This document shows positions 1-64,000 of a stretch of 64,000 nt of DNA, in pieces (the first letter of the stretch is position 1; each line of letters starts with the position of its first letter). This DNA comes from Candidatus Nitronauta litoralis (GTDB taxonomy: Bacteria; Nitrospinota; Nitrospinia; Nitrospinales; Nitrospinaceae): positions 2,728,001 through 2,792,000 of the forward strand of contig CP048685.1 in NCBI GenBank assembly GCA_015698285.1. Reading direction: 5' to 3'. The notes under the pieces were generated by a model. That model was not told the DNA's origin, made no database searches, and saw nothing but the letters and a program-made list of their open reading frames with translations. The position numbers and the translations under genes were made by a program.

Positions 1-136
1 AGTGTCCCCTCGAGTTTGAAAACCTTTTTTCAATGAAATTTCTCAACCTGCTAATATAGCTAACTTGCAAAGTGCCTGATCCCTTTAAGGTTGCCCTTCA
101 GGGGGGCATGGTGTTAATTCATTCTCTACATTTTTT

Positions 137-2314
137 ATGCAAGATATTTCCAAACCCGGCTACTACATTCTCTTGTTCAGTCTGCACGGACTGATCCGTC
201 ACCGTGATGTGGAACTGGGGCATGATGCCGATACGGGTGGACAGGTTAAATATGTTTTGGAGATGATGGAACACTTATCCCGCCGGCCCGAGGTAGCACG
301 GGTCGATTTATTCACCCGCCAGATTAAAGACAAACGGTATTCACCTGACTACTCCAACCCGGTGGAGCCGATCAATGACCACTCGCGTATTGTTCGTCTT
401 CCCTGTGGTGGCGGACGATATATTCGAAAAGAAAAGTTATGGCCTTATCTGGATGAATACATCGACCAGGTTCTCCGCTTTTTAAAACACGAGCCCTATA
501 CACCGGATTGGGTTCATGGACACTATGCCGATGGCGGGTATGTGGCGATGAGACTGGCGGAATATTTGGGATCCCCCCTGGCTTACACAGCTCATTCTCT
601 TGGACGACCCAAATTTCAAAAGCTGTCGCAGGAAGGTTTGAGCGATGAAGAGATAGAAAAAAGTTTTGGTATGGCCAGGAGAATTGAAATTGAAGAAAGT
701 GTGCTTGGGGTAGCGGACCATATTTTTACCAGCACTCAACAAGAAGCTGAGGAACAATACGGATTGTACGAAAACCATGGTAATGCGGATTACACCGTGA
801 ATCCCCCCGGGCTCGATCTGGAACTGTTTTATCCCTACGATGACGAGGACAATGTGGATATTCTCGGGGAGGAAGTTCGCGATGCCTTTTTGCAGGAGTT
901 GAATCAATATTTCTTTAAACCGGAAAAACCTCTTGTTTTGGCTCTTTGCCGGCCTGACAAAAGAAAAAATATTTCAGCATTGATCCATTCCTTCGGTCAG
1001 AGCGCAGAGTTGCAGTCCAAAGCAAACCTGGCCGTGTTCATGGGTATTTCAAGAAACATGGCAGACATGGAGGAAAGAGAACGGGCGGTACTGGCTGATG
1101 CTCTAATGCTGATGGATCAATACGGGTTGTATGGAAAGATGGCCTTGCCAAAAAAGCCGGGGTTTCGGTTTGAAGTGCCGGAGTTCTACAGAATTGCGGC
1201 CAGGCTTAAAGGCGTTTTTGTGAATCCCGCGTTGACGGAACCTTTTGGAATTACTCTGCTTGAATCTGCAGCATGTGGCCTGCCTATTGTTGCCACCAAC
1301 CACGGAGGACCTGTTGATATAGTTCAAAACTGTACCAATGGGCTGTTGGTCGATGTCAGCCATGTGGAGGAGATCAGTCAGGCTATCCTGAAAATCCTGA
1401 ATGATCCCGATCTGTGGAATCGATTTTCAAAGAGTGGAATAGAAAACGTTCGCAAGGTTTATAGCTGGGGGTCCAGTATCCAACGGTATCTCGATCGAGT
1501 GACTTTAAAAGCATTATCAGGTTCAAAGTCCTTCAGTATTTCCAAAAGGAAAAACCCGGTTGCCCAGAAGTTGATGCAGGTTGAAAGAATGGTGGTATGC
1601 GACATCGATAATACCCTGACAGGAAATCCTGAATCGACCGCACGTCTTATCGACCTGCTCAGCCAAAACCGAAACAGGATTGCTTTTGGAATTGCCACGG
1701 GGAGAACTATCGACTCTGCCTTGAAGCACCTTGAGAAGAGCGATGTTCCCGTCCCTGATTTCCTGATCACCTCGGTGGGCAGTGAGATTTATTATGGAAG
1801 CACTGCTTTTAAGGATAATGGTTGGACCACGCACATAAATTACAAATGGGATCGTGAAAGAGTTCGTGAATTGATGTCTGGCGTGTCGTTTTTAGAGCCT
1901 CAGGAGGTGGAAACGGAAAGGGAATATAAAATAAGTTATTTCATGGAGCCGGACCCACTCCACGTTCAAACTGTACGTGATCTCCTGTCCTCCGAAAGAG
2001 TTCGGCACAATTTGATTTATTCCCACCAGCGTTATCTGGACATTCTTCCACAGCGAGCATCGAAAGGAAAAGCCTTGCGATACCTCAGCTTTAAATGGGG
2101 ACTGCCGCTGAACCGGTTTCTGGTTGCGGGGGACTCAGGAAATGATGAAGAAATGCTGCGCGGAGAGCCTTACGGGATTGTTGTTGGAAATTACAGTAAG
2201 GAAATGGAAATATTGAGAGGAAAATGGCGTATTTATTTTGCAAACAAAACTCACGCTGCGGGCGTGTTGGAAGGGATTCAGCATTACCGTTTTCTGGAGA
2301 TGAAAAATGATTGA
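137..2314 (+). CDS. sps: Sucrose-phosphate synthase with C-terminal sucrose-phosphatase-like domain
   Basis: Predicted to transfer glucose from a nucleotide sugar to fructose-6-phosphate, giving sucrose-6-phosphate in the cytosol. The N-terminal GT-B glycosyltransferase has the SPS/SuSy signature DADTGGQVKYV near residue 33 and the donor-binding EPFGITLLES stretch near residue 364. A HAD domain starts near residue 485 (CDIDNTLTG) and keeps the late motif GDSGNDEE near 664, so both HAD Asp motifs are present and dephosphorylation to sucrose is plausible in the same chain. At 725 aa it has the size of bidomainal bacterial SPS proteins. No strong Shine-Dalgarno is visible before the ATG. The stop overlaps the following sucrose synthase gene by 8 bases, which suggests coupled expression. 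Family call is firm; activity of the phosphatase half is inferred from motifs. Confidence 0.92.
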   Translation: MQDISKPGYYILLFSLHGLIRHRDVELGHDADTGGQVKYVLEMMEHLSRRPEVARVDLFTRQIKDKRYSPDYSNPVEPINDHSRIVRLPCGGGRYIRKEKLWPYLDEYIDQVLRFLKHEPYTPDWVHGHYADGGYVAMRLAEYLGSPLAYTAHSLGRPKFQKLSQEGLSDEEIEKSFGMARRIEIEESVLGVADHIFTSTQQEAEEQYGLYENHGNADYTVNPPGLDLELFYPYDDEDNVDILGEEVRDAFLQELNQYFFKPEKPLVLALCRPDKRKNISALIHSFGQSAELQSKANLAVFMGISRNMADMEERERAVLADALMLMDQYGLYGKMALPKKPGFRFEVPEFYRIAARLKGVFVNPALTEPFGITLLESAACGLPIVATNHGGPVDIVQNCTNGLLVDVSHVEEISQAILKILNDPDLWNRFSKSGIENVRKVYSWGSSIQRYLDRVTLKALSGSKSFSISKRKNPVAQKLMQVERMVVCDIDNTLTGNPESTARLIDLLSQNRNRIAFGIATGRTIDSALKHLEKSDVPVPDFLITSVGSEIYYGSTAFKDNGWTTHINYKWDRERVRELMSGVSFLEPQEVETEREYKISYFMEPDPLHVQTVRDLLSSERVRHNLIYSHQRYLDILPQRASKGKALRYLSFKWGLPLNRFLVAGDSGNDEEMLRGEPYGIVVGNYSKEMEILRGKWRIYFANKTHAAGVLEGIQHYRFLEMKND

Positions 2315-4700
2315 GCCGGTTCCACCGATTTGTCCGTTTGATGAAAATGAATTGCCAATTCTCCGCGAGTTTGTGGCTTTCCTGAGGCATGGAAGCAATA
2401 ATCATTTGCTTCGTAATGAATTGGTTTTGCAATCAGAATCTTTCGATAGGAAAAAGACTATAAATACAACCCAACCCGATTTGATGGAGACGGTCTTAAG
2501 GAAACTGCAGTATGTGCAGGAATTGCTGTTATTTGAAAGCCATGCGGTATTTCAATATCGGGAAGGTCCTGAGCGCTACATTATTTTTTCTCTTGGGGAG
2601 GGGGATGTGAGCCCCGTATTGATGTCCGGGGATGAATTACTGGAGTGCCGTGAAAAAATGGCCGGGTTAACACCGGTTTCGCCTGAACAAAAACTGGAAA
2701 TTGATTTCAGTTCGTTTTGTTCCTCGGTTCCGTTAGTTAAATCAGACGAGGAGATCGGAAAAGGGCAGGGGGTTTTAAATAAATATGTGGCAGACAAATT
2801 CAATATTGACTGCGAATCAATGCAGAAAAGTTTCCTGAAGTTTTTGACCTCGCGATTTCTGGAAGGCCGATCAATCTTACTTGATGGAAACCTGATAAAG
2901 GGATTTAATCAGTTGGGGACTTCCCTTGATAAAGCGTTGGAGTTTCTGAAAGCGGTTCCCAAAGAAGTTTCCCTGCCTGCCTTGCAATCTTCTTTAAATC
3001 AGTATGGCGTGCTCCCGGGGTTTGGGAATTGTCCTTCTAAAATAATTGAAAACCTGATGCGGTTGAAAAGGATTTTTGATTCGCCCAGTGAATCCGATCT
3101 TGAAACTTTTCTTTCTTCTTTGCCGTTGGTTTCCCGGGTGGCGGTAATTTCGCCCCATGGATGGTTTGGTCAGGATAAAGTGCTGGGGCGACCGGATACT
3201 GGCGGCCAGATTGTTTATATCCTGGATCAAGTCAAGGCGCTTGAAGCATTTTTGACCAGGCAGCTACAGGCGGCGGGTGTTGATTCAATCCCAAAAGTTT
3301 TTGTGCTGACCCGGTTGATTCCAGAAAATGATGGCACGACATGCAACGAAAGACTTGAGAAAATAGAGAGCACTCGAAACAGCTGGATATTGAGGGTTCC
3401 ATTTAAGGACGAGAATGGGGATACCTTGCCAAACTGGATTTCCCGTTTTCATATCTGGCCTTATCTGGAACGGTTCGCTCTCGATGGGAAGGAAGAGTTG
3501 ATTTCCGAATTTGGTGGTCAACCGGAACTGGTTATTGGTAACTATTCGGACGGGAATCTGGTTGCCTCCTTGTTAGCATCAAAAATGGATGTGGTGCAAT
3601 GCGATATTGCTCATGCTCTGGAGAAATCCAAATATCTTTTCTCAGCACTTTACTGGAAAGATATGGAAGCCGATTATAAGTTTTCTCTTCAGTTTACGGC
3701 AGATCTGTTGGCAATGAACCAGACTGATGTGGTGATCTCGAGTACGGCCCAGGAAATTGCAGGTACCGATACGGTTATGGGGCAGTATGAGTCCTATTTT
3801 CTTTATACCTTGCCCGAATTGTACAAGGTCAAAAACGGAATAAGCCTGAGGCATCCGAAATTCAACGTGATATCCCCCGGTGTCGATGAAACCATTTATT
3901 TCCCTTACCACGACCAGGGACGCCGTTTGAAGGAGACGACTCAAAAACTTGAAAAGCATTTGTTCGAGGAGGAAGGAACAGGTATTTTCGGTACCTTGGA
4001 AGCCCCGGAGCGAAAACCCATTTTCACCATGGCCCGTCTCGATAAAATCAAGAATTTGACAGGACTCGTGGATGCATTTGGGCAGAGTGGGGAATTGCAG
4101 GAAACGGCCAACCTCGTTGTCGTTACCCGAACCATTCGAGAAGAAGGAGTGACGGACGAGGAGGAGATGCTGGAACTGTCAAAAATGTATGACCTGATCA
4201 GCCGGCATAATCTGCAAGGAAAAATCCGCTGGATGGAGAATGAGTCACGTGAAAATGGCGCAGAATTTTACCGTATTATTGCTGACCGGGGTGGAGTGTT
4301 TGTGCAGCCGGCTTTATTTGAGGCTTTCGGATTGACTGTCCTGGAGTCAATGGTGAGCGGGGTACCCACCTTTGCCACCCAGTTTGGTGGGCCGATGGAG
4401 ACCATTCAGAATGGTGTGAACGGATTCTGGGTCAACCCCACGAAGTCGGAATTGCTGAGTGGACCCATACTTCAATTTTTTAAAGACTGTGAGAAGGATC
4501 CTCAAAACTGGAAGCGCTTGTCCGAGGCGGGGATTCAGCGGGTCAAGGAAGGGTATACCTGGAGTCTGTATTCAGAAAAACTGGTGAAATGTGCGAATCT
4601 TTTCCGCTTCTGGAATTTTTCAGAACACGATGAAAAGAAAAAACAAATAAACCAGTACTGCAATCTTATGTATCACAGTCTATTTAAAAGTCGCCTGTGA
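2307..4700 (+). CDS. sus: Sucrose synthase
   Basis: Reversible enzyme: sucrose plus NDP gives NDP-glucose plus fructose. The 797-aa length matches bacterial and plant sucrose synthases. The N-terminal ~275 residues form the family's regulatory region. The catalytic GT-B part begins with SPHGWFGQDKVLGRPDTGGQ near residue 281 and has the donor-site EAFGLTVLES near residue 670, both diagnostic. The ATG lies inside the last codons of the upstream SPS gene, so one transcript probably makes the synthesising and the cleaving enzyme together. Such a pairing is known from nitrifying and photosynthetic bacteria, where sucrose is a compatible solute or a route to ADP-/UDP-glucose. It ends 34 bases before the convergent SH3 gene, and I see no hairpin terminator between them. 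Confidence 0.93.
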   Translation: MIEPVPPICPFDENELPILREFVAFLRHGSNNHLLRNELVLQSESFDRKKTINTTQPDLMETVLRKLQYVQELLLFESHAVFQYREGPERYIIFSLGEGDVSPVLMSGDELLECREKMAGLTPVSPEQKLEIDFSSFCSSVPLVKSDEEIGKGQGVLNKYVADKFNIDCESMQKSFLKFLTSRFLEGRSILLDGNLIKGFNQLGTSLDKALEFLKAVPKEVSLPALQSSLNQYGVLPGFGNCPSKIIENLMRLKRIFDSPSESDLETFLSSLPLVSRVAVISPHGWFGQDKVLGRPDTGGQIVYILDQVKALEAFLTRQLQAAGVDSIPKVFVLTRLIPENDGTTCNERLEKIESTRNSWILRVPFKDENGDTLPNWISRFHIWPYLERFALDGKEELISEFGGQPELVIGNYSDGNLVASLLASKMDVVQCDIAHALEKSKYLFSALYWKDMEADYKFSLQFTADLLAMNQTDVVISSTAQEIAGTDTVMGQYESYFLYTLPELYKVKNGISLRHPKFNVISPGVDETIYFPYHDQGRRLKETTQKLEKHLFEEEGTGIFGTLEAPERKPIFTMARLDKIKNLTGLVDAFGQSGELQETANLVVVTRTIREEGVTDEEEMLELSKMYDLISRHNLQGKIRWMENESRENGAEFYRIIADRGGVFVQPALFEAFGLTVLESMVSGVPTFATQFGGPMETIQNGVNGFWVNPTKSELLSGPILQFFKDCEKDPQNWKRLSEAGIQRVKEGYTWSLYSEKLVKCANLFRFWNFSEHDEKKKQINQYCNLMYHSLFKSRL

Positions 4701-4734
4701 ATTTGACAGAAACAGGAATTCAAATGAGTACTTA

Positions 4735-5211
4735 CTATCGTATCCAGATCAGGGGCCGATGAACCCAGGCCTTGTCCCCTGCAGCATCCATCACTTCCAC
4801 CCAGTTATTCTTAACCCTCATCACTTTCATTGAAAAATACTTATCCACCGGGCTCCATTCCACGGGTTTGTGTTTGGTCCCGGGGCCTGTTCGTAGATTG
4901 GTTTTATCCTGTTTGATGACAGCGCATTTAAATTTTTTGGTGAACAGCTTCTGGTGCGCCCAGTAGATATCTCCATCCAGGTCCTTAACCTTATACCAGG
5001 CGCCTTTTCGAGCAACTTTTTGAAGGGGCATGTATTTTAATACTTCCCACAGTTTTTCGTGTTTGACTCCAGGCCCTTTTCTAAGGTTGGCTTTTTTTGT
5101 TTTGATGCACAAGGCTTCAGCAGAGTTTCCTGAAACAAACAGGAAAGCTGCAGTCACCATCAAGACAGCAAAGAATCTGTTTAAGTAAGTCCAGTTAGTT
5201 TTTAAAGTCAT
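4735..5211 (-). CDS. Secreted bacterial SH3-domain protein
   Basis: 158 aa. Residues 1-32 look like a signal peptide with a hydrophobic stretch (VLMVTAAFLFVSG) and an AEA-type cleavage site, so the protein is probably periplasmic. The mature part contains two SH3b-like repeats, each starting with the motif NLR(K/T)GPG and containing a W-x-x-V or WYKV core, at roughly residues 36-88 and 98-155. SH3b domains generally bind cell-wall peptides or other proteins. The gene is the last of a minus-strand series (DUF5685, zinc ribbon, DedA, DnaJ, this gene) with a 61-base gap before it. Specific role unknown. Domain call is good; any wall-sensing role is inference. Confidence 0.75.
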   Translation of the reverse strand: MTLKTNWTYLNRFFAVLMVTAAFLFVSGNSAEALCIKTKKANLRKGPGVKHEKLWEVLKYMPLQKVARKGAWYKVKDLDGDIYWAHQKLFTKKFKCAVIKQDKTNLRTGPGTKHKPVEWSPVDKYFSMKVMRVKNNWVEVMDAAGDKAWVHRPLIWIR

Positions 5212-5272
5212 TTTTTATAGAGAAATAAAAGAAGAAGGGTTTTCTGGGGGCGATGATAGCTGGTCAGGTCAT

Positions 5273-6082
5273 TTAGGGTTTGTCAGGGCCGTTATCTGAT
5301 TCTTTTCCATGATACCCGGATTCCGGATCGGTTGGGAATTGTTTTCTTCCACCCATTTCGAGAAGAAACAGTCCTCCCGTGATGAAGGCATAAATGAGGG
5401 CTATTTGCATGAATATACGTTCAATTGAGGGTCCTGGAATTTCTTCCTCGTTGATACGGTAAGTTATCGAGAACATGGGTTTCTGGATTTTGTCGTCGAT
5501 ATTCACGCGATCATACAATTCCATTTTTACTCTTTTGACACTGGTTTTGTTTTCTTCGGTTTTTAAAACGAGGGTGTAGGAAATATTGTTAAAAAACCGT
5601 TCCTCAATGTTTTTTTTAGTCACAACCCCATCCAGACTGGTGAAGAATTTAAAGAAAAATAATGCGCCGAGAATGGAAATTATCAGGGTTTTGTAATTGA
5701 ACAGCAGTTTTTGGTTACGTTCTTCTTTGGGGATGCCGCCTGTGTTGGAGCCGACAAAAAATGAGTGCAGGTGGGGCGTTACGAAATCCCAATGAAAGTA
5801 GGGGTAACCGGAATAATGCCGTTGATAAAAGTTTCCATAGGGAGGCGGTGGTTGCTGCCCGGGTGGATTGAGCGTTGCATCGTAGGCTCTGCGCAGATTC
5901 AGGTTGGACAGAACCTTGTAGGCTTGAGCCACCTCAGCAAAACGAGTCTGGTCCGCTTCCGTTGGGTCGGGTATCCGGTCTGGATGCAGTTTCTTTGCAA
6001 GAGAACGGTACGCTTTTTTTATTTCGAGATACCCGGCGGTGGGACTTACCCCAAGCACTTGGTAATGATTTTTTTCAGTCAC
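5273..6082 (-). CDS. Membrane-anchored DnaJ-domain protein
   Basis: 269 aa with a J domain at residues 5-66 that includes the HPD tripeptide (KLHPDRIPDP), so it should be able to stimulate an Hsp70. A Pro/Gln-rich linker follows (near residues 72-85). There are two hydrophobic segments, near 131-150 (LIISILGALFFFKFF) and near 222-242 (IALIYAFITGGLFLLEM), with a short domain between them. It lacks the zinc fingers and C-terminal substrate domains of true DnaJ, so it is a specialised J-protein. The start is the ATG 10 bases after the DedA gene. Its grouping with DUF5685 and zinc-ribbon genes suggests a shared envelope job, but the client is unknown. Confidence 0.8.
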   Translation of the reverse strand: MTEKNHYQVLGVSPTAGYLEIKKAYRSLAKKLHPDRIPDPTEADQTRFAEVAQAYKVLSNLNLRRAYDATLNPPGQQPPPPYGNFYQRHYSGYPYFHWDFVTPHLHSFFVGSNTGGIPKEERNQKLLFNYKTLIISILGALFFFKFFTSLDGVVTKKNIEERFFNNISYTLVLKTEENKTSVKRVKMELYDRVNIDDKIQKPMFSITYRINEEEIPGPSIERIFMQIALIYAFITGGLFLLEMGGRKQFPTDPESGYHGKESDNGPDKP

Positions 6083-6092
6083 AGAACTGGAT

Positions 6093-6671
6093 TTATTTTG
6101 ATGGGGTAAGACGTCGCATGACGTTTACCAGAATAATAATGAAGAGTAGCGTGACAACTATGCTGGATATTTTAAATCCCTTGAGTTGTTCAATTATGAA
6201 AGGGCCGGATAAAACACTCAGAAATGTGTAAAGACCGGCAAACAACAGGTTGCCCGTAATTGAATACGCGACGTAGCGTTTGGTGTTGTATCGGACCATA
6301 CCCGCAAAGGGTGGAACGATTTTAGAGACCGCAAACAAAAAGCGTCCTAACACAATTAGTATCGCCGGTTTTGATTGCAACATTTGATTGGTGAACGCGA
6401 TGGCCTTGTCCATTTTTCTGACCCAGGAAAACTGCCTCCAATATTCGATCCCGGTTTTGTAACCAAGGAAATAGAGAAACAGGTCGCCGATCAACCCACC
6501 CAGAAACCCACACACCGCCACTCCGATGGGGTTCAGTGTCCCTGTAGATGCGGCAATGCCTCCGAAAATGATGAACAGGGGAATGCCGAAATGGTCAAAG
6601 TAGGTGCCGATCAGGATGATTCCGTAGCCGAAATCACTGACCCAGCGCTCGATGTTTTCCGGGGACATCAC
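6093..6671 (-). CDS. DedA/SNARE-associated (VTT) family membrane protein
   Basis: 192 aa, several hydrophobic helices, and the family's re-entrant motif region (GYGIILIGTYFDHFGIPLFII near the start, FLGGLIGDLFLYFLGYKTG in the middle, and GRFLFAVSKIVPPFAGM around residues 110-130). Members of this family act as lipid scramblases or undecaprenyl-phosphate flippases in the inner membrane. The first codon could be the GTG at 6671 or the ATG at 6668; the latter overlaps the TGA of the zinc-ribbon gene, which points to translational coupling. Family assignment is solid; the transported lipid cannot be told from sequence. Confidence 0.85.
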   Translation of the reverse strand: MMSPENIERWVSDFGYGIILIGTYFDHFGIPLFIIFGGIAASTGTLNPIGVAVCGFLGGLIGDLFLYFLGYKTGIEYWRQFSWVRKMDKAIAFTNQMLQSKPAILIVLGRFLFAVSKIVPPFAGMVRYNTKRYVAYSITGNLLFAGLYTFLSVLSGPFIIEQLKGFKISSIVVTLLFIIILVNVMRRLTPSK

Positions 6672-6937
6672 CCGCAGGCATCACACAGCAAATTGGACAG
6701 GGCGTTCATACAGCAACAACCCGCATAAGTTCCGGCACCGGAAACAGCAGAATTGGTGAAGTTTTCTTTCATGCTGGGACGACCGTATTGAGGTGGCTGT
6801 TGGTAATGTTGTGGCGGTTGCGGTTGTTGGTATTGCTGCGGTACTTGAGGATCCGCATCCGGATTTATCTGGTTTCCGCACTTGGTGCAAAAATTTGCCT
6901 GGTCCGAGTTTTCCGACCCGCAACTGGGACAAAACAT
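6668..6937 (-). CDS. Small double-zinc-ribbon protein with Gln/Pro-rich linker and C-terminal Cys cluster
   Basis: 89 aa. It begins with a zinc-ribbon: CPSCG at residues 3-7 and CTKCG at 17-21. A low-complexity PQQYQQPQPPQHYQQ-type stretch follows, at about residues 33-50, then a short C-terminal segment holding CCC and a final CDAC. The C-terminal cysteines could form a second metal site or lipid/iron-sulfur attachment, but this is a guess. It lies 15 bases downstream of the DUF5685 gene and overlaps DedA. Short zinc-ribbon proteins of this kind often accompany membrane or chaperone genes. Function unknown. Confidence 0.7.
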   Translation of the reverse strand: MFCPSCGSENSDQANFCTKCGNQINPDADPQVPQQYQQPQPPQHYQQPPQYGRPSMKENFTNSAVSGAGTYAGCCCMNALSNLLCDACG

Positions 6938-6952
6938 GAAGGACTCCTTCGA

Positions 6953-7894
6953 TTAAAAATCCTGACAATTAAACAATAACTTTTGTGTTTTGGGTTTCTT
7001 TGACACGAGTGCATCAAACACCGTCGCGCATTGCCTGTCAAGGCCATGAGTGAGGATATTTGATACGATGGAATGCGATTCATTGAGTTCCAGACGCGGC
7101 AGAAGTTCCAGCATATTCATACGCTGTTCGTGCACGCGTTGCTGATATCGATTATAGATGGTTTTTAACCAATTTTCATTAGCAGACTCGACATTATCTT
7201 CTGCCCGGAGAATCAAATTGAATTCCTCGGAATCGAGGTCTTTGTGCAGATCCTCCATGGAATCCAGCAGATACAGGATTCGACCGAGGTGATCAAACCA
7301 CCGTGCTAGGACTTCGTGCCGGTCCGGTTCAATTTTCCCACGGAAAGGCTGGGACATGATATAGGAGAATAATTCTCCCCATTGGCTAAGATGGAGGTCG
7401 ATATCTTTCAGGGAAGGATCCCTTTCCATCCGGTTGAGTTTATCCTGTTCTTTCTGGACGACATCAAGGTCAATGTTAAATTTTTCAAACTGCGCGATCT
7501 GTCCTTTAAATGTTTTTTTCAGTCGGCCTGCTAGAAACCGGTTGTATTTTTTGATCCAGAATCCGGTTTCGTCATGCAAATCGTCCTGGAATTTCACCTG
7601 AAACGCCAACAGGGAGAGAGCGGCACCCAGTTCAACCGCTTCGTGGTCCGGGGGCAGGGCCGGAACTTTCACCAGAGGTAATCCACTGCACCGGTCCTTG
7701 ACCGCTCCCATATCATGAACTACCATTTCGTTATACAACATGGCAAGGAATGCGGCTTCATAGCTGTTTACGAAAGCGTAAAGGCGGTTATTGCTGCGCA
7801 CCAGGTTTCGGCAGACACTGCAGTAGTACAATTTGTAATACATGCAGTCCTTGACCAGCATTTCCATTTTGTAGGGTTTGACCAGTCCCAGCAT
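6953..7894 (-). CDS. DUF5685-like conserved protein
   Basis: 313 aa. The N-terminus (MLGLVKPYKMEMLVKD, then YYKLYYCSVCRNL near residue 21) resembles the start of DUF5685 family proteins, which have a paired-Cys CxxC near residue 25. The rest is largely helical and charged. Members are known mainly from Firmicutes and scattered other bacteria and have no assigned biochemical role. In this window the gene leads an apparent operon with a zinc-ribbon gene (15-base gap), DedA and a J-protein. A link between DUF5685 and J-domain genes would fit a membrane quality-control or organelle-like function, but I cannot show it. Family call is from memory of the N-terminal pattern. Confidence 0.6.
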   Translation of the reverse strand: MLGLVKPYKMEMLVKDCMYYKLYYCSVCRNLVRSNNRLYAFVNSYEAAFLAMLYNEMVVHDMGAVKDRCSGLPLVKVPALPPDHEAVELGAALSLLAFQVKFQDDLHDETGFWIKKYNRFLAGRLKKTFKGQIAQFEKFNIDLDVVQKEQDKLNRMERDPSLKDIDLHLSQWGELFSYIMSQPFRGKIEPDRHEVLARWFDHLGRILYLLDSMEDLHKDLDSEEFNLILRAEDNVESANENWLKTIYNRYQQRVHEQRMNMLELLPRLELNESHSIVSNILTHGLDRQCATVFDALVSKKPKTQKLLFNCQDF

Positions 7895-7995
7895 ATTTTG
7901 TAATGCCTTTTAATTTGTGAGTTTGAATGCCCTTGTACAGGCTTTTAGAGGGAAAAAACTCCCGTTAAGTTTCACCTCTCTCCATATTCTAGCAA

Positions 7996-9135
7996 ATGGC
8001 TTTGCTCACCGTCCTTCAATTCCTGTTTATTCTTTATATAGTCATTTATCTAACAGTCAACATGGTGCATTTGATCAAGCTGGAACCGGTCAGGGGACCA
8101 CAAAAAAGAACGCCTCAGGTATCGGTGTGCGTGCCGGCGCGTAACGAGGAACGGGGCATTGAAGCCTGTCTCACTTCACTGTTAAATCAGGACTATCCCA
8201 ATTTTGAAGTCATTGTGGTGGATGATGGTTCGACCGATGGTACCTGGCGAATTATCAGTAGACTGGCCGAACAATATACAAACCTGGTGCCACTCAAGGC
8301 TCCTCCTCTCAAGGAAGGGTGGTATGGAAAACCGCATGCTCTGCATCATGCAATGGAGCATGCAGGTGGCGAGGTGCTGGTGTTCACCGATGCAGATCCG
8401 GTGTTCGAGCCTTTTGCGTTGGCGACAGCCGTCTATAACCTGGAAACAAGGGAACTGGACTTACTCACCTTGATGCCCAAAGCCGAGTTCGGATCATTCT
8501 GGGAAAGAGTCGTCCAGCCGGTAGTATTTGGATTTATCGTTGCCAAAACGCGTCTTAAGAAAGTGAACAGTACGGAGCACAAGGATGCGATTGGTTTCGG
8601 GGCTTTCATCATGATCCGTCGGAAACTCTACGAAAAACTGGGGGGGCATGAATCGTTGCGTCAGGCCATTCTTGAGGATATTGGATTGGCAAAACTTGCG
8701 AAGAAAGAAGGGGGACGGTGCCTGGTAGCGGATGCCAAAAAACTTTTTTCCATCCGGATGTATCATTCACTTGAGGAAATCTGGATCGGCTGGAGAAAGA
8801 ATATCTTTCTGGCGTTAAAGCGATCCATTTGGCGCACGCTTTTTAATGTTGGTTGTCTGCTCGGGTTTCTGGTCACACCTTATTTTTTTGCGGGATATCA
8901 TTTACTGGCAGAATCTCACTGGTTGCCGCTCAGCCTTTCCTGGGGAGGACTTGGTCTGGTGTGGCTTACCGGAACGGGGTTGTGTGAGGAATTGGGGATC
9001 AAACGTTCTAACCAGTTTCTGTTTTTTCTGGGAGGGCTGATGACGGCGGCGATAATAATCAATTCGATGGTGTTTATTTTGAAAACTGGAAGTTCTGAAT
9101 GGCGCGGGCGTTCCTATGCAAGCCCAATAAAATAA
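7996..9135 (+). CDS. Family-2 glycosyltransferase, membrane-bound (CrtQ/HpnB-like)
   Basis: 379 aa. A hydrophobic N-terminal helix (FLFILYIVIYLTVNMV) is followed by a GT-A domain from about residue 36 with VCVPARNEERG, VVDDGSTDGT and a DxD-type FTDADP near residue 135. The ED pair typical of processive or lipid-acting GT2 enzymes may be ILEDIG near residue 224. Three hydrophobic segments close the protein. This architecture matches membrane GT2 enzymes that glycosylate lipids such as carotenoids or hopanoids. It stands alone on the plus strand between two minus-strand groups. The substrate is not deducible. Start ATG 7996 is the first in frame before the N-terminal helix. Confidence 0.8.
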   Translation: MALLTVLQFLFILYIVIYLTVNMVHLIKLEPVRGPQKRTPQVSVCVPARNEERGIEACLTSLLNQDYPNFEVIVVDDGSTDGTWRIISRLAEQYTNLVPLKAPPLKEGWYGKPHALHHAMEHAGGEVLVFTDADPVFEPFALATAVYNLETRELDLLTLMPKAEFGSFWERVVQPVVFGFIVAKTRLKKVNSTEHKDAIGFGAFIMIRRKLYEKLGGHESLRQAILEDIGLAKLAKKEGGRCLVADAKKLFSIRMYHSLEEIWIGWRKNIFLALKRSIWRTLFNVGCLLGFLVTPYFFAGYHLLAESHWLPLSLSWGGLGLVWLTGTGLCEELGIKRSNQFLFFLGGLMTAAIIINSMVFILKTGSSEWRGRSYASPIK

Positions 9136-9305
9136 AGGATGTTTTTCAAGTGTCGAGTCAAATTCAAAAGCAAAGGCGAGATTCTTCAATCCACGATGTT
9201 TCGTTCAGAATGACAAGCGGTATTTTTTGTCTTGTTGTAAAGATTATCTTTGCAAGCTTAAACCACATTCGGGATTTCAAATGCCATTTTGTCTTTAAGC
9301 AATAG

Positions 9306-10100
9306 TCACAGTTTCTTCGCTTCCTGCCAGTATCGCTCCATTTCCTCGAGCGATGTTTCCTTTAAAGTTTTGCCACGTTTCGCCACTTCCTGTTCGATGT
9401 GTTGAAAACGTTTAATGAATTTGTTGCTGGTGCCACGCAAAGCCTCTTCAGCATCTATCTTTTTATAACGTGCCAGATTGACAATGACAAACAGCAGGTC
9501 CCCCATCTCTTCAGTCATATGAGGAGTGTCGTCATCCCTGAAGGCCTCTTTAAATTCTTCGACCTCTTCGTCGAGCTTGGCGATTACATCTTCTACCTGG
9601 TCCCAGTCGAATCCCTGTTTGGCGGCTTTCTTTTGCAGTTTCTGGGCACGCGCCAGGCCCGGTAAGGCCTTCGGCACATTGTCGAGGACAGATTTCTGAT
9701 TCTGGTTGCCTTTTTCCTGTTTCTTGATCTCATCCCACTGGTGCAATACTTTTTCCGGTGTGTCTGTCTCTGATTTTTTACTGAAAACGTGTGGGTGGCG
9801 ACGGATCATTTTTTCCGACAGATTTTCGATCACATCTGTGATGTTGAACTCACCGCGATTTTCCGAAATTTTACTGTGAAAAAGAATCTGGTACAGGAGG
9901 TCGCCCATCTCATCGACGATTTTTTCAGGTTGATTGCCGTCAAGCGCTTCAAGTGTTTCGTAGGTTTCTTCTACCAGGTAAGGCTTCAGTGATTCACGGG
10001 TCTGTACCAGGTCCCACGGGCATCCGCCTTCACTCATCAGGGTGTCCACGATGGATGTTAACCGGGAAAAGGCTGCTTCGGGTTTTTTAGAAGAGTTCAT
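9306..10100 (-). CDS. mazG: Nucleoside triphosphate pyrophosphohydrolase MazG
   Basis: Hydrolyses NTPs and dNTPs to monophosphates and PPi, cleaning the nucleotide pool. The 264-aa length and two tandem MazG domains match the full-length enzyme: the first domain has GGCPWDLVQT and EETYETLEAL, with EMGDLLYQILFH near residue 64, and the second has EEVEEFKEAF followed by EEMGDLLFVIVNLARY near residue 195. These ExxE/ExxD pairs are the Mg-binding helices. The ATG overlaps the hemW stop by 4 bases (ATGA), so the two are co-translated. Confidence 0.93.
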   Translation of the reverse strand: MNSSKKPEAAFSRLTSIVDTLMSEGGCPWDLVQTRESLKPYLVEETYETLEALDGNQPEKIVDEMGDLLYQILFHSKISENRGEFNITDVIENLSEKMIRRHPHVFSKKSETDTPEKVLHQWDEIKKQEKGNQNQKSVLDNVPKALPGLARAQKLQKKAAKQGFDWDQVEDVIAKLDEEVEEFKEAFRDDDTPHMTEEMGDLLFVIVNLARYKKIDAEEALRGTSNKFIKRFQHIEQEVAKRGKTLKETSLEEMERYWQEAKKL

Positions 10101-11260
10101 ACTGTTTCTTGGGATGAGGGTGGTGAAATAAATTCCAGAATAACCGAATCGGCAAGATACAGTCCCTGCTCAGTGAGTGCAAGATGTCCGTTATCAAGAG
10201 TGATTAATTTTTTTTCCAGTAGTTTGGTCAGGGTGTCGCCGAATACACTGGTGAGGCCTGTTGCGTACCGCTGTTCGAAGCTGTTGATATTGACTCCTTC
10301 TTTCAGACGAAGGCCGAGCATCAGGCTTTCCCCCATCGATTCTTGTGGAGAGAGTTCCTCTTTAAAATCGGTGGCTGAGTTTCGAGTGATGATGGATTGA
10401 GTGTATTTTGCCGGAGACTTGATATTGCGTGAGCGTACCCCGTTTATATAGGAAGAAGCTCCGGCACCAAGTCCAAGATGTTCTCCGTTCAGCCAGTAAA
10501 GGCGGTTATGTCGGCACTCATAGCCATGATGGGCAAAATTTGAAATTTCGTATTGATTGAAGCCACGGTCTTTCAGGGTTGCAATAGTGTACTGGAATAG
10601 TTCCAGTTGATGCGTTTCCTCAGGCATCACCAGGTTGCCTGAATCGTAGAGGTTTTTGAAAGACGTGTTGGGTTCAATCATCAGGTTGTAACAGGAGATG
10701 TGATCCGGTTGGAGATCGAGTGCCCGGTTGAGATTTTGCTGCCAGGTTTCCAAAGATTGGTCCGGCAGGGCGAACATCAGGTCCAAGGAAAGGTTACCGA
10801 AACCAGCTTCACGGGCTGCATGGACTGTGGTGTCAATTTCATCTCCGGAATGGATTCTTTCCAGGAGTTTTAATTCATCTGGATTGAAAGACTGAGCTCC
10901 GATACTGATCCTGTTGAACCCGGAATTTTTTACATGTGGTAGAAAATCCGGTTTGATGGTGCCGGGGTTTGCTTCCAGTGTGATTTCGCAGTCGCTGCTG
11001 AGTTGGTAATGTTGCTTGCATGTTTCGAGTAAGAAGAGAAGTTGATCAGCTTCCAGAGTTGTGGGGGTGCCCCCTCCAAAGAATATGGAACTGATGGTTG
11101 TGCTGGATTCCAACGATTCTGCACGCGTTTCAATTTCCCGTGCAATTGCATTGACGTAGGCTTGGGGGTCCTGACCCTCAAGCGGATGTGAATTAAAATC
11201 ACAATAGCCGCATTTGTGGATGCAAAAGGGGATATGGAGGTAGAGTCCGAAGGGATTCAT
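10097..11260 (-). CDS. hemW: Radical SAM heme chaperone HemW (coproporphyrinogen-oxidase-like)
   Basis: 387 aa. The radical-SAM cluster motif CxxxCxxC appears near residue 12 as FCIHKCGYCDF, followed by SIFFGGGTPT and a glutamate-containing TLEANPGT strand. HemW-type proteins bind heme and hand it to respiratory enzymes. They share the fold with HemN but lack its N-terminal substrate-binding extension, and this protein starts directly at the SAM domain, which favours HemW. It is followed by mazG with a 4-base overlap. The gene is divergent from era; the shared 82-base region contains an era promoter. Confidence 0.9.
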   Translation of the reverse strand: MNPFGLYLHIPFCIHKCGYCDFNSHPLEGQDPQAYVNAIAREIETRAESLESSTTISSIFFGGGTPTTLEADQLLFLLETCKQHYQLSSDCEITLEANPGTIKPDFLPHVKNSGFNRISIGAQSFNPDELKLLERIHSGDEIDTTVHAAREAGFGNLSLDLMFALPDQSLETWQQNLNRALDLQPDHISCYNLMIEPNTSFKNLYDSGNLVMPEETHQLELFQYTIATLKDRGFNQYEISNFAHHGYECRHNRLYWLNGEHLGLGAGASSYINGVRSRNIKSPAKYTQSIITRNSATDFKEELSPQESMGESLMLGLRLKEGVNINSFEQRYATGLTSVFGDTLTKLLEKKLITLDNGHLALTEQGLYLADSVILEFISPPSSQETV

Positions 11261-11282
11261 TCTTTTTTATAAAGCATAAACA

Positions 11283-11310
11283 TTGCTTGGATTGGTATTC
11301 ATCCTATAAT
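11283..11310 (+). promoter_or_regulatory. Sigma-70-type promoter for era
   Basis: TTGCTT at 11283-11288 and a perfect TATAAT at 11305-11310 with a 16-base spacer, 33 bases before the era start codon. An AGGGGA Shine-Dalgarno lies at 11331-11336. Seen directly in sequence; promoter use is inferred. Confidence 0.6.
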
Positions 11311-11342
11311 ACAATCAATCCCTTTTAAGCAGGGGACAATTT

Positions 11343-12296
11343 TTGGTGATTACAACGGAGGCAACTGTTTCGGACAAGACGCAAGCAGGAGAGGGAACCG
11401 GTTTTCGATCTGGCTATGTCAGCCTGGTGGGCAAGCCGAATGTAGGCAAATCTACATTGCTCAACAGGTTGGTGGCGAGAAAACTTGCCGCGATGTCCCG
11501 CAGACCCCAGACAACCCGCAACAAGATCACAGGTGTGTGTCACCTTGAAGGAGGACAGATAATCCTGCTGGACACTCCGGGTATTCACCAGGCGACGAAC
11601 GCTCTTAACAAGCGTATGGTGAAAGCCGCCATTCAGACCTTTAATGATGCCGACCGGATTCTTTTTATGGTCAGTGCTCCGGATGGCTTTACCCCTGAAG
11701 ACCGATTTGTGCTTGAAGCTTTAAAGTCATCGTCGACACCGATGACACTGGCTATTAACAAGCTGGATCGGGTTGCCAAACCGGAATTGCTCAGCCTTAT
11801 GGACCTCCTCCAAAAGGAGGATACGTTTGAAGATATTGTGCCCATCTCTGCTCTAAAAGAAGATGGCCTGGATGTGTTGAAAGAGGTTTTATTGAGTGGG
11901 TTGCCGGAAGGTCCTGCTTATTTCCCCGATGATCTGGTCACCGATTGTCCGGAAGAGTTTTTGACTGGAGAAATCATTCGTGAAAAGATAATCAAATTGA
12001 CCCATCTTGAACTACCGTATGCAGTTGCTGTGGTGGTGGAGTCTATGAGAGAGGGTATAAAAGAGGGTGTGACTGTAATTGATGCAACGGTTTATGCAGA
12101 AAAAGCATCTCAAAAGAGGATCTTGATTGGTTCTGGCGGACAACTGATAAAAAAAATCGGCACCCAGGCACGTGAGGAGCTGGAACGGCGACTGGGAGGG
12201 AAAGTAGTTCTCAAGCTATTTGTGAAAGTAAAGCCCGGTTGGCGTGATAATTCGAAAACTTTAAAGGAATTGGTTTATATCCATGATCCATCTTAA
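11343..12296 (+). CDS. era: GTPase Era
   Basis: Ribosome-assembly GTPase that binds the 3' end of 16S rRNA. It has G1 GKPNVGKST near residue 30, G3 DTPGIH near residue 78, G4 NKLD near residue 140 and G5 VPISALKEDGL near 169. A C-terminal KH domain is marked by GSGGQLIKKIGTQAR near residue 262. The start is unusual: no ATG is available, and TTG 11343 or GTG 11346 lies 7-10 bases after the AGGGGA site. An N-terminal extension of about 20 residues precedes the G domain. The gene overlaps map by 14 bases. Confidence 0.95.
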   Translation: MVITTEATVSDKTQAGEGTGFRSGYVSLVGKPNVGKSTLLNRLVARKLAAMSRRPQTTRNKITGVCHLEGGQIILLDTPGIHQATNALNKRMVKAAIQTFNDADRILFMVSAPDGFTPEDRFVLEALKSSSTPMTLAINKLDRVAKPELLSLMDLLQKEDTFEDIVPISALKEDGLDVLKEVLLSGLPEGPAYFPDDLVTDCPEEFLTGEIIREKIIKLTHLELPYAVAVVVESMREGIKEGVTVIDATVYAEKASQKRILIGSGGQLIKKIGTQAREELERRLGGKVVLKLFVKVKPGWRDNSKTLKELVYIHDPS

Positions 12297-13047
12297 GACA
12301 GATGATGAAATAAATGAGATGAGGAAGTCCTGCCATCTGGCAGCTGAGGTTCTCGTTATGATTGAACCTCATATCAAGCCTGGTGTGACAACACAGGCGC
12401 TCAACGATATATGCCACGATTACATCCTGTCCCATGGAGCAATTCCAGCGCCTCTTAATTACAAGGGATTCCCTCGCAGCATCTGTACATCGGTAAATGA
12501 TGAAATTTGTCACGGTATTCCATCTGAAAGAAAACTGCGCAACGGAGATATTGTGAATCTCGATATCACCACGATTGTCGACGGCTGGCATGGAGATACG
12601 AACAAAACCTTTTTTGTTGGCTCACCTCGTAAACAGGCCCAAAAACTATATGATGCCACGCGCGAATCTCTTCAAAAGGCCATCAAAGTTGTCCGACCAG
12701 GAGCCCATCTTGGAGATATTGGAGCGACTATTCAAGGTTATGTTGAGCCTCTGGGTTATTCGGTAGTGAGGGAGTTCTGTGGCCACGGAATCGGACGAAA
12801 CTTTCATGAAGAACCCCAGGTGCTTCATTTCGGAAAATTTGGAAAGGGTCCCGTTCTTCAAAAAGGCATGACCTTTACCATTGAGCCAATGATTAACCAG
12901 GGAGCAGCCCATTTGAAAGTATTGGATGACAACTGGACCGCGGTTACCCTGGATGGATCTCTCTCGGCTCAATTTGAGCACACGCTGTGTGTTACCAGTG
13001 ATGGATGCGAAGTTATGACCCGGCTCGAAGGAAAGACTGACTTCTAA
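12283..13047 (+). CDS. map: Methionine aminopeptidase, type I
   Basis: Removes the initiator Met from nascent proteins. The 254-aa length is that of a type Ia enzyme. The five metal ligands are recognisable: two Asp in NLDITTIVDGWHGD (near residues 93-106), His in CGHGIG near 169, Glu in FTIEPMI near 202 and Glu in QFEHTLCV near 233. The substrate-site His is in ICHGIP. The ATG lies within the end of era, so the pair is probably translated together. No canonical hairpin terminator follows; a 270-base gap leads to bacterioferritin. Confidence 0.95.
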   Translation: MIHLKTDDEINEMRKSCHLAAEVLVMIEPHIKPGVTTQALNDICHDYILSHGAIPAPLNYKGFPRSICTSVNDEICHGIPSERKLRNGDIVNLDITTIVDGWHGDTNKTFFVGSPRKQAQKLYDATRESLQKAIKVVRPGAHLGDIGATIQGYVEPLGYSVVREFCGHGIGRNFHEEPQVLHFGKFGKGPVLQKGMTFTIEPMINQGAAHLKVLDDNWTAVTLDGSLSAQFEHTLCVTSDGCEVMTRLEGKTDF

Positions 13048-13317
13048 AAGATAATAAATTTTTCGCTATTTCCTGAGAACAGTTTTCAAGAAGTTATATT
13101 GCTGAAACCAGTAACCCTGTTGAACCCTCTTGTGTGCAGGAGATAGCCAGCTAGAAGTTTGATGTTTTGAGAATAGAAATCAAATTCGATTATCGTGTTA
13201 AGTCCTTATAAATAAAAGCGTTGAAACCTTTTTGAAAATATGTCATCTTAATTATTGTAGGGCATGCGGGACGCTCCGCGGGCCCAATTTCATTCCCAAT
13301 TTGAAAGGAACTGGCCC

Positions 13318-13794
13318 ATGAAAGGCGAGAAAAAAGTAATCGATGCCCTGAATGATGTACTCACAGCAGAATTAACAGCGATCAACATTTACTATCTGCA
13401 TTACAAAATGCAGGAAGACTGGGGTTACGAAAAAATAGCGGCACATTCAAAAGAAGAATCAATGGGCGAAATGAAGCATGCCAATAAGATTATCGAGCGG
13501 ATTCTTTTTCTGGATGGTGCGCCCAATATGGCACGCTACGATGAAATCCTGGTGGGCAACACGGTAGAGCAACAGTTGAAGAATCAATTAAAGATCGAAA
13601 ACAACCACGTGCAAAGACTGCGCAAACACATCAAGCTCTGTTCAGAAAAGAGCGACTTTGGTACCAAGGAAATGCTGGATGAGATCCTGGTGGAAACCGA
13701 AGACTCAGTGGATTGGCTTGAGACTCAGTTCGTGCGTATCAAGGATGTTGGTATCCAGAATTACCTGGCAGAACATATGAGCACAGACGAGTAA
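13318..13794 (+). CDS. bfr: Bacterioferritin
   Basis: 158-aa iron-storage protein that oxidises Fe(II) and mineralises it inside a 24-mer. Ferroxidase ligands are visible: Glu18 in AELTAIN, the E-x-x-H of GEMKHAN near residue 51, Glu near 94 (KIENNHVQ) and ETEDSVDW near 127. The Met in GEMKHAN matches the heme-ligand Met52 of heme-containing bacterioferritins. I chose ATG 13318, not an upstream in-frame start, because an AAGGA site at 13305-13309 is correctly spaced and the protein then aligns with known N-termini. A strong terminator follows. It sits next to the Fur-box-containing block, consistent with iron management. Confidence 0.93.
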   Translation: MKGEKKVIDALNDVLTAELTAINIYYLHYKMQEDWGYEKIAAHSKEESMGEMKHANKIIERILFLDGAPNMARYDEILVGNTVEQQLKNQLKIENNHVQRLRKHIKLCSEKSDFGTKEMLDEILVETEDSVDWLETQFVRIKDVGIQNYLAEHMSTDE

Positions 13795-13819
13795 AGCACA
13801 GGTTATTTTTAAATTTAAA

Positions 13820-13849
13820 GGCACCTCCTTTTGGAGGTGCCTTTTTTTT
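13820..13849 (+). terminator. Rho-independent terminator after bacterioferritin
   Basis: Perfect 9-bp stem GGCACCTCC / GGAGGTGCC (13820-13828 and 13833-13841), TTTT loop, then eight T. It ends the bfr transcript. Confidence 0.95.
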
Positions 13850-14202
13850 GTTGGCGTATTTGTAAGAATAATTTGAAAGAGTCGACTTGCAAAAGAGGCG
13901 CAGGAATTAATAGATAGTAAATTTACTGGTACAAAACAGTAATGAAAAAGTTCTATGCCCGGAGTTATTATTTGATGATGGTCCTGAACCTGTGGATTTT
14001 CAATTTCTTCGCGGGTGAAAAGTCATTTGCAGCAGGGCAGGGCTTGCCGAGATTGTTTTAGGCCCCTGAGTTTGTTGGTTAGGCAGATTGGATTAATTCA
14101 GATTGGGGAGTGAATTTTTCCTTGGATTGTGGGTTAAGAAAGGCAGCAAAGAAAGGCCTTAGTGCGAATACAAAAATACTTTCAGAAAAAACTAAAATAA
14201 TG
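13850..14202. other. Gene-poor interval between bfr terminator and iron-regulated block
   Basis: Apart from the possible 39-aa leader-like reading frame at 13942-14061, I see no gene, repeat or structured RNA here. Confidence 0.5.
13942..14061 (+). CDS. Possible 39-aa secreted or membrane peptide
   Basis: Short reading frame starting MKKFYARSYY and continuing with a hydrophobic stretch (LMMVLNLWIFNFFAG) ending in SFAAGQ, which looks like a signal peptide with an SFA|A cleavage site and almost no mature part. No clear Shine-Dalgarno is present. It lies in a 470-base gap between the bfr terminator and the Fur-controlled gene. It may be a real small peptide, or the remains of a secreted-protein gene cut off after its leader. 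Low confidence. Confidence 0.25.
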   Translation: MKKFYARSYYLMMVLNLWIFNFFAGEKSFAAGQGLPRLF

Positions 14203-14251
14203 TTGACAGATGAGAGGAGCTCTGTCATACTGAGAATGGTTATCAAAATTA
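14203..14251 (+). promoter_or_regulatory. Promoter with overlapping Fur box, site 1
   Basis: TTGACA at 14203-14208, a 17-base spacer and CATACT at 14226-14231 form a good sigma-70 promoter. TGAGAATGGTTATCAAAATT (14231-14250) overlaps the -10 and start site and resembles the Fur consensus of GATAAT-type hexamers in inverted array. Iron-replete Fur would block this promoter. Seen in sequence; Fur control is inferred. Confidence 0.65.
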
Positions 14252-14264
14252 ACGGGTAATTGAG

Positions 14265-14528
14265 ATGTCACGAGGAAAAAAGAAAATCAAAATCTGCACA
14301 GGCCCGGGTTGCAAAGCCTGGGAATCGGAAAAGATTTCGGGGCACCTGGCAGGAATGGAAGACACGATCCGCAAACAAGGATATGAAGTGTATTACGTTT
14401 CCTGCCTGAACAAGTGCGGCGGTGGAGCCTGCGTTCAGTTTAATCCCGGGAAGCGCTTGTTCAAGCTCAGAAAGCCACAGGAAGCAAGTCAAATCATCCC
14501 AATGGAAGTGAAAGTTGCAGTTGCTTAA
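14265..14528 (+). CDS. Thioredoxin-like [2Fe-2S] ferredoxin
   Basis: 87 aa. Four cysteines are placed as in thioredoxin-fold [2Fe-2S] ferredoxins and NuoE-like domains: CTGPGC at residues 11-16, then CLNKC and GGGAC near residues 47-56. The fold is expected to be soluble and to act in electron transfer. The gene starts 14 bases after a Fur-box-like site, so it is probably made under iron limitation, and may deliver electrons for ferric reduction or siderophore-iron release. This is unusual, because such a protein needs iron itself. Next gene is a DUF2325 protein after another Fur-like site. Confidence 0.75.
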   Translation: MSRGKKKIKICTGPGCKAWESEKISGHLAGMEDTIRKQGYEVYYVSCLNKCGGGACVQFNPGKRLFKLRKPQEASQIIPMEVKVAVA

Positions 14529-14556
14529 GGGTTGATTTTTTTTGCCCTTTTAATTT

Positions 14557-14597
14557 TTGAAAATGATTATCAAAATCTAATTTGATTGAGAATAACC
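14557..14597 (+). promoter_or_regulatory. Fur-box-like region, site 2
   Basis: TGAAAATGATTATCAAAATC (14558-14577) closely matches the Fur consensus, and a second partial match, TTGATTGAGAATAACC, follows at 14582-14597. Placed 23 bases before the DUF2325 gene. Two adjacent matches may allow cooperative Fur binding. No clean -35/-10 pair could be assigned. Confidence 0.6.
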
Positions 14598-14619
14598 TTT
14601 TATTTGAGGTAATAAAAAA

Positions 14620-14916
14620 ATGACGGTCGCAATTTTAGGCGGTTTGGACAGATTGAAAAATAATTATGAAAAACAGGCTAAAAATCTGGGAATGGATGTT
14701 CGGGTCTTTTCCCGCCGGGTTCCAAATCTTCCTAAACGGCTTCAGGATGTCAGCGGGATCGTGGTTTTTACAGGCACAATTTCCCACCCTCTTGTTATTG
14801 AAGCCGTTAAGGTTGCCCGGAGCCGTGGGATTCCAATTGAGAGGAGTCATACCAGTAGTATTTCAGGTCTCAAGCGTTGCCTTGGGGAGATGAGCCGGAA
14901 AGGATTGGTTTCATGA
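14620..14916 (+). CDS. DUF2325 domain protein
   Basis: 98 aa. It starts VAILGG and has the late motif HTSSISGL near residue 77, the pattern of DUF2325 proteins, whose Rossmann-like fold with a conserved GG and a His/Ser cluster has no assigned reaction. A middle strand reads GIVVFTGTISH. It is preceded by a double Fur-box-like site and overlaps the next gene by 4 bases (ATGA), so it is expected to respond to iron. Family members often sit near metal- or redox-linked genes, but a role here is inference only. Confidence 0.65.
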   Translation: MTVAILGGLDRLKNNYEKQAKNLGMDVRVFSRRVPNLPKRLQDVSGIVVFTGTISHPLVIEAVKVARSRGIPIERSHTSSISGLKRCLGEMSRKGLVS

Positions 14917-15329
14917 GTACAACACCTTATGCACGAATTTTATTTATCCATTCTCATCGGCAGGAAGCTTTGGCCGCGGCCTTGATTCTTAGTCGAATTG
15001 GACCTCAAGTACAATTGTCTGCCAAAGCGTGGGAAGGGTGCCATTTGGCTTCACATGGACTTTTTGATCTCATTGTGGTGGATGACAGCCTGGAAGAGAT
15101 CCCGATAAATGAATTGTTTTTTAAATTATCGTTTGAAAATAGAAAATCCACATTGATTCTTTCTGATAACAAAGAATTTATTTCCAATCCCGGGGTCAAT
15201 TTTCCAGGGGCACTGGATGTATTAAAAAAAACATCCCGTCCTATGGAGCTGGTTGCGACAATTTGCGAAATATTGATCAATAAATTTGAGAAGGAACATC
15301 AGGAGGCCCCACAGCTTATTATAAATTAA
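14913..15329 (+). CDS. Receiver-like (pseudo-receiver) protein
   Basis: 138 aa from the ATG at 14913, which overlaps the DUF2325 stop. An upstream in-frame start exists but would duplicate coding sequence of the previous gene, so I prefer the overlap start. The fold pattern is that of a response-regulator receiver: beta-1 RILFIHSH, beta-3 DLIVVDDS with a possible phospho-Asp, and beta-5 DVLKKTSRP with the conserved Lys-like position. The acidic pair after beta-1 is missing (HSHRQ), so Mg binding and phosphorylation are doubtful. No output domain. Probably a protein-protein adaptor in the iron-responsive block; partner unknown. Confidence 0.5.
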   Translation: MSTTPYARILFIHSHRQEALAAALILSRIGPQVQLSAKAWEGCHLASHGLFDLIVVDDSLEEIPINELFFKLSFENRKSTLILSDNKEFISNPGVNFPGALDVLKKTSRPMELVATICEILINKFEKEHQEAPQLIIN

Positions 15330-15382
15330 CCTTTTAATTTTAATGGCTTAGCTTATTTTTGAAAATAGTACTCAAAAAAAGG

Positions 15383-15411
15383 TTGACTTTGATAACGAAT
15401 ATCAATATATA
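15383..15411 (+). promoter_or_regulatory. Promoter with embedded Fur box, site 3
   Basis: TTGACT at 15383-15388, 17-base spacer, TATATA at 15406-15411. The spacer holds GATAACGAATATCAAT (15391-15406), a Fur-like inverted sequence. It would drive the TonB-dependent receptor with a leader of roughly 180 bases, in which TTTCCCA / TGGGAAA (15431-15437 and 15449-15455) can form a small hairpin. Confidence 0.65.
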
Positions 15412-15596
15412 TTTCAGAACGTTGAAAAAATTTCCCAGTTTTCAAGGTTGGGAAACTTCCGGTTTAAAGACGCGAGGGGCGTTTTTAGGGTTTTCAACAG
15501 TTTTCAAAATGAAAATTCTAAAAGTATGAGGCTGGAAATTTGGTTTTTCCGCCTTGTTTTACTTTTGGGAAGGACCTTTGGAGGGTAAACGTAAAT

Positions 15597-17948
15597 ATGA
15601 AAGGCAGTGATATGAATCGACCTGAGAGGAGAAGGGTTGCCAAATATGCAGGGGGAGCGGCTTTATTGAGCATGGCCCTTGGCATTATGGCAAATTCGGC
15701 CTTAGCAGAGGACAAGAGTAAAAAACAGATGTACCTCAACGAAGTTGCTGTTATCGGTTCGAAGGAAGCGGTAAAGGATGTTGCGGGTTCAGCATACTTT
15801 GTGGATACAAAGGAAATCCGTACGCAGAACCAGACAGATATTAACCGTGTCTTGCGTAAAGTGCCTGGTGTTTACGTTCGGGAAGAAGATGGGTTTGGCC
15901 TGTTCCCGAATATCAGTTTGCGTGGTGTGGATCCGGGACGTAGCCAGAAAGTCACGATCATGGAAGACGGAATCCTCACGGCGCCGGCTCCTTATTCAGC
16001 GCCGGGCGCATATTACTCGCCAAATGTTGCTCGTATGGAATCAGTAGAAGTCCTTAAAGGTTCAACTACTGTCCGGTATGGCCCTTATATTACCGGTGGT
16101 GTCATCAATTTCAATTCCACAGCTATTCCAGACGCCGAGGAGTATTATTCAAAGTCTTCCTTCGGAAGTTTCAACGAAATTCGAAACCACACTTATTTCG
16201 GAAATACCATCGAAACATCCATTGGTAATATTGGTTTCATGGCAGAAAATTACCATAGGAACAATACTGGATTTAGAACTCCGCAAATCACCAAGAATAA
16301 TCTGACTCCGCAGTCGGATACCGGTTTGACCCAGTCGGAGCAAACGTTCAAATTGATGTGGGAGCCGAAGTCCAGCATGTACCAACGGTTTGAGGTCAAG
16401 CTGGGTCACACTGACATGCAGTTCAATGACGGTTACCTTGGTCAGACTCAGGCTCAGTTCCGCATGGACCCATTTAACCGCTTTGATGGTGCCAGATTTG
16501 ATCAGATGAATCAGGAAAGTTTCAGAACTTACTTGCGCCATATGATTGAGTTTAGCCCAGACACCAAACTGGTAACTACGGGTTACGGAAACCATTTCAC
16601 TCGGCACTGGTTCAAGTTGAACAATTGCCGGAATGTTAGCGGTGGTGTTGGTAACCTTAGTTTGGGGCAGTGTGTAGCCAATACAAATGGGGCCAATTTA
16701 CTTTCCGGTTCGCCTGGGGTTTCGGGAGCACTTCGAATTCGGAATAATGACCGTGATTACTACCTGTATGGAGTTCAGGCGGTTCTTGATCATCACCTGA
16801 CTCTTGGCCCGACTGACCACCAGATGCAATTTGGTGTTCGTTATCATTCGGACCAGATCCGTCGGTGGCAATCGCGAGAGCAGCTAACCATCAACACCAA
16901 TGCGGATATTACTGCAAGAGCGACCACAGCTCCTGGCTCACAGGGAAATCAGTTGCAGAATACGGATGCATTAGCGGTTCATTTAGAAGATAAAATTGAA
17001 TGGGGACGTTTCACCTTTACTCCTGGTATTCGATTTGAATATATCGATCAGGAATTTACCAGTTTAGGTGTTCCGGGGGCTCTCCCTCCCTCCATGTACA
17101 GTGATATCGGACTTTGGGGTGGTGGAGGAAGCCTGAACTACAACATTATTGATGATAGTCGGCACCGTGCCGATGTCTTCGGTAGCGTAATCAGAGGGTT
17201 CAGCCCTCCTGGTCCTTCCGCCACGATTGAAACCAGTGCGACAGACTTTAAGGTATTGCCTGAGCGTAGTACCGGTGCCGAGATTGGAACGCGTTACCAC
17301 AATAATGAGCTTGCCTTCGAAACGGAATTGATCTATTTCCGGACGGATTTCAGCAACCTGATCGTGACTGGAAATGTTGCAGCAGGTGCCGGAAACAGTC
17401 AGAATCTGGGATCAGTTCTATCAGAAGGCATTGAATTCCAGGTTCGCCATGATCCAGGGCAGCATCGTGGATGGAGCTTTAACAACCCCTGGTATTTCTC
17501 ATTGACTTATACCGATGCAACTGTGACATCCAGTAATGCGATCACTACGGCACCAAGCGATGGCAATGCGATTTTTGCAGCAGCATTTAATGGTGCGGAA
17601 GTGCCTTATGTTCCGGAGATCCAGTTTGCTCTTGGAACGGGCATTGAGTATGGTCCATTTGGGATTTATCTGGATACCCAGTACGTAGACGAAACGTTCG
17701 CTTCCGGAAACAATTCTCCTCTGGAGATTGATCCGGCCACAGGTACTCCTGATGCCCGGTTCGGTATGACAGACAGTTTTTTCCTGGTGGATCTCACCGT
17801 GAACTACCAGGCGCATAAGAACGTAAGACTGTTCACCAACTTTAAGAATATTACGGATGATCATTACATCGCCACTCGGGTGCCTCATGGGGCTCGTCCT
17901 GGCGCACCGTTCTCAATGCTGGGAGGCGTAGAAATTACGATCTTCTAG
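15597..17948 (+). CDS. TonB-dependent receptor, FecA-like ferric-siderophore/citrate type
   Basis: Outer-membrane beta-barrel that imports an iron complex using TonB energy. From ATG 15597 (GGAGGG upstream at 15580) the protein is 783 aa. An N-terminal leader with RRR and a hydrophobic stretch ends at ALA|ED. A TonB-box-like segment follows (NEVAVIGS), then a plug domain with RVLRKVPGVYVREEDG, NISLRGVDPGR and VEVLKGSTTVRYGP, which is the pattern of the FecA subgroup. The barrel ends in the expected aromatic residue (ITIF). No FecI/FecR pair is next to it, so control is probably Fur only, through the promoter at 15383. No TonB/ExbBD genes in the window. Confidence 0.9.
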   Translation: MKGSDMNRPERRRVAKYAGGAALLSMALGIMANSALAEDKSKKQMYLNEVAVIGSKEAVKDVAGSAYFVDTKEIRTQNQTDINRVLRKVPGVYVREEDGFGLFPNISLRGVDPGRSQKVTIMEDGILTAPAPYSAPGAYYSPNVARMESVEVLKGSTTVRYGPYITGGVINFNSTAIPDAEEYYSKSSFGSFNEIRNHTYFGNTIETSIGNIGFMAENYHRNNTGFRTPQITKNNLTPQSDTGLTQSEQTFKLMWEPKSSMYQRFEVKLGHTDMQFNDGYLGQTQAQFRMDPFNRFDGARFDQMNQESFRTYLRHMIEFSPDTKLVTTGYGNHFTRHWFKLNNCRNVSGGVGNLSLGQCVANTNGANLLSGSPGVSGALRIRNNDRDYYLYGVQAVLDHHLTLGPTDHQMQFGVRYHSDQIRRWQSREQLTINTNADITARATTAPGSQGNQLQNTDALAVHLEDKIEWGRFTFTPGIRFEYIDQEFTSLGVPGALPPSMYSDIGLWGGGGSLNYNIIDDSRHRADVFGSVIRGFSPPGPSATIETSATDFKVLPERSTGAEIGTRYHNNELAFETELIYFRTDFSNLIVTGNVAAGAGNSQNLGSVLSEGIEFQVRHDPGQHRGWSFNNPWYFSLTYTDATVTSSNAITTAPSDGNAIFAAAFNGAEVPYVPEIQFALGTGIEYGPFGIYLDTQYVDETFASGNNSPLEIDPATGTPDARFGMTDSFFLVDLTVNYQAHKNVRLFTNFKNITDDHYIATRVPHGARPGAPFSMLGGVEITIF

Positions 17949-17996
17949 TTCCACTAGTTCCAAATTCAAGTAAAAAACTGGCGTAAGAACCAGATT

Positions 17997-18051
17997 CCGG
18001 TGACTCCTCCCCAGATCCTCCTCCTTGGGGACAGGAGTCACCGGTTTTTTT
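17997..18051 (+). terminator. Rho-independent terminator after the TonB-dependent receptor
   Basis: Perfect 12-bp stem CCGGTGACTCCT (17997-18008) with AGGAGTCACCGG (18033-18044), followed by T-rich 18045-18051. The 24-base loop contains GATCCTCCTCCTTGG. It runs into the 3' end of the convergent gene. Confidence 0.9.
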
Positions 18052-19030
18052 ATTTGGATGTCAGTTTTGAAAGAAATTCCACGATGCGCTTTAACCCGCA
18101 GCCATCAATCAGCTTCCTTCCTGCGGTGCTCATGGAATCCAGATTAGCAGGGGTGGTTTGAAGCGCCTGGATCAATGTATCGTGATTCACTTTTCCGGGT
18201 TGGCCTGCCAGTCGGGTGGCCCCTTCTTCCTCCAGGCCCTTTGCCAGAACTTCCTGATGAGCCACCTGCGGGACCACAAACGCTGGTGTTCCAGAAGCCA
18301 GAGCTTCGTGAAGGGTTACTCCGCCAGAGCAGATCACCGCGTCGTGTTGAAGAAAAAGGGGGGCTAACGAGTTGGGTTGTGCCTGGTTTTTTACCCGCGG
18401 GCTTTTTAAAAGCTTCGAAAAGTTTTCATCGGCAATAAACCCTGGTCCTGAAACCACGGTAATTTTTAATTCAGGAAAACTTTCCAGCAACGGAGCGACC
18501 ACTCTCGAAGTGAGTTTGTTGGGATCCGTACCCCCCATAGTAATCAGCAGGGATTGAATTCCATTGGAAAAATCACGCGGTTCTTTAGAAACCGTTTCGT
18601 ATTCAGGTGCGAGCAGTGAATAGTTCCAGCCGAACAGAGTTTTGACCTGTTCAGCGATCTCCCTGCAAAATTGCGGAGGCAGGTTACTGTCTATCAGGCA
18701 ATCGAGATGATTCCGTCCGCTTCCGAGATCCTCGAATCCAACCACATATTTTGCTGACGTCCTGATTTGAGAAATTAATTCGGGTATCGTTTCATGAATA
18801 TCAAGGATGGCAAGGTTTATTGAGGAGGGTAGAAGTTCCAGGAACTCATTCTGGCTTTTTACTGGTGCCATGACAAGGCCGTCAGGAGGAGGCCCAAGCC
18901 GTTCGTAGTCGTCTGGGAAGAGAGTTACGTTGTATCCTGACTTCGCCAGGGCTTTCGCGAGATGGCATTGCCGGACCCAATGTCCGAATCCCGCCTGATG
19001 CGAGACTTTGACTCGAATAACAGCTTTCAT
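18050..19030 (-). CDS. PseG-like glycosyltransferase / UDP-sugar hydrolase
   Basis: 326 aa GT-B-fold protein. It starts with VKVSHQAGFGHWVRQCHLAKAL, resembling the RxxxGxGHxxR start of PseG (UDP-2,4-diacetamido-trideoxy-altropyranose hydrolase), and ends with the GT28-type donor site SGGVTLHEALASGTP near residues 235-250. True PseG functions in pseudaminic-acid synthesis; here no other Pse genes are adjacent, and the next two genes are glycosyltransferases, so a transferase acting on a surface glycan is as likely. It is the last gene of a minus-strand run, 12 bases after the GT2 gene. Family call moderate. Confidence 0.6.
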   Translation of the reverse strand: MKAVIRVKVSHQAGFGHWVRQCHLAKALAKSGYNVTLFPDDYERLGPPPDGLVMAPVKSQNEFLELLPSSINLAILDIHETIPELISQIRTSAKYVVGFEDLGSGRNHLDCLIDSNLPPQFCREIAEQVKTLFGWNYSLLAPEYETVSKEPRDFSNGIQSLLITMGGTDPNKLTSRVVAPLLESFPELKITVVSGPGFIADENFSKLLKSPRVKNQAQPNSLAPLFLQHDAVICSGGVTLHEALASGTPAFVVPQVAHQEVLAKGLEEEGATRLAGQPGKVNHDTLIQALQTTPANLDSMSTAGRKLIDGCGLKRIVEFLSKLTSK

Positions 19031-19042
19031 GGAGGGAATGCT

Positions 19043-20050
19043 TTAAAGGGAAACAGGAAGAACCTGGTTTTCCAGGGAACTGGTGCTTTTAGGCGCTGGC
19101 TTCCGATTGTGGCGGCCGCTGTTGATCTTGTTGAGGATTTCCCCGTCATCAAAGACAGTCTCGGTTTTTTCCCGTTTCCGGCTTTTCAGGGCCTGGGGTA
19201 AACGGGGCAGGGCCATAAAAATTGCAGCCCAGAAACGAAACCGTCCTGAAAAAAGATCACGCAGCAAATAAAGTGGAATCGCCCATAGAAATTCCCGGGT
19301 CAATTCATCGTTCAGTATGTTTTTAATGACGAACAGGTAATTGTTGCGGGCTGATATCCGGCCAATCTGCTTTAGTTTTTTCTGCCGGGTGATGGTACCG
19401 CGCACTTTATGATAGGCAATCGATTCAGGGTCATAGACCACCTCCCAGCCGCGCTTCAGGGCACGATAAGACAGGTCGATTTCTTCATAATAAAGAGGGT
19501 GGTAAAGCGAATCGAATCCTCCCAGTTCCAGATAGCGCTCCCGATCAACCATCATCGCGCCACCGCAGGCAAACAGGGTCTGGCTTTTATCAAAAGCATC
19601 TTTTTCGTAAAGGTGAAAATGTCCGTGTCTGAAATACCCGCCCCGGTTTCCATACAGAAAGCTGGTTTCATCAAAATCGTAGATTCGTCCACTTGCGGCA
19701 AAGACAGGATTGTCCCGGTCATCGAAATGTTTTGCCAGGTGGCTCAGGGATTCAGGATGGAGTTTAATATCGTTATTGAGCAGCATGATAACCGGAGAAT
19801 CAGCAAGCTTCGCTGCATGGTTGTTGGCTCCCTGAAATCCCAGGTTGCGCGGGGTTTTTTCCGCCCGGACCCATGGAAAGTCTTTTTCCAGTACGGAGAG
19901 GCTGTCATCGGAACCGCAATCATCAATCACCATCACTTCATAGGAGTGAGCCGGGTCATTCTCAACCGCACGTTTGAGGGTGGGCAGGCATTCTCGAAGC
20001 AGGTCCCTGCCGTTCCAGTTGGTGACGATTAAGGTGATGTCGTGTGCCAT
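19043..20050 (-). CDS. Family-2 glycosyltransferase
   Basis: 335 aa. GT-A fold: VTNWNGRDLL at the start, VIDDCGSDDS near residue 41, LLNNDIKL (the DxD-like metal site) near 93, and GGFDSLYHPLYYEEIDLSYRALKRGW near residue 175 with the expected ED pair. Such enzymes resemble rhamnosyl- and galactofuranosyl-transferases of O-antigen pathways. The C-terminal region has a membrane-associated patch (FLWAIPLYLLRDLF). Eight bases separate it from the upstream glycosyltransferase gene and 12 from the downstream PseG-like gene, so all three are probably one operon for a surface polysaccharide or glycolipid. Confidence 0.85.
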   Translation of the reverse strand: MAHDITLIVTNWNGRDLLRECLPTLKRAVENDPAHSYEVMVIDDCGSDDSLSVLEKDFPWVRAEKTPRNLGFQGANNHAAKLADSPVIMLLNNDIKLHPESLSHLAKHFDDRDNPVFAASGRIYDFDETSFLYGNRGGYFRHGHFHLYEKDAFDKSQTLFACGGAMMVDRERYLELGGFDSLYHPLYYEEIDLSYRALKRGWEVVYDPESIAYHKVRGTITRQKKLKQIGRISARNNYLFVIKNILNDELTREFLWAIPLYLLRDLFSGRFRFWAAIFMALPRLPQALKSRKREKTETVFDDGEILNKINSGRHNRKPAPKSTSSLENQVLPVSL

Positions 20051-20057
20051 TGGTTTC

Positions 20058-21137
20058 TTAACCTGATGAGGTGTTTAATAGGTTATCGATTAGAGTTTTT
20101 ATGTCCCGTTCCCCGTGAGTCTCTATTTTATCTTTTACGGTTAATTTGAGGGCTTTCTTGATCGAATCCTGCCATTCCAGGTTGTAAAAAGGCTCTGAAG
20201 CCAGAATTTGTCCAATGTTATTGTCTGTTAAAAATGATTGAACCGCTTCAAATTCCTTGAAACCGGGTCTTTCACAGGTGACCACCGGTTTATTGTGGGA
20301 AAACGCTGTTGCCAGTGTGGAGTAACCCGCTTTTGTGAGCACGAGGTCTGATGACGCCATAAGGTCCGGAAATGCGAAATGCTCATCGAGAACTTCGAGA
20401 TTGGGGCAGGCAATGTCTTCAGGAACCTCATCCCGGGTCAGGAAAAAATAATCGCTCATTTGCTCAAGCTTCTGCCATTGAATCTCAGAACAATCGTATT
20501 GACCCAGATAGATAAAAACCCATGGTCGATTGCGCGCGTTTTCAGGAAGAAGCTCCTGTAGCTCGTTGCGGATATCACATCCGGGCAGACTGAGCAGGCC
20601 GATTGTTTCAAGCCTCGGAATGACATTGTTTTCCAAATGAAGTTGAGGCAGGACCTGCATATTACAAGTTGAATAATGATCTCGAAGAGTGGAAATCAAC
20701 TCTGGATACCGGGAAGCTTCCGGAAATCCGGAATAGATGTCGTGCCAATTGAAATTGGCAATCACCATTGAAGGAATTCCAATTTCACTTGCAGCTTTTA
20801 TTGGAACGGACGGCACATCCGAGATAAGCAGGTCGATTTCATTCTCTTCCAGCCATTGAATTTCCTTTTCGCACAAGGATTCCTCGTGTTCAAGGAATTG
20901 GGCAAGATTTAAAAACGACCGTGGCCGGTCCACTGCAATAAAATCGGCCTGGGCACAACCTGTATCAAGGGATACTTTGCGGAAGGTGAGTTCGGGAGTA
21001 AAACGGCGAAAATAGCTCTCCGGGATTTCACTGGCGATGAAGAACTGGAAATGGGGGGCAAGTTCTTTCAGCACCACAGCGGACCGGGCGGCATGCCCGT
21101 ATCCGTGAGAGCTGATGGTGTAGGCGATCCTTTTTAT
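20058..21137 (-). CDS. GT-B glycosyltransferase (MurG/GT28-like), apparent ATA start
   Basis: About 360 aa if translation starts at the ATA at 21137-21135; from the first ordinary start codon, GTG 21077, it is 339 aa. The upstream part encodes KRIAYTISSHGYGHAARS, the conserved nucleotide-sugar-binding N-terminus of this family, so the real protein must start before the GTG. An in-frame TAA lies upstream at about 21164, and no ATG, GTG or TTG lies between it and the GTG. The codon at the expected Met position is ATA. The C-terminal donor domain has DLVLTKAGYSTLATAFSHNKPVV near residue 250. The start is thus either non-standard, lost, or a sequencing error. Same operon as the next two genes. 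Confidence 0.6.
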   Translation of the reverse strand: MKRIAYTISSHGYGHAARSAVVLKELAPHFQFFIASEIPESYFRRFTPELTFRKVSLDTGCAQADFIAVDRPRSFLNLAQFLEHEESLCEKEIQWLEENEIDLLISDVPSVPIKAASEIGIPSMVIANFNWHDIYSGFPEASRYPELISTLRDHYSTCNMQVLPQLHLENNVIPRLETIGLLSLPGCDIRNELQELLPENARNRPWVFIYLGQYDCSEIQWQKLEQMSDYFFLTRDEVPEDIACPNLEVLDEHFAFPDLMASSDLVLTKAGYSTLATAFSHNKPVVTCERPGFKEFEAVQSFLTDNNIGQILASEPFYNLEWQDSIKKALKLTVKDKIETHGERDIKTLIDNLLNTSSG

Positions 21138-21184
21138 GATGGTGTCCAGTGGCTGGAAATAAGAAACTTACTCCGAAAAAGCCT

Positions 21185-21877
21185 TTATTTCGCTGGAGAG
21201 TATTTAAACTGGCAAAAACTTCCCAACTTGGAGAAGGTGTTGGAGAGTTTCAGATCAACATAATCCTCGCGCGCTTTCCAGGGGATGCGATCAAAGTCGC
21301 AGGCAGACTCGATAAAGTCCACTCGGCCATAACGAATGAAAAAGGAATGGAACCAGCATTTTTTCATTTTAAAATCCCAGTTCTTGTCCGTGGCTTTTTT
21401 GGTATCTCTTAAAAAACCTCTCCATGAATACATGGCGTCCATACGAGCTTCACCATTGTCCACAAATGTTTTGAATGGATTGTCGCTTGCTTTTTCTTCA
21501 GCAACCTGCTTTTCAGTTTCTTCCCGAGTCCATTCCGTGAGTGCTTGAGTGACAATTCCGCGTGCTTTGACGGTGTGGATATTGAAATCGTCAAGAGCCA
21601 GATGAGCGAGATAAATGAACAGAGCCACGGTCAAAAGATGCTGTTCATCTTCAGGTAAATCATCGCCATCTTCATATTGCCAAAGACGGTTAAAATTGGT
21701 TCGGATGTCATCAAAATTGATTTCGACCTTGTCGGCTTTTAATAAGTCGAAAATAGGTTTTACTCGATCCGCTCGATCCGGTGGGGGGGTATCGTCATCT
21801 TCCTCCGGGATCAGTCGTTCAAGAACTTCTTCCTCTTCGTCTTCTGTTCCCTGAGTTAAATTGGCTTCTTCGTTCAT
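21185..21877 (-). CDS. Acidic protein with L-2-amino-thiazoline-4-carboxylic acid hydrolase-like C-terminus
   Basis: 230 aa. The first ~35 residues are very acidic (EDEEEEVLER and EEDDDTPPPD) and probably disordered. The C-terminal half has a KKCWFHSFF ... ESACDFDRIPWKA ... GSFCQFKY pattern, which resembles ATC-hydrolase family proteins, where three Cys and an Asp are conserved. I would not assign that reaction, since the middle of the protein is not recognisable to me. It is the first gene of the minus-strand glycosyltransferase group, 48 bases before the next. What else: a regulatory or substrate-trimming protein of the glycan pathway. Confidence 0.45.
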   Translation of the reverse strand: MNEEANLTQGTEDEEEEVLERLIPEEDDDTPPPDRADRVKPIFDLLKADKVEINFDDIRTNFNRLWQYEDGDDLPEDEQHLLTVALFIYLAHLALDDFNIHTVKARGIVTQALTEWTREETEKQVAEEKASDNPFKTFVDNGEARMDAMYSWRGFLRDTKKATDKNWDFKMKKCWFHSFFIRYGRVDFIESACDFDRIPWKAREDYVDLKLSNTFSKLGSFCQFKYSPAK

Positions 21878-22055
21878 TTTTTTTCCAGATAATTAGGGTT
21901 GCAGAGCCAGTTGGAAATGGCCCCTGATGGTGAATTGTTGTGGATTAAAAATAGCATAGGGCCGGGAAAAAGATCAAGGTATTGCTGGAAATCAAAAAGG
22001 TCTGGGGCTGGCAGGGAAGGGTAAAGTTGGATACAATAAGCCCTTCTTCAAGAAT

Positions 22056-23183
22056 ATGCTGGAACTAAAAATGGATAATCAGCGTTTTGATATTGTCATT
22101 GTTGGTGCTGGGGTCATAGGCCACAGCATCGCATTTCGCCTTCTGAGGACCGAACCGGGGCTAAAAATAGCTATTGTTGGAGATCCGGTAAATTCGCTCA
22201 TGGCATCCCGGGCTGCAGCGGGTATGCTGGCTCCTTTTTGTGAATGTTACCAGCCGGACCGGTTTTTTGAGTTTTGCCGTGCTTCGCTTGAAAAATACCC
22301 CTCATTTGTCCAGGAATTACAGAAAGTCAGCGAGGTCAAGGTCCCGCTTTCCATGGCAGGATCGATCATGCCCTATAAATCGGTTGAGGACCAATGGGAC
22401 AATCGTCTGGCATTTTTTAAAGACCAGAACATTCCACATGAGGTATGGACTGCTGAATCGGTAAAATCACGTTTACCTTTTCTTGCAGAAGGTTGTGGCC
22501 CTGTCCTCTGGGTGGAAGAAGGCCAGATCAATAACCGGAGATTGCATGATGCCCTGATGGTGGCTTCCAAAAACCTGGGAGCTGCGGTGATCAATGCTAA
22601 TGTTACGGGTTTTGTCCATGACAGTACCCGGATTGATAGGGTGGTGACCGATTCAGGTGATATCGAGAGCGAGCGTTTTGTTCTTGCATCGGGCAGCTGG
22701 TCCCAACAACTGGCAGGGGTTCTCGGTGTATCGCTGCCTCTCAAACCCATTAAGGGGCAGATGTGTCGGTTGCGGGTGGAAGACAGCAAACTTCCCTACA
22801 CAGTTCATGGGTTCCTCACGTACATCGCGCCCTGGCGGGAGGGAAATGGATTTGTCATTGGCTCGACGATGGAGGACGATGGGTTCAACCCCGTAGTTGA
22901 AGAAAAAGTGATCCAGAAACTCATTGAAGATGCAGCAGAGATTTTACCCTGTCTGAAAACAGCACCGCTTATTGAATCCTGGTCAGGTCTGCGGCCTGCT
23001 GCAGAAGATCAGATGCCGATCATGGGCAAAAGCGCACGCTACTCGAATTTATTTTATTCTACCGGGCACTTCAGAAATGGAATCCTTCAAACGCCCAATC
23101 AGGCGGATTATATGGCTGCGTCTATACTGAATACTCTGAAGGAGCCTGTTCCGGAATTTTCTCCGGTCCGGTATGGTTTGTGA
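22056..23183 (+). CDS. thiO: Glycine oxidase ThiO (FAD-dependent, DAO family)
   Basis: 375 aa. A Rossmann FAD site is at the N-terminus (IVIVGAGVIGHSIAFRL), followed by SRAAAGML and a C-terminal HFRNGILQTP that matches the arginine-bearing ThiO/DAO signature near residue 345. ThiO oxidises glycine to iminoglycine for the thiazole ring of thiamine. No thiG, thiS or thiE is adjacent. The gene is followed by bioA with a 4-base overlap (GTGA), so vitamin synthesis genes are co-expressed here. ATG 22056 chosen; ATG 22071 is a possible alternative. A related D-amino-acid oxidase cannot be excluded. Confidence 0.8.
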   Translation: MLELKMDNQRFDIVIVGAGVIGHSIAFRLLRTEPGLKIAIVGDPVNSLMASRAAAGMLAPFCECYQPDRFFEFCRASLEKYPSFVQELQKVSEVKVPLSMAGSIMPYKSVEDQWDNRLAFFKDQNIPHEVWTAESVKSRLPFLAEGCGPVLWVEEGQINNRRLHDALMVASKNLGAAVINANVTGFVHDSTRIDRVVTDSGDIESERFVLASGSWSQQLAGVLGVSLPLKPIKGQMCRLRVEDSKLPYTVHGFLTYIAPWREGNGFVIGSTMEDDGFNPVVEEKVIQKLIEDAAEILPCLKTAPLIESWSGLRPAAEDQMPIMGKSARYSNLFYSTGHFRNGILQTPNQADYMAASILNTLKEPVPEFSPVRYGL

Positions 23184-24562
23184 TTTCCGCCCTCCATGAC
23201 AAAATATTGAAAATGAACGACCCCGACCTTTTGCTGGATCTCAGAAATATCTGGCATCCCTGTACACCTTCTGGAGATCCGGAACAGACTCCTTTGCTAT
23301 TGGTTGATAAGGCTGAAGGGGTTTATCTTATTGATCGGGAGGGGAATCGCTACATGGATGTTATCTCTTCCTGGTGGGTCAACCTTCTCGGGCACAATCA
23401 TCCTCGTTTGAACAAGGCTTTAAGTTTGCAACTGGAAAAAATGGCCCACGTCATGTTCGCTGGTATCACTCACGAGCCTGCAATTAATCTGGCAGAAAAC
23501 CTTGTTCAGTTGACACCGGAGAACCTGACCCGTGTTTTTTTCTCGGACAATGGATCAACATCAGTTGAGATTGCACTCAAGATGAGCCTGCAGTATTGGA
23601 GGCAGGCTGGAAGGGTAAAGAAAAACAGATTTGTTTATTTGAAAGATGGATATCACGGTGAAACCCTTGGGGCCTTGTCTGTTTGTGGCAGCGGATTGTT
23701 TCGCGACAAGTTCGATGAGGTGTTGATGGAGAACATAGAAGTTGAAGGTCCGGATTGCCTGCGATGTCCATTTGGCTTGAAAAGGGAATCCTGTAATGCA
23801 GAATGCTTTGATTCCATGAAAAATACCCTGGAGACGCATCATGAATCATTAGCCGGGGTGGTCGTGGAGCCACTGGTACAGGGGGCGGCTGGCATGAAGA
23901 TGTATCCGCCAGTGTATTTAAAAAAACTGGAAGATGCCTGTGAAGCCGTCAATGTCCATGTGATATTTGATGAAGTGGCAACGGGGTTTTACAGGACGGG
24001 TTCGAGATTTGTTTGTGAAGGGCATGAGTTAAACCCAAACTTTCTGTGTTTATCCAAGGGTATTACCTCGGGTTACCTTCCCCTTGCTGCAACGTTGACG
24101 GAAGATTCAATTTATGAAGGGTTTAAGGGAGAGTTTGAAGATTTTAACTGGTTTGTGCATAGCCATAGCTATAGCGCAAATCCCCTGGGTTGTGCGGTTG
24201 CGAATGAAACGCTCTCAATTCTGGAAGAGCCTGAATTTTTTGAGTCTCTTGGAGGAAAAGTAAAAACTATGAAGGAGTCGGCTTCTTTGCTTGAAGAATT
24301 GCCCTGGTGTGGGGAATACCGACAGACCGGAATGATCGGTGCTTTGGAGCTGGTCCAGAATCAAAAAGATCTGACCCCATTTCCAATAAAACAACGGGTG
24401 GGGTACAAAATTTTCAAAGAAGGATTAAAGCGTGGATTGTTCTTGCGTCCACTGGGAAATGTTGTCTATTTCATTCCACCTTATGCGATAAGTGAAGAGG
24501 AAATAAAATTGATGGTCCGTTCGTCCGCAGAATCCGTTCGGACGGTACTTGAAAAGGAGTGA
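23180..24562 (+). CDS. bioA: Adenosylmethionine-8-amino-7-oxononanoate aminotransferase
   Basis: Transfers the amino group of SAM to KAPA in biotin synthesis. 460 aa, class-III PLP aminotransferase. BioA-specific features: RNIWHPCTP near residue 23, SSWWVNLLGHNHP near 64, DGYHGET near 155, DEVATGFYRTG near 260 and PLAATLT after the PLP lysine in LSKGITSG, with LGNVVYFIPPY near 430. The GTG start at 23180 overlaps the thiO stop; ATG 23213 is an alternative. bioD lies 10 kb away and no bioB or bioF is in the window (the PLP acyltransferase at 30 kb is assigned to another pathway). Confidence 0.92.
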   Translation: MISALHDKILKMNDPDLLLDLRNIWHPCTPSGDPEQTPLLLVDKAEGVYLIDREGNRYMDVISSWWVNLLGHNHPRLNKALSLQLEKMAHVMFAGITHEPAINLAENLVQLTPENLTRVFFSDNGSTSVEIALKMSLQYWRQAGRVKKNRFVYLKDGYHGETLGALSVCGSGLFRDKFDEVLMENIEVEGPDCLRCPFGLKRESCNAECFDSMKNTLETHHESLAGVVVEPLVQGAAGMKMYPPVYLKKLEDACEAVNVHVIFDEVATGFYRTGSRFVCEGHELNPNFLCLSKGITSGYLPLAATLTEDSIYEGFKGEFEDFNWFVHSHSYSANPLGCAVANETLSILEEPEFFESLGGKVKTMKESASLLEELPWCGEYRQTGMIGALELVQNQKDLTPFPIKQRVGYKIFKEGLKRGLFLRPLGNVVYFIPPYAISEEEIKLMVRSSAESVRTVLEKE

Positions 24563-24565
24563 TGG

Positions 24566-24934
24566 ATGTATGAAGTGATAGCCACAACCCGGTTTTCTGC
24601 AGCCCATAGACTGAAGTATCTTGACGGGAAATTTGAAAACCTGCATGGGCACAACTGGACTGCTACCGTTACCGTTTCTGCGCGGGAGGTAAACGCCATG
24701 GGAGTGGGCATTGATTTTGTCGAGCTGAAAAAAGAAACCGATGAACTGCTTACGAAACTGGATTACCAGACGATCAATGATGTTCCCCCATTTGACAAGC
24801 TGAATCCTTCAGCCGAAAACATTGCCTGCTGGGTGTATAAGGAGCTTTCGAAAAAATTAAATACCGATGCTGTGAAGGTGAAACAGGTTGAGATTCGTGA
24901 AATGCCAGATTGTGGTGCGATCTATTTTGAATAG
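24566..24934 (+). CDS. QueD/6-pyruvoyl-tetrahydropterin-synthase-like protein lacking catalytic Cys
   Basis: 122 aa, 3 bases after bioA. T-fold protein of the QueD/PTPS family: the three zinc His are present (SAAHRL and LHGHN, residues 14, 27 and 29), as is the FVELK strand and a late Glu-rich segment (VEIREMPDCG). The residue at the normal catalytic cysteine (C-x-x-L-H-G-H) is Phe23, and the catalytic LDH motif reads LDYQ (Asp66, Tyr67). So zinc binding looks intact but the Cys/His of the triad are gone. It may be an altered-function family member rather than a queuosine enzyme. Reading the coding strand confirms TTT at the Cys position. Confidence 0.75.
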   Translation: MYEVIATTRFSAAHRLKYLDGKFENLHGHNWTATVTVSAREVNAMGVGIDFVELKKETDELLTKLDYQTINDVPPFDKLNPSAENIACWVYKELSKKLNTDAVKVKQVEIREMPDCGAIYFE

Positions 24935-24940
24935 AAGAAA

Positions 24941-27355
24941 TCAATCGATATTTTTTTCCAGATCCTTTTTTGACATGACAAACTTCAAACGGTGATTTTT
25001 CCAGGCGAACAGAGCTGGCAGCATGATGAGCGCGCAAATGGTGCAGGTGATGATGCCAACTTCGACTACCTCTGCAATAGAGCGGATACCTGCGTGGTGT
25101 GCCACATTCAGGCTCATATAGCCAGCCAGACTGGTCAAGGCGGACAACAGGATTGAACTGCCGGTTTCCTTAACCGAGTTGATCGGATCCGATGAAGGGT
25201 CATCCAGTATGTGATGCCCAAGATAGATGCAATGGTCAATCATGATGCCGACGATTGAAGGTAGCATCACAATATTGATGAAATTCAGTTTGATGTTGAA
25301 TAAGGCCATCAAAGCACCGGTTAAGGCCAGCCCCGTAAATAATGGCAGAAAGGTTTTAAGTGCCAGTATCGGGTTGCGCAAGTCTATCAAGAGGATGATG
25401 AAAACAAGCGTCAACGCGACTCCCATGGCCATCGGGCCTTTTTCGATGACCCAGTCCATTATGGCGGCAGCAATCAGGTTTTCATTCAGCACCTGAACCT
25501 GGATGCCTTTTTCTTTTAGTTTGGATTTGAGCTCTGTGATTTCATCATCTAACTGGTAGATATTGCGGACATCAAAAAAGTTTTTGTCCGCGGGGGAAAA
25601 TATCAGGAGAACATATTCACCGCCTGCAGCAAAACGTTGTTTGAGAACTTCAGGGATTGCGCTTTCATCAAAAGGATCGGCATTGACAAGTTGTTTTAAC
25701 TTTTCGAAACGGGTTGTCCCTAGTGAGATTTCGATGATGTCATTTTCTTTCTTAAATAACTTCTGAATCCTTTTCAGGATTTCCTGTTTTGAATCGTATT
25801 CCCTTTGGCTGAAAAGGTTGAGCGAAGAGTGAATCCCTATGGTGGTTTGGTCCCCGAATTTTCTTTTGATTTCTTCCAGCGCACGGTGAATTTCGAACAG
25901 GTCCTCTTTGTTGTGCGTGACAACAACCGTCGGTGAAAAAGCGAATCCAAAATCATCCGTCGTTTCTGTTTCGTATTCCGCTGCTGGAGATTCTCCCTTA
26001 AGCTTTTCAAAGTCGTATTCAAATTCCACTTTTGGGATTAGAAAAATGCTCGCCGTCATCAACAGAACGAACAAAGCGGAAAGGAAGTAGGGGGTATTGC
26101 TATAGAGATTAGAGATTCTTAAGGAAAATAAACGAGGTTGTGGCTTTTGTAGCCAATGGATTTTGTCGTAAAACAAAACCTGGGCTGGGAACAGAAAGTA
26201 ATAGGAAAAAAATGCGCAGACAATTCCAATCGAAGCTATTACACCGAATTCTGAAAACCCTTTGAAGTCCGAAACAATTAGAAGTGAAAACACTCCGATA
26301 GTGGTGCACATCGCTACCGTTCCTGATCGCCCAACTTGTGTAACCACCAGCTCTACCGCTTTTTCTACTGACAACCCTTTGAGGAGCTCCTGTTTGAACC
26401 GGATATACAGGTGAATTCCGTAATCGATTCCCAGACCCATTAAAATCGCAACCAGAAAACCGGAAATGATGTTGACGTGGCCTATGATGAGACGGGTCAG
26501 GGCGAAGGTGTAGGTCAGAGAAATAAACAGGGGGAAGATCGTGAACGGGATAGAAAACCAGGAGCGGGTGTAGATGAAGATCAAGGCTGTTGCCAGGATA
26601 GCCGCAAGGATAGCCGCGCGGGTCAAATCCTGAATGATGATTTTGCTTTCTTCAAGACGGGGAATCATCGACCCAGTTAGTCGAATAGCCAATCCCGGGT
26701 GCTGTTCCTCCAGTTTTGATTCAGCTATAGAGGTTCGTATGTTATCTACAAACCGTTGGGTGAAGTCAGTATTTGTGACTGCGCCTTTAGGCTGGACGAA
26801 CATGTAATAACGTTTCTGGCTTTTCCCCTTGTAGAACGGATTGATCTCATCAAATATCTGGTAATCGTCTGAAAGCGATTGCAACTCGCCCGGATTGTAC
26901 AATTCCCGGCTGCCGAAAAAATTACTGAAAGAAGTGCGGGCAAATTCCACCGCGCCGATCATCAGGTTTTCAAGTTTTTTCAGGTCTGAAACAGAAGCCA
27001 GAAGAAGCTGCCGGTTATCCAGAAACTCTTTTGGTAATTTCCAGTCAACAAACCGCGTTCCCTCCACATTAGATAACCTTTCGGCCAGAACTTTTAAAAC
27101 GGGAGGCGCCTTAGCCTGCTCCAGTCCTTCCAGGACCACCACCAGCGGTCCGGATCCGCCAGTTTTATCGACTACCTGATGAAATTCCTGGACCAGTTCC
27201 AGCTCCTGCGGCAACAGGTTATCCATTCGAGAGTCATAGCGAAGGTCTTTGGCGACCCAGATAGAAATTGCGCTTAATATCAAACCAATGAGCAATACCC
27301 TGCCCGGGGCTCTGTGCGTGACTTTGAGAAAGCACCAGTTAAGAAGACGTCTCAT
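24941..27355 (-). CDS. RND/MMPL-family lipid transporter (HpnN-like)
   Basis: 804 aa with two copies of the RND core: a large periplasmic loop followed by a block of hydrophobic helices, at about residues 25-400 and 420-790. Blocks near residues 215-400 (FTIFPLFISLTYTFALT; GIDYGIHLYIRFKQ) and near residues 640-780 (GIMIDHCIYLGHHI) show the family's GxDYG-like proton-relay elements. Such proteins export hopanoids, mycolates or other lipids. It is the last gene of a five-gene minus-strand operon and overlaps the CDP-alcohol phosphotransferase by 17 bases, so the cargo is probably the lipid made by that operon. Confidence 0.8.
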   Translation of the reverse strand: MRRLLNWCFLKVTHRAPGRVLLIGLILSAISIWVAKDLRYDSRMDNLLPQELELVQEFHQVVDKTGGSGPLVVVLEGLEQAKAPPVLKVLAERLSNVEGTRFVDWKLPKEFLDNRQLLLASVSDLKKLENLMIGAVEFARTSFSNFFGSRELYNPGELQSLSDDYQIFDEINPFYKGKSQKRYYMFVQPKGAVTNTDFTQRFVDNIRTSIAESKLEEQHPGLAIRLTGSMIPRLEESKIIIQDLTRAAILAAILATALIFIYTRSWFSIPFTIFPLFISLTYTFALTRLIIGHVNIISGFLVAILMGLGIDYGIHLYIRFKQELLKGLSVEKAVELVVTQVGRSGTVAMCTTIGVFSLLIVSDFKGFSEFGVIASIGIVCAFFSYYFLFPAQVLFYDKIHWLQKPQPRLFSLRISNLYSNTPYFLSALFVLLMTASIFLIPKVEFEYDFEKLKGESPAAEYETETTDDFGFAFSPTVVVTHNKEDLFEIHRALEEIKRKFGDQTTIGIHSSLNLFSQREYDSKQEILKRIQKLFKKENDIIEISLGTTRFEKLKQLVNADPFDESAIPEVLKQRFAAGGEYVLLIFSPADKNFFDVRNIYQLDDEITELKSKLKEKGIQVQVLNENLIAAAIMDWVIEKGPMAMGVALTLVFIILLIDLRNPILALKTFLPLFTGLALTGALMALFNIKLNFINIVMLPSIVGIMIDHCIYLGHHILDDPSSDPINSVKETGSSILLSALTSLAGYMSLNVAHHAGIRSIAEVVEVGIITCTICALIMLPALFAWKNHRLKFVMSKKDLEKNID

Positions 27356-28190
27356 ACCGTATCCGGGTGTTGTGGATGTAAAGGGTTAAGATTAACTGGG
27401 CAGCGGCAATTATTGTCAAAGGCAAAAGTAGTGCCGGTAGACTGCCTGTCACTCCACCTAAGGCCATAATAAAAAAAACGAGGTCTGGTCCGTTCCATTT
27501 CCAAAGAGATAAAACCTTTTTGTTGGCCTTATAGAATGCAATCCTTTGATCTGTGGGCCATGATTTTTTTGAAGAATTAGCTGCACCAGAACGTCCTTCA
27601 AATACCATGCGCTGAAACCTGAGATACCCATGATACAACGTAAGTAACACTGATGGAGTGGATTTCATCTGGGATTCGATTTTGTCTTGTTCCATTTGAG
27701 CCCAATCTTCTCCATCCTTGATTCGGGCGGTCATTGCCTGTTTAGAATAATCGTAGGCGATGGCTCTCAAAATAGTGATGAAGGTCAGCCCGAACAGAGT
27801 GGGGATTGTTTCAGAGAAACCGAGACCAATACCCACCACAACACCCAGGTTGGCAATATAACCCCCGACTCCATCGATCAATCGTCCGAGATCACTCGCC
27901 ATGTTTTTAGCTCTGGCCAGTTGGCCGTCGACACAATCAAGAATTAAACTGGCTTCAAATAACAGGCCCCCTACCAACAGCCCTTCAACGTTTCCCAGGC
28001 TGAATTCCCAGGCCGCTGCCAATCCAAATAAAACGGAAACCAGAGTTACTTGATTTGGGGTGATCGGTGTATATGTTAAGGGTTTGACCAAAGCTCCGGC
28101 TATCGGGACGTGCGCGTATCGATTTATGGGTTCGACAAGATCATCAAGGACATGGGAAGTTATTTCGTCTTTGGAATTGTTCACAGCCAT
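27339..28190 (-). CDS. CDP-alcohol phosphatidyltransferase family protein
   Basis: 283 aa integral membrane enzyme that joins a phospho-headgroup to a lipid or alcohol. The signature D85-x2-D88-G-x2-A-R (DCVDGQLAR) and G102-x3-D106 are present, but the fourth Asp, four residues after D106, is Gly110 (sequence GRLIDGVGGY). That Asp is usually required for catalysis. Several hydrophobic helices flank the motif. It overlaps the downstream exporter gene by 17 bases and the upstream epimerase gene by 10. With a ceramide-like operon around it, the acceptor is probably a long-chain base or ceramide, giving a phosphosphingolipid. Family firm; headgroup unknown. Confidence 0.8.
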   Translation of the reverse strand: MAVNNSKDEITSHVLDDLVEPINRYAHVPIAGALVKPLTYTPITPNQVTLVSVLFGLAAAWEFSLGNVEGLLVGGLLFEASLILDCVDGQLARAKNMASDLGRLIDGVGGYIANLGVVVGIGLGFSETIPTLFGLTFITILRAIAYDYSKQAMTARIKDGEDWAQMEQDKIESQMKSTPSVLLTLYHGYLRFQRMVFEGRSGAANSSKKSWPTDQRIAFYKANKKVLSLWKWNGPDLVFFIMALGGVTGSLPALLLPLTIIAAAQLILTLYIHNTRIRYETSS

Positions 28191-29191
28191 CCCTTTTCCT
28201 TGTACCAGTCGAGGGTGATTTTTAGCCCTCTTTCTAACGAATATTCCGGACGAAAATCATAAGCGTTGAAAAACTTATCTGCCGATGCGGTCCAGGCTAG
28301 CTGGCGAATATCTTTAACTCTCTGTCTATCCAGAAACGCAGGTTGATTCAACAAAGCGCCTTTCATTTCGGAGACCATACCTGCAAAACGGATGAGGCTT
28401 AAAGGCAGGGTCAGCTTTCTGGGATTGACATTGAGAATATTCGAGGCAATTCGAGACACCTCTTCCCATGAATAAACCTCGCCATCTGTTACCAGATAAA
28501 CGGGGTTTTCTTTTTCAGGAGACTCAGCGGCCAATAAAATGGCTTTCACAAGGTCGTGTACATTAACGATCGACAGGTGTCTCGGTTCATTCCCAACTTG
28601 TATGCGCCATCCCTGTTTTAGCTTCTGGAGGTAGGAAAAAAAGTTCTGTTCTCTTTCACCGTAAACCACAGGAGGTCGAATCACCACCATTGGCAGTCGT
28701 TCACAGTATTCGAGAGCGATTTTTTCTCCTGCGAGCTTTGATTTTCCATAATGAGTGACGGGATGACAGGGGGTCTCATCGTTCACAGGATCCGGAGGAT
28801 TGGGGGAAGGCCCTATAGCGGCGAGGCTGCTTAAGTGGATGATCGAATTCAAGTGATCAGCATGGGGTATCAAAAGTTCGAATAGGGCTCGGCAGGCATC
28901 CGCGTTCACCTCAAAGTAATCCTGCCGGGTTTTGGCGGAGGTAAGGCCTGCACAATGAAACACATGTTGAATTTCATTGAGACAATCGTCGGGTAATTCC
29001 GGGTTTGTGATATCAGTTTCATGCAGGGTGATGTTTTGAGTGGGGAGCCATTTTAAATTTGAAGATTTTCTGACAATACAATGAACACGGCAGCCCCGAT
29101 TGATGAGGGCTTCTACCAGATGGCTTCCGATGAAACCCGTTCCGCCGGTGACGAGAACGGCGGTTCCCTCAAGATTGGAGATTGCGTTCAT
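28181..29191 (-). CDS. NAD(P)-dependent epimerase/dehydratase-like reductase (CerR-like)
   Basis: 337 aa from ATG 29191, within the end of the upstream acyltransferase gene (23-base overlap); a longer frame upstream is ruled out because the Rossmann motif TGGTGFIGSHL starts 15 residues after this Met. Extended SDR: YGKSK catalytic pair near residue 150 in VTHYGKSKLAGEK. In Caulobacter, CerR, a related epimerase-like enzyme, reduces the 3-keto group of 3-ketoceramide. Its position after serine-palmitoyltransferase-like and acyltransferase genes supports the same step here. A sugar-nucleotide epimerase is the alternative. Confidence 0.65.
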   Translation of the reverse strand: MNAISNLEGTAVLVTGGTGFIGSHLVEALINRGCRVHCIVRKSSNLKWLPTQNITLHETDITNPELPDDCLNEIQHVFHCAGLTSAKTRQDYFEVNADACRALFELLIPHADHLNSIIHLSSLAAIGPSPNPPDPVNDETPCHPVTHYGKSKLAGEKIALEYCERLPMVVIRPPVVYGEREQNFFSYLQKLKQGWRIQVGNEPRHLSIVNVHDLVKAILLAAESPEKENPVYLVTDGEVYSWEEVSRIASNILNVNPRKLTLPLSLIRFAGMVSEMKGALLNQPAFLDRQRVKDIRQLAWTASADKFFNAYDFRPEYSLERGLKITLDWYKEKGWL

Positions 29192-30290
29192 AAATTCGGT
29201 GGAGCTTGTATTGCTGGCCGCCCAGCCGTTTAATTGGCTCAACAATCGCAGGGTTGTCTTCGAGTAACCAGGATTGGTCACACAGGTTAATTTTATTATC
29301 GACGCCCCATTGGTAGGTGCGGCGATAAAATACGAGATCGATTCCCAGACGCCGGAATTTTTTTTTCACTCCAAGGGTCAGTGTCCTGATGGCATCTGCT
29401 TTTTTTCTTCCAAATAAAAGGTGACGAAATCCAAACGGAAAAAGTTTTCCCTTTATCTTTTTTAAAGTTTGATTGAAATCTGGAAGGGATAATGAAAACC
29501 CGGCAGGCTCCCCGTTTATTTCCGCGATGAAACATAATTCCGGGATCAGAATGGCTTTCATTTCACTGGCTGCAAACCAGAATTCTTTTCGCGTCATGGG
29601 AACGAATCCCCAGTTTTTACTCCATGCATCGTTGTAGATATCCCAGATAATATCAAGCTCTTTATTGAATTGGTCAGGTTTTATTTTTCGAATTTGGAAC
29701 CGGCCTCGTTTCATCAACTTTTCCTCGGCTCTTACCATGTAGTCGGGTACTTTTATGGGGATTAAGCCCAGGTTTAAAAGGTCTTTTGCTTTGGTAAATC
29801 CCCATTGCTCAAGGAGGGCGGCGTAGTATTCAGGATTGTAGGTGATTCCTAATGCAGGTGGCGAATCAAACCCTTCTATAAGCAAACCACATTCATGGTT
29901 TGACGACAGATTCATAGGACCGCGCAAGCTGTCCAGTTTTCTAACCTTGCACCAGTTTTTTACATTGTCCAGGAGGGCTTTGGCCGCTTCGTAATTATTG
30001 ATGCATTCAAACAAGCCAAAAAATCCGACTTTCTCATTGTGATATTCATTCGAAGCGTGGTCGAGAACGGCTGAAATGCGGCCAGCGATTTGGCCGTAAC
30101 TGTCTTTTAATAGAAAATGATCTGCTTCCGCGTGATCGAAAAAAGGATTGCAGGAAGGATTGAGGAACTTACGCCGTTCAAATTCCAGTGGAAAAATATA
30201 ATTCGGGTCGTTTTGGTAAATCTGGTGGGGAACTCTCAGGAAACGAGTCAGGTCACCGGGAGTGGATACCTTTAAAACCTCCCAGCCCAT
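29169..30290 (-). CDS. GNAT-fold N-acyltransferase (bacterial ceramide-synthase-like)
   Basis: 373 aa. C-terminal GNAT-like core with CFIAEINGEPAGFSLSLPD near residue 253 and RTLTLGVKKKFRRLGIDLV near residue 305, plus a preceding domain with LRGPMNLSSNHECG near residue 134. It is much longer than a simple acetyltransferase. The size and place (3 bases after a serine-palmitoyltransferase-like gene and before a CerR-like gene) match bacterial ceramide synthase, bCerS, which N-acylates 3-ketosphinganine. I did not identify active-site residues by alignment. Function is inferred from context more than motif. Confidence 0.6.
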   Translation of the reverse strand: MGWEVLKVSTPGDLTRFLRVPHQIYQNDPNYIFPLEFERRKFLNPSCNPFFDHAEADHFLLKDSYGQIAGRISAVLDHASNEYHNEKVGFFGLFECINNYEAAKALLDNVKNWCKVRKLDSLRGPMNLSSNHECGLLIEGFDSPPALGITYNPEYYAALLEQWGFTKAKDLLNLGLIPIKVPDYMVRAEEKLMKRGRFQIRKIKPDQFNKELDIIWDIYNDAWSKNWGFVPMTRKEFWFAASEMKAILIPELCFIAEINGEPAGFSLSLPDFNQTLKKIKGKLFPFGFRHLLFGRKKADAIRTLTLGVKKKFRRLGIDLVFYRRTYQWGVDNKINLCDQSWLLEDNPAIVEPIKRLGGQQYKLHRIYERNLQS

Positions 30291-30292
30291 AT

Positions 30293-31621
30293 CTACTGTG
30301 CAATGATGCCGAGATCGGTCCCGAGTTTTTTAAAGGTTGCGAGGATGTGGTCCAGTTCTTGTCGCGTGTGACAACTGGTATAACTACTGCGGATCATCGC
30401 ATGGAAGGGAGGAACTACTGGGGAAACTGCTACACCGGCAAAAATCCCATTTTCAAACAGGAGTTTATTGAAGTAAAGCGTCAAGGTTTCATCACCAATT
30501 TTGATGGGAACAATGGGAACCTGATTGTTGTTGATCTGGAATCCCATATCGAAAAACCCTTTTTTGATGTAGGCCGTATTGTCCTGCAAACGGTTGAGAC
30601 GCTCGGGTTCGCTGATCAGAATGTCCAGCGCCCGGGTCACCCCTGCAACTGAAGCCGGGGGGAGGGCTGCGGTAAAAATAAAAGCGGAGGCTTTGTGCCT
30701 GATGTATTCCGTTATTTTTGCATTGCCACCGACAAACCCGCCGATGGAACCAAGACTTTTTGAAAAGGTGCCAACATAAAGGTCGATTTCCTTTTCAAGA
30801 TTGTAATAGTGGGTGAGTCCCTGCCCTCTGTTGCCCATGACACCCAGTCCATGCGCCTCATCCACCATGACGTTGGCTTTATAGTCCCGTGCCAGTTTCA
30901 CGATCCCGGGCAAATTAGCAATATCGCCACTCATGCTGAAGACACTATCGGTGATTATCAACTTTCCGTCGACATCAGAAAATTTCTTCAGCAGATGTTC
31001 CAGGTGGTCCATGTCATTGTGATGGTAACGAACCGTCTTTCCGGGTGCTACAGCACAACCTTCGTAAATACTTGCGTGATTTTCCCGGTCTGAAAAAGCG
31101 ATGTCCTGTCGTCCAAGGAGGCAGGCGATAGTTCCCTGATTGGCCTGGTAGCCGGTAGACATGACGATACAGTCTTCCTGACTGATGAATTCGGATAGTT
31201 CTTTTTCAAGGGTTTTATGAAGACTCAATGTGCCATTCAAAAAACGACTGCCAGTGCAGCCGGATCCAAAATCGGTCAATGCTTTTTGACTGGATTCGAT
31301 GACGCGAATATCGTGAGTGAGCCCCAGGTAATTGTTGGTTGAGACTGTTACGAGGTCTTTTCCGTCAATGGTCACACGCGCTCCATTCATTCCCTCGATA
31401 ACCTTGAAGAAGGGGTAAATGTCGAGTTCCTTGACCTGGTTTGGAGCGTCGTAGTTGAAACATTTGGACAGAATGCCGTCACCTTTATTGTTCGTGGTAC
31501 GAAGGTGAGCACTCTGAAAATCAAATTTCTCCTTAAGTACGGAGATGATTTTATTTTTACGCTGATGGGGGGGGATGTTTTGAAGGGCTTCTTCTGCTAG
31601 GGGAAGTTGTTTTGAATCCAC
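30293..31621 (-). CDS. PLP-dependent serine C-acyltransferase (serine palmitoyltransferase-like)
   Basis: 442 aa alpha-oxoamine synthase family: condenses an acyl-thioester with an amino acid. The PLP lysine is Lys288 in GTFSKSLGS, the ring-stacking His is 182 (DRENHAS), and DEAHGLG is at 254-260. BioF (KAPA synthase) and Kbl share this pattern, but this protein has a ~75-residue N-terminal extension and is followed by an acyltransferase, a reductase, a headgroup transferase and a lipid exporter. This matches the bacterial sphingolipid gene set. Start is GTG 31621 with AGGGAG about 15 bases upstream. First gene of the operon. BioF is the main alternative. Confidence 0.7.
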   Translation of the reverse strand: MDSKQLPLAEEALQNIPPHQRKNKIISVLKEKFDFQSAHLRTTNNKGDGILSKCFNYDAPNQVKELDIYPFFKVIEGMNGARVTIDGKDLVTVSTNNYLGLTHDIRVIESSQKALTDFGSGCTGSRFLNGTLSLHKTLEKELSEFISQEDCIVMSTGYQANQGTIACLLGRQDIAFSDRENHASIYEGCAVAPGKTVRYHHNDMDHLEHLLKKFSDVDGKLIITDSVFSMSGDIANLPGIVKLARDYKANVMVDEAHGLGVMGNRGQGLTHYYNLEKEIDLYVGTFSKSLGSIGGFVGGNAKITEYIRHKASAFIFTAALPPASVAGVTRALDILISEPERLNRLQDNTAYIKKGFFDMGFQINNNQVPIVPIKIGDETLTLYFNKLLFENGIFAGVAVSPVVPPFHAMIRSSYTSCHTRQELDHILATFKKLGTDLGIIAQ

Positions 31622-32002
31622 GGCGACCGTATAGCTCCCTGTTCAATTCGAACGTTCAATAGGCCTGATTTCTGATAAGGCTTGAAGTTGAAATCTTTTT
31701 GAAAATGTATGGGTATGCCTTTCCCTCCACCCAGGGCAGGCTCTCAAAGGTGGATTTTACCACCCAAAGAGTTATTTCAGGCTATCAAATCTAATAAGTT
31801 TTGGCAAGCCAAAATAAACCCAAAACCCCTGATTTTATAATGAGATGGAGGGAATGTTCCAAGGGAAATGGAATGTAAAGGAAAAATCACCTGAGTTTAA
31901 CGAAGTGGATTTAAATTTTGAAATGTTAATAAAATTAAAATTCGAGGTGAGATTGTTTGTAAGAAAACCACCCGGGCAGTTTGGGAGATAGTTTTAGTGT
32001 CG
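31622..32002. other. Intergenic region upstream of the ceramide-like operon
   Basis: 381 bases without a supported gene. It is AT-rich in its left-to-right second half. On the minus strand TTGCCA near 31804 with a 17-base spacer and TAGCCT is a weak promoter candidate for the operon; I see no clear regulator site or hairpin. Confidence 0.4.
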
Positions 32003-32662
32003 CTATTCTTCAGGACTTAAAAACAGTCGGAATGCAGGGTCCTCGAACATTTTTTGAAGGGTCAGGGAGATGGCGTTGTTGATGAATTGCTCATTCTTGA
32101 ATTCCCCGGTGAGGAGGTTTTGCGATTTATCCTGATAAGTCTGGTATAGCTTTTTGTATTTCTTGTCAGGTTTACTGGCAAGCACTCCAAGAGCCGTTCT
32201 TAACCGGACCTTCTTTTGGGGGATTTTGATTTTGGGGTCTTCAAAATTAGTGAGCATCCGAAGATGTAAAATTTGAACTTCTAATCTGCGGTCAGCTTCC
32301 TGATTTGACTCGACGGGCAAGAACCCCAATCTCCTCAACCCATTTCGTACCTGGGTTTCAATAGGATCATCAACTGAACCCTTGGGGTATATATTGACTT
32401 TTCCAAGGGGCCCCACCAAGGGTGTTTTGAGACCCGAGTCTTTTTCAAAAATGGCGCGGCGGGCTCTTTTATCAATCACCTTGACGCTAACCTTCATTCC
32501 CTGGCCCATGTCGTTTTCGCGCAGGTACAATTCCGGGTTGATGTTAACGCGGTGGTCGGTCGCACAGCCTGAGGCCAGGCTGAGAAGAATAAGAAGGGCT
32601 GGAAGCTGCGAGGATTTTAATATTTGGATCAGCATGGCCGCTAATTTACCATGGAAAGCCAT
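32003..32662 (-). CDS. YajG-like outer-membrane lipoprotein
   Basis: 219 aa from ATG 32662, which has GAGG six bases upstream; the frame extends further but without such a site. A signal peptide ends in a lipobox, LASGC, about 33 residues in. YajG-family lipoproteins have a two-domain fold with VKVIDKR and a LRRLGF motif (here near residue 110), and their role is unknown, though some affect cell division or export. Residues 175-195 carry a KKYKKLYQTYQDKSQN stretch. Last gene of the bioD operon. Family call moderate; function unknown. Confidence 0.65.
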   Translation of the reverse strand: MAFHGKLAAMLIQILKSSQLPALLILLSLASGCATDHRVNINPELYLRENDMGQGMKVSVKVIDKRARRAIFEKDSGLKTPLVGPLGKVNIYPKGSVDDPIETQVRNGLRRLGFLPVESNQEADRRLEVQILHLRMLTNFEDPKIKIPQKKVRLRTALGVLASKPDKKYKKLYQTYQDKSQNLLTGEFKNEQFINNAISLTLQKMFEDPAFRLFLSPEE

Positions 32663-32709
32663 TTGTGACCTCATTGAAATTAAAATTATGTCAGCCGTCA
32701 ACCAGAAGA

Positions 32710-34076
<1,367 letters not shown>

Positions 34077-34265
34077 TCATTGTAAGCAGGGAGTGGAAAA
34101 AATGCCACGTTTGGAAGGCGGATTGTTTTGCTCTTGCTAATTTTGTTATAATTCAGCCGGTTATAACTATTGGGTGGGGCATAAATTGCCTGCCAATTGT
34201 TTTGGATCTATTGAGAGCATGAGGTAAACCTGTTTGATCTGTAGAGACTCTTTTAAGGATGCAAA

Positions 34266-34559
34266 ATGAGTAAAGGAAAACTGGAAGTCGTTTGTCCCTG
34301 TTGCGATGCCAAGTTGAAAGTCGATAAAAAGACCGGTGAGGTGCTTTGGAAAGAGGAAAAACAAAAAGAGCACCAGTCATTTTCGGAAATGCTAAAGGGG
34401 TACGAGAATCATAAAAAAGAAAGCGAAGGGCAATTCAAGAAACAAAACAGCCTTCAAAAAGAACGCTCCCGCCTTCTCGACGAAATGTTCAATGAGGCTC
34501 AGAAAAAGGTTGATAAAACTTCGACCGACAAGCCGTTGAGAGATTTTGATCTCGACTAA
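34266..34559 (+). CDS. Small zinc-binding-like protein with charged coiled region
   Basis: 97 aa. It opens with CPCC near residue 10 followed by a basic stretch, as in small zinc-ribbon proteins (LEVVCPCCDAKLKVDKKTG), with the rest highly charged and helix-prone (LQKERSRLLDEMFNEAQ). The ATG is preceded by AAGGATGC. It ends 4 bases inside the 3' end of the convergent MBL gene. It may be a DNA/RNA- or regulator-binding protein; no function assigned. Confidence 0.65.
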   Translation: MSKGKLEVVCPCCDAKLKVDKKTGEVLWKEEKQKEHQSFSEMLKGYENHKKESEGQFKKQNSLQKERSRLLDEMFNEAQKKVDKTSTDKPLRDFDLD

Positions 34560-35332
34560 CTGTTATCACCCAGATTGATTTCCATCCCATCAAAAGCCAG
34601 TTCCACATTGTCAGGGAGTGTGGCGTTTACCGTGTCATGATCAAACTGATGGTTAATATGCGTGAGGTAAGCCCGTTTGGGTTTCAGTTGTTCAATGGCT
34701 TCAAGTGATTGACTCAGACAAAAATGAGTTGGGTGTGACTTGAACCCGAGTGCATTGATGATCAGAATTTCCAATCCTTGCAGAGCCTCCATTGTGGGTT
34801 CAGGAATTCCACTGCAATCGGTGAGATATGCGGCGTCTTCAATGCGGAAGCTTTTTATCATCATGCTTCCATGCTCAACATCCAATGGAAGGATTGATAG
34901 CCCACCTAGTTCAAGTGGGGCACCATCAATTTCAACCGGGTCCACCTGGGACACACCGCCCCCTTCGGCTTTTCCATTTGAAAAAATATATTGGAAGCTG
35001 CTTTTAAGTTGAGCCAGAGTAGAAGCGCTGGCATAGAGAGGGGTCCGTGTTTTGTTGAAATAGTTAAAGCACCTTAACTCGTCAATGCCGTTGACGTGAT
35101 CCGCATGGTGATGGGTGTAAAGAACGGCATCAAGACGGGTGATGTTGTTTTTCAGGCATTGCTGGCGCAGGTCGCTGGAAGTGTCAATAAGCAGATGGTA
35201 ATCCCCGTTTCGAATCAGGATGGAGGACCTCAGGCGCTTGTTTTTCCAATGATTGGATTGGCATACCTCACAGGGGCAGCAAAGAGTGGGCACTCCTGTG
35301 GAAGTACCGGTTCCAAGAAAGAGTATGTTCAT
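34556..35332 (-). CDS. MBL-fold metallo-hydrolase (PhnP/phosphodiesterase-like)
   Basis: 258 aa from ATG 35332, chosen because the mature fold begins MNILFLGTGTSTGVPTLCC; a start 22 codons upstream is less likely. Metal-binding HHHADHVNG near residue 72 is the HxHxDH motif; a late HINHQFDHD fits the final His ligands, and a CPCEVC motif near residue 20 may hold an extra metal site, as in PhnP. Such enzymes hydrolyse cyclic phosphate or lipoic-acid-linked esters. Isolated gene; substrate unknown. Confidence 0.75.
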   Translation of the reverse strand: MNILFLGTGTSTGVPTLCCPCEVCQSNHWKNKRLRSSILIRNGDYHLLIDTSSDLRQQCLKNNITRLDAVLYTHHHADHVNGIDELRCFNYFNKTRTPLYASASTLAQLKSSFQYIFSNGKAEGGGVSQVDPVEIDGAPLELGGLSILPLDVEHGSMMIKSFRIEDAAYLTDCSGIPEPTMEALQGLEILIINALGFKSHPTHFCLSQSLEAIEQLKPKRAYLTHINHQFDHDTVNATLPDNVELAFDGMEINLGDNS

Positions 35333-35398
35333 GAATACAGCCCCGGAAGGCCTGTTTTTATGGAGGAAGCCAAGGTAATTCTCCGGAATTCTGAGCAA

Positions 35399-35665
35399 AA
35401 TAGGTAATAAAAGGGGGAAACGCTGTGGGGCTGAGGTTGGTTCATTTTTTGAATCTTTGGGCTTGAGATGCCATCTAAATGACTCTATGATTGAGGAAAT
35501 CCAGGCTTTAAATCATTGTACGAATGCCGGGAAAACCTGTCAAGAAACCCCTTTACTCAATACTTGAATAAGTTTTGGGGAACGGAACTGCCAGAGTCTG
35601 AGTGAATAGAATACTCTGGGTTTCCGGTTTTCCCTTTGGTCCATTTTCTAATGTTTTTAATTTTG
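35399..35665. other. Intergenic region before peroxiredoxin
   Basis: About 270 bases with no supported gene; nothing beyond an expected promoter seen. I could not pick a confident -35/-10 pair or a regulator site. Confidence 0.4.
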
Positions 35666-35677
35666 AAGGAGTGAACA

Positions 35678-36265
35678 ATGCCAACCTTAGTATCCAAACC
35701 TGCACCGGATTTTTCAGCTCAAGCCGTAATGCCTGATGGCAGTTTTAAAGAGCTTAAGCTTTCAGACTATAAAGGAAAGTACGTTGTCCTGTTTTTCTAT
35801 CCGCTGGACTTTACCTTCGTGTGCCCGACGGAAATTGTACAGTTTTCAGAACAGGTGAAGGACTTCGAATCTCGTAATACTCAGGTGATCGGTGTTTCAA
35901 TCGACAGTCATTTTTCCCATCTTGCCTGGAGGAATACCGACCGGAAGAAGGGTGGATTGGGTCAGATTGATTACCCGCTGGTAGCAGATCTGGATAAAAA
36001 CATCAGCCGTGCCTACGATGTTCTGGCTGATGGTGGAATTGCTTTTCGCGGCCTGTTCCTGATTGACAAGGAAGGGATCGTTCAGCATCAATTGGTTAAT
36101 AACCTGCCGCTCGGACGTAATATTGACGAAGCGCTTCGAATGGTAGACAGTCTGCAGCATTTTGAAAACAATGGTGAGGTTTGCCCGGCAAACTGGTCCA
36201 AGGGTAAAGACGCCATGAAACCTGACCCTGTAGGTTCTCAGGATTATTTTGAAAAGAACAACTAA
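35678..36265 (+). CDS. 2-Cys peroxiredoxin (AhpC/TSA family)
   Basis: 195 aa, reduces H2O2 and organic peroxides in the cytosol. Peroxidatic Cys in DFTFVCPTE near residue 50, resolving Cys in GEVCPANW near residue 168, and the [13 protein letters not shown] segment between them match typical 2-Cys enzymes. ATG 35678 has AAGGAG 6 bases upstream. A rho-independent terminator lies 44 bases after the stop. No AhpF neighbour, so reduction presumably comes from a thioredoxin. Confidence 0.95.
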
Positions 36266-36308
36266 GCGAATTTTTTTATAGGGTTCTGATTTCCCTGAAC
36301 TGGAAAGA

Positions 36309-36336
36309 GGCGGGACCTTGTGGTCCCGCCTTTTTT
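36309..36336 (+). terminator. Rho-independent terminator after the peroxiredoxin gene
   Basis: Perfect 9-bp stem GGCGGGACC / GGTCCCGCC (36309-36317 and 36322-36330) with loop TTGT and six T after it. It ends only 7 bases before the surE start codon. Confidence 0.93.
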
Positions 36337-36343
36337 ATTTATT

Positions 36344-37102
36344 ATGATACTACTGACCAACGACGATGGATTTAACGCCCCGGGGCTCCGCGCTGTATGG
36401 GAAGCCTTGTCCCCCGAATGCGAAGCAATCATCATTGCCCCGGAAACGGAACAAAGTGCGGTGGGCCACGCCATTACCCTGGCAACTCCACTTAAAGTAA
36501 AAGAGATGAAGGAGGATGGACACTTGCTGGGTTACGCGGTTTCTGGAACCCCTGCCGATTGTGTCAAAATAGCCATTACTGAACTGCTTCCCGAGCCTCC
36601 AGAACTTGTGATCTCCGGTGTGAACCAGGGGAGTAATATGGGGTCCTGCGTTATTTATTCCGGGACCGTTTCAGCAGCAACGGAGGCCGCGATCATGGGA
36701 GTCCCCTCCATAGCGGTTTCCCTTAATTCCTGGGAGAGTAAGGAATTTTCAATTGCGGCAGAATTTATCCGTCAGATTTACCCAATGGTTCTTAAGAGGG
36801 GGTTGCCGGAGGGAGTCGCGCTGAATATCAACGTCCCTGCAATTCCAAAAGAGCAGATAAAAGGTGTGGTGGTGACGCGGCAGGGACAGTCACGTGTGAT
36901 CGAAGCGTTCGATAAAAGAATCGATCCCCGCAACAATATATATTACTGGTTGGCCGGGGAAATGACCTTTTCGGATGCCGAGGGCGGCACTGACTGTGAA
37001 GCTGTTGAAAGTGGTTATATCTCCATTACCCCTATCCATTGCGATCTCACCCGGCACGATTTACTGGACGACCTCGGTTCCTGGAACCTGGCTTTCGAAT
37101 AG
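36344..37102 (+). CDS. surE: 5'/3'-nucleotidase SurE
   Basis: 252 aa metal-dependent phosphatase that removes phosphate from nucleoside monophosphates and short polyphosphates. The ATG at 36344 gives MILLTNDDGFNAPGL, the Asp-Asp metal site that defines SurE; a longer frame starting 36320 runs through the terminator and is rejected. Other motifs: SGTPADCVK near residue 72 and SGVNQGSNMG near 95. There is no Shine-Dalgarno: the bases before the ATG are the terminator T-tract, so the gene may be leaderless or read through. Confidence 0.92.
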   Translation: MILLTNDDGFNAPGLRAVWEALSPECEAIIIAPETEQSAVGHAITLATPLKVKEMKEDGHLLGYAVSGTPADCVKIAITELLPEPPELVISGVNQGSNMGSCVIYSGTVSAATEAAIMGVPSIAVSLNSWESKEFSIAAEFIRQIYPMVLKRGLPEGVALNINVPAIPKEQIKGVVVTRQGQSRVIEAFDKRIDPRNNIYYWLAGEMTFSDAEGGTDCEAVESGYISITPIHCDLTRHDLLDDLGSWNLAFE

Positions 37103-37159
37103 GAAAATTTTAGATTGGTTTAAAGGAAGGTTTTTCACTATTTTGAATGGGAGTACTGT

Positions 37160-37693
37160 GTGGCAAATGTTATTTATATTGGGGTGAGTCTGGATGGCTA
37201 TATTGCAACACCTGATGGCGGATTAGACTGGCTGAATGAAACTCCAAACCCTGATCAGAGCGATTATGGTTGGGGTGAGTTTATGAGTGGTGTCGATGCA
37301 ATTCTTATGGGCCGAAACACTTTTGAGAAAGTAGTTTCTATTGGAGAATGGCCCTATGAAAAACCGGTATTTGTAATCAGCGCGACTCTGAAAGAAATTT
37401 CAGCAGAAAGTTTGAGTAGAAGAGTAAAACTGATAAAGGGTGAACCATTAGCGGTGGTTGAAGAGTTGAATCATCGGGGATACAAGAATTTATATATAGA
37501 TGGCGGTATTACCATACAAAGGTTTTTGGCTAGTGACTTAATCGATGAAATGATCATAACGCGAATACCCGTGGTGCTTGGCGGTGGCTACCCATTATTT
37601 GGTAAATTGGCCGAACCCTTGAAATTCAAACACGCTAAGACTGATGTATTGAACAATGCCTTGGTAAAGAGTCATTACCATAGGAAACGTTAA
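37160..37693 (+). CDS. Dihydrofolate-reductase-family protein (RibD-C-like)
   Basis: 177 aa. The family signature is intact: YIATPDGGLDWLN near residue 14 (DG catalytic area), GVDAILMGRNTFE near residue 43 and LYIDGGITIQRF near residue 109. These proteins are NADPH-using reductases of uncertain substrate and are often annotated as dihydrofolate reductase family. The start is GTG 37160. Single gene between surE and a terminator shared with pnp; no evidence it belongs to a pathway here. Its base composition looks a little more AT-rich than the neighbours, as in recently acquired genes, but this is only by eye. Confidence 0.75.
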   Translation: MANVIYIGVSLDGYIATPDGGLDWLNETPNPDQSDYGWGEFMSGVDAILMGRNTFEKVVSIGEWPYEKPVFVISATLKEISAESLSRRVKLIKGEPLAVVEELNHRGYKNLYIDGGITIQRFLASDLIDEMIITRIPVVLGGGYPLFGKLAEPLKFKHAKTDVLNNALVKSHYHRKR

Positions 37694-37743
37694 CCTTTAT
37701 CTGTTTATCGTCTGGTTGTGATTGTTCAAAGCCCAAATAAAAA

Positions 37744-37770
37744 GGCGCAGAGTCCAAAGACCCTGCGCCC
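37744..37770. terminator. Bidirectional rho-independent terminator between the reductase and pnp
   Basis: GGCGCAGAGTC (37744-37754) pairs with GACCCTGCGCC (37759-37769) apart from one bulge, CAAA loop. Minus strand: stem followed by TTTTTAT, ending pnp. Plus strand: stem followed by CATTTTTT, ending the DHFR-like gene. Confidence 0.8.
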
Positions 37771-37801
37771 ATTTTTTACTAGATACTTTTTATTGTGAAG
37801 A

Positions 37802-39907
37802 TCAGGCCTGTGCTGCCGCGGCTTCGTCGCGCATAGCCTCTTTCCGGCTGAGCTTCACCTTGCCGTTGCGGTCTACGTCGATGACTTTGACAACAATTTC
37901 GTCGCCTTCAGAAATTTCGTCGTTGACCTTCTGAATACGTCGGTCGCAGATTTGTGAAATATGCACCAGTCCGTCGGTACCCGGTAAAATTTCAACAAAG
38001 GCACCGAAGTCCATAATCTTTTTCACCTTGCCCAGGTAAATTTTTCCAACTTCCACTTCCTGAACAAGATCTTCGATGTATTTTTGTGCTTTTTCAGAAG
38101 CTTCCTGATCCGCGGAAGCGATGGTGACCTTACCGCTGTCTTCAATGTCGATAGCAACACCGGTTTTCTCGATGATCTCGCGAATGACTTTGCCGCCCGG
38201 TCCAATGACGTCGCGGATTTTATCAGTCGGAATTTTCATCGTGGTGACGCGCGGTGCGTACTTGGACATCTCGGTGCGTGGAGCATCCAGCGCCTTGGCC
38301 ATTTCACCTAAAATATGCAGCCGTCCTTCTTTAGCCTGCTGAAGGGCGGATGCCATGATTTCCTTGCTGAGGCCTGAGACTTTGATGTCCATCTGCAAAG
38401 CCGTGATGCCCTTTTCTGTGCCGGTGACTTTGAAGTCCATGTCACCCAGGTGATCCTCACTGCCGAGAATGTCAGACAGGATAGCAATTCGGTCGCCTTC
38501 CTTGATCATTCCCATGGCGATTCCCGCAACAGGGGCTTTTAAAGGAACACCGGCATCCATCATGGAAAGAGAACCGCCGCAAACCGATGCCATAGAAGAT
38601 GATCCATTGGATTCCAGAATTTCAGAAACAATCCGGATCGTGTAGGGGAATTCTTCCTTGGATGGAATCATGGAAGACAAAGCCCTTTCAGCCAGCATGC
38701 CGTGTCCAATTTCGCGACGGCCTGGTCCAGAGATGAATTTCACCTCACCAGTACAAAACGCCGGGAAATTGTAGTGCAGGAGAAAGGATTTACTTCCTTT
38801 GAAATCCAGGTTGTCGATACGTTGCTCATCAGAAGTTGTTCCGAGAGTTGTGGTTACGAGAGCCTGGGTTTCACCGCGTGTAAAGACTGCCGAACCATGG
38901 GTTCGGGGCAGTGGTCCGATCTGGCAGGAGATGGGGCGAATGTCGGTCAGTCCCCGGCCATCAACGCGGCCCTTGGTTTCCAGGATCTGTTCGCGAACCA
39001 GCTCGTACTCCAGATCGTGGAACAACGATTTGATCTCAGCTTTGATGTCATCATCGCCCTCTGGGTTGAGAGATTCTTTCAACTCGTCCTTGATGGCGTC
39101 GATAGCATCCTGTCTCTCATGTTTGCCCGGAATTTTAAGGGCTTCTTCCAGTTTGGATCGCCCCATTTCCGTTACTTTGGCTTTGAGTTCTTCGTTGACC
39201 TCAGCTTCGGGAATCTCAATTTTTTCTTTACCAAGTTTGGCGCGAAGCTCATGCTGTAGCTCCACAAGTTTTTTGATCCTCTCATGTCCAAATTCCAGAG
39301 CGGCGAGCATATCGTCTTCGTTCAATTCGTTCGCTCCGGCTTCCACCATAACGATGGCGTCTGCAGATCCGGCCATAACGAGGTTGAGATCGCTGTTTGG
39401 AAGTTCCTCAATGGTTGGATTAAAAACCAGGTTTCCGTCGATACGACCGATGCGTGCTCCCGCAATTGGGTTGGAAAACGGTATGTCTGATACAAACAGG
39501 GCAGCGGATGCGCCGGTTAGTGCGATCACATCCGGTTGATGTTCCTGGTCGTGGGAAACCACAAAACAAACGACCTGGGTTTCGTTTTTAAATTCTTTTG
39601 GAAACAGCGGGCGGATAGGGCGGTCAATCAACCGGCAGGTCAATGTTTCACTGTCGGAAGGACGTGCCTCGCGTTTCAGGTAGCCTCCGGGGAGTCTCCC
39701 GGCAGCATACGTTTTTTCTCTAAAATCCACGGTGAGTGGGAAAAAATCGATTCCCTCTCGTGCCTGGTTTGCCATGGTCGCAGCGACGAGGACCATTGTA
39801 TCGCCTTGTCTTACCATTACGGACCCATTAGCCTGTTTGGCCAGGTAGCCCGATTGTAGCGATATGGTCTTGCCGTCTATTACGACTTCGACTTTTTCTT
39901 CTTGCAT
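37802..39907 (-). CDS. pnp: Polyribonucleotide nucleotidyltransferase (PNPase)
   Basis: 701 aa 3'-5' phosphorolytic RNase of the degradosome. It has two RNase PH domains (first with [12 protein letters not shown] near residue 95, second with [15 protein letters not shown] near residue 405 and [16 protein letters not shown] near residue 490), then KH ([12 protein letters not shown] near 567) and S1 ([21 protein letters not shown] near 625). It lies 20 bases after rpsO, the classic rpsO-pnp arrangement, and ends at a shared terminator. E. coli controls this pair through a hairpin between the two genes; here the gap is too short and the notable hairpin is upstream of rpsO. Confidence 0.97.
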
Positions 39908-39927
39908 TCAATTATCTCCAGTCAAAA

Positions 39928-40197
39928 TTAGCGTCTGATTCCGAGCTGTTGGATGATCGCCTGATAACGATTCAGGTCTTCCCTCTTGAGGTAGTCCAGC
40001 AGTTTTCTCCGCCGGTTTACAATCTTGATCAAGCCTCTACGGGAATGATGATCTTTCTTGTGTTCTTTAAAATGCTCGGTAAGGTAATTCAGCCGTTCAG
40101 TTAAGAGTGCAATTTGCACTTCAGAAGAACCAGTGTCAGCATCGCTGACACGGTTGTTAGTGATGATCTCGCTTTTTTTCTCCTTGGTGAGAGCCAC
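39928..40197 (-). CDS. rpsO: Ribosomal protein S15
   Basis: 89 aa, standard length. Contains [22 protein letters not shown] near residue 20 and [21 protein letters not shown] near residue 50, the uS15 signature that binds the 16S rRNA three-way junction. Autoregulated in other bacteria through its own mRNA leader. Last-but-one gene of the rimP-to-pnp run; a long inverted repeat lies between truB and its start. Confidence 0.97.
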
Positions 40198-40241
40198 TTG
40201 ATAACCTCCAGTTTCTGATTAGTCGCAATCACCGGGTTGAA

Positions 40242-40302
40242 AATGTTTTCGCAGATCCGCTCTCTGGTTCGACAAGCTGCCGAACGGACCCGCGAAAACA
40301 TT
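40242..40302 (-). promoter_or_regulatory. Leader hairpin upstream of rpsO
   Basis: Perfect 11-bp inverted repeat AATGTTTTCGC (40242-40252) and GCGAAAACATT (40292-40302), with an inner GTTCG/CGAAC stem (40267-40271 and 40281-40285). It sits between truB and rpsO. Not followed by a T-tract, so not an obvious terminator; position suggests an RNase III site or S15 autoregulation element. Confidence 0.55.
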
Positions 40303-40328
40303 CCAACCAACCGATGCATTGCAGTTAA

Positions 40329-41276
40329 TCATGGTTCGATAAATACTCGTTTAAGTTTAAATGCCACCTCATCCGGGCCCAACAGATCGAATTGTTTGGA
40401 ATCGACCAGTGGTTCAGCAATAGCCATCAGGCCACCGGCAAACCGGGTGACACGGTAATAGTTTCCAGGGTTGATTTTTTCTGGAACCGCATCCAGAAAA
40501 GATTTCAAAATTGGTCTGCCATGAGTGACAGCCAACTCGCCTTCAGGTTTCACTCTGATTTCCGGGATGAACTGCAGGGCCTGGTCGGGTTCAACCAGTT
40601 TGTCTGTAAGGGTTCCATCGGCCCGGCTTTCGTCCAGATTTTCCAGTGTAATGGAGGAATTCTGGTCAAAAGGGCCTACTTTTTCCCGGACCAGGCGTGT
40701 CATATGTGCACCACACCCAAGCTTGACGCCCATGTCATGACATAGCGTCCGGATGTAGGTGCCTGCCGAACAATGGGCGCGAAACGTTACGCGGTTGCCC
40801 TCCATGCTTAAAAATTCGACCGAGTGCAGGCGGATGGACACCGGTTCACGTTTAACGGTGATTCCATTTCTTGCAAGTTTGTATAGTGGAACACCGTTTT
40901 TCTTTTTCGCGGAAAACATGGGAGGGACCTGTTGGGTGTCTCCTTCAAGATCTTTCATGACTTCCCGAACCTGCTGTTCGGTGATGTGTTGCCAGTCGCC
41001 TGTTTCAAGAACCTGCCCGTCGCAATCCTGAGTGTCTGTCGATTTGCCCAGTTCCATTTCAGCTAAATAAGTTTTGGGAAGTCGGGACATGAACTGAATG
41101 ATCCGTGTTGCGCCGTTGAGGCAAACGGGAAGTACGCCTTCTGCGAGCGGGTCGAGTGTTCCAATGTGCCCGGCTTTTGTTGCTGAGACACAATTCTGGA
41201 CTCGACGCACCAGGGCGAAGGATGTTGGTCCGGAAGGCTTGTACAAATTGACGACTTTATTCAGGGTGGATTTCAT
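40329..41276 (-). CDS. truB: tRNA pseudouridine-55 synthase TruB
   Basis: 315 aa. The catalytic Asp lies in HIGTLDPLAEGVLPV near residue 38. The N-terminal start NLYKPSGPTSFALVRRV and the GTYIRTLCHDMG motif near residue 172 are typical TruB. The C-terminal PUA-like domain is shorter than in E. coli. Its ATG overlaps the end of rbfA by 20 bases. Modifies U55 of nearly all elongator tRNAs. Part of the translation operon. Confidence 0.95.
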   Translation of the reverse strand: MKSTLNKVVNLYKPSGPTSFALVRRVQNCVSATKAGHIGTLDPLAEGVLPVCLNGATRIIQFMSRLPKTYLAEMELGKSTDTQDCDGQVLETGDWQHITEQQVREVMKDLEGDTQQVPPMFSAKKKNGVPLYKLARNGITVKREPVSIRLHSVEFLSMEGNRVTFRAHCSAGTYIRTLCHDMGVKLGCGAHMTRLVREKVGPFDQNSSITLENLDESRADGTLTDKLVEPDQALQFIPEIRVKPEGELAVTHGRPILKSFLDAVPEKINPGNYYRVTRFAGGLMAIAEPLVDSKQFDLLGPDEVAFKLKRVFIEP

Positions 41277-41601
41277 TGAGCAACCGTGAAATATTCTGGG
41301 CGTTTTCCGCTGTCTCGTCGAGTTGAAAATTCAGTTCGGGGACGTATCGCAGGTTCAGATTTTTCCCAAGCCATGACCGGATAAAACCGCGAGCGCTTTG
41401 AAGTCCTTCCAGCGTGTCTCGCTTCTGGGTCTCGTCGCCAATGATGCTGACAAACACACGGGCGAATTTGAGGTTGTCGGTCAGGTTCACTCCAGTCAGG
41501 GTGGCAAACCCGATTCGCGGGTCCTTCAACTCGAACTGGATCAGCTTGGAGATTTCTTCCAGCAGTAATTCCTGCACTCTTTTGGAACGTTTGTATTTCA
41601 T
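41257..41601 (-). CDS. rbfA: Ribosome-binding factor A
   Basis: 114 aa KH-type protein for late 30S maturation. The start RSKRVQELLLEEISKLIQFELKDPR and the LNLRYVPELNFQLDET segment near residue 90 are typical RbfA. A second reading frame crossing the same DNA is a shadow. It lies 26 bases after the DUF503 gene and overlaps truB. Confidence 0.93.
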   Translation of the reverse strand: MKYKRSKRVQELLLEEISKLIQFELKDPRIGFATLTGVNLTDNLKFARVFVSIIGDETQKRDTLEGLQSARGFIRSWLGKNLNLRYVPELNFQLDETAENAQNISRLLNEIHPE

Positions 41602-41627
41602 GATTTCTGGCTACGATCATTTCCGTA

Positions 41628-41930
41628 TTACTGGTACTCATGACCCACATGGATCAGTTCAAATTTACAATCAGTCATTTCCGCAAGTTGCAGTTTGTCG
41701 AGATATTCGACGACCTGCTTGATTTGCCCGTCAATATACTGCGGGTCGGGCCCCACTGCGGCGATACCAAGTTCAATACTTTGCCAGATATCGTTGTCAC
41801 CCGTTTCAGCTATGGATACGTTGAATTTGCTGCGTACCCTGTCTTTCATGGATGAAACCACCTTGCGTTTCCCTTTAAGGGAATTGTTTCCATGCAGGTG
41901 GAATTTTATCTGGCAACAGCCGATCTTCAC
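41628..41930 (-). CDS. DUF503 family protein (YlxP-like)
   Basis: 100 aa. The start (QIKFHLHGNNSLKGKRKVVSSMKDRV) and VSIAETGDNDIWQSIELGIAAV near residue 40 match YlxP/DUF503, a small protein regularly found between infB and rbfA. In Bacillus it is implicated in ribosome assembly. It overlaps infB's 3' end by 4 bases (ATGA), as expected for this operon. Confidence 0.85.
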   Translation of the reverse strand: MKIGCCQIKFHLHGNNSLKGKRKVVSSMKDRVRSKFNVSIAETGDNDIWQSIELGIAAVGPDPQYIDGQIKQVVEYLDKLQLAEMTDCKFELIHVGHEYQ

Positions 41931-44410
41931 GATGTGGTTCCTGCCGAAGCCTCCAGGGTCGTGCTGATTTCTTCAACCTGATAGGGCTCCACAAAATCGC
42001 CCGGTTTGACATCAGGAAACTTTTCAAACATCAGGCCGCATTCGTAACCCGATGCAACTTCTTTAACATCGTCTTTAAAACGCCGAAGCGAACCAATTTT
42101 TCCGTCGTGAATCACAACACTGTCTCGAATGAGTCGAGCCTTGCTGTTACGTTCGACTTGTCCAGACAGGACGTAACAGCCAGCGACCGTTCCGAGTTTT
42201 GGAATATTAAAAATTTCACGAATCTCAACGCGTCCGGTGATTTGCTCTTTAAACGTTGGTGCGAGCATCCCTTCCATTGCGGCTTTCATGTCGTTGATGG
42301 CATCATAGATGACACTGTACAGACGGACGTCTACATTTTCCCGTTCAGCCAGAGCCTTCGCTTTTTCTGTCGGGCGGATGTTGAAACCAATCACGAAAGC
42401 ATTGGAAGCAGTTGCCAGAAGAATATCTGATTCTGTGATTCCTCCAACGGCACCATGAATTATCTTGACGCGCACTTGCCTTGTTTCCAGTTTTGAAGCG
42501 GCTTCCTTGACAGCTTCGATGGAACCTTGAACATCTGCCTTGATGATGAGATTGAGCTCCTGTATTTCTCCATCTTCGATCTGTTGATGCAGGTCTTCCA
42601 GTGTGATGCGAGGTTTCTTCGATAGCTGGTGCTCCCGATCCCGTTGCAGCCTGGCAGAGCTGAGCTGGCGCGCCTTGCGCTCATCATTGACTACCATCAT
42701 TCGATCGCCGGGTTCTGGGACATCTGGTAACCCGATGACTTCAACCGGCATGGCGAGTGTGGCTTTGGTGATATTGCGCCCCTGATCGTTTGTAAGAGCC
42801 CGGACTTTCCCGAAATAGTTTCCAACGATAAAGGGGTCCCCTATTTTTAATTCCCCTCTTTCAATAATGACCGTTGCCACAGGCCCGCGCCCCTTGTCGA
42901 GGTGCGATTCAATCACAACCGCTCGGCCGCGCATTTTCGGGTTGGCCTTGATTTCAAGAATTTCTGCCTGCAAGAGAAGTAATTCCAAAAGGTGATCGAG
43001 CCCTTCACCGGTCATTGCCGAAACCTGGGTGAAGATGGTTTGTCCGCCCCAGTCTTCAGGCAATAAGCCGTAATCCGCTAATTGTTTTTTGACCTCGTCC
43101 GGCTTGGCGTCGGGTTTGTCTATTTTATTGATGGCCACCACAATAGGAACGTTTGCAGCCCGGGCGTGGTCGATAGCCTCTTTAGTCTGAGGTTTCATAC
43201 CATCGTCTGCAGCCACAACCAGAACAACGATATCCGTTACCTGCGCACCACGAGCTCGCATTCCGGTGAACGCTTCATGACCCGGTGTATCAAGAAAGGT
43301 GAGTGATTGTTTGTTTACCTTGACCTGATAGGCACCGATGTGCTGGGTGATCCCTCCGTGTTCGGTATCGGTGACACTGGTTTTTCGAATTGAATCCAGG
43401 AGAGAAGTTTTACCATGGTCCACATGGCCCATGATGGTCACAATGGGGGGCCTTGGAATCCGGTCACCTTCCTTGTCATCTTCGGTCTCTTCAAAATCAA
43501 GTTCAGACTCAGGAGTGATGACCTCAACTTCAAATCCGCGTTGGTCGGCTATTTTTGAGGAGATATCTATGTCCAGGCTCTGGTTGATAGTAGCCAGGAT
43601 GCCCATCAACATCAAGTCCTTGATGATTTCATTAGGAGAGCATTTTAAGGCCTCAGCTAAATCCCGCAGTGACATGTCGTCGGATAACTGGACGGTTTCG
43701 AAACCTTCAGTTTCAGTTTCCTGTTTCGGTTCAGGTTTGGATTCTTTTTCTTTTTTAGCCCGTCGAGCTTCTCGATTTGATTTTTCTTTTTGGAGGTCTT
43801 TTGCTTTCTTTTCTTTTGCAGCCTTTTCGGCGGCAGCTTTTTCTTTTGCGGCCTTTTCCTGGGCTTCCAATTCCTCTTTCTTAACTATTTTCAGCCCAAG
43901 TTTTCTTCCTGGCTTGGATTTGGAAATGTCAGCTTCTACCTTTTTGGTTTCCTGTTTTTTTACAGGTTTGGCGTCTGACTTGGGAGTGACTTTGGGTTTT
44001 TTTGTTGCAACCGGTTCTGCAACGGCTTTTTTGGTGGTAGCGGGTTTCTTTTCATCAGTGCCAGCTTTGGCAACCGTTGCCTTTTTGGTAGTACCCGTAT
44101 CCGCTTTTTTAGCCTTGGGAGTTGCTTTGGCCGTAGATTTTGCGGTAGCTTTTGTGGTCGCCTTGGTGGTTGTTTTCGCCTTGGCTTTTGCTTTGGTTTT
44201 CGCCTTGGCTTTTGTTTTGGCTTTTGCCTTCGCTTTCGGCTTTGTTTTTGGTTCAGGCGAAAATACTTCCCTTATGTGGTTTGCGGCCTCCTCATCAATG
44301 GAGCTCATGTAATTCTTGACAGGGATGTCCTGCTTTTTCAGCTCATCAATGATGAGATCGTTCTGGATGTCAAGCTCCAGAGCCAGTTTGTTAATACGAA
44401 TTTTAGGCAA
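41927..44410 (-). CDS. infB: Translation initiation factor IF-2
   Basis: 827 aa. C-terminal half is the standard factor: G1 [17 protein letters not shown] and NKIDKPD in the GTPase domain near residues 330-450, then domains II-IV. N-terminal domain includes the IF2-N motif ([17 protein letters not shown]). Between about residues 52 and 240 lies a long linker of Lys, Ala and Thr repeats ([14 protein letters not shown]-type) followed by a charged stretch; it resembles histone-H1-like tails and is expected to be disordered. 17 bases after nusA. Confidence 0.97.
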
Positions 44411-44427
44411 TCGACAACCTTTCGACG

Positions 44428-46119
44428 CTACGCGTTCTCAAAATTTTCCATGTGTGTTTTCGCCAACTCCAACACCTGCTGGGCGGCTTCCGCTTCAACT
44501 CCTTCGATGGCCAGGAGCTCTTCCACGGGGGTGACAGAAAGTTCGGCAATAGTCTGAAACCCATTATTCATCAGAAGCTCAACCAGCACCGGATCAGCTC
44601 CTGGTAAATCACTCACCGGAGGATCTTGATCCTCTTCTTCAGCCCCATCATCAGGTTCTTCTGAACCTGGTTTTTCTTCCGGAATATCTGGTAATCCACT
44701 GGCTTCCAGCTCTGCACCTGCAGCAGCCATTGCTGAATCAAACAGAGACCCGGTGTCCGTGGTCAGGGAAGGTGCTGTGTAAACCAGTGAGTCGTCCTGT
44801 TTAGGTGGTGGACTTTTAACCTCTGTGGTTTCTGGTGGGGCTTCCTCTGGTTTGTTATCCTGGGCGAATTCAAAAATGGCTTCAGCTTTTTTGGGTCCAA
44901 TACCTGGTAATTCCTTGAGGCCATCCGCTCCCATTTCCAGAATTTGTTCAACGTTCACAACATTCTGGGCAAATAAAATTGAAACTACTTTTTCTCCGAA
45001 ACCTTTTGCATCTTTTAACAATGTTAAAAAGTCTTCGCTCGTATCGGCTGCTTTGTTCGAAAGGAAGGCTTCAGCAAAATTAAGCCCCACACTTTCAGAC
45101 TCACCCTTGATGTCAATTTTCCATTTGACCAGCTTGGCCGCCAAGCGAACATTTTGCCCTTTTTTCCCAATAGCCAATGACATTTGATCATCGGCAACAA
45201 TGATGGTCATGGTTTTGTTGTCACGATCCATCATGATGCGGGAGATTTTTGCAGGGCTCAGGGCATTGCGGATGAACAGTTCAGGATCTTCCGAGTACTC
45301 CACGATATCTATCTTTTCGCCCCGAAGTTCTTGAACAATGGATTGTACTCGCATACCCCGCATTCCAACACAGGCACCCACCGCATCGATTTCGCGGTCG
45401 GTTGAGCGGACGGCAATCTTGGTGCGGCCGTTGGGTTCGCGAACGATACCCATGATCTCAACCATGCCTTCACCGATTTCAGGAACTTCCAGTTCAAATA
45501 GTCTTTTGATCAAACCGACGTGGGTGCGGGACAAAATAACCAGCGCATTTTTACTCGTTTTTCGAACGTCCAAAACAAAAGCGCGTATCCGCTCTCCCCG
45601 GTTAAAGGATTCCCGAAACACCTGCTCGCGCCTTGGCAGTATTCCTTCAGCCTTGCCGAGGTCGACGATAATATCTCCATGTTCCATTCGCTGGACGATC
45701 CCATTCAGGATGTCGCCTTTCTTGTTTTTGTATTCGTTATGAACGATTTCAATTTCTGCTTCGCGCAATCTTTGCAATATCACCTGTTTGGCCAGCTGCG
45801 CTGCGATGCGCCCCAGGTTTTCCAATTCCAGTGCGGCCAGGACTTTTTCTCCCAGTTCAGCCTCGGGTACCAGCTTGACAGCATCTTCGAGGCTGATTTC
45901 CTGTTCTGGGTCCCGGACCGTTTCCACCACTGTTTTTTCGGTAAGAATCTGGACCTCTCCGGTTCCAGTATCAAAACTTCCTTTTAGAGTTTCAATATGA
46001 GGGAATCTTTTTCTACCAGCCGCCTCAACTGCTGTTTTTAGGGCCTCGATCAAAGTGTCCCGATCGATGCCCTTTTCGCGGCAGAGGATGTCAATGTTAT
46101 TTAGAATTTCAAGGTTCAT
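44428..46119 (-). CDS. nusA: Transcription elongation/termination factor NusA
   Basis: 563 aa. N-terminal RNAP-binding domain, S1 (GILNGIVQRMEHGDIIVDLG near residue 135), KH pair (VGMRGMRVQSIVQELRGEKIDI near residue 253; GKKGQNVRLAAKL near 320), and C-terminal helix-hairpin-helix repeats (LKELPGIGPKKAEAI). The last ~110 residues also contain an acidic, Glu/Asp/Pro-rich stretch (EEPDDGAEEEDQDPP). 3 bases after rimP. In many bacteria NusA also represses its own operon through its leader. Confidence 0.96.
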   Translation of the reverse strand: MNLEILNNIDILCREKGIDRDTLIEALKTAVEAAGRKRFPHIETLKGSFDTGTGEVQILTEKTVVETVRDPEQEISLEDAVKLVPEAELGEKVLAALELENLGRIAAQLAKQVILQRLREAEIEIVHNEYKNKKGDILNGIVQRMEHGDIIVDLGKAEGILPRREQVFRESFNRGERIRAFVLDVRKTSKNALVILSRTHVGLIKRLFELEVPEIGEGMVEIMGIVREPNGRTKIAVRSTDREIDAVGACVGMRGMRVQSIVQELRGEKIDIVEYSEDPELFIRNALSPAKISRIMMDRDNKTMTIIVADDQMSLAIGKKGQNVRLAAKLVKWKIDIKGESESVGLNFAEAFLSNKAADTSEDFLTLLKDAKGFGEKVVSILFAQNVVNVEQILEMGADGLKELPGIGPKKAEAIFEFAQDNKPEEAPPETTEVKSPPPKQDDSLVYTAPSLTTDTGSLFDSAMAAAGAELEASGLPDIPEEKPGSEEPDDGAEEEDQDPPVSDLPGADPVLVELLMNNGFQTIAELSVTPVEELLAIEGVEAEAAQQVLELAKTHMENFENA

Positions 46120-46122
46120 TCG

Positions 46123-46584
46123 TTATATCTCTATTTCCAGTTTGGCCTTCGCAATGTTATCCAGGGGAATCTCCAATGGGACCCCCTGTGATTCCAGAAA
46201 TAACACACCTTCCCGGAAATCTTTGATGGTTCCCTGAAAATTTCTTCGGGTATCTATGGGGGCAAAGGTGTTTAGCTGGATTCGCCGCTCTTTATATTTG
46301 ATGAAATCCTGTTCTTTCTTCAGAGGACGATCCAGTCCCGGAGAGGAAACTTCAAGGCAATAGGCATTGGGTATCAGGTCGTCAATATCGATAAGGTCTC
46401 CAACCTGATGGCTCACCATGGTGCAATCGTTAACGGTGATACCGCCTTCTTTGTCAATAAATATTCTTAGGACCCAGCCCTTTCCCTCCCGCCTGTATTC
46501 TATGTCCACCAGTTCTAACCCGAGATCTTTGAGAACAGGGAGGACTAAACTTTCAACTGTTTGTACTACGGAACCTTTTTGCAT
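46123..46584 (-). CDS. rimP: Ribosome maturation factor RimP
   Basis: 153 aa from ATG 46584; a TTG 12 bases upstream would also fit the frame, but the ATG gives the normal start. Typical RimP content: LELVDIEYRREGKGWVLRIFID near residue 30 and YCLEVSSPGLDRPLKKEQDF near residue 82. Needed for 30S assembly. First gene of the translation operon, 3 bases before nusA. It follows proS with a terminator in the gap. Confidence 0.93.
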   Translation of the reverse strand: MQKGSVVQTVESLVLPVLKDLGLELVDIEYRREGKGWVLRIFIDKEGGITVNDCTMVSHQVGDLIDIDDLIPNAYCLEVSSPGLDRPLKKEQDFIKYKERRIQLNTFAPIDTRRNFQGTIKDFREGVLFLESQGVPLEIPLDNIAKAKLEIEI

Positions 46585-46659
46585 GGACAGCCCCAAGGGG
46601 CGCCATTGTTAATTTTTGAGGCGAAATTGGGGGGCGCCCCGCCCGCATTGGCAAGCCCC

Positions 46660-46684
46660 AAAAAAAAAGCGGGCTAAAGCCCGC
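46660..46684 (-). terminator. Rho-independent terminator between proS and rimP
   Basis: On the minus strand, GCGGGC-TTTA-GCCCGC (46684-46669) followed by nine T (46668-46660). Ends proS transcription. Another GCGGGC lies downstream on the same strand (46646-46641) and could compete for pairing with the GCCCGC arm. Confidence 0.9.
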
Positions 46685-46769
46685 ATCCGCAGACCTGCTT
46701 ATTTTGTGGAAATTCTACCGGAACCCAGTCCCGGTTTCAAGGAAAAAGGAGGTTAATCTAAATCCTTAA

Positions 46770-48479
46770 TTACAAAGCTTTTATCAGGCCTGCCAGTTGG
46801 TCTAACTGGTCTGGAAAAGGCAAGGATTGGGATTCGCCTGATTTTCTAAACTTAACTTCAAGGTTGCCAGCTTCCAGGTTTTTGGGGCCAATAACAATTT
46901 GCACGGGAATCCCTGTTAATTCTGCATCCTTGAGCTTGGCTCCAAGGCGATCAGATCGATCATCCAAAAGGGCTTCAACCCCGTTGTTTTTCAGGGTTTG
47001 ATAGACTTTTTCGGCTGCTTCTTTAACGGGCTCAGAATTGAGGTTGACCGGGATTACGGATACTTGAAAAGGGGCCAGAGGTGTAGGCCAGATGATCCCG
47101 TTTTCGTCGTGGTTCTGCTCAATCGCTGCTGCCGCAGTACGCCCCACCCCAATACCATAACATCCCATTACAAAAGGTTGTTCTTTTCCATTGGGGTCCA
47201 GAAAGTTTGCTTTCAAGGCTTTACTGTATTTTGTGCCGAGGATGAATATATGGCCCACCTCAATCCCACGTCGGATCTGATAGTGCCCCTCGTCACAACG
47301 GGGGCAGGGGTCACCTTCAATCACTTCTCTCAAATCCAGTATTTCGGTTACTTTGATGTCACGGTCCAGTTGCACTCCGGTTAGATGGGTGTCCGGCTTA
47401 TTAGCCCCCGTAACAAAATCATGCATCACACCGATCTCATGATCGGCGAAGATTTTCATATTCAGTCCAACAGGTCCCAAAAATCCGACAGGGAACCCGG
47501 TTTTCTCCACGATGGTTTTTTCATCAGCCGGATGCAGCCAGTCGCATCCGAGGTGATTTTTTAATTTGATTAAATTGAGCTGGCGGTCACCCCTCACCAG
47601 CCCGGCGACCAGTCCATCTTCATTTTCAAATACCAGCGTTTTGACAATATTCTCCGGACCCTTGTTAAGAAAACCCGAAACTTCCTCTACCGATTTTTTT
47701 CCGGGAGTAGGAACTTCTGTTAATTCAGCTGGTGATTCGGGTACGGTTTGTGGTGCAGGAGGTTTGAGTGCGGCTTTTTCAAGGTTGGATGCGTAATCGC
47801 AGTGGTTGCAAAAACCAACAGCATCTTCCCCGGAATCCGCCAGAACCATAAATTCGTGGGAAAAACTGCCCCCAATAGTTCCGGAGTCGGCTTCCACCAT
47901 TTTAAACTCAAGGCCGCAACGCGTAAAAATGTTGGAGTAGGCCTGTTTCATATCCTCATAAGTTTTGCGCGTACTTTCTTCGTCGGCGTGGAAACTGTAG
48001 GCATCTTTCATCATGAATTCGCGGCCACGCATGACACCGAACCGTGGGCGCACTTCATCCCGAAACTTGGTCTGTATCTGGTACATTAACAACGGCAATT
48101 GCTTATAGGATTTAACATCGCGTCGGACAATGTCGGTGATAACTTCCTCATGAGTGGGGCCGTAACAGAACTCCCGATTATGGCGATCGTTGATACGTAA
48201 CAGTTCTTTGCCATAAAAATCCCATCGCCCACTCTCTTTCCAGAGTTCCGCCGGTTGGATGCTGGGAAGAAACATTTCCAACCCACCAATCGCATTCATT
48301 TCTTCGCGGATGATTTGTTCGACTTTTTTCAACACGCGCTGACCCAGCGGTAATATAGAATAAACCCCTGATGCCAGTTGGCGGATCATACCCGCGCGGA
48401 TCATGAGTTGGTGGCTGATCACTTCTGCATCAGCGGGAGGTTGTTTGAGGGTCGGGATGAACATTTGTGAATAACGCAT
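46770..48479 (-). CDS. proS: Prolyl-tRNA synthetase
   Basis: 569 aa, bacterial-type ProRS. Class II motifs: motif 2 region FRDEVRPRFGVMRGREFMMKDAY near residue 137, motif 3 GCYGIGVGRTAAAAIEQ near residue 440. Between them a YbaK-like editing domain (about residues 230-390, including HEIGVMHDF near 360) is present. C-terminal anticodon-binding domain ends at the stop. A few bases after PEP-mutase gene (44 base gap), then terminator. Function certain. Confidence 0.97.
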   Translation of the reverse strand: MRYSQMFIPTLKQPPADAEVISHQLMIRAGMIRQLASGVYSILPLGQRVLKKVEQIIREEMNAIGGLEMFLPSIQPAELWKESGRWDFYGKELLRINDRHNREFCYGPTHEEVITDIVRRDVKSYKQLPLLMYQIQTKFRDEVRPRFGVMRGREFMMKDAYSFHADEESTRKTYEDMKQAYSNIFTRCGLEFKMVEADSGTIGGSFSHEFMVLADSGEDAVGFCNHCDYASNLEKAALKPPAPQTVPESPAELTEVPTPGKKSVEEVSGFLNKGPENIVKTLVFENEDGLVAGLVRGDRQLNLIKLKNHLGCDWLHPADEKTIVEKTGFPVGFLGPVGLNMKIFADHEIGVMHDFVTGANKPDTHLTGVQLDRDIKVTEILDLREVIEGDPCPRCDEGHYQIRRGIEVGHIFILGTKYSKALKANFLDPNGKEQPFVMGCYGIGVGRTAAAAIEQNHDENGIIWPTPLAPFQVSVIPVNLNSEPVKEAAEKVYQTLKNNGVEALLDDRSDRLGAKLKDAELTGIPVQIVIGPKNLEAGNLEVKFRKSGESQSLPFPDQLDQLAGLIKAL

Positions 48480-48523
48480 CGGAAAATTCCGTTAATTGAG
48501 TTGATGTGGGTATTCGGGATGGA

Positions 48524-50284
48524 TCAGGAAGTGGCGACTTGCTGGGGCTTCTGAGCAGGGAATAACTGATTGGCCAACTCGATATCTTCAGGCAGGTGAA
48601 CCTCCAGCCAGCCTTTGTGGATTTCAAGATAGTGCACACTGAATCCTCGCTCGATCATTTCCTGAATGAGGTCGGTGAAGCGGAATTTTGACATGTTTTC
48701 CGCCTCCTGGATGCCACCTTGAAAATTCCGTGCGCAATCTTCATAGGTCTGCAGGAGTTGCTCGACTCCTGTTGCTGAAAATTTTGCCAGGCCGATGAAC
48801 TCATGAGTCGCCGTGGCCGGATCTATCTTTTTGCTGATTTGGGCGATGGTTCTCTGGAAGTCAAAATTTATATTGCGTCGTAATTTTTGTTTTTGATTGG
48901 CGCCGATAACATAGTCGTGAATTTTGCCGGGCACCGGTCCGTGATATTGGATGGAGTTGTCGACCACCAGTACGATATCTTCCTTGCGATCCATCAGCTT
49001 TTTGATGATGTCGAATTCAACGAGAATATCTGAGTAGAGCAGAGCAAACCCATTGGTCATTTTTTCGCGTGCACACAGCATGCTGTGAACTTCTGAGCCT
49101 TGTCGATAGTCCGGGTTATGCACAAAGTTGATACCTTCAGCAGACATTTTATCCGCCGCAAACCCGGTAACTACGGTGATGTCGTTCAGGCCATTGACAT
49201 TGAGTGCCTTAACCTGCCGGTTGAGAAGAGTTTTTCCTGCTATGTCCAGCATGGCAAGAGGACAGTCGGTCGCCATGGAACCTAAGCTTGATGTGTCGCC
49301 TGCAGCCGGAATGATCACGTGGATGTTTTTATTAGACTCAGACAGTTTGTCTTTTTCTGTGACAGCAAGAAATCCCACGGCACGAAAGATGTCTTTTACC
49401 GGAGCGCATAATGCATCGGCTTCAAGACTGCGCTGATTGGAAAGGATACTTTGTGCCGTCTGGATCATCGATTTGTAAGCGGAACGAAGCAGGTGGTTTG
49501 CGTGGATCACCACATTGAAGCCGGCGGCTTTCAATTCATCTTCCTGAATACTGTTGTAGGTTGTTGGCACGCACACCAGGGGGCGTTGGATGCCGAGACG
49601 CTTTTGCAGTTCTTTGTAATGTTCGGCGAAACTCAGAATTTCAGTCGGATCCTTGGATTTGGAATGAACCATAATGCCGTCGACACCTGCTTCAAGATAA
49701 GTTTCCGCACGCATGAGGGCATCGCTCAATCCCATTCCGGCAATGAAACTTTCAAGACGCGCAATGATTAAAAAGTCCTGGGTCATCTGGACGGCCTTGC
49801 CGCGCTTGATTTTTGCCGCAAACAGATTGGGGGCTTCCAGGGTCTGGTTTGCTCCCGCCTCAAGACTGTTGCGCTTTGGGAATACCTTGTCTTCGATGAT
49901 GACAGCAGACACTCCGGCTCTCTCCAGTTTGGAGACCATGTATTCAAAATTATTGGGATCCCCTCCCGTGTCACCATCAACGATCATGGGTTTGTGTGTG
50001 ACTGCCAGAATTTCATTAATGGTGTGCAAGCGTGAATCAAAACTGATGACTTCAATATCCGGGTGACCCTTTCCCGCTGAATCGGTGAGGCTACTTTCCC
50101 AAATGGCATCAAACTCCATTACAACCTCTGTTTCACCAGATTGGCCTTCAACTTTGACCGTGTCGGCAATGATGCCACTGAGCCCGTTGTGGGCTTCGAG
50201 TGCTCGAACCAGATGGCCCTGGTTAATCAGTTGTTTTAATTTTCCACGTCTTTGTTCGGGAAGGATTTTATTTTGAAGGGTCAT
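48524..50284 (-). CDS. Phosphoenolpyruvate mutase fused to a nucleotidyltransferase-like domain
   Basis: 586 aa. N-terminal isocitrate-lyase-superfamily domain has the PEP-mutase loop EDKVFPKRNS at residues 131-140 and VDGDTGG at 102-108, the signature of phosphonopyruvate synthesis, the first step to C-P compounds. From about residue 322 there is a nucleotidyltransferase fold (IPAAGDTSSLG, LDIAGKTLL), of the type that makes CMP- or CDP-activated phosphonates in PntC. The usual G-x-G-x-R and PK signature is changed to TSSL and PL, so activity is uncertain. No phosphonopyruvate decarboxylase or transaminase is in the window. Confidence 0.85.
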   Translation of the reverse strand: MTLQNKILPEQRRGKLKQLINQGHLVRALEAHNGLSGIIADTVKVEGQSGETEVVMEFDAIWESSLTDSAGKGHPDIEVISFDSRLHTINEILAVTHKPMIVDGDTGGDPNNFEYMVSKLERAGVSAVIIEDKVFPKRNSLEAGANQTLEAPNLFAAKIKRGKAVQMTQDFLIIARLESFIAGMGLSDALMRAETYLEAGVDGIMVHSKSKDPTEILSFAEHYKELQKRLGIQRPLVCVPTTYNSIQEDELKAAGFNVVIHANHLLRSAYKSMIQTAQSILSNQRSLEADALCAPVKDIFRAVGFLAVTEKDKLSESNKNIHVIIPAAGDTSSLGSMATDCPLAMLDIAGKTLLNRQVKALNVNGLNDITVVTGFAADKMSAEGINFVHNPDYRQGSEVHSMLCAREKMTNGFALLYSDILVEFDIIKKLMDRKEDIVLVVDNSIQYHGPVPGKIHDYVIGANQKQKLRRNINFDFQRTIAQISKKIDPATATHEFIGLAKFSATGVEQLLQTYEDCARNFQGGIQEAENMSKFRFTDLIQEMIERGFSVHYLEIHKGWLEVHLPEDIELANQLFPAQKPQQVATS

Positions 50285-50375
50285 TAGAGTTAATTTCAGG
50301 TTGTTCCCACCGCCTTGCGGGGGGGAAGGTTAGTTTTCTTTGTCTTGTTTCTTTGTTTTGACCAGATTGTTTTTG

Positions 50376-50660
50376 TCAGGTCTCCGGGCGTTCAAGTCGA
50401 TCACGGATCCAGGCTGCCAGGAAGATGGTTTCGAGGTCGAATTGTCGCAACGTTTCCAGCAGGACTTCAATTTGTTGCGCTGGTGGCAGAGTCCGGTCGA
50501 GCAAAATAATATCGCGCCCGTGGATCTTGCATAAGCCGCTTTTAGCTGGAAATTCAGGATCTGAAAGATCACTGAAAACGACCTCAATATTAAGCTTGTT
50601 TGCCGCGGTATGCAAATCTTCCAGACGGCGCTCAATGTCGATGTCCGGTGGGTCGGCCAT
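50376..50660 (-). CDS. Small conserved protein of unknown function
   Basis: 94 aa from ATG 50660 (a TTG four codons upstream is in frame but less likely). It starts 8 bases after the rseP stop. Sequence is charged and mixed helix/strand: NIEVVFSDLSDPEF, then GRDIILLDRTLPPAQQIEVLLETL, ending in AAWIRDRLERPET. Pattern seems familiar from uncharacterised proteins, but I do not recognise a family with certainty. No membrane segment. It probably travels with rseP and pepM. Confidence 0.55.
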   Translation of the reverse strand: MADPPDIDIERRLEDLHTAANKLNIEVVFSDLSDPEFPAKSGLCKIHGRDIILLDRTLPPAQQIEVLLETLRQFDLETIFLAAWIRDRLERPET

Positions 50661-50668
50661 ACAGAAGG

Positions 50669-52036
50669 TCAATTCATGATGCGCGCGATGTCATTATAAA
50701 AGGCAAATACCATCAGTGAGAGTATCATGAACAAACCTACCTGGGCAGCGCGCTCACGGTTGCGCTCGCTTACAGGGCGGCCTTTCAGGATTTCGATCAG
50801 GAAAAAGAAAATGTGGCCGCCATCCAGAATCGGTATGGGAAGCAGGTTGATGAGTCCCAGATTGATGCTGAGCAATGCTGTCAAGCGTATGGTTTGCATA
50901 AACCCTTGCTGGGCCTGCTCTCCATAAACCTGAAAGATCAGGATTGGGCCTCCGATAGAATTCGAGGGCACGGAACCAAAAATCATTTTCTGGATGCTGA
51001 TCGCGATGAGTTTGATCATTCCCCAGGTTTCTTCGAGAGAGCGGATGATAGCTCCAGGAAGGCTGTAAGACTGTTGCAGCATGTTGCCACCCAGGTTAAG
51101 CCCTATCAATCCTCTTTCAACAGAAAGCCCTTTTTCATCCTTTATTGTTTTGGGCTCAGGTGTGACTGGCAGATCCAATTGCTTGCCGTCGCGAATAACC
51201 GAGAAAATCAACTCCTGTCCCGGCTTGTCGATTGCTGTGGGAACCAGATCCTGGATTTCCCGGATAGGAACGCCATCCACTGCAACCAGGCGATCGTCTA
51301 CTTTTAAACCTGCGGTGTCTGCTGCGGAACCTTTATCGACGTAGGTGATTAAGTTTCGCAGTGACCCGATTCCGATAAGTCCTACTTTTTTTTCATCACC
51401 TAATAGATCCGTTACTTTATCCACGACGGGGGTAATAGAAAGCGGGATCAGTGTGTTACTTCTGTCGATCATGAAATCAATCTTCTTGCCAGGTGAGTTA
51501 TGGACAATATCCAAAAGCTCTTCCCAATACTGAATCTTTTTTCCATTGATCTCGACAATACGGTCGCCGGTTTTTATTCCTGCTGCGCTGGCGGGAAAAT
51601 CTTCCTTTACATTGCCGACTGTGGTGTCCAGCGAGGGCACACCGGCGATATAAACCCCGGCAAAGATCAGGATGGCAAAAATAAAATTAAAAAGAGGACC
51701 GGCGAAGGCGATGGCGATTCGGTGCCCGACCTTGGCGTGATGAAAAGACCCTGTGGTATCTTCTAGTTCTTCATTCGGGTCTTCTCCCTTCATTTTCACA
51801 TAACCGCCAAGAGGAATTGCCGCGATTAGGTATTCGGTCCCTCCCTTTGTGAAACCGACTAATTTGGGGCCGAAGCCAAGCGCAAACTTTTCCACGATTA
51901 CCCCGTAGCGCCGGGCAACCAGAAAATGCCCCAACTCATGGACGAATATGAGTGCAGCCAGTCCGGCTAAAAACGCACCCATGCGCAACCCGAAATCGAG
52001 CAGAGTGTCCAGAGGGAATAGCGAAAGTTCAGTCAT
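50669..52036 (-). CDS. rseP: Site-2 intramembrane protease RseP
   Basis: 455 aa inner-membrane metalloprotease that cleaves anti-sigma factors and signal-peptide remnants. HExxH zinc motif in FVHELGHFLVARRYG near residue 28, second motif NLLPIPILDGGHIF near residue 395. Two periplasmic PDZ domains lie between (near 120-205 with SAAGIKTGDRIVEINGK and near 210-300 with DTAGLKVDDRLVAVDG). 17 bases after lolA. Genes for stress sigma/anti-sigma are not adjacent. Confidence 0.95.
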   Translation of the reverse strand: MTELSLFPLDTLLDFGLRMGAFLAGLAALIFVHELGHFLVARRYGVIVEKFALGFGPKLVGFTKGGTEYLIAAIPLGGYVKMKGEDPNEELEDTTGSFHHAKVGHRIAIAFAGPLFNFIFAILIFAGVYIAGVPSLDTTVGNVKEDFPASAAGIKTGDRIVEINGKKIQYWEELLDIVHNSPGKKIDFMIDRSNTLIPLSITPVVDKVTDLLGDEKKVGLIGIGSLRNLITYVDKGSAADTAGLKVDDRLVAVDGVPIREIQDLVPTAIDKPGQELIFSVIRDGKQLDLPVTPEPKTIKDEKGLSVERGLIGLNLGGNMLQQSYSLPGAIIRSLEETWGMIKLIAISIQKMIFGSVPSNSIGGPILIFQVYGEQAQQGFMQTIRLTALLSINLGLINLLPIPILDGGHIFFFLIEILKGRPVSERNRERAAQVGLFMILSLMVFAFYNDIARIMN

Positions 52037-52053
52037 GATTGTGGGGTTACGGG

Positions 52054-52722
52054 TTACTGTTGCTCGGAGAAGTCGATGATTTCGACTCCCGCCGGAGCCT
52101 TAAACAGGAACAGGTTGTCGTTCAGGGTCGGGTTGACCTTGATGTCTGTAAATCTCATTTCCGTGTGATTACCTAATTTATCATACACGCTGGATCCCAA
52201 TATCTGGAAATTTTTCTTGTCTGCAAAAAGAACAAGGTGATCGATATTTTGTTCTTCTTCTTTTGGAAACAAGGTGATTTTATAAGTGGTTTCCTGCTCC
52301 AGAACCTGACCAACGTTGAATGATCGGGTGAGTTTTCCCTTTCCTGCCAGAAACAGGGCTGGTGTGTTTGAGGAATAAACACTTTCGATTTTCATACGGG
52401 TGGCCTGTTTATCATCCGGAAGGTAAAGCCATAGAAAGTCTTCATCGCTGATGAGTAGCTGTGGATCTGGTGCTGAATAGTTCCATTTCATCCTCCCCGG
52501 CTTTTTTATCAGAACACTTCCTTCCGCAACCTGGGACTGCCCCATTACTTTAAGGTAGGATTTTTGGATAAACCTGGCTTTCAGGCTGGTGGTGGCGTCA
52601 TATCTTTTTTGCACGGCAATTATAGTTTCATCTGGATTGAGTGCCAGGGCGTTGGTGTTTATTGTGGCCGAAATAAAAACAGATATGGCAAAGGATAAAA
52701 GACAACGCTTCCGTTTTGTCAT
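52054..52722 (-). CDS. lolA: Outer-membrane lipoprotein carrier LolA
   Basis: 222 aa periplasmic chaperone that takes lipoproteins from the inner membrane to the outer-membrane receptor. Signal peptide at residues 1-27 (LLSFAISVFISATINTNALA). The mature protein shows the open-barrel pattern: GSVLIKKPGRMKWNYSAPDPQ near residue 75 and a late FLFKAPAGVEII. Its start overlaps the purN stop by 4 bases. Confidence 0.88.
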   Translation of the reverse strand: MTKRKRCLLSFAISVFISATINTNALALNPDETIIAVQKRYDATTSLKARFIQKSYLKVMGQSQVAEGSVLIKKPGRMKWNYSAPDPQLLISDEDFLWLYLPDDKQATRMKIESVYSSNTPALFLAGKGKLTRSFNVGQVLEQETTYKITLFPKEEEQNIDHLVLFADKKNFQILGSSVYDKLGNHTEMRFTDIKVNPTLNDNLFLFKAPAGVEIIDFSEQQ

Positions 52723-53345
52723 AAGGAGGGCTCCTGGATGGAGACTCGGCGGCCTTCAACGCAAATTCTATTTTCCGCAATCAGCCGGACAGCCTCGGGG
52801 TAAATTTTATGCTCTTCTTTCAAAATACGGGCTGAGAGTGTTTCGGCGGTGTCCTGTTCTTTTACCGGTACAACCGCCTGTAGGATGATGGGGCCGGTAT
52901 CTACTTCTTCATCTACAAAATGGACGGTGCAGCCGGAATACTTGACTCCATGGTCGATGGCTTGTTGCTGTACATCAAGCCCGGGAAATGAAGGCAAGAG
53001 AGAAGGGTGGATGTTGATTATTTTGCCTGAGAAAGCCTGGATAAACTTTGACGTTAAAATTCGCATGTACCCGGCAAGACAGATAAGGTCTACGTTTTCA
53101 GCCTGAAGAAGTTTAACTAAAACGGCATCATATGCATCCCTGTCCGGGTAATCCTTTGGATTAATAAATTTGGATGGTATTCCGGCTTTCCTGCCCCGCT
53201 CCAAAGCCTGAGCATTTTTTTTGTTACTTATGATGAGTGCGACCTCAACGGGTAGGGAGCCTGATTCGACCTGGTCCAGAATCGATTGTAGATTTGTGCC
53301 TCGCCCCGAGACTAGAACAGCGATTTTAAATGTAGAGGTGGGCAT
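52719..53345 (-). CDS. purN: Phosphoribosylglycinamide formyltransferase 1
   Basis: 208 aa, purine synthesis step 3: GAR plus 10-formyl-THF gives FGAR. Start ATG 53345 gives MPTSTFKIAVLVSGRGTNLQ; a longer frame upstream lacks conservation. Conserved sites: LAGYMRILTSKF near residue 90, NIHPSLLPSFPGL near residue 110 and HFVDEEVDTGPI near residue 138, with catalytic Asn, His and Asp. 4 bases overlap with lolA. Sits between lpxC and lolA, a placement without obvious functional link. Confidence 0.94.
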   Translation of the reverse strand: MPTSTFKIAVLVSGRGTNLQSILDQVESGSLPVEVALIISNKKNAQALERGRKAGIPSKFINPKDYPDRDAYDAVLVKLLQAENVDLICLAGYMRILTSKFIQAFSGKIINIHPSLLPSFPGLDVQQQAIDHGVKYSGCTVHFVDEEVDTGPIILQAVVPVKEQDTAETLSARILKEEHKIYPEAVRLIAENRICVEGRRVSIQEPSL

Positions 53346-53447
53346 GGGTAAAGTTCCGGATGGCTGAATGGCAAGAACAGCAATGTATTTCAAGACAAGT
53401 TAAGCGTACCACTCTGGATTTTCAGGGGCAAGTGGGGGAGACGAAGG

Positions 53448-55433
53448 TCAGTTGGGCAGGTTTTCCTGGATCGTTTTTATCAGTCCCACGTTCTGTGTGT
53501 GTCCCGATTTGTGAGCCGAAATTTTTCCGCGTATGGGTTTGCCCAGAAGGTAAAAATCGCCGAGTATGTCGAGAATTTTATGGCGGGCGAATTCATCCGG
53601 GTAACGCAATTCGGTGTTAAGTACTTTGCCATCACCCAGCATGATAAAGTTGTCGAGCTTTCCGCCAGAGGCAAAGCCAAGCTTTGTGAGGGCAGCCACT
53701 TCCTCCATAAAACCGAAAGTGCGTGCCGGGGCAATTTCTTTTTTAAAGCCCTCAAAGTTTTCGTACTTGAAGGTGTAATCCATAGTTCCGATGGGTTCTG
53801 GGTATTCCATGTGGTAACTCACCTCAAAGCCATCGCAAGGCGCTATTTTTATATGAGCGCCCTTTGGGTCGCCAAAAGAGTATTCTTTGTCGATTACAAG
53901 TTCCTCATACGGGGAGTCCTGTTCTTCGAATTCACCATCTTCAACCAGTTGGCAAAAGTCTTTTGCAGATCCATCCATCACCGGTGCTTCGTCCCCAATT
54001 TTGATCAAAAGGTTATTGATTCGATACATATGGAGAACTGCCATGATGTGTTCAATGGTGCCCACTGAGAAAAAACCTTTTTTTATACATGTGGAGTATT
54101 CGGTAGACTCCACGTTTTCTGGCTTGGCAGGTATGGTTGCCGTGCTGGAAATATGGCCAAAGATGATTCCCGAGTTGGGTGGCAGGGGTTGCATGATCAG
54201 TCCCGTTTTGATTCCTGAGTGCAGACCGCTTCCACACAGAACGACACTCCTTTTGAGCGTGCGCTGGCGTGGTAGACGTGATGCTCCTTTTTCCCTCGCA
54301 GTCGAAATGGCTTCTGATTCATCCAATCCGACAGGTGGGGGAAGATGGTCGATATTGATAACGTCGTCCGGGTGCACCTTGCGGGCGATGTTATCGAGAA
54401 AGTCCCGCAGTTCTTTAAGGTTCCCTGGCCAGTCGTAGGCGACTAGTCTTTCCATGGCCTCATCGTCAACAGAATGCGGTGTGTAATTTCCGTATTCGGC
54501 GAGTTCCTCAAAATATTTTTTTACAAGAATCGGAATATTGTCCTTGAAGTTTTTTAGTGGCGGAACTTCCAGGGTGTTTTTGCTTAGGATGTCCAGTAAC
54601 TCCTTACGAAATTTTCCCCGTTCTACTCTCCGTGACAGGTCTACAGAGGTGGAAGCGAACACACGTGCTGGCAGAAAGGGGGCATCGTCCTCTGATTTCA
54701 ACGCCTGGATCAGTTTGTCCTGCAAGGTGGGGCTGAGTGCTTCAATGTTTTTTAAATACACTACCCGATCACCTGGCGTGGATGCGCTGCTTTTCCCCTT
54801 GCGAACAAACAATTCCTGTTGCAGTGAAGTCATGGATCTTGACGGGCAATTGATTTTCATGAAAGGCAGGCGGGAATTCTTGCTTTCCATATGTATAGCC
54901 TGTGCGACAAACTCTTTCCCGGTGCCCGGAGCCCCCTGGATCAACATCGGGTGGTTGTGGCGCGAGGCTTCCTTAATCTTTTTTTTGACATCCACCATGA
55001 TCTGAAAACAATGCGGCAGTTCAGGTTTGGAATTGCCGTTATGCGGTCCCTGGTCGACTCGGGTTTGTTTTAGCTTCAGAGCCTTATCCACTGACTGGAC
55101 CAGTTGGTCCAATGAAAAGGGTTTTTCGATGAAATCAAAAGCTCCCAGTTTGGTCGCCTTGACCGCAGTGTCGATCGTGCCATGCCCGGACATGATCAGA
55201 ACCTCTATTTCCGGGTGATAGGTCTTGATCGTCTTGAGGACTTCGATGCCATCCATCCCTGGAAGCCAAATGTCGAGCAGGACCAAGTCCGGCGGGTCAG
55301 ATTGCACCTGTTCCAAGGCATCAAGCCCGTCGTCGGCGGTATCGATCCTGTAACCTTCGTCTTCCAGAATCCCATGGAGGGAACTGACAATGTTTTTTTC
55401 ATCATCCACAATGAGGACGCGGGGTTTTGACAA
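53448..55433 (-). CDS. lpxC: Fusion: response-regulator receiver + degenerate NtrC-type AAA+ + LpxC
   Basis: 661 aa. Receiver, residues 1-120, is complete: acidic pair VDDE at 9-12, phospho-Asp54 (LLDIW), Ser82, Lys104 (EKPF). A sigma-54-activator-like AAA+ domain, about 140-375, keeps Walker A (GAPGTGKE, 167-174) and the late DWPGNLKEL, but Walker B reads YLKNI (226-230) rather than LDE, and GAFTGA is gone. From ~388 to the end is LpxC, UDP-3-O-acyl-GlcNAc deacetylase, the committed lipid A step: SVGTIEHIM (Glu461, His462), HKILDILGD (His618, Asp622) and HKSGH (His645) keep the zinc and catalytic residues. No Fis/HTH domain. Reading frame is uninterrupted. The sensor kinase is not nearby. 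Confidence 0.93.
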   Translation of the reverse strand: MSKPRVLIVDDEKNIVSSLHGILEDEGYRIDTADDGLDALEQVQSDPPDLVLLDIWLPGMDGIEVLKTIKTYHPEIEVLIMSGHGTIDTAVKATKLGAFDFIEKPFSLDQLVQSVDKALKLKQTRVDQGPHNGNSKPELPHCFQIMVDVKKKIKEASRHNHPMLIQGAPGTGKEFVAQAIHMESKNSRLPFMKINCPSRSMTSLQQELFVRKGKSSASTPGDRVVYLKNIEALSPTLQDKLIQALKSEDDAPFLPARVFASTSVDLSRRVERGKFRKELLDILSKNTLEVPPLKNFKDNIPILVKKYFEELAEYGNYTPHSVDDEAMERLVAYDWPGNLKELRDFLDNIARKVHPDDVINIDHLPPPVGLDESEAISTAREKGASRLPRQRTLKRSVVLCGSGLHSGIKTGLIMQPLPPNSGIIFGHISSTATIPAKPENVESTEYSTCIKKGFFSVGTIEHIMAVLHMYRINNLLIKIGDEAPVMDGSAKDFCQLVEDGEFEEQDSPYEELVIDKEYSFGDPKGAHIKIAPCDGFEVSYHMEYPEPIGTMDYTFKYENFEGFKKEIAPARTFGFMEEVAALTKLGFASGGKLDNFIMLGDGKVLNTELRYPDEFARHKILDILGDFYLLGKPIRGKISAHKSGHTQNVGLIKTIQENLPN

Positions 55434-55479
55434 GGATGGCTCCTTTTGGCTGGAGGGTTCGCAGTACTGCTTTATTCTA

Positions 55480-56121
55480 TCAGGGGCAGGGCACTTTTAC
55501 GAAGTCTAGATAATAAATCTTTTTTCCCTGATTGAGGAAATTTTTTTCGTATTTGGTGCGGGGAACGTCTTCGCGATGGTTGGCGAACCCTGGATCCTGG
55601 TGCAGGTTTCGAAACCCGGGGTCACCCTCAAGGACTTCCAGCATTTCCATGGCATATTCTTCAAAGTCGGTTGCCAGGCGAAGTCGGCCTTCCGGGACCA
55701 GTTTTTCCCAAAGAGTCCTGACGACATGGGGTTTGATGAGCCGCCTTTTATGATGTCTCTTTTTGGGCCAGGGATCCGGGAAATTGATATAAATCTCCGT
55801 GAGTTCAGCCTCCCTGAATAAAAACGGGATTTTTTCCTTGGCGTCTCCGTAAACGACTCTGATGTTGGTCAGCCCATAGCGAGACATCCGGGTGAACAGT
55901 TTCCGAATTCCTTTATGATAAAAGTCCAGACCGATCAGGTTGCAATCCGGTCGCTGCACGGCCATGTCGAGAAGGAAACTACCATTACCAAATCCTATTT
56001 CCAGTACAACCGGCTGGCTGTCTCTGAATTGCTCTGGCCAGTTTGGATACTCTTCGGGATCAAGGAAATAAGGATTGTCTTCTGCAATCGTTTCAAATTT
56101 TAAAAGTGGCTTTGATGACAT
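55480..56121 (-). CDS. trmB: tRNA (guanine-N7-)-methyltransferase
   Basis: 213 aa SAM-dependent methyltransferase for m7G46 of tRNA. SAM motif LEIGFGNGSFLLDMA near residue 40, and the TrmB-specific NFPDPWPKKRHHKRRL near residue 115. ATG at 56121 after a gap to greA of 99 bases. 46 bases before the receiver-LpxC gene on the same strand. Confidence 0.95.
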   Translation of the reverse strand: MSSKPLLKFETIAEDNPYFLDPEEYPNWPEQFRDSQPVVLEIGFGNGSFLLDMAVQRPDCNLIGLDFYHKGIRKLFTRMSRYGLTNIRVVYGDAKEKIPFLFREAELTEIYINFPDPWPKKRHHKRRLIKPHVVRTLWEKLVPEGRLRLATDFEEYAMEMLEVLEGDPGFRNLHQDPGFANHREDVPRTKYEKNFLNQGKKIYYLDFVKVPCP

Positions 56122-56220
56122 GAATAACGTATGGCTTTCTTCAAGGTGATTTTTTCAGATGGGTAGTTGGCTGCTTGGTTCAGGAATAGGGAGAATGGAA
56201 AAAGTTTTAAGTTAAGGGTT

Positions 56221-56697
56221 CTATTCTGTACCCATATTGTGGATGGTGACGAGAAGGGTTACTTCAAAATAGGATTCGTTTCCCCCAAACCTCATGATAA
56301 CTTCATCTCCTTCCTTTTTACCCACCAGGCTTTTGCCAATGGGAGATGCCGGGGAGATCCGTCCTGTATCCGGGTCGACTTCTTCAGGGAAAACAAGGTA
56401 GTAAACTTTATCCTCATCCGTATCCAGGTTTTTCAAATGAAGCTTGCTTCCCAACCCAGCACGATCTTTTGGAAGGCGGGCCACATCAAGCTGCATGACA
56501 TTGCTGATTCGGCCCTGCAATTGAGAGATTCGTGATTGAAGAAACGTCTGTCGTTCCTTGGCGGCTTTATATTCAGCGTTTTCACTAAGGTCTCCCATAT
56601 CGGTGGCAATTTTGAGTGCCTTGGGGATATCCACCTCCAGCTCACGCTTGGTTTCCATTAATTCGTTTTCAAGTTTGTCGAGGACCGGCAACCGCAT
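56221..56697 (-). CDS. greA: Transcription elongation factor GreA
   Basis: 158 aa. N-terminal coiled coil with LKIATDMGDLSENAEYKAAKERQ near residue 31 carrying the acidic Asp/Glu tip, and C-terminal domain with SPIGKSLVGKKEGDEV near residue 118. Rescues backtracked RNA polymerase. Standard length. Downstream of rlpA with a gap of 135 bases. Confidence 0.96.
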   Translation of the reverse strand: MRLPVLDKLENELMETKRELEVDIPKALKIATDMGDLSENAEYKAAKERQTFLQSRISQLQGRISNVMQLDVARLPKDRAGLGSKLHLKNLDTDEDKVYYLVFPEEVDPDTGRISPASPIGKSLVGKKEGDEVIMRFGGNESYFEVTLLVTIHNMGTE

Positions 56698-56832
56698 ACT
56701 TCATTCTCCATTCCAGAGAGTTGACCTGGATATTTCTGATAAATTGAACCGACTGCAAGCTTTTCCCGGGTTTCTATGGAAAGCGAGTTGCCGGAAAATA
56801 ATTACTCCAAAGGAAAAATTCCTGTTGGAATT

Positions 56833-57618
56833 TTACGGGGTGGGCATTGCGATGACAAATGCCCCCTGATGACCGAGTCGACGTAAAGTATCCATCCTAC
56901 GCTGTGCTCTGTCGAATGTATTATAGGCCGTGGTCACCACACGGTAAAGAGGAAGGCTGGATTGATCGAAATTTAATACTTGTCCATCCCCCAGTCTCTT
57001 TGCCATTAACTGAGCATTTTCGAGGTTTTTGAAAACCCCCACTTGTACGGTATACGTTTTCTGGAAACTTGTCTGAGCCGGTTTTTGGGTTTTTAAAGAA
57101 TTTGAAGCGGGTTCCAGAGCACGAAGGCTCACCGGCACGGTCCCATTTTTTACCATGCCTAATTTAACTCCTGCTCCATAACTAAGGTCAATGATCCTTC
57201 GCCCCACAAAGGGACCGCGGTCATTGATCCTGACGATAACCGAACGGTTATTGAGTTTATTGATTACCCTTACCCTGGTATTGAACGGAAGGGTTTTATG
57301 CGCCGCTGTCAGGGAATGCATGTTGTAAATTTCACCACTGGAGGTTTTTTTGCCATGAAATTTAGGGCCATACCACGATGCGATTCCCTTGCGTGAATAG
57401 CCGGAAGCATTGGCTACGGGATAGTAAGTTTTACCATCGACACGGTAGGGTATCGCCGGTTCATTATTGGCTCTCGTGACGGAAGGAGAAGAGGTTCTGT
57501 TTTGGACAGGCGGTGCCGACCCGGAGGACTGAAAACCGTTAGAGGTTGAATAGGTGCTGCACCCTCCTATAATGGATGAGGTTAAAAATGTGAGGACTAG
57601 AAAAGTAAATAAATTCAT
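56833..57618 (-). CDS. rlpA: Septal ring lytic transglycosylase RlpA
   Basis: 261 aa outer-membrane lipoprotein. Leader with lipobox IIGGC near residue 20. A DPBB domain starts near residue 75 (KGIASWYGPKFHGKKTSSGEIYNMHSLTAAH) with the catalytic Asp region RINDRGPFVGRRIIDLSYGA, and a C-terminal SPOR domain (YTVQVGVFKNLENAQ near residue 185) binds denuded septal glycan. Cuts glycan chains at division. Upstream gap is AT-rich. Confidence 0.93.
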   Translation of the reverse strand: MNLFTFLVLTFLTSSIIGGCSTYSTSNGFQSSGSAPPVQNRTSSPSVTRANNEPAIPYRVDGKTYYPVANASGYSRKGIASWYGPKFHGKKTSSGEIYNMHSLTAAHKTLPFNTRVRVINKLNNRSVIVRINDRGPFVGRRIIDLSYGAGVKLGMVKNGTVPVSLRALEPASNSLKTQKPAQTSFQKTYTVQVGVFKNLENAQLMAKRLGDGQVLNFDQSSLPLYRVVTTAYNTFDRAQRRMDTLRRLGHQGAFVIAMPTP

Positions 57619-57904
57619 TTGGGTTGAAAGGGGAAGGATTGAGCCTTTTTTTATAAAGAAGGTGAATGCTTCTTTATTTTTTAAAGAAAATTGCCGTTGA
57701 ACAAAGGTAAGCTTTTTAAAATCAGTCTGTTATTATGCTTTTGTATTTTATCTGGTCTGATTTGATGGGTCAAACCAAAAGAGATTTTTGGAAGTAGTGG
57801 TGAAACTCATTGATTTAGGTTGACCTAACCCGCCTATGTGAACCATACTGGATCACTTTTTTTAGCGTTGGCAGGGGAATTGTTGAGACGACAGAAGATA
57901 CCCG
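57619..57904. other. AT-rich divergent intergenic region rlpA/HDOD
   Basis: 286 bases without gene. It contains the AT-rich inverted repeat and presumably the promoters of both flanking genes; no convincing site can be assigned. Confidence 0.4.
57653..57682 (+). other. AT-rich inverted repeat upstream of rlpA
   Basis: ATAAAGAAG (57653-57661) and CTTCTTTAT (57669-57677), 7-base loop, followed by TTTTTT on the plus strand. Looks like a weak rho-independent terminator facing right, but no plus-strand gene ends before it, so an antisense RNA or a start-site structure for rlpA is possible. Confidence 0.35.
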
Positions 57905-58759
57905 ATGCGCGATGAAATATTAAACAGGATGGGGGAGAAGGGAAATATTCCACCTTTGCCTGATATTTTAATCCGTTTGGAAGCTAAAATCGATGATCCA
58001 GGCGGCGAGTTGGATGATATTGCCCAGCTGATCGAAACGGAGCCAGTGCTTGCTGGACGGTTGTTAGCCTTATCCAACAGCGTCTTTTTTGGAGCTGGCC
58101 GGGAAAAAATCCTTTCCTTAAAAGGAGCAGTGCTCCGGCTTGGTTTGAAACTGGTCCTGGATCTGGCCTATACGCTGGAGCTGCCTAGGATATTTGCAGG
58201 TGTTGGGACCTTCAAGCAGGACAAGTTCTGGAAACACTGTCTGGCGGTAGGTGTGTTGTCGCGACATATTGCGGGCCGCTGGGACCCTGAAAGAAGAATT
58301 GGGGAACAAGCCTATCTCGCGGGCCTGATGCACGATATAGGGATTCTCGTGTTCTATTTCCTGATTCCAAAGGAGTATAGAAATTTCCTTAGAGGTATTG
58401 AAGATAAAGAGTCGCCGTTGGAAACACTGGAGCGGGAACAGTTTGGTATATGTCACGCAGAACTGGGTGCCGGGTTTATCAAGAAGTGGTGGCCGTTGGA
58501 CGCTGAGGTGGTCGAAGCCGTGGGACGTCACCATCAAAAACTGGATCCATCAAAAGACCAGGATATGGTGGTTGCCGCTGTTAACCTCAGCAATGCGATC
58601 GCCAACATACACGAATGGCGGGTCGGGTTAGGCAATCCCGGAGATGCTCTCAATCGCAAGTTCCTGATTGCAAAAGGAATGACGCTGGAAACTTACCAGG
58701 AGTTTGTTGACGATGCGCGAGAATCCTTAAAGGCCGCGCAAAATATTCTGGGCAAATAA
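57905..58759 (+). CDS. HDOD-domain signalling protein
   Basis: 284 aa. HDOD domain at about residues 10-210: start region NIPPLPDILIRLEAKIDDPGGELDDIAQLIETEPVLAGRLLALSNS, and an HD-like motif LMHDIGILVFYFLIP near residue 142. HDOD proteins regulate by binding partners or nucleotides, often in motility, chemotaxis or stress. Single-gene transcript: a terminator follows at 58795, and the gap before it is AT-rich. Partner genes are not nearby. Confidence 0.85.
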   Translation: MRDEILNRMGEKGNIPPLPDILIRLEAKIDDPGGELDDIAQLIETEPVLAGRLLALSNSVFFGAGREKILSLKGAVLRLGLKLVLDLAYTLELPRIFAGVGTFKQDKFWKHCLAVGVLSRHIAGRWDPERRIGEQAYLAGLMHDIGILVFYFLIPKEYRNFLRGIEDKESPLETLEREQFGICHAELGAGFIKKWWPLDAEVVEAVGRHHQKLDPSKDQDMVVAAVNLSNAIANIHEWRVGLGNPGDALNRKFLIAKGMTLETYQEFVDDARESLKAAQNILGK

Positions 58760-58794
58760 AATTTATAAATAACGGTCAAAGTTTAATAGAGACT

Positions 58795-58824
58795 CACCAA
58801 TGTGGGAACATTTGGTGTTTTTTT
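58795..58824 (+). terminator. Rho-independent terminator after the HDOD gene
   Basis: CACCAATGT / ACATTTGGTG (58795-58803 and 58808-58817) with one T bulge, loop GGGA, then seven T. Confidence 0.8.
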
Positions 58825-58920
58825 ATGCTTGCAACATGATCTGAACACACTTCACAATACTGGATTAAGTGTCTTGCATCAGGTGACAACCTGGATTCAA
58901 TTTTATGGATACCGTGAAAT

Positions 58921-59895
58921 ATGAGTGATTCTGAATTCAAGGTAACATTCCGTGGCGTCCGGGGGTCTATTCCTACTCCTCTCATTGGATCTGAGGTTGA
59001 AGATAAACTGACGCAAACACTCGAATTGGCAACGCCTGATGATCTCAAAGACTTGGCATCCAGAAAAAACTTTGTCAAAAATCTGCCAGAACATTTAAAG
59101 GGGTGTTTTGGGGGGAATTCATCGTGTGTCCAGGTTGAGGTTGGAGGGCACCTCATCATATTTGATGCCGGAACAGGCCTACGAGTGCTTGGGCATGAGC
59201 TGATAAAAAGGGAGTTTGAAAAAGGGGAAGGGGAAGGCCATATTTTTCTTTCCCACACCCATTGGGATCACATCATGGGTATTCCGTTTTTCGTTCCATT
59301 TTATCGAAAGGGAAATCGATTCTCCATTTACGGGGTACACCCGAATTTAAAAGAACGACTGGTAGGTCAGCAGGGCCCCAACTTTTTTCCCGTTCCCTTC
59401 AGTTCTTTTGAGGCAGACATTCAGGTGGTCGAGTTGGCGGACCAGGATTGCATTGAACTTGGCCCGGTCCGGGTTACGTGGAAAGAAATGGAACACCCCG
59501 GAGCAAGTTTTTCTTATCGGGTCGACTTTGAAGGTCGCTCAGTGGTTTATTCGACGGACGCTGAATATAAACGGTTAGAGCCGGAAGATCTTGCCCCAAC
59601 AGTAGAATTTTTCAAAGATGCCGACCTTCTGGTTTTTGATTCCCAGTACACTTTTGTCGAGGGTATCGAGAAAGAAGATTGGGGGCACAGTTCAACCTTT
59701 ATTGGTGTGGATCTGGCTTTAGCGGCAGGAGTGAAATGTCTGTCCTTCTATCACCACGAACCCACTTACAGCGATATGAAAATTATGAGCGTTATGGGGC
59801 AGACCAAAAAATATCTTAAAGCCATTGCTCCGGATAATAATCTGGAATTGATGATTTCATGCGAAGGTCGCACCATGGATTTGATGGCGGAATAA
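58921..59895 (+). CDS. MBL-fold metallo-hydrolase
   Basis: 324 aa. Metal site SHTHWDHIMG (HxHxDH) near residue 111, further ligand areas EHPGASF near 185 and STDAEYKR near 202, and a final FYHHEPTYSD near 280. It starts FKVTFRGVRGSIPTPL, a pattern seen in proteins annotated as cAMP phosphodiesterase class II or cyclic-nucleotide/nucleic-acid MBL enzymes. There is a 60-residue insertion (about 20-65) before the metal motif. Substrate not known. 25 bases after the HDOD terminator would allow its own promoter. Confidence 0.8.
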   Translation: MSDSEFKVTFRGVRGSIPTPLIGSEVEDKLTQTLELATPDDLKDLASRKNFVKNLPEHLKGCFGGNSSCVQVEVGGHLIIFDAGTGLRVLGHELIKREFEKGEGEGHIFLSHTHWDHIMGIPFFVPFYRKGNRFSIYGVHPNLKERLVGQQGPNFFPVPFSSFEADIQVVELADQDCIELGPVRVTWKEMEHPGASFSYRVDFEGRSVVYSTDAEYKRLEPEDLAPTVEFFKDADLLVFDSQYTFVEGIEKEDWGHSSTFIGVDLALAAGVKCLSFYHHEPTYSDMKIMSVMGQTKKYLKAIAPDNNLELMISCEGRTMDLMAE

Positions 59896-59966
59896 TCTGT
59901 GCCGCAATTCATTCCCATAGAAATACCCTTCCTTCTTTTTTCTTTTTCATCCCCCTTAGTTGAGAT

Positions 59967-62900
59967 ATGAAACCAGCGCCTGGGTTCTGGTTCTCCATTG
60001 ATCGCGGTGGAACGTTTACAGACGTATACGCCGAGGTTCCCGGGCAGCCGGGTTTCCGTCTGGTAAAACTTCTTTCAAAGAACCCGAAACACTACGCCGA
60101 CCCGGCAATCGAAGCTATTCGCAGGATCATCACTGATGTTACGAGAAAACCCTGGCATCCTGAAACGTCTGCGGGCGAAATTGATTCTGTTCGAATGGGA
60201 ACGACCCTGGCCACCAACGCTCTATTGGAAAAAAAGGGAACCCGCACGGCTCTCGTCATCACACGCGGTTTCGGTGACCTGCTCGAAATAGGAAAACAAA
60301 ACCGACCTCACCTGTTCGAACTCAAAATTAAAAAACCGGATAACCTTTACGAGGCCGTTGTCGAGGTCGACGAAAGGGTCCGTTTGCCGATTAATGGGAA
60401 AAAGACAAGCGAGGTTGAGATTATAAAAAGTCCGGACCTCGATAGGTTGCGCGAGGACTTCACGGTTTTGAAGAAGAAGGGGGTAGTCAGCCTTGCAGTG
60501 GTTTGTCTCCACGCCTGGTGGTTCCCCGACCATGAGCGGATGATCGGGGACCTTGCACGGAAAGTTGGATTTGAATTTGTTTACCTGTCGCATGAAGTGA
60601 TGCCTCGTATCAAGTTTGTAGATCGTGGTCAGACCTGCCTGGTCGAAGCTTATTTAACACCAACTATCCGCAGTTACTGCGAATCGTTTTCGGAAGCTTT
60701 TCACCAGGTTGAACCAGAACTGCTGTTCATGCAATCCGACGGAGGGTTGGTTCCTCCACAAAGATACACAGGCAGCAATGCGATTTTATCCGGGCCGGCT
60801 GGCGGAGTCGTTGGGTATTCGCAATCAGTATGGAAGGAGGAAGACAAGGTTCCGGTTATTGGCTTTGATATGGGGGGGACTTCCACCGACGTATCCCGGT
60901 TTGACGGGGAATACGACCTGATACAAGAGAGTATGGTCGCAGGAATTCATTTGCAAACCCCCCAGTTGGATATTCATACCATTGCAGCGGGGGGCGGTTC
61001 TCTTTTGACTTTTCAAAACGGGATGCTGGCAGTCGGGCCAGAGTCTTCAGGGGCCTACCCTGGTCCAGTTTGCTACCGCAACGGTGGTCAATTGTCGATT
61101 ACCGATGCCAACTTGTTTCTGGGAAGGTTACATCCTGATTTTTTTCCTAAAATTTTTGGGAGGGGGCAGGATGAATCTCTTGACCAACAAGAAACCCGCC
61201 GCGCGATGACCACCCTCACGGAAGAGATAAATCATTACGTTCAGGAAAATGGTGGATCCACTATGTCTCCTGAACAGGTGGCAGAAGGTTTTATAGAAGT
61301 TGCCAATGAGCAAATGGCGAGAGCTATCCGTGAAGTGACAGAGACTCGGGGTTTTGATGTGCGCGACCACATCCTGGCCTGTTTCGGTGGTGCTGGTGGT
61401 CAACACGCCTGTGCTTTGGCCCGGGCGCTGGGAATCCGCAAGGTGGTGATTCATCGTTTTGCCGGGATTCTTTCGGCCTACGGGCTCGCTTTGGCAGACG
61501 TTGTCCGGGATCTTCAGGAACCGGTCGCTTTTGAGTTGGCAGACAGCGCTCTTCCGGAAATACGGGAACGGTTTCAAAAGTTAGAAACAAAGGCAAAAGG
61601 TCAATTGAATTCAGATGGATTTGTGGGAGGAGCAATTCAAATTCAACGCTATCTTCAACTTGCTTACAAGGGAACCGATTTTGGGGTGATGGTAATTGAA
61701 GAAGAGGATAAACCCTTTGCAGACAGTTTTAGAGAATTGATACAGCGTCAATTTGGTTTCCTGCCGGAAGAGAAAACAATCTGGGTGGAAGCGTTAAGGG
61801 TTAGAGCCATTGGCAAAAAAAATCGTCCCGAGATTCCAGACCTTCAGACGGTAAATTCGACCCCGGTTCCAGAATCCACCACATCCTGTTTTTTTGAAAC
61901 GGACTGGTTTGAAACGTCCATTTATAGATGTGAAAACCTGGGTGCTGGACACGTGATTGATGGTCCGGCACTTCTTATACAAAATACTTCGACCATTGTT
62001 GTGCCACCTGATTGCCGTGCCGAGTTGACTTTGCAGGGCGACGTACTTATCGACATTACTCTCATTGGAAAAAAACAGACTGGTGAAGAATACGACCCCG
62101 TTCGTCTAGCTGTTTTTGGCAACAGGTTTATGTCGATAGCCGAGCAGATGGGGCATGTACTAAAGCGAACTGCGTTGTCGACCAATATAAAAGAGCGCCA
62201 GGATTTTTCATGCGCCCTGTTCTCACCTGAAGGTGACCTGATTGCCAATGCCCCTCATCAACCTGTTCATTTGGGTTCGATGGGAGAAGCGGTAAAAGCG
62301 CAAATAAGGTTGCAAGGTCAGGACTGTCAGGAAGGGGATGTTTGGATAAGTAATCATCCCGTTACCGGAGGAACCCATCTCCCGGATATCACGGTGATCA
62401 CTCCAGTTATTGAAAAGGGGAGACCTGTGTTTTTTGTTGCCAGCCGAGGCCACCACGCCGATATCGGAGGAATAGCACCGGGTTCAATGCCCGCCTCTGC
62501 AACCCGCCTGGTGGAGGAAGGGGCCGCTATCAAATCTTTTAAACTGGTTGATCGCGGAAACTTTCAGACTGAGGGGATCACCCGCTTATTGACCGAATCG
62601 AATTCCAGGGACATCGATGGAAATTCAATTCCCGGATCCCGTGCTCTTGCAGATAATCTTTCCGATTTAAAAGCCCAGATAGCAGCGAACCGGAGGGGTT
62701 GTGAATTGTTGAACGAGTTGATCGAATCCCAGTCGCTGAAGACAGTCCACGCGTACATGCAATATATCCGGAACAGCGCGGCACAGGCCGTCACTGAATG
62801 CATTGCGAAGCTTTCAGGCGGATCGAAAAAAATCCTGACGGCAGGCGACCATATGGATGACGATACAGAGCTTTGTCTTCAATTGGAGTTAAATCCCAAC

Positions 62901-63659
62901 GGAAAGGCGTTGTTCGATTTTTCCGGGACCGGTTCAGAGGTTAAAGGGAATCTGAATGCGCCACGTGCTGTCACCTATTCTGCGGTACTTTATTGTCTGC
63001 GTTGCCTGGTAGGGGGAGAAATTCCTCTTAATCAGGGATGCCTCGATCCAATCGACTTTGAAATTCCACCGGGTTCTATCCTGTTTCCTTCTGAAAATGC
63101 TGCAGTGGCAGCGGGGAATGTGCTCACATCTCAGCGGGTAGTCGATCTGGTTTTCAAAGCTTTGGGGACAGTTGCCGCTTCCCAGGGGTGTATGAATAAC
63201 CTTACTTTTGGCAATGACCGTTTTGCCTATTATGAAACGATTGGGGGTGGGGCAGGGGCCGGTCCTGATTTTAGCGGTGCTTCAGGTGTTCACACTCACA
63301 TGACGAATACCCGAATTACCGACCCGGAAGTTTTGGAGTTGCGGTACCCGGTATTGTTGCGTGAATTTTCAATCCGAAGAAATTCAGGCGGCAAAGGGAA
63401 ATTCTCCGGTGGCGATGGGCTTATCAGGGAGATTGAATTTTTGGAGAAGATGCATGTGGCTATCCTGTCTGAACGAAGAGTGTATGCGCCTTACGGACTT
63501 CATGGAGCTGCTAGCGGGGAAACAGGAAAAAACTATTTGATCCGGAAGGATGGGGTCCAACAAAACCTCGGAAGCAAAGTTGAGTTTGAAGTTCAACCCA
63601 ATGAACGGGTCAGAATTCTTACGCCCGGTGGCGGCGGATTCGGGCCTGGTGATGGATGA
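59967..63659 (+). CDS. 5-oxoprolinase/hydantoinase, HyuA-HyuB fusion
   Basis: 1230 aa; ATP-dependent ring-opening of 5-oxoproline or related cyclic amides. HyuA half (1-700): start [31 protein letters not shown] near residue 270, [14 protein letters not shown] near residue 296. HyuB half starts near residue 710 with [19 protein letters not shown] and has [18 protein letters not shown] near residue 765 and [24 protein letters not shown] near 1095. The full fusion is of the length of mammalian and many bacterial 5-oxoprolinases. One gene, about 70 bases after the MBL hydrolase; possibly the same transcript. Confidence 0.93.
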
Positions 63660-63681
63660 GGCAACCCGGTTAGTCTGAAAA

Positions 63682-63936
63682 TTATGTGTCGATGGATGTT
63701 TTAGCGATACGGTTGACAAAATTGGTGATGGTTTTCATGCCAATGACGGCAATGATTTCATGTGGCTGTTTCTTGTCAACGCCAGATGACTCCAATTCCC
63801 CCAATTCTTTTGCTGAAAGAAATCCTCTTTTATCCAGAATTCCCTTAGTGGTACGAACTAATGCGTGGTCCCGACCCGATGGAGGATTAATATTGTTCAC
63901 AATGCCATGAATGGTTTCTGTTCCGACGCCGCTCAT
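63682..63936 (-). pseudogene. C-terminal fragment of a carboxymuconolactone-decarboxylase/AhpD-like protein
   Basis: 84 aa. The second half (KRGFLSAKELGELESSG, then EIIAVIGMKTITNFVNRIAKT) matches the C-terminal end of CMD/peroxidase-related proteins, and a short stretch before it (GRDHALVRTTKG) matches the usual helix. The N-terminal half, which carries the catalytic CxxC-His motif in family members, is not encoded here, and a TAA lies in frame upstream within the window (near 63975). Either a decayed gene or a standalone small domain. Convergent with the 5-oxoprolinase gene. Confidence 0.5.
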
Positions 63937-64000
63937 TTTTGTTACAGTTTTCTGGATATTTTTGCCTGGACCTGTTTAGAAAACCCATAAATATCTTTGG

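Follow-up and report, generated by a model that had tools for sequence, protein, structure and literature searches.

In a genome of the Nitrospinaceae, LpxC forms the C-terminal domain of a longer protein that begins with a two-component receiver and continues through a degenerate AAA+ domain. LpxC determines the quantity of lipid A in Gram-negative cells; its known controls are proteolysis and transcriptional regulation within broad regulons. Because LpxC is here permanently joined to the receiver of NtrX, it is probably the enzyme, rather than the gene, that a membrane sensor switches. The fusion, its conservation, its NtrX ancestry, the loss of the transcription machinery and the retention of the kinase NtrY can all be read from the sequences. 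The features of the gene in the window, that is, the whole 64,000-nucleotide stretch of DNA that was analysed, are collected in Table 1.

Table 1. Features of the fused gene and its protein in the window.
Feature	Residues	Position	Strand	Basis and remarks
Fused receiver, degenerate NtrX-type AAA+ and LpxC gene	1-661	53448..55433	(-)	661 aa, single ORF; TTG start at 55433
Shine-Dalgarno-like AAAAGGAG 5' of the TTG start		55440..55447	(-)	Read directly (55447-55440); kept in L032
NtrX-type receiver	1-122	55068..55433	(-)	Pfam Response_reg 6-115, 2e-34; REC tree; signature
Phospho-acceptor Asp54	54	55272..55274	(-)	Invariant, 117/117 fused proteins
Degenerate AAA+ core	145-293	54555..55001	(-)	Pfam Sigma54_activ 1e-18; Walker A present, no GAFTGA or Walker B
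Walker A GAPGTGKE	167-174	54912..54935	(-)	Sequence motif
AAA+ lid	297-369	54327..54545	(-)	Pfam AAA_lid_14 5e-13
Linker	370-388	54270..54326	(-)	Fis-type HTH remnant here in many relatives, absent in the window protein
LpxC domain	389-661	53451..54269	(-)	Pfam LpxC 390-656, 3e-79; all catalytic residues present

The preliminary description of this DNA had reported an uninterrupted frame from receiver to LpxC between 53448 and 55433. Frame and coordinates are both correct, and we add the strand, which it did not give. All four Pfam domain calls on the protein lie over their cut-offs. The nearest relatives of the window protein come from other Nitrospinaceae genomes; in one of these (L032, 90% identity) the ribosome-binding site and the TTG start are both conserved. 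The fused gene encodes the single LpxC of a 3.92-Mb, single-contig genome. Since there is no other LpxC in the genome, the fusion must supply LpxC activity. We also considered a stand-alone LpxC made from an internal start and rejected it: the nearest in-frame candidate is a TTG at residue 370, which has no Shine-Dalgarno sequence.

The gene lies in a run on the (-) strand that is conserved in Nitrospinaceae and consists of greA, trmB, fused lpxC, purN, lolA and rseP (window 50669-56697). Two further genes of the window deserve mention. Between proS and rseP, positions 48524-50284 encode a phosphoenolpyruvate mutase domain followed by a C-terminal region that resembles a nucleotidyltransferase (motif recognised by eye), which suggests a role in phosphonate metabolism. 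Positions 59967-63659 encode a 1230-aa protein of the caprolactamase / acetophenone carboxylase (hydantoinase) family in which an alpha-like and a beta-like half are fused.

The LpxC domain scores over the curated cut-offs (266.7 against 27 for Pfam, 228.7 against 187.25 for NCBIfam TIGR00325). For measures of constraint we used a set of 117 distinct fused proteins, and in all 117 of them E461, H462, H618, K619, D622, D626, H645 and N648 are invariant. It is likely that the fused LpxC is a working deacetylase, as expected of the sole LpxC in the genome. All fused LpxCs fall into a single clade (support 100/99). In 108 of the 117 chains the C-terminus lies no more than 13 residues past the conserved domain, and hence there is little space for a C-terminal tail of the type through which FtsH degrades the E. 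coli enzyme; such a tail is also absent from some unfused LpxCs. LapB could not be used to trace proteolytic control, because the Zn_ribbon_LapB model has matches in many LPS-free genomes as well, apparently to RadA. In AlphaFold models the individual domains fold, and there is no defined interface between receiver and LpxC (pTM 0.48 for the window protein, 0.67 for L050).

The receiver carries the signature LLDIW...SGHG..TAVKATKLGAFDFIEKP, and its phosphorylation pocket is complete (Asp pocket, phospho-acceptor Asp, Ser/Thr, Lys). Asp11, Asp54 and Lys104 are found in 117 of 117 fused proteins; Ser82 is replaced by Cys in three and present in the other 114. The residues named earlier in receiver and enzyme (Asp54, Ser82, Lys104, Glu461, His462, His618, Asp622 and His645) are thus all correct. 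Between the window protein and L032 the receiver has the slowest amino-acid change of the three domains, with dN of 0.013 against 0.041 in LpxC and 0.128 in the AAA+ core, values that we use as a ranking only, synonymous sites being near saturation. In the public record of another relative, unresolved residues within the receiver (L042:6100-6200) are a data gap and not a change.

The AAA+ domain has decayed in the way previously claimed. In the window protein the Walker B DE is replaced by Lys228-Asn229, and the GAFTGA loop that contacts sigma-54 is missing, as it is from the whole aligned fused set. The further claim that this domain cannot drive sigma-54 transcription is supported as well, since all of the window's order has lost both GAFTGA and Walker B. 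A Walker-B-like hhhD[DE] motif (DD) survives only in L150-L153 among the fused forms. Walker A is retained in 48 of the 50 fused forms that contain an AAA+ domain, and the domain may be an ATP-sensing spacer or assembly module, as suggested earlier. In some lineages, however, the whole domain is missing: two classes outside the Nitrospinota, and at least three lineages within that phylum (G029; family f7 with G067 and G068; f5 with G061). Hence, the AAA+ domain is dispensable for the core function.

Judged from sequence, the receiver-AAA+ part is derived from NtrX. A tree of receivers places the fused forms with NtrX and separates them from the genome's other response regulators (93/88). On average, the window receiver is 54% identical to the NtrX of lpxC loci and 34% identical to its own paralogues. 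Among PDB folds, Brucella NtrX matches the receiver-AAA+ part best, and the top NCBIfam match of this part is also NtrX, under the cut-off of that model. Long branches dominate the AAA+ domain tree, in which the fused AAA+ stays unplaced. A Pfam search found no Fis-type HTH in the window protein. In L152 a sub-threshold HTH of this type lies between lid and LpxC, L146 has lost the AAA+ and retains the receiver, an HTH remnant and LpxC, and the same remnant occurs in several other genera. At lpxC loci of unfused Desulfobacterota, ntrY and ntrX are both present in nine of 20 cases, several of them also with DUF4390, and the NtrX encoded there has an intact Walker A, GAFTGA-type loop and Walker B. 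Among the many receivers of the window's genome we found no second one that resembles NtrX. The preliminary description missed both the NtrX origin of the receiver-AAA+ part and the fact that the kinase, NtrY, can be identified. The receiver tree, the fold match, the HTH remnants and the single LpxC clade together argue for one event in which an entire NtrX was joined to LpxC; the middle part would then have decayed and been lost repeatedly.

The fusion is not a one-off and spans at least three deep lineages. LpxC is matched in 65 of 77 Nitrospinota genomes. Frames clear of contig ends measure 460-797 aa there, and every one that was extracted contains a receiver; short frames, for example in L020, L022, L182 and L188, begin at contig ends. 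The two other lineages are classes that probably belong to Desulfobacterota. In the class of G078 and G081, LpxC is present in 92 of 98 genomes and nearly all frames have at least 410 aa; in the class of G083 it is present in 40 of 46 genomes, with frames mostly near 460 aa. The few short frames in these two classes are again mostly at contig ends. Both classes have an architecture of receiver, linker of about 25-50 residues and LpxC, without AAA+. We suspect that the Desulfobacterota class containing L046-L051 is Binatia. Desulfobacterota as a whole do not share the fusion: in a sample of 297 genomes the best-scoring LpxC frames are mostly about 300-350 aa long, and those that were fetched are unfused. 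A search of plasmids gave only NtrC-type matches and no record with 80% query coverage.

The most likely partner of the receiver is NtrY. A gene for an NtrY-type kinase (NtrY_N, HAMP, PAS, HisKA, HATPase) lies directly upstream of the fusion, on the same strand, at 41 of 41 usable loci of the G078 class and at nine deep Nitrospinota loci. It does not adjoin the fusion at 30 Nitrospinota and 22 G083-class loci, and it is absent from the greA-to-rseP run in the window. The window's genome encodes its NtrY about 97 kb from the fusion (G000:C1:2880038-2882317), after a DUF4390 gene and followed by an aldehyde dehydrogenase gene; this kinase is 48% identical over its full length to NtrY of deep Nitrospinota. 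Most Nitrospinota genomes have a single NtrY ortholog, and NtrY and LpxC occur together in 59 of 77. Six have LpxC without an NtrY match; these are mostly incomplete, although G029 is 91% complete. NtrY-like kinases are found in 39 of the 46 genomes of the G083 class. No response regulator stands beside NtrY at any of 20 inspected Nitrospinota loci, all of which have DUF4390 upstream, or beside the NtrY-like kinase at any of 13 inspected G083-class loci. In the window's family and in the G083 class, where kinase gene and fusion lie apart, inheritance and elimination are the grounds for pairing them. DUF4390 lies directly upstream of ntrY at nearly all inspected Nitrospinota loci (e.g., L301:10296-11039) and also occurs at some Desulfobacterota lpxC loci; its product is a candidate for a third component of the pathway.

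From these observations we propose the following history. At the ancestral locus lpxC, DUF4390, ntrY and ntrX would have stood together, with NtrX composed of receiver, AAA+ and Fis-type HTH. This NtrX would then have been fused to the N-terminus of LpxC. The parts needed for transcription would have decayed, up to the loss of GAFTGA, Walker B and HTH in the window protein and the deletion of the whole AAA+ in other lineages, and receiver and enzyme would have been retained throughout. Most likely the membrane kinase NtrY phosphorylates Asp54, and this phosphorylation would alter how active or stable the LpxC domain is, how it oligomerises or where it is located. The commitment to lipid A would thereby be set on the enzyme itself. 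We think that this account is probably correct. A covalent phosphorelay input to LpxC had already been suggested in the preliminary description, and the suggestion gains from the universal conservation of Asp54 and Lys104, from the low rate of change in the receiver, and from the adjacency or retention of NtrY. The phosphotransfer itself we infer, together with the direction of its effect and the physical mechanism.

One could also argue that the receiver is a fixed structural or docking domain, which, for example, brings LpxC to NtrY at the membrane or dimerises it, and that phosphorylation does not regulate LpxC. LpxC is, after all, functional already as a single domain, and the models show no defined contact between receiver and enzyme. 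A pure scaffold, however, would not need Asp11, Asp54, Ser82 and Lys104 all at once, yet these are kept in 114 to 117 of 117 proteins, and it is the receiver that changes least. We therefore regard a purely structural role as unlikely. About equally unlikely is that a kinase other than NtrY phosphorylates the receiver in Nitrospinaceae and in the G083 class, where NtrY is encoded in trans. The non-adjacent loci described above, and the many kinases and receivers in the window's genome, would be compatible with such a kinase. Against it stand the single-copy NtrY that lacks a neighbouring response regulator at all 33 inspected loci, and the failure to find a further NtrX-like receiver in the window's genome.

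Is the fusion mainly still a transcription regulator that additionally bears LpxC? The HTH remnant of many relatives and the widespread Walker A could be taken to say so, but the window protein has neither HTH nor GAFTGA, and the AAA-less forms of two classes lack both, which makes this reading very improbable. Least credible of all, to the point of being negligible, is an assembly or frame artefact, for which reads between the AAA and LpxC parts were to be checked according to the preliminary description. Most relatives are indeed metagenome assemblies. Nevertheless, a frame artefact is excluded because the uninterrupted fusion, without stops, recurs in dozens of independent genomes, and constraint specific to each domain is conserved in them. 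Phosphorylation of the fused receiver by NtrY hence remains the reading that we prefer.

If it is true, a phospho-receiver on LpxC that is fixed across whole classes would be a different way to couple envelope signals to outer-membrane synthesis. The lineages form a series from separate lpxC, ntrY and ntrX through a fusion with HTH remnant and one with decayed AAA+ to a bare receiver-LpxC, and in this series one can read how a transcription factor turned into a domain of its apparent target enzyme. The natural short forms of about 420 aa are suited to testing in vitro. In the open-access papers that we searched (most subscription papers lie outside this scope) we found no description of a receiver-LpxC fusion. 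A 2025 review of lipid A regulation treats NtrYX as a transcriptional influence on lpxC, describes no two-component system acting on the LpxC protein and does not contain the word "fused" (PMC12444477).

A link between NtrYX and lpxC has been found before. In R. sphaeroides, loss of NtrYX raises the lpxC transcript 8.8-fold and increases LPS (PMC7240162), and according to the review NtrYX also affects lpxC transcription in C. crescentus (PMC12444477). NtrX does not bind at the lpxC promoter of R. sphaeroides (PMC7240162); therefore, the older link between NtrX and lpxC may be indirect there. The NtrYX systems of Rhodobacter, Caulobacter and Brucella share with the fusion a homologous receiver and AAA+, the domain set of NtrY and the connection to lpxC or the envelope. 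In these systems, however, NtrX is a separate DNA-binding transcription regulator, whereas here the LpxC protein itself contains the receiver, and the parts needed for transcription are gone. D. vulgaris, too, has two-component control dedicated to lpxC, which is the only target of its NtrC-family regulator DVU2934; in S. fumaroxidans, lpxC lies directly upstream of the operon orthologous to that of DVU2934 (PMC3333781). Compared with the fused receiver by its published description, DVU2934 differs in being transcriptional and unfused.

The enzymes of E. coli, P. aeruginosa and A. aeolicus resemble the fused LpxC in fold (TM up to 0.94 on target length) and in every catalytic residue. The post-translational control known for them is proteolysis by FtsH/LapB, whereas the LpxC of the window has an N-terminal receiver. 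Receivers joined to enzymes are already known as a kind: CheB, GGDEF, EAL, HD-GYP and PP2C are response regulators with enzymatic outputs, and they resemble the fusion in that the receiver is covalently joined to the enzyme. Their outputs are signalling enzymes, whereas the enzyme in the fusion carries out an essential step in making a lipid.
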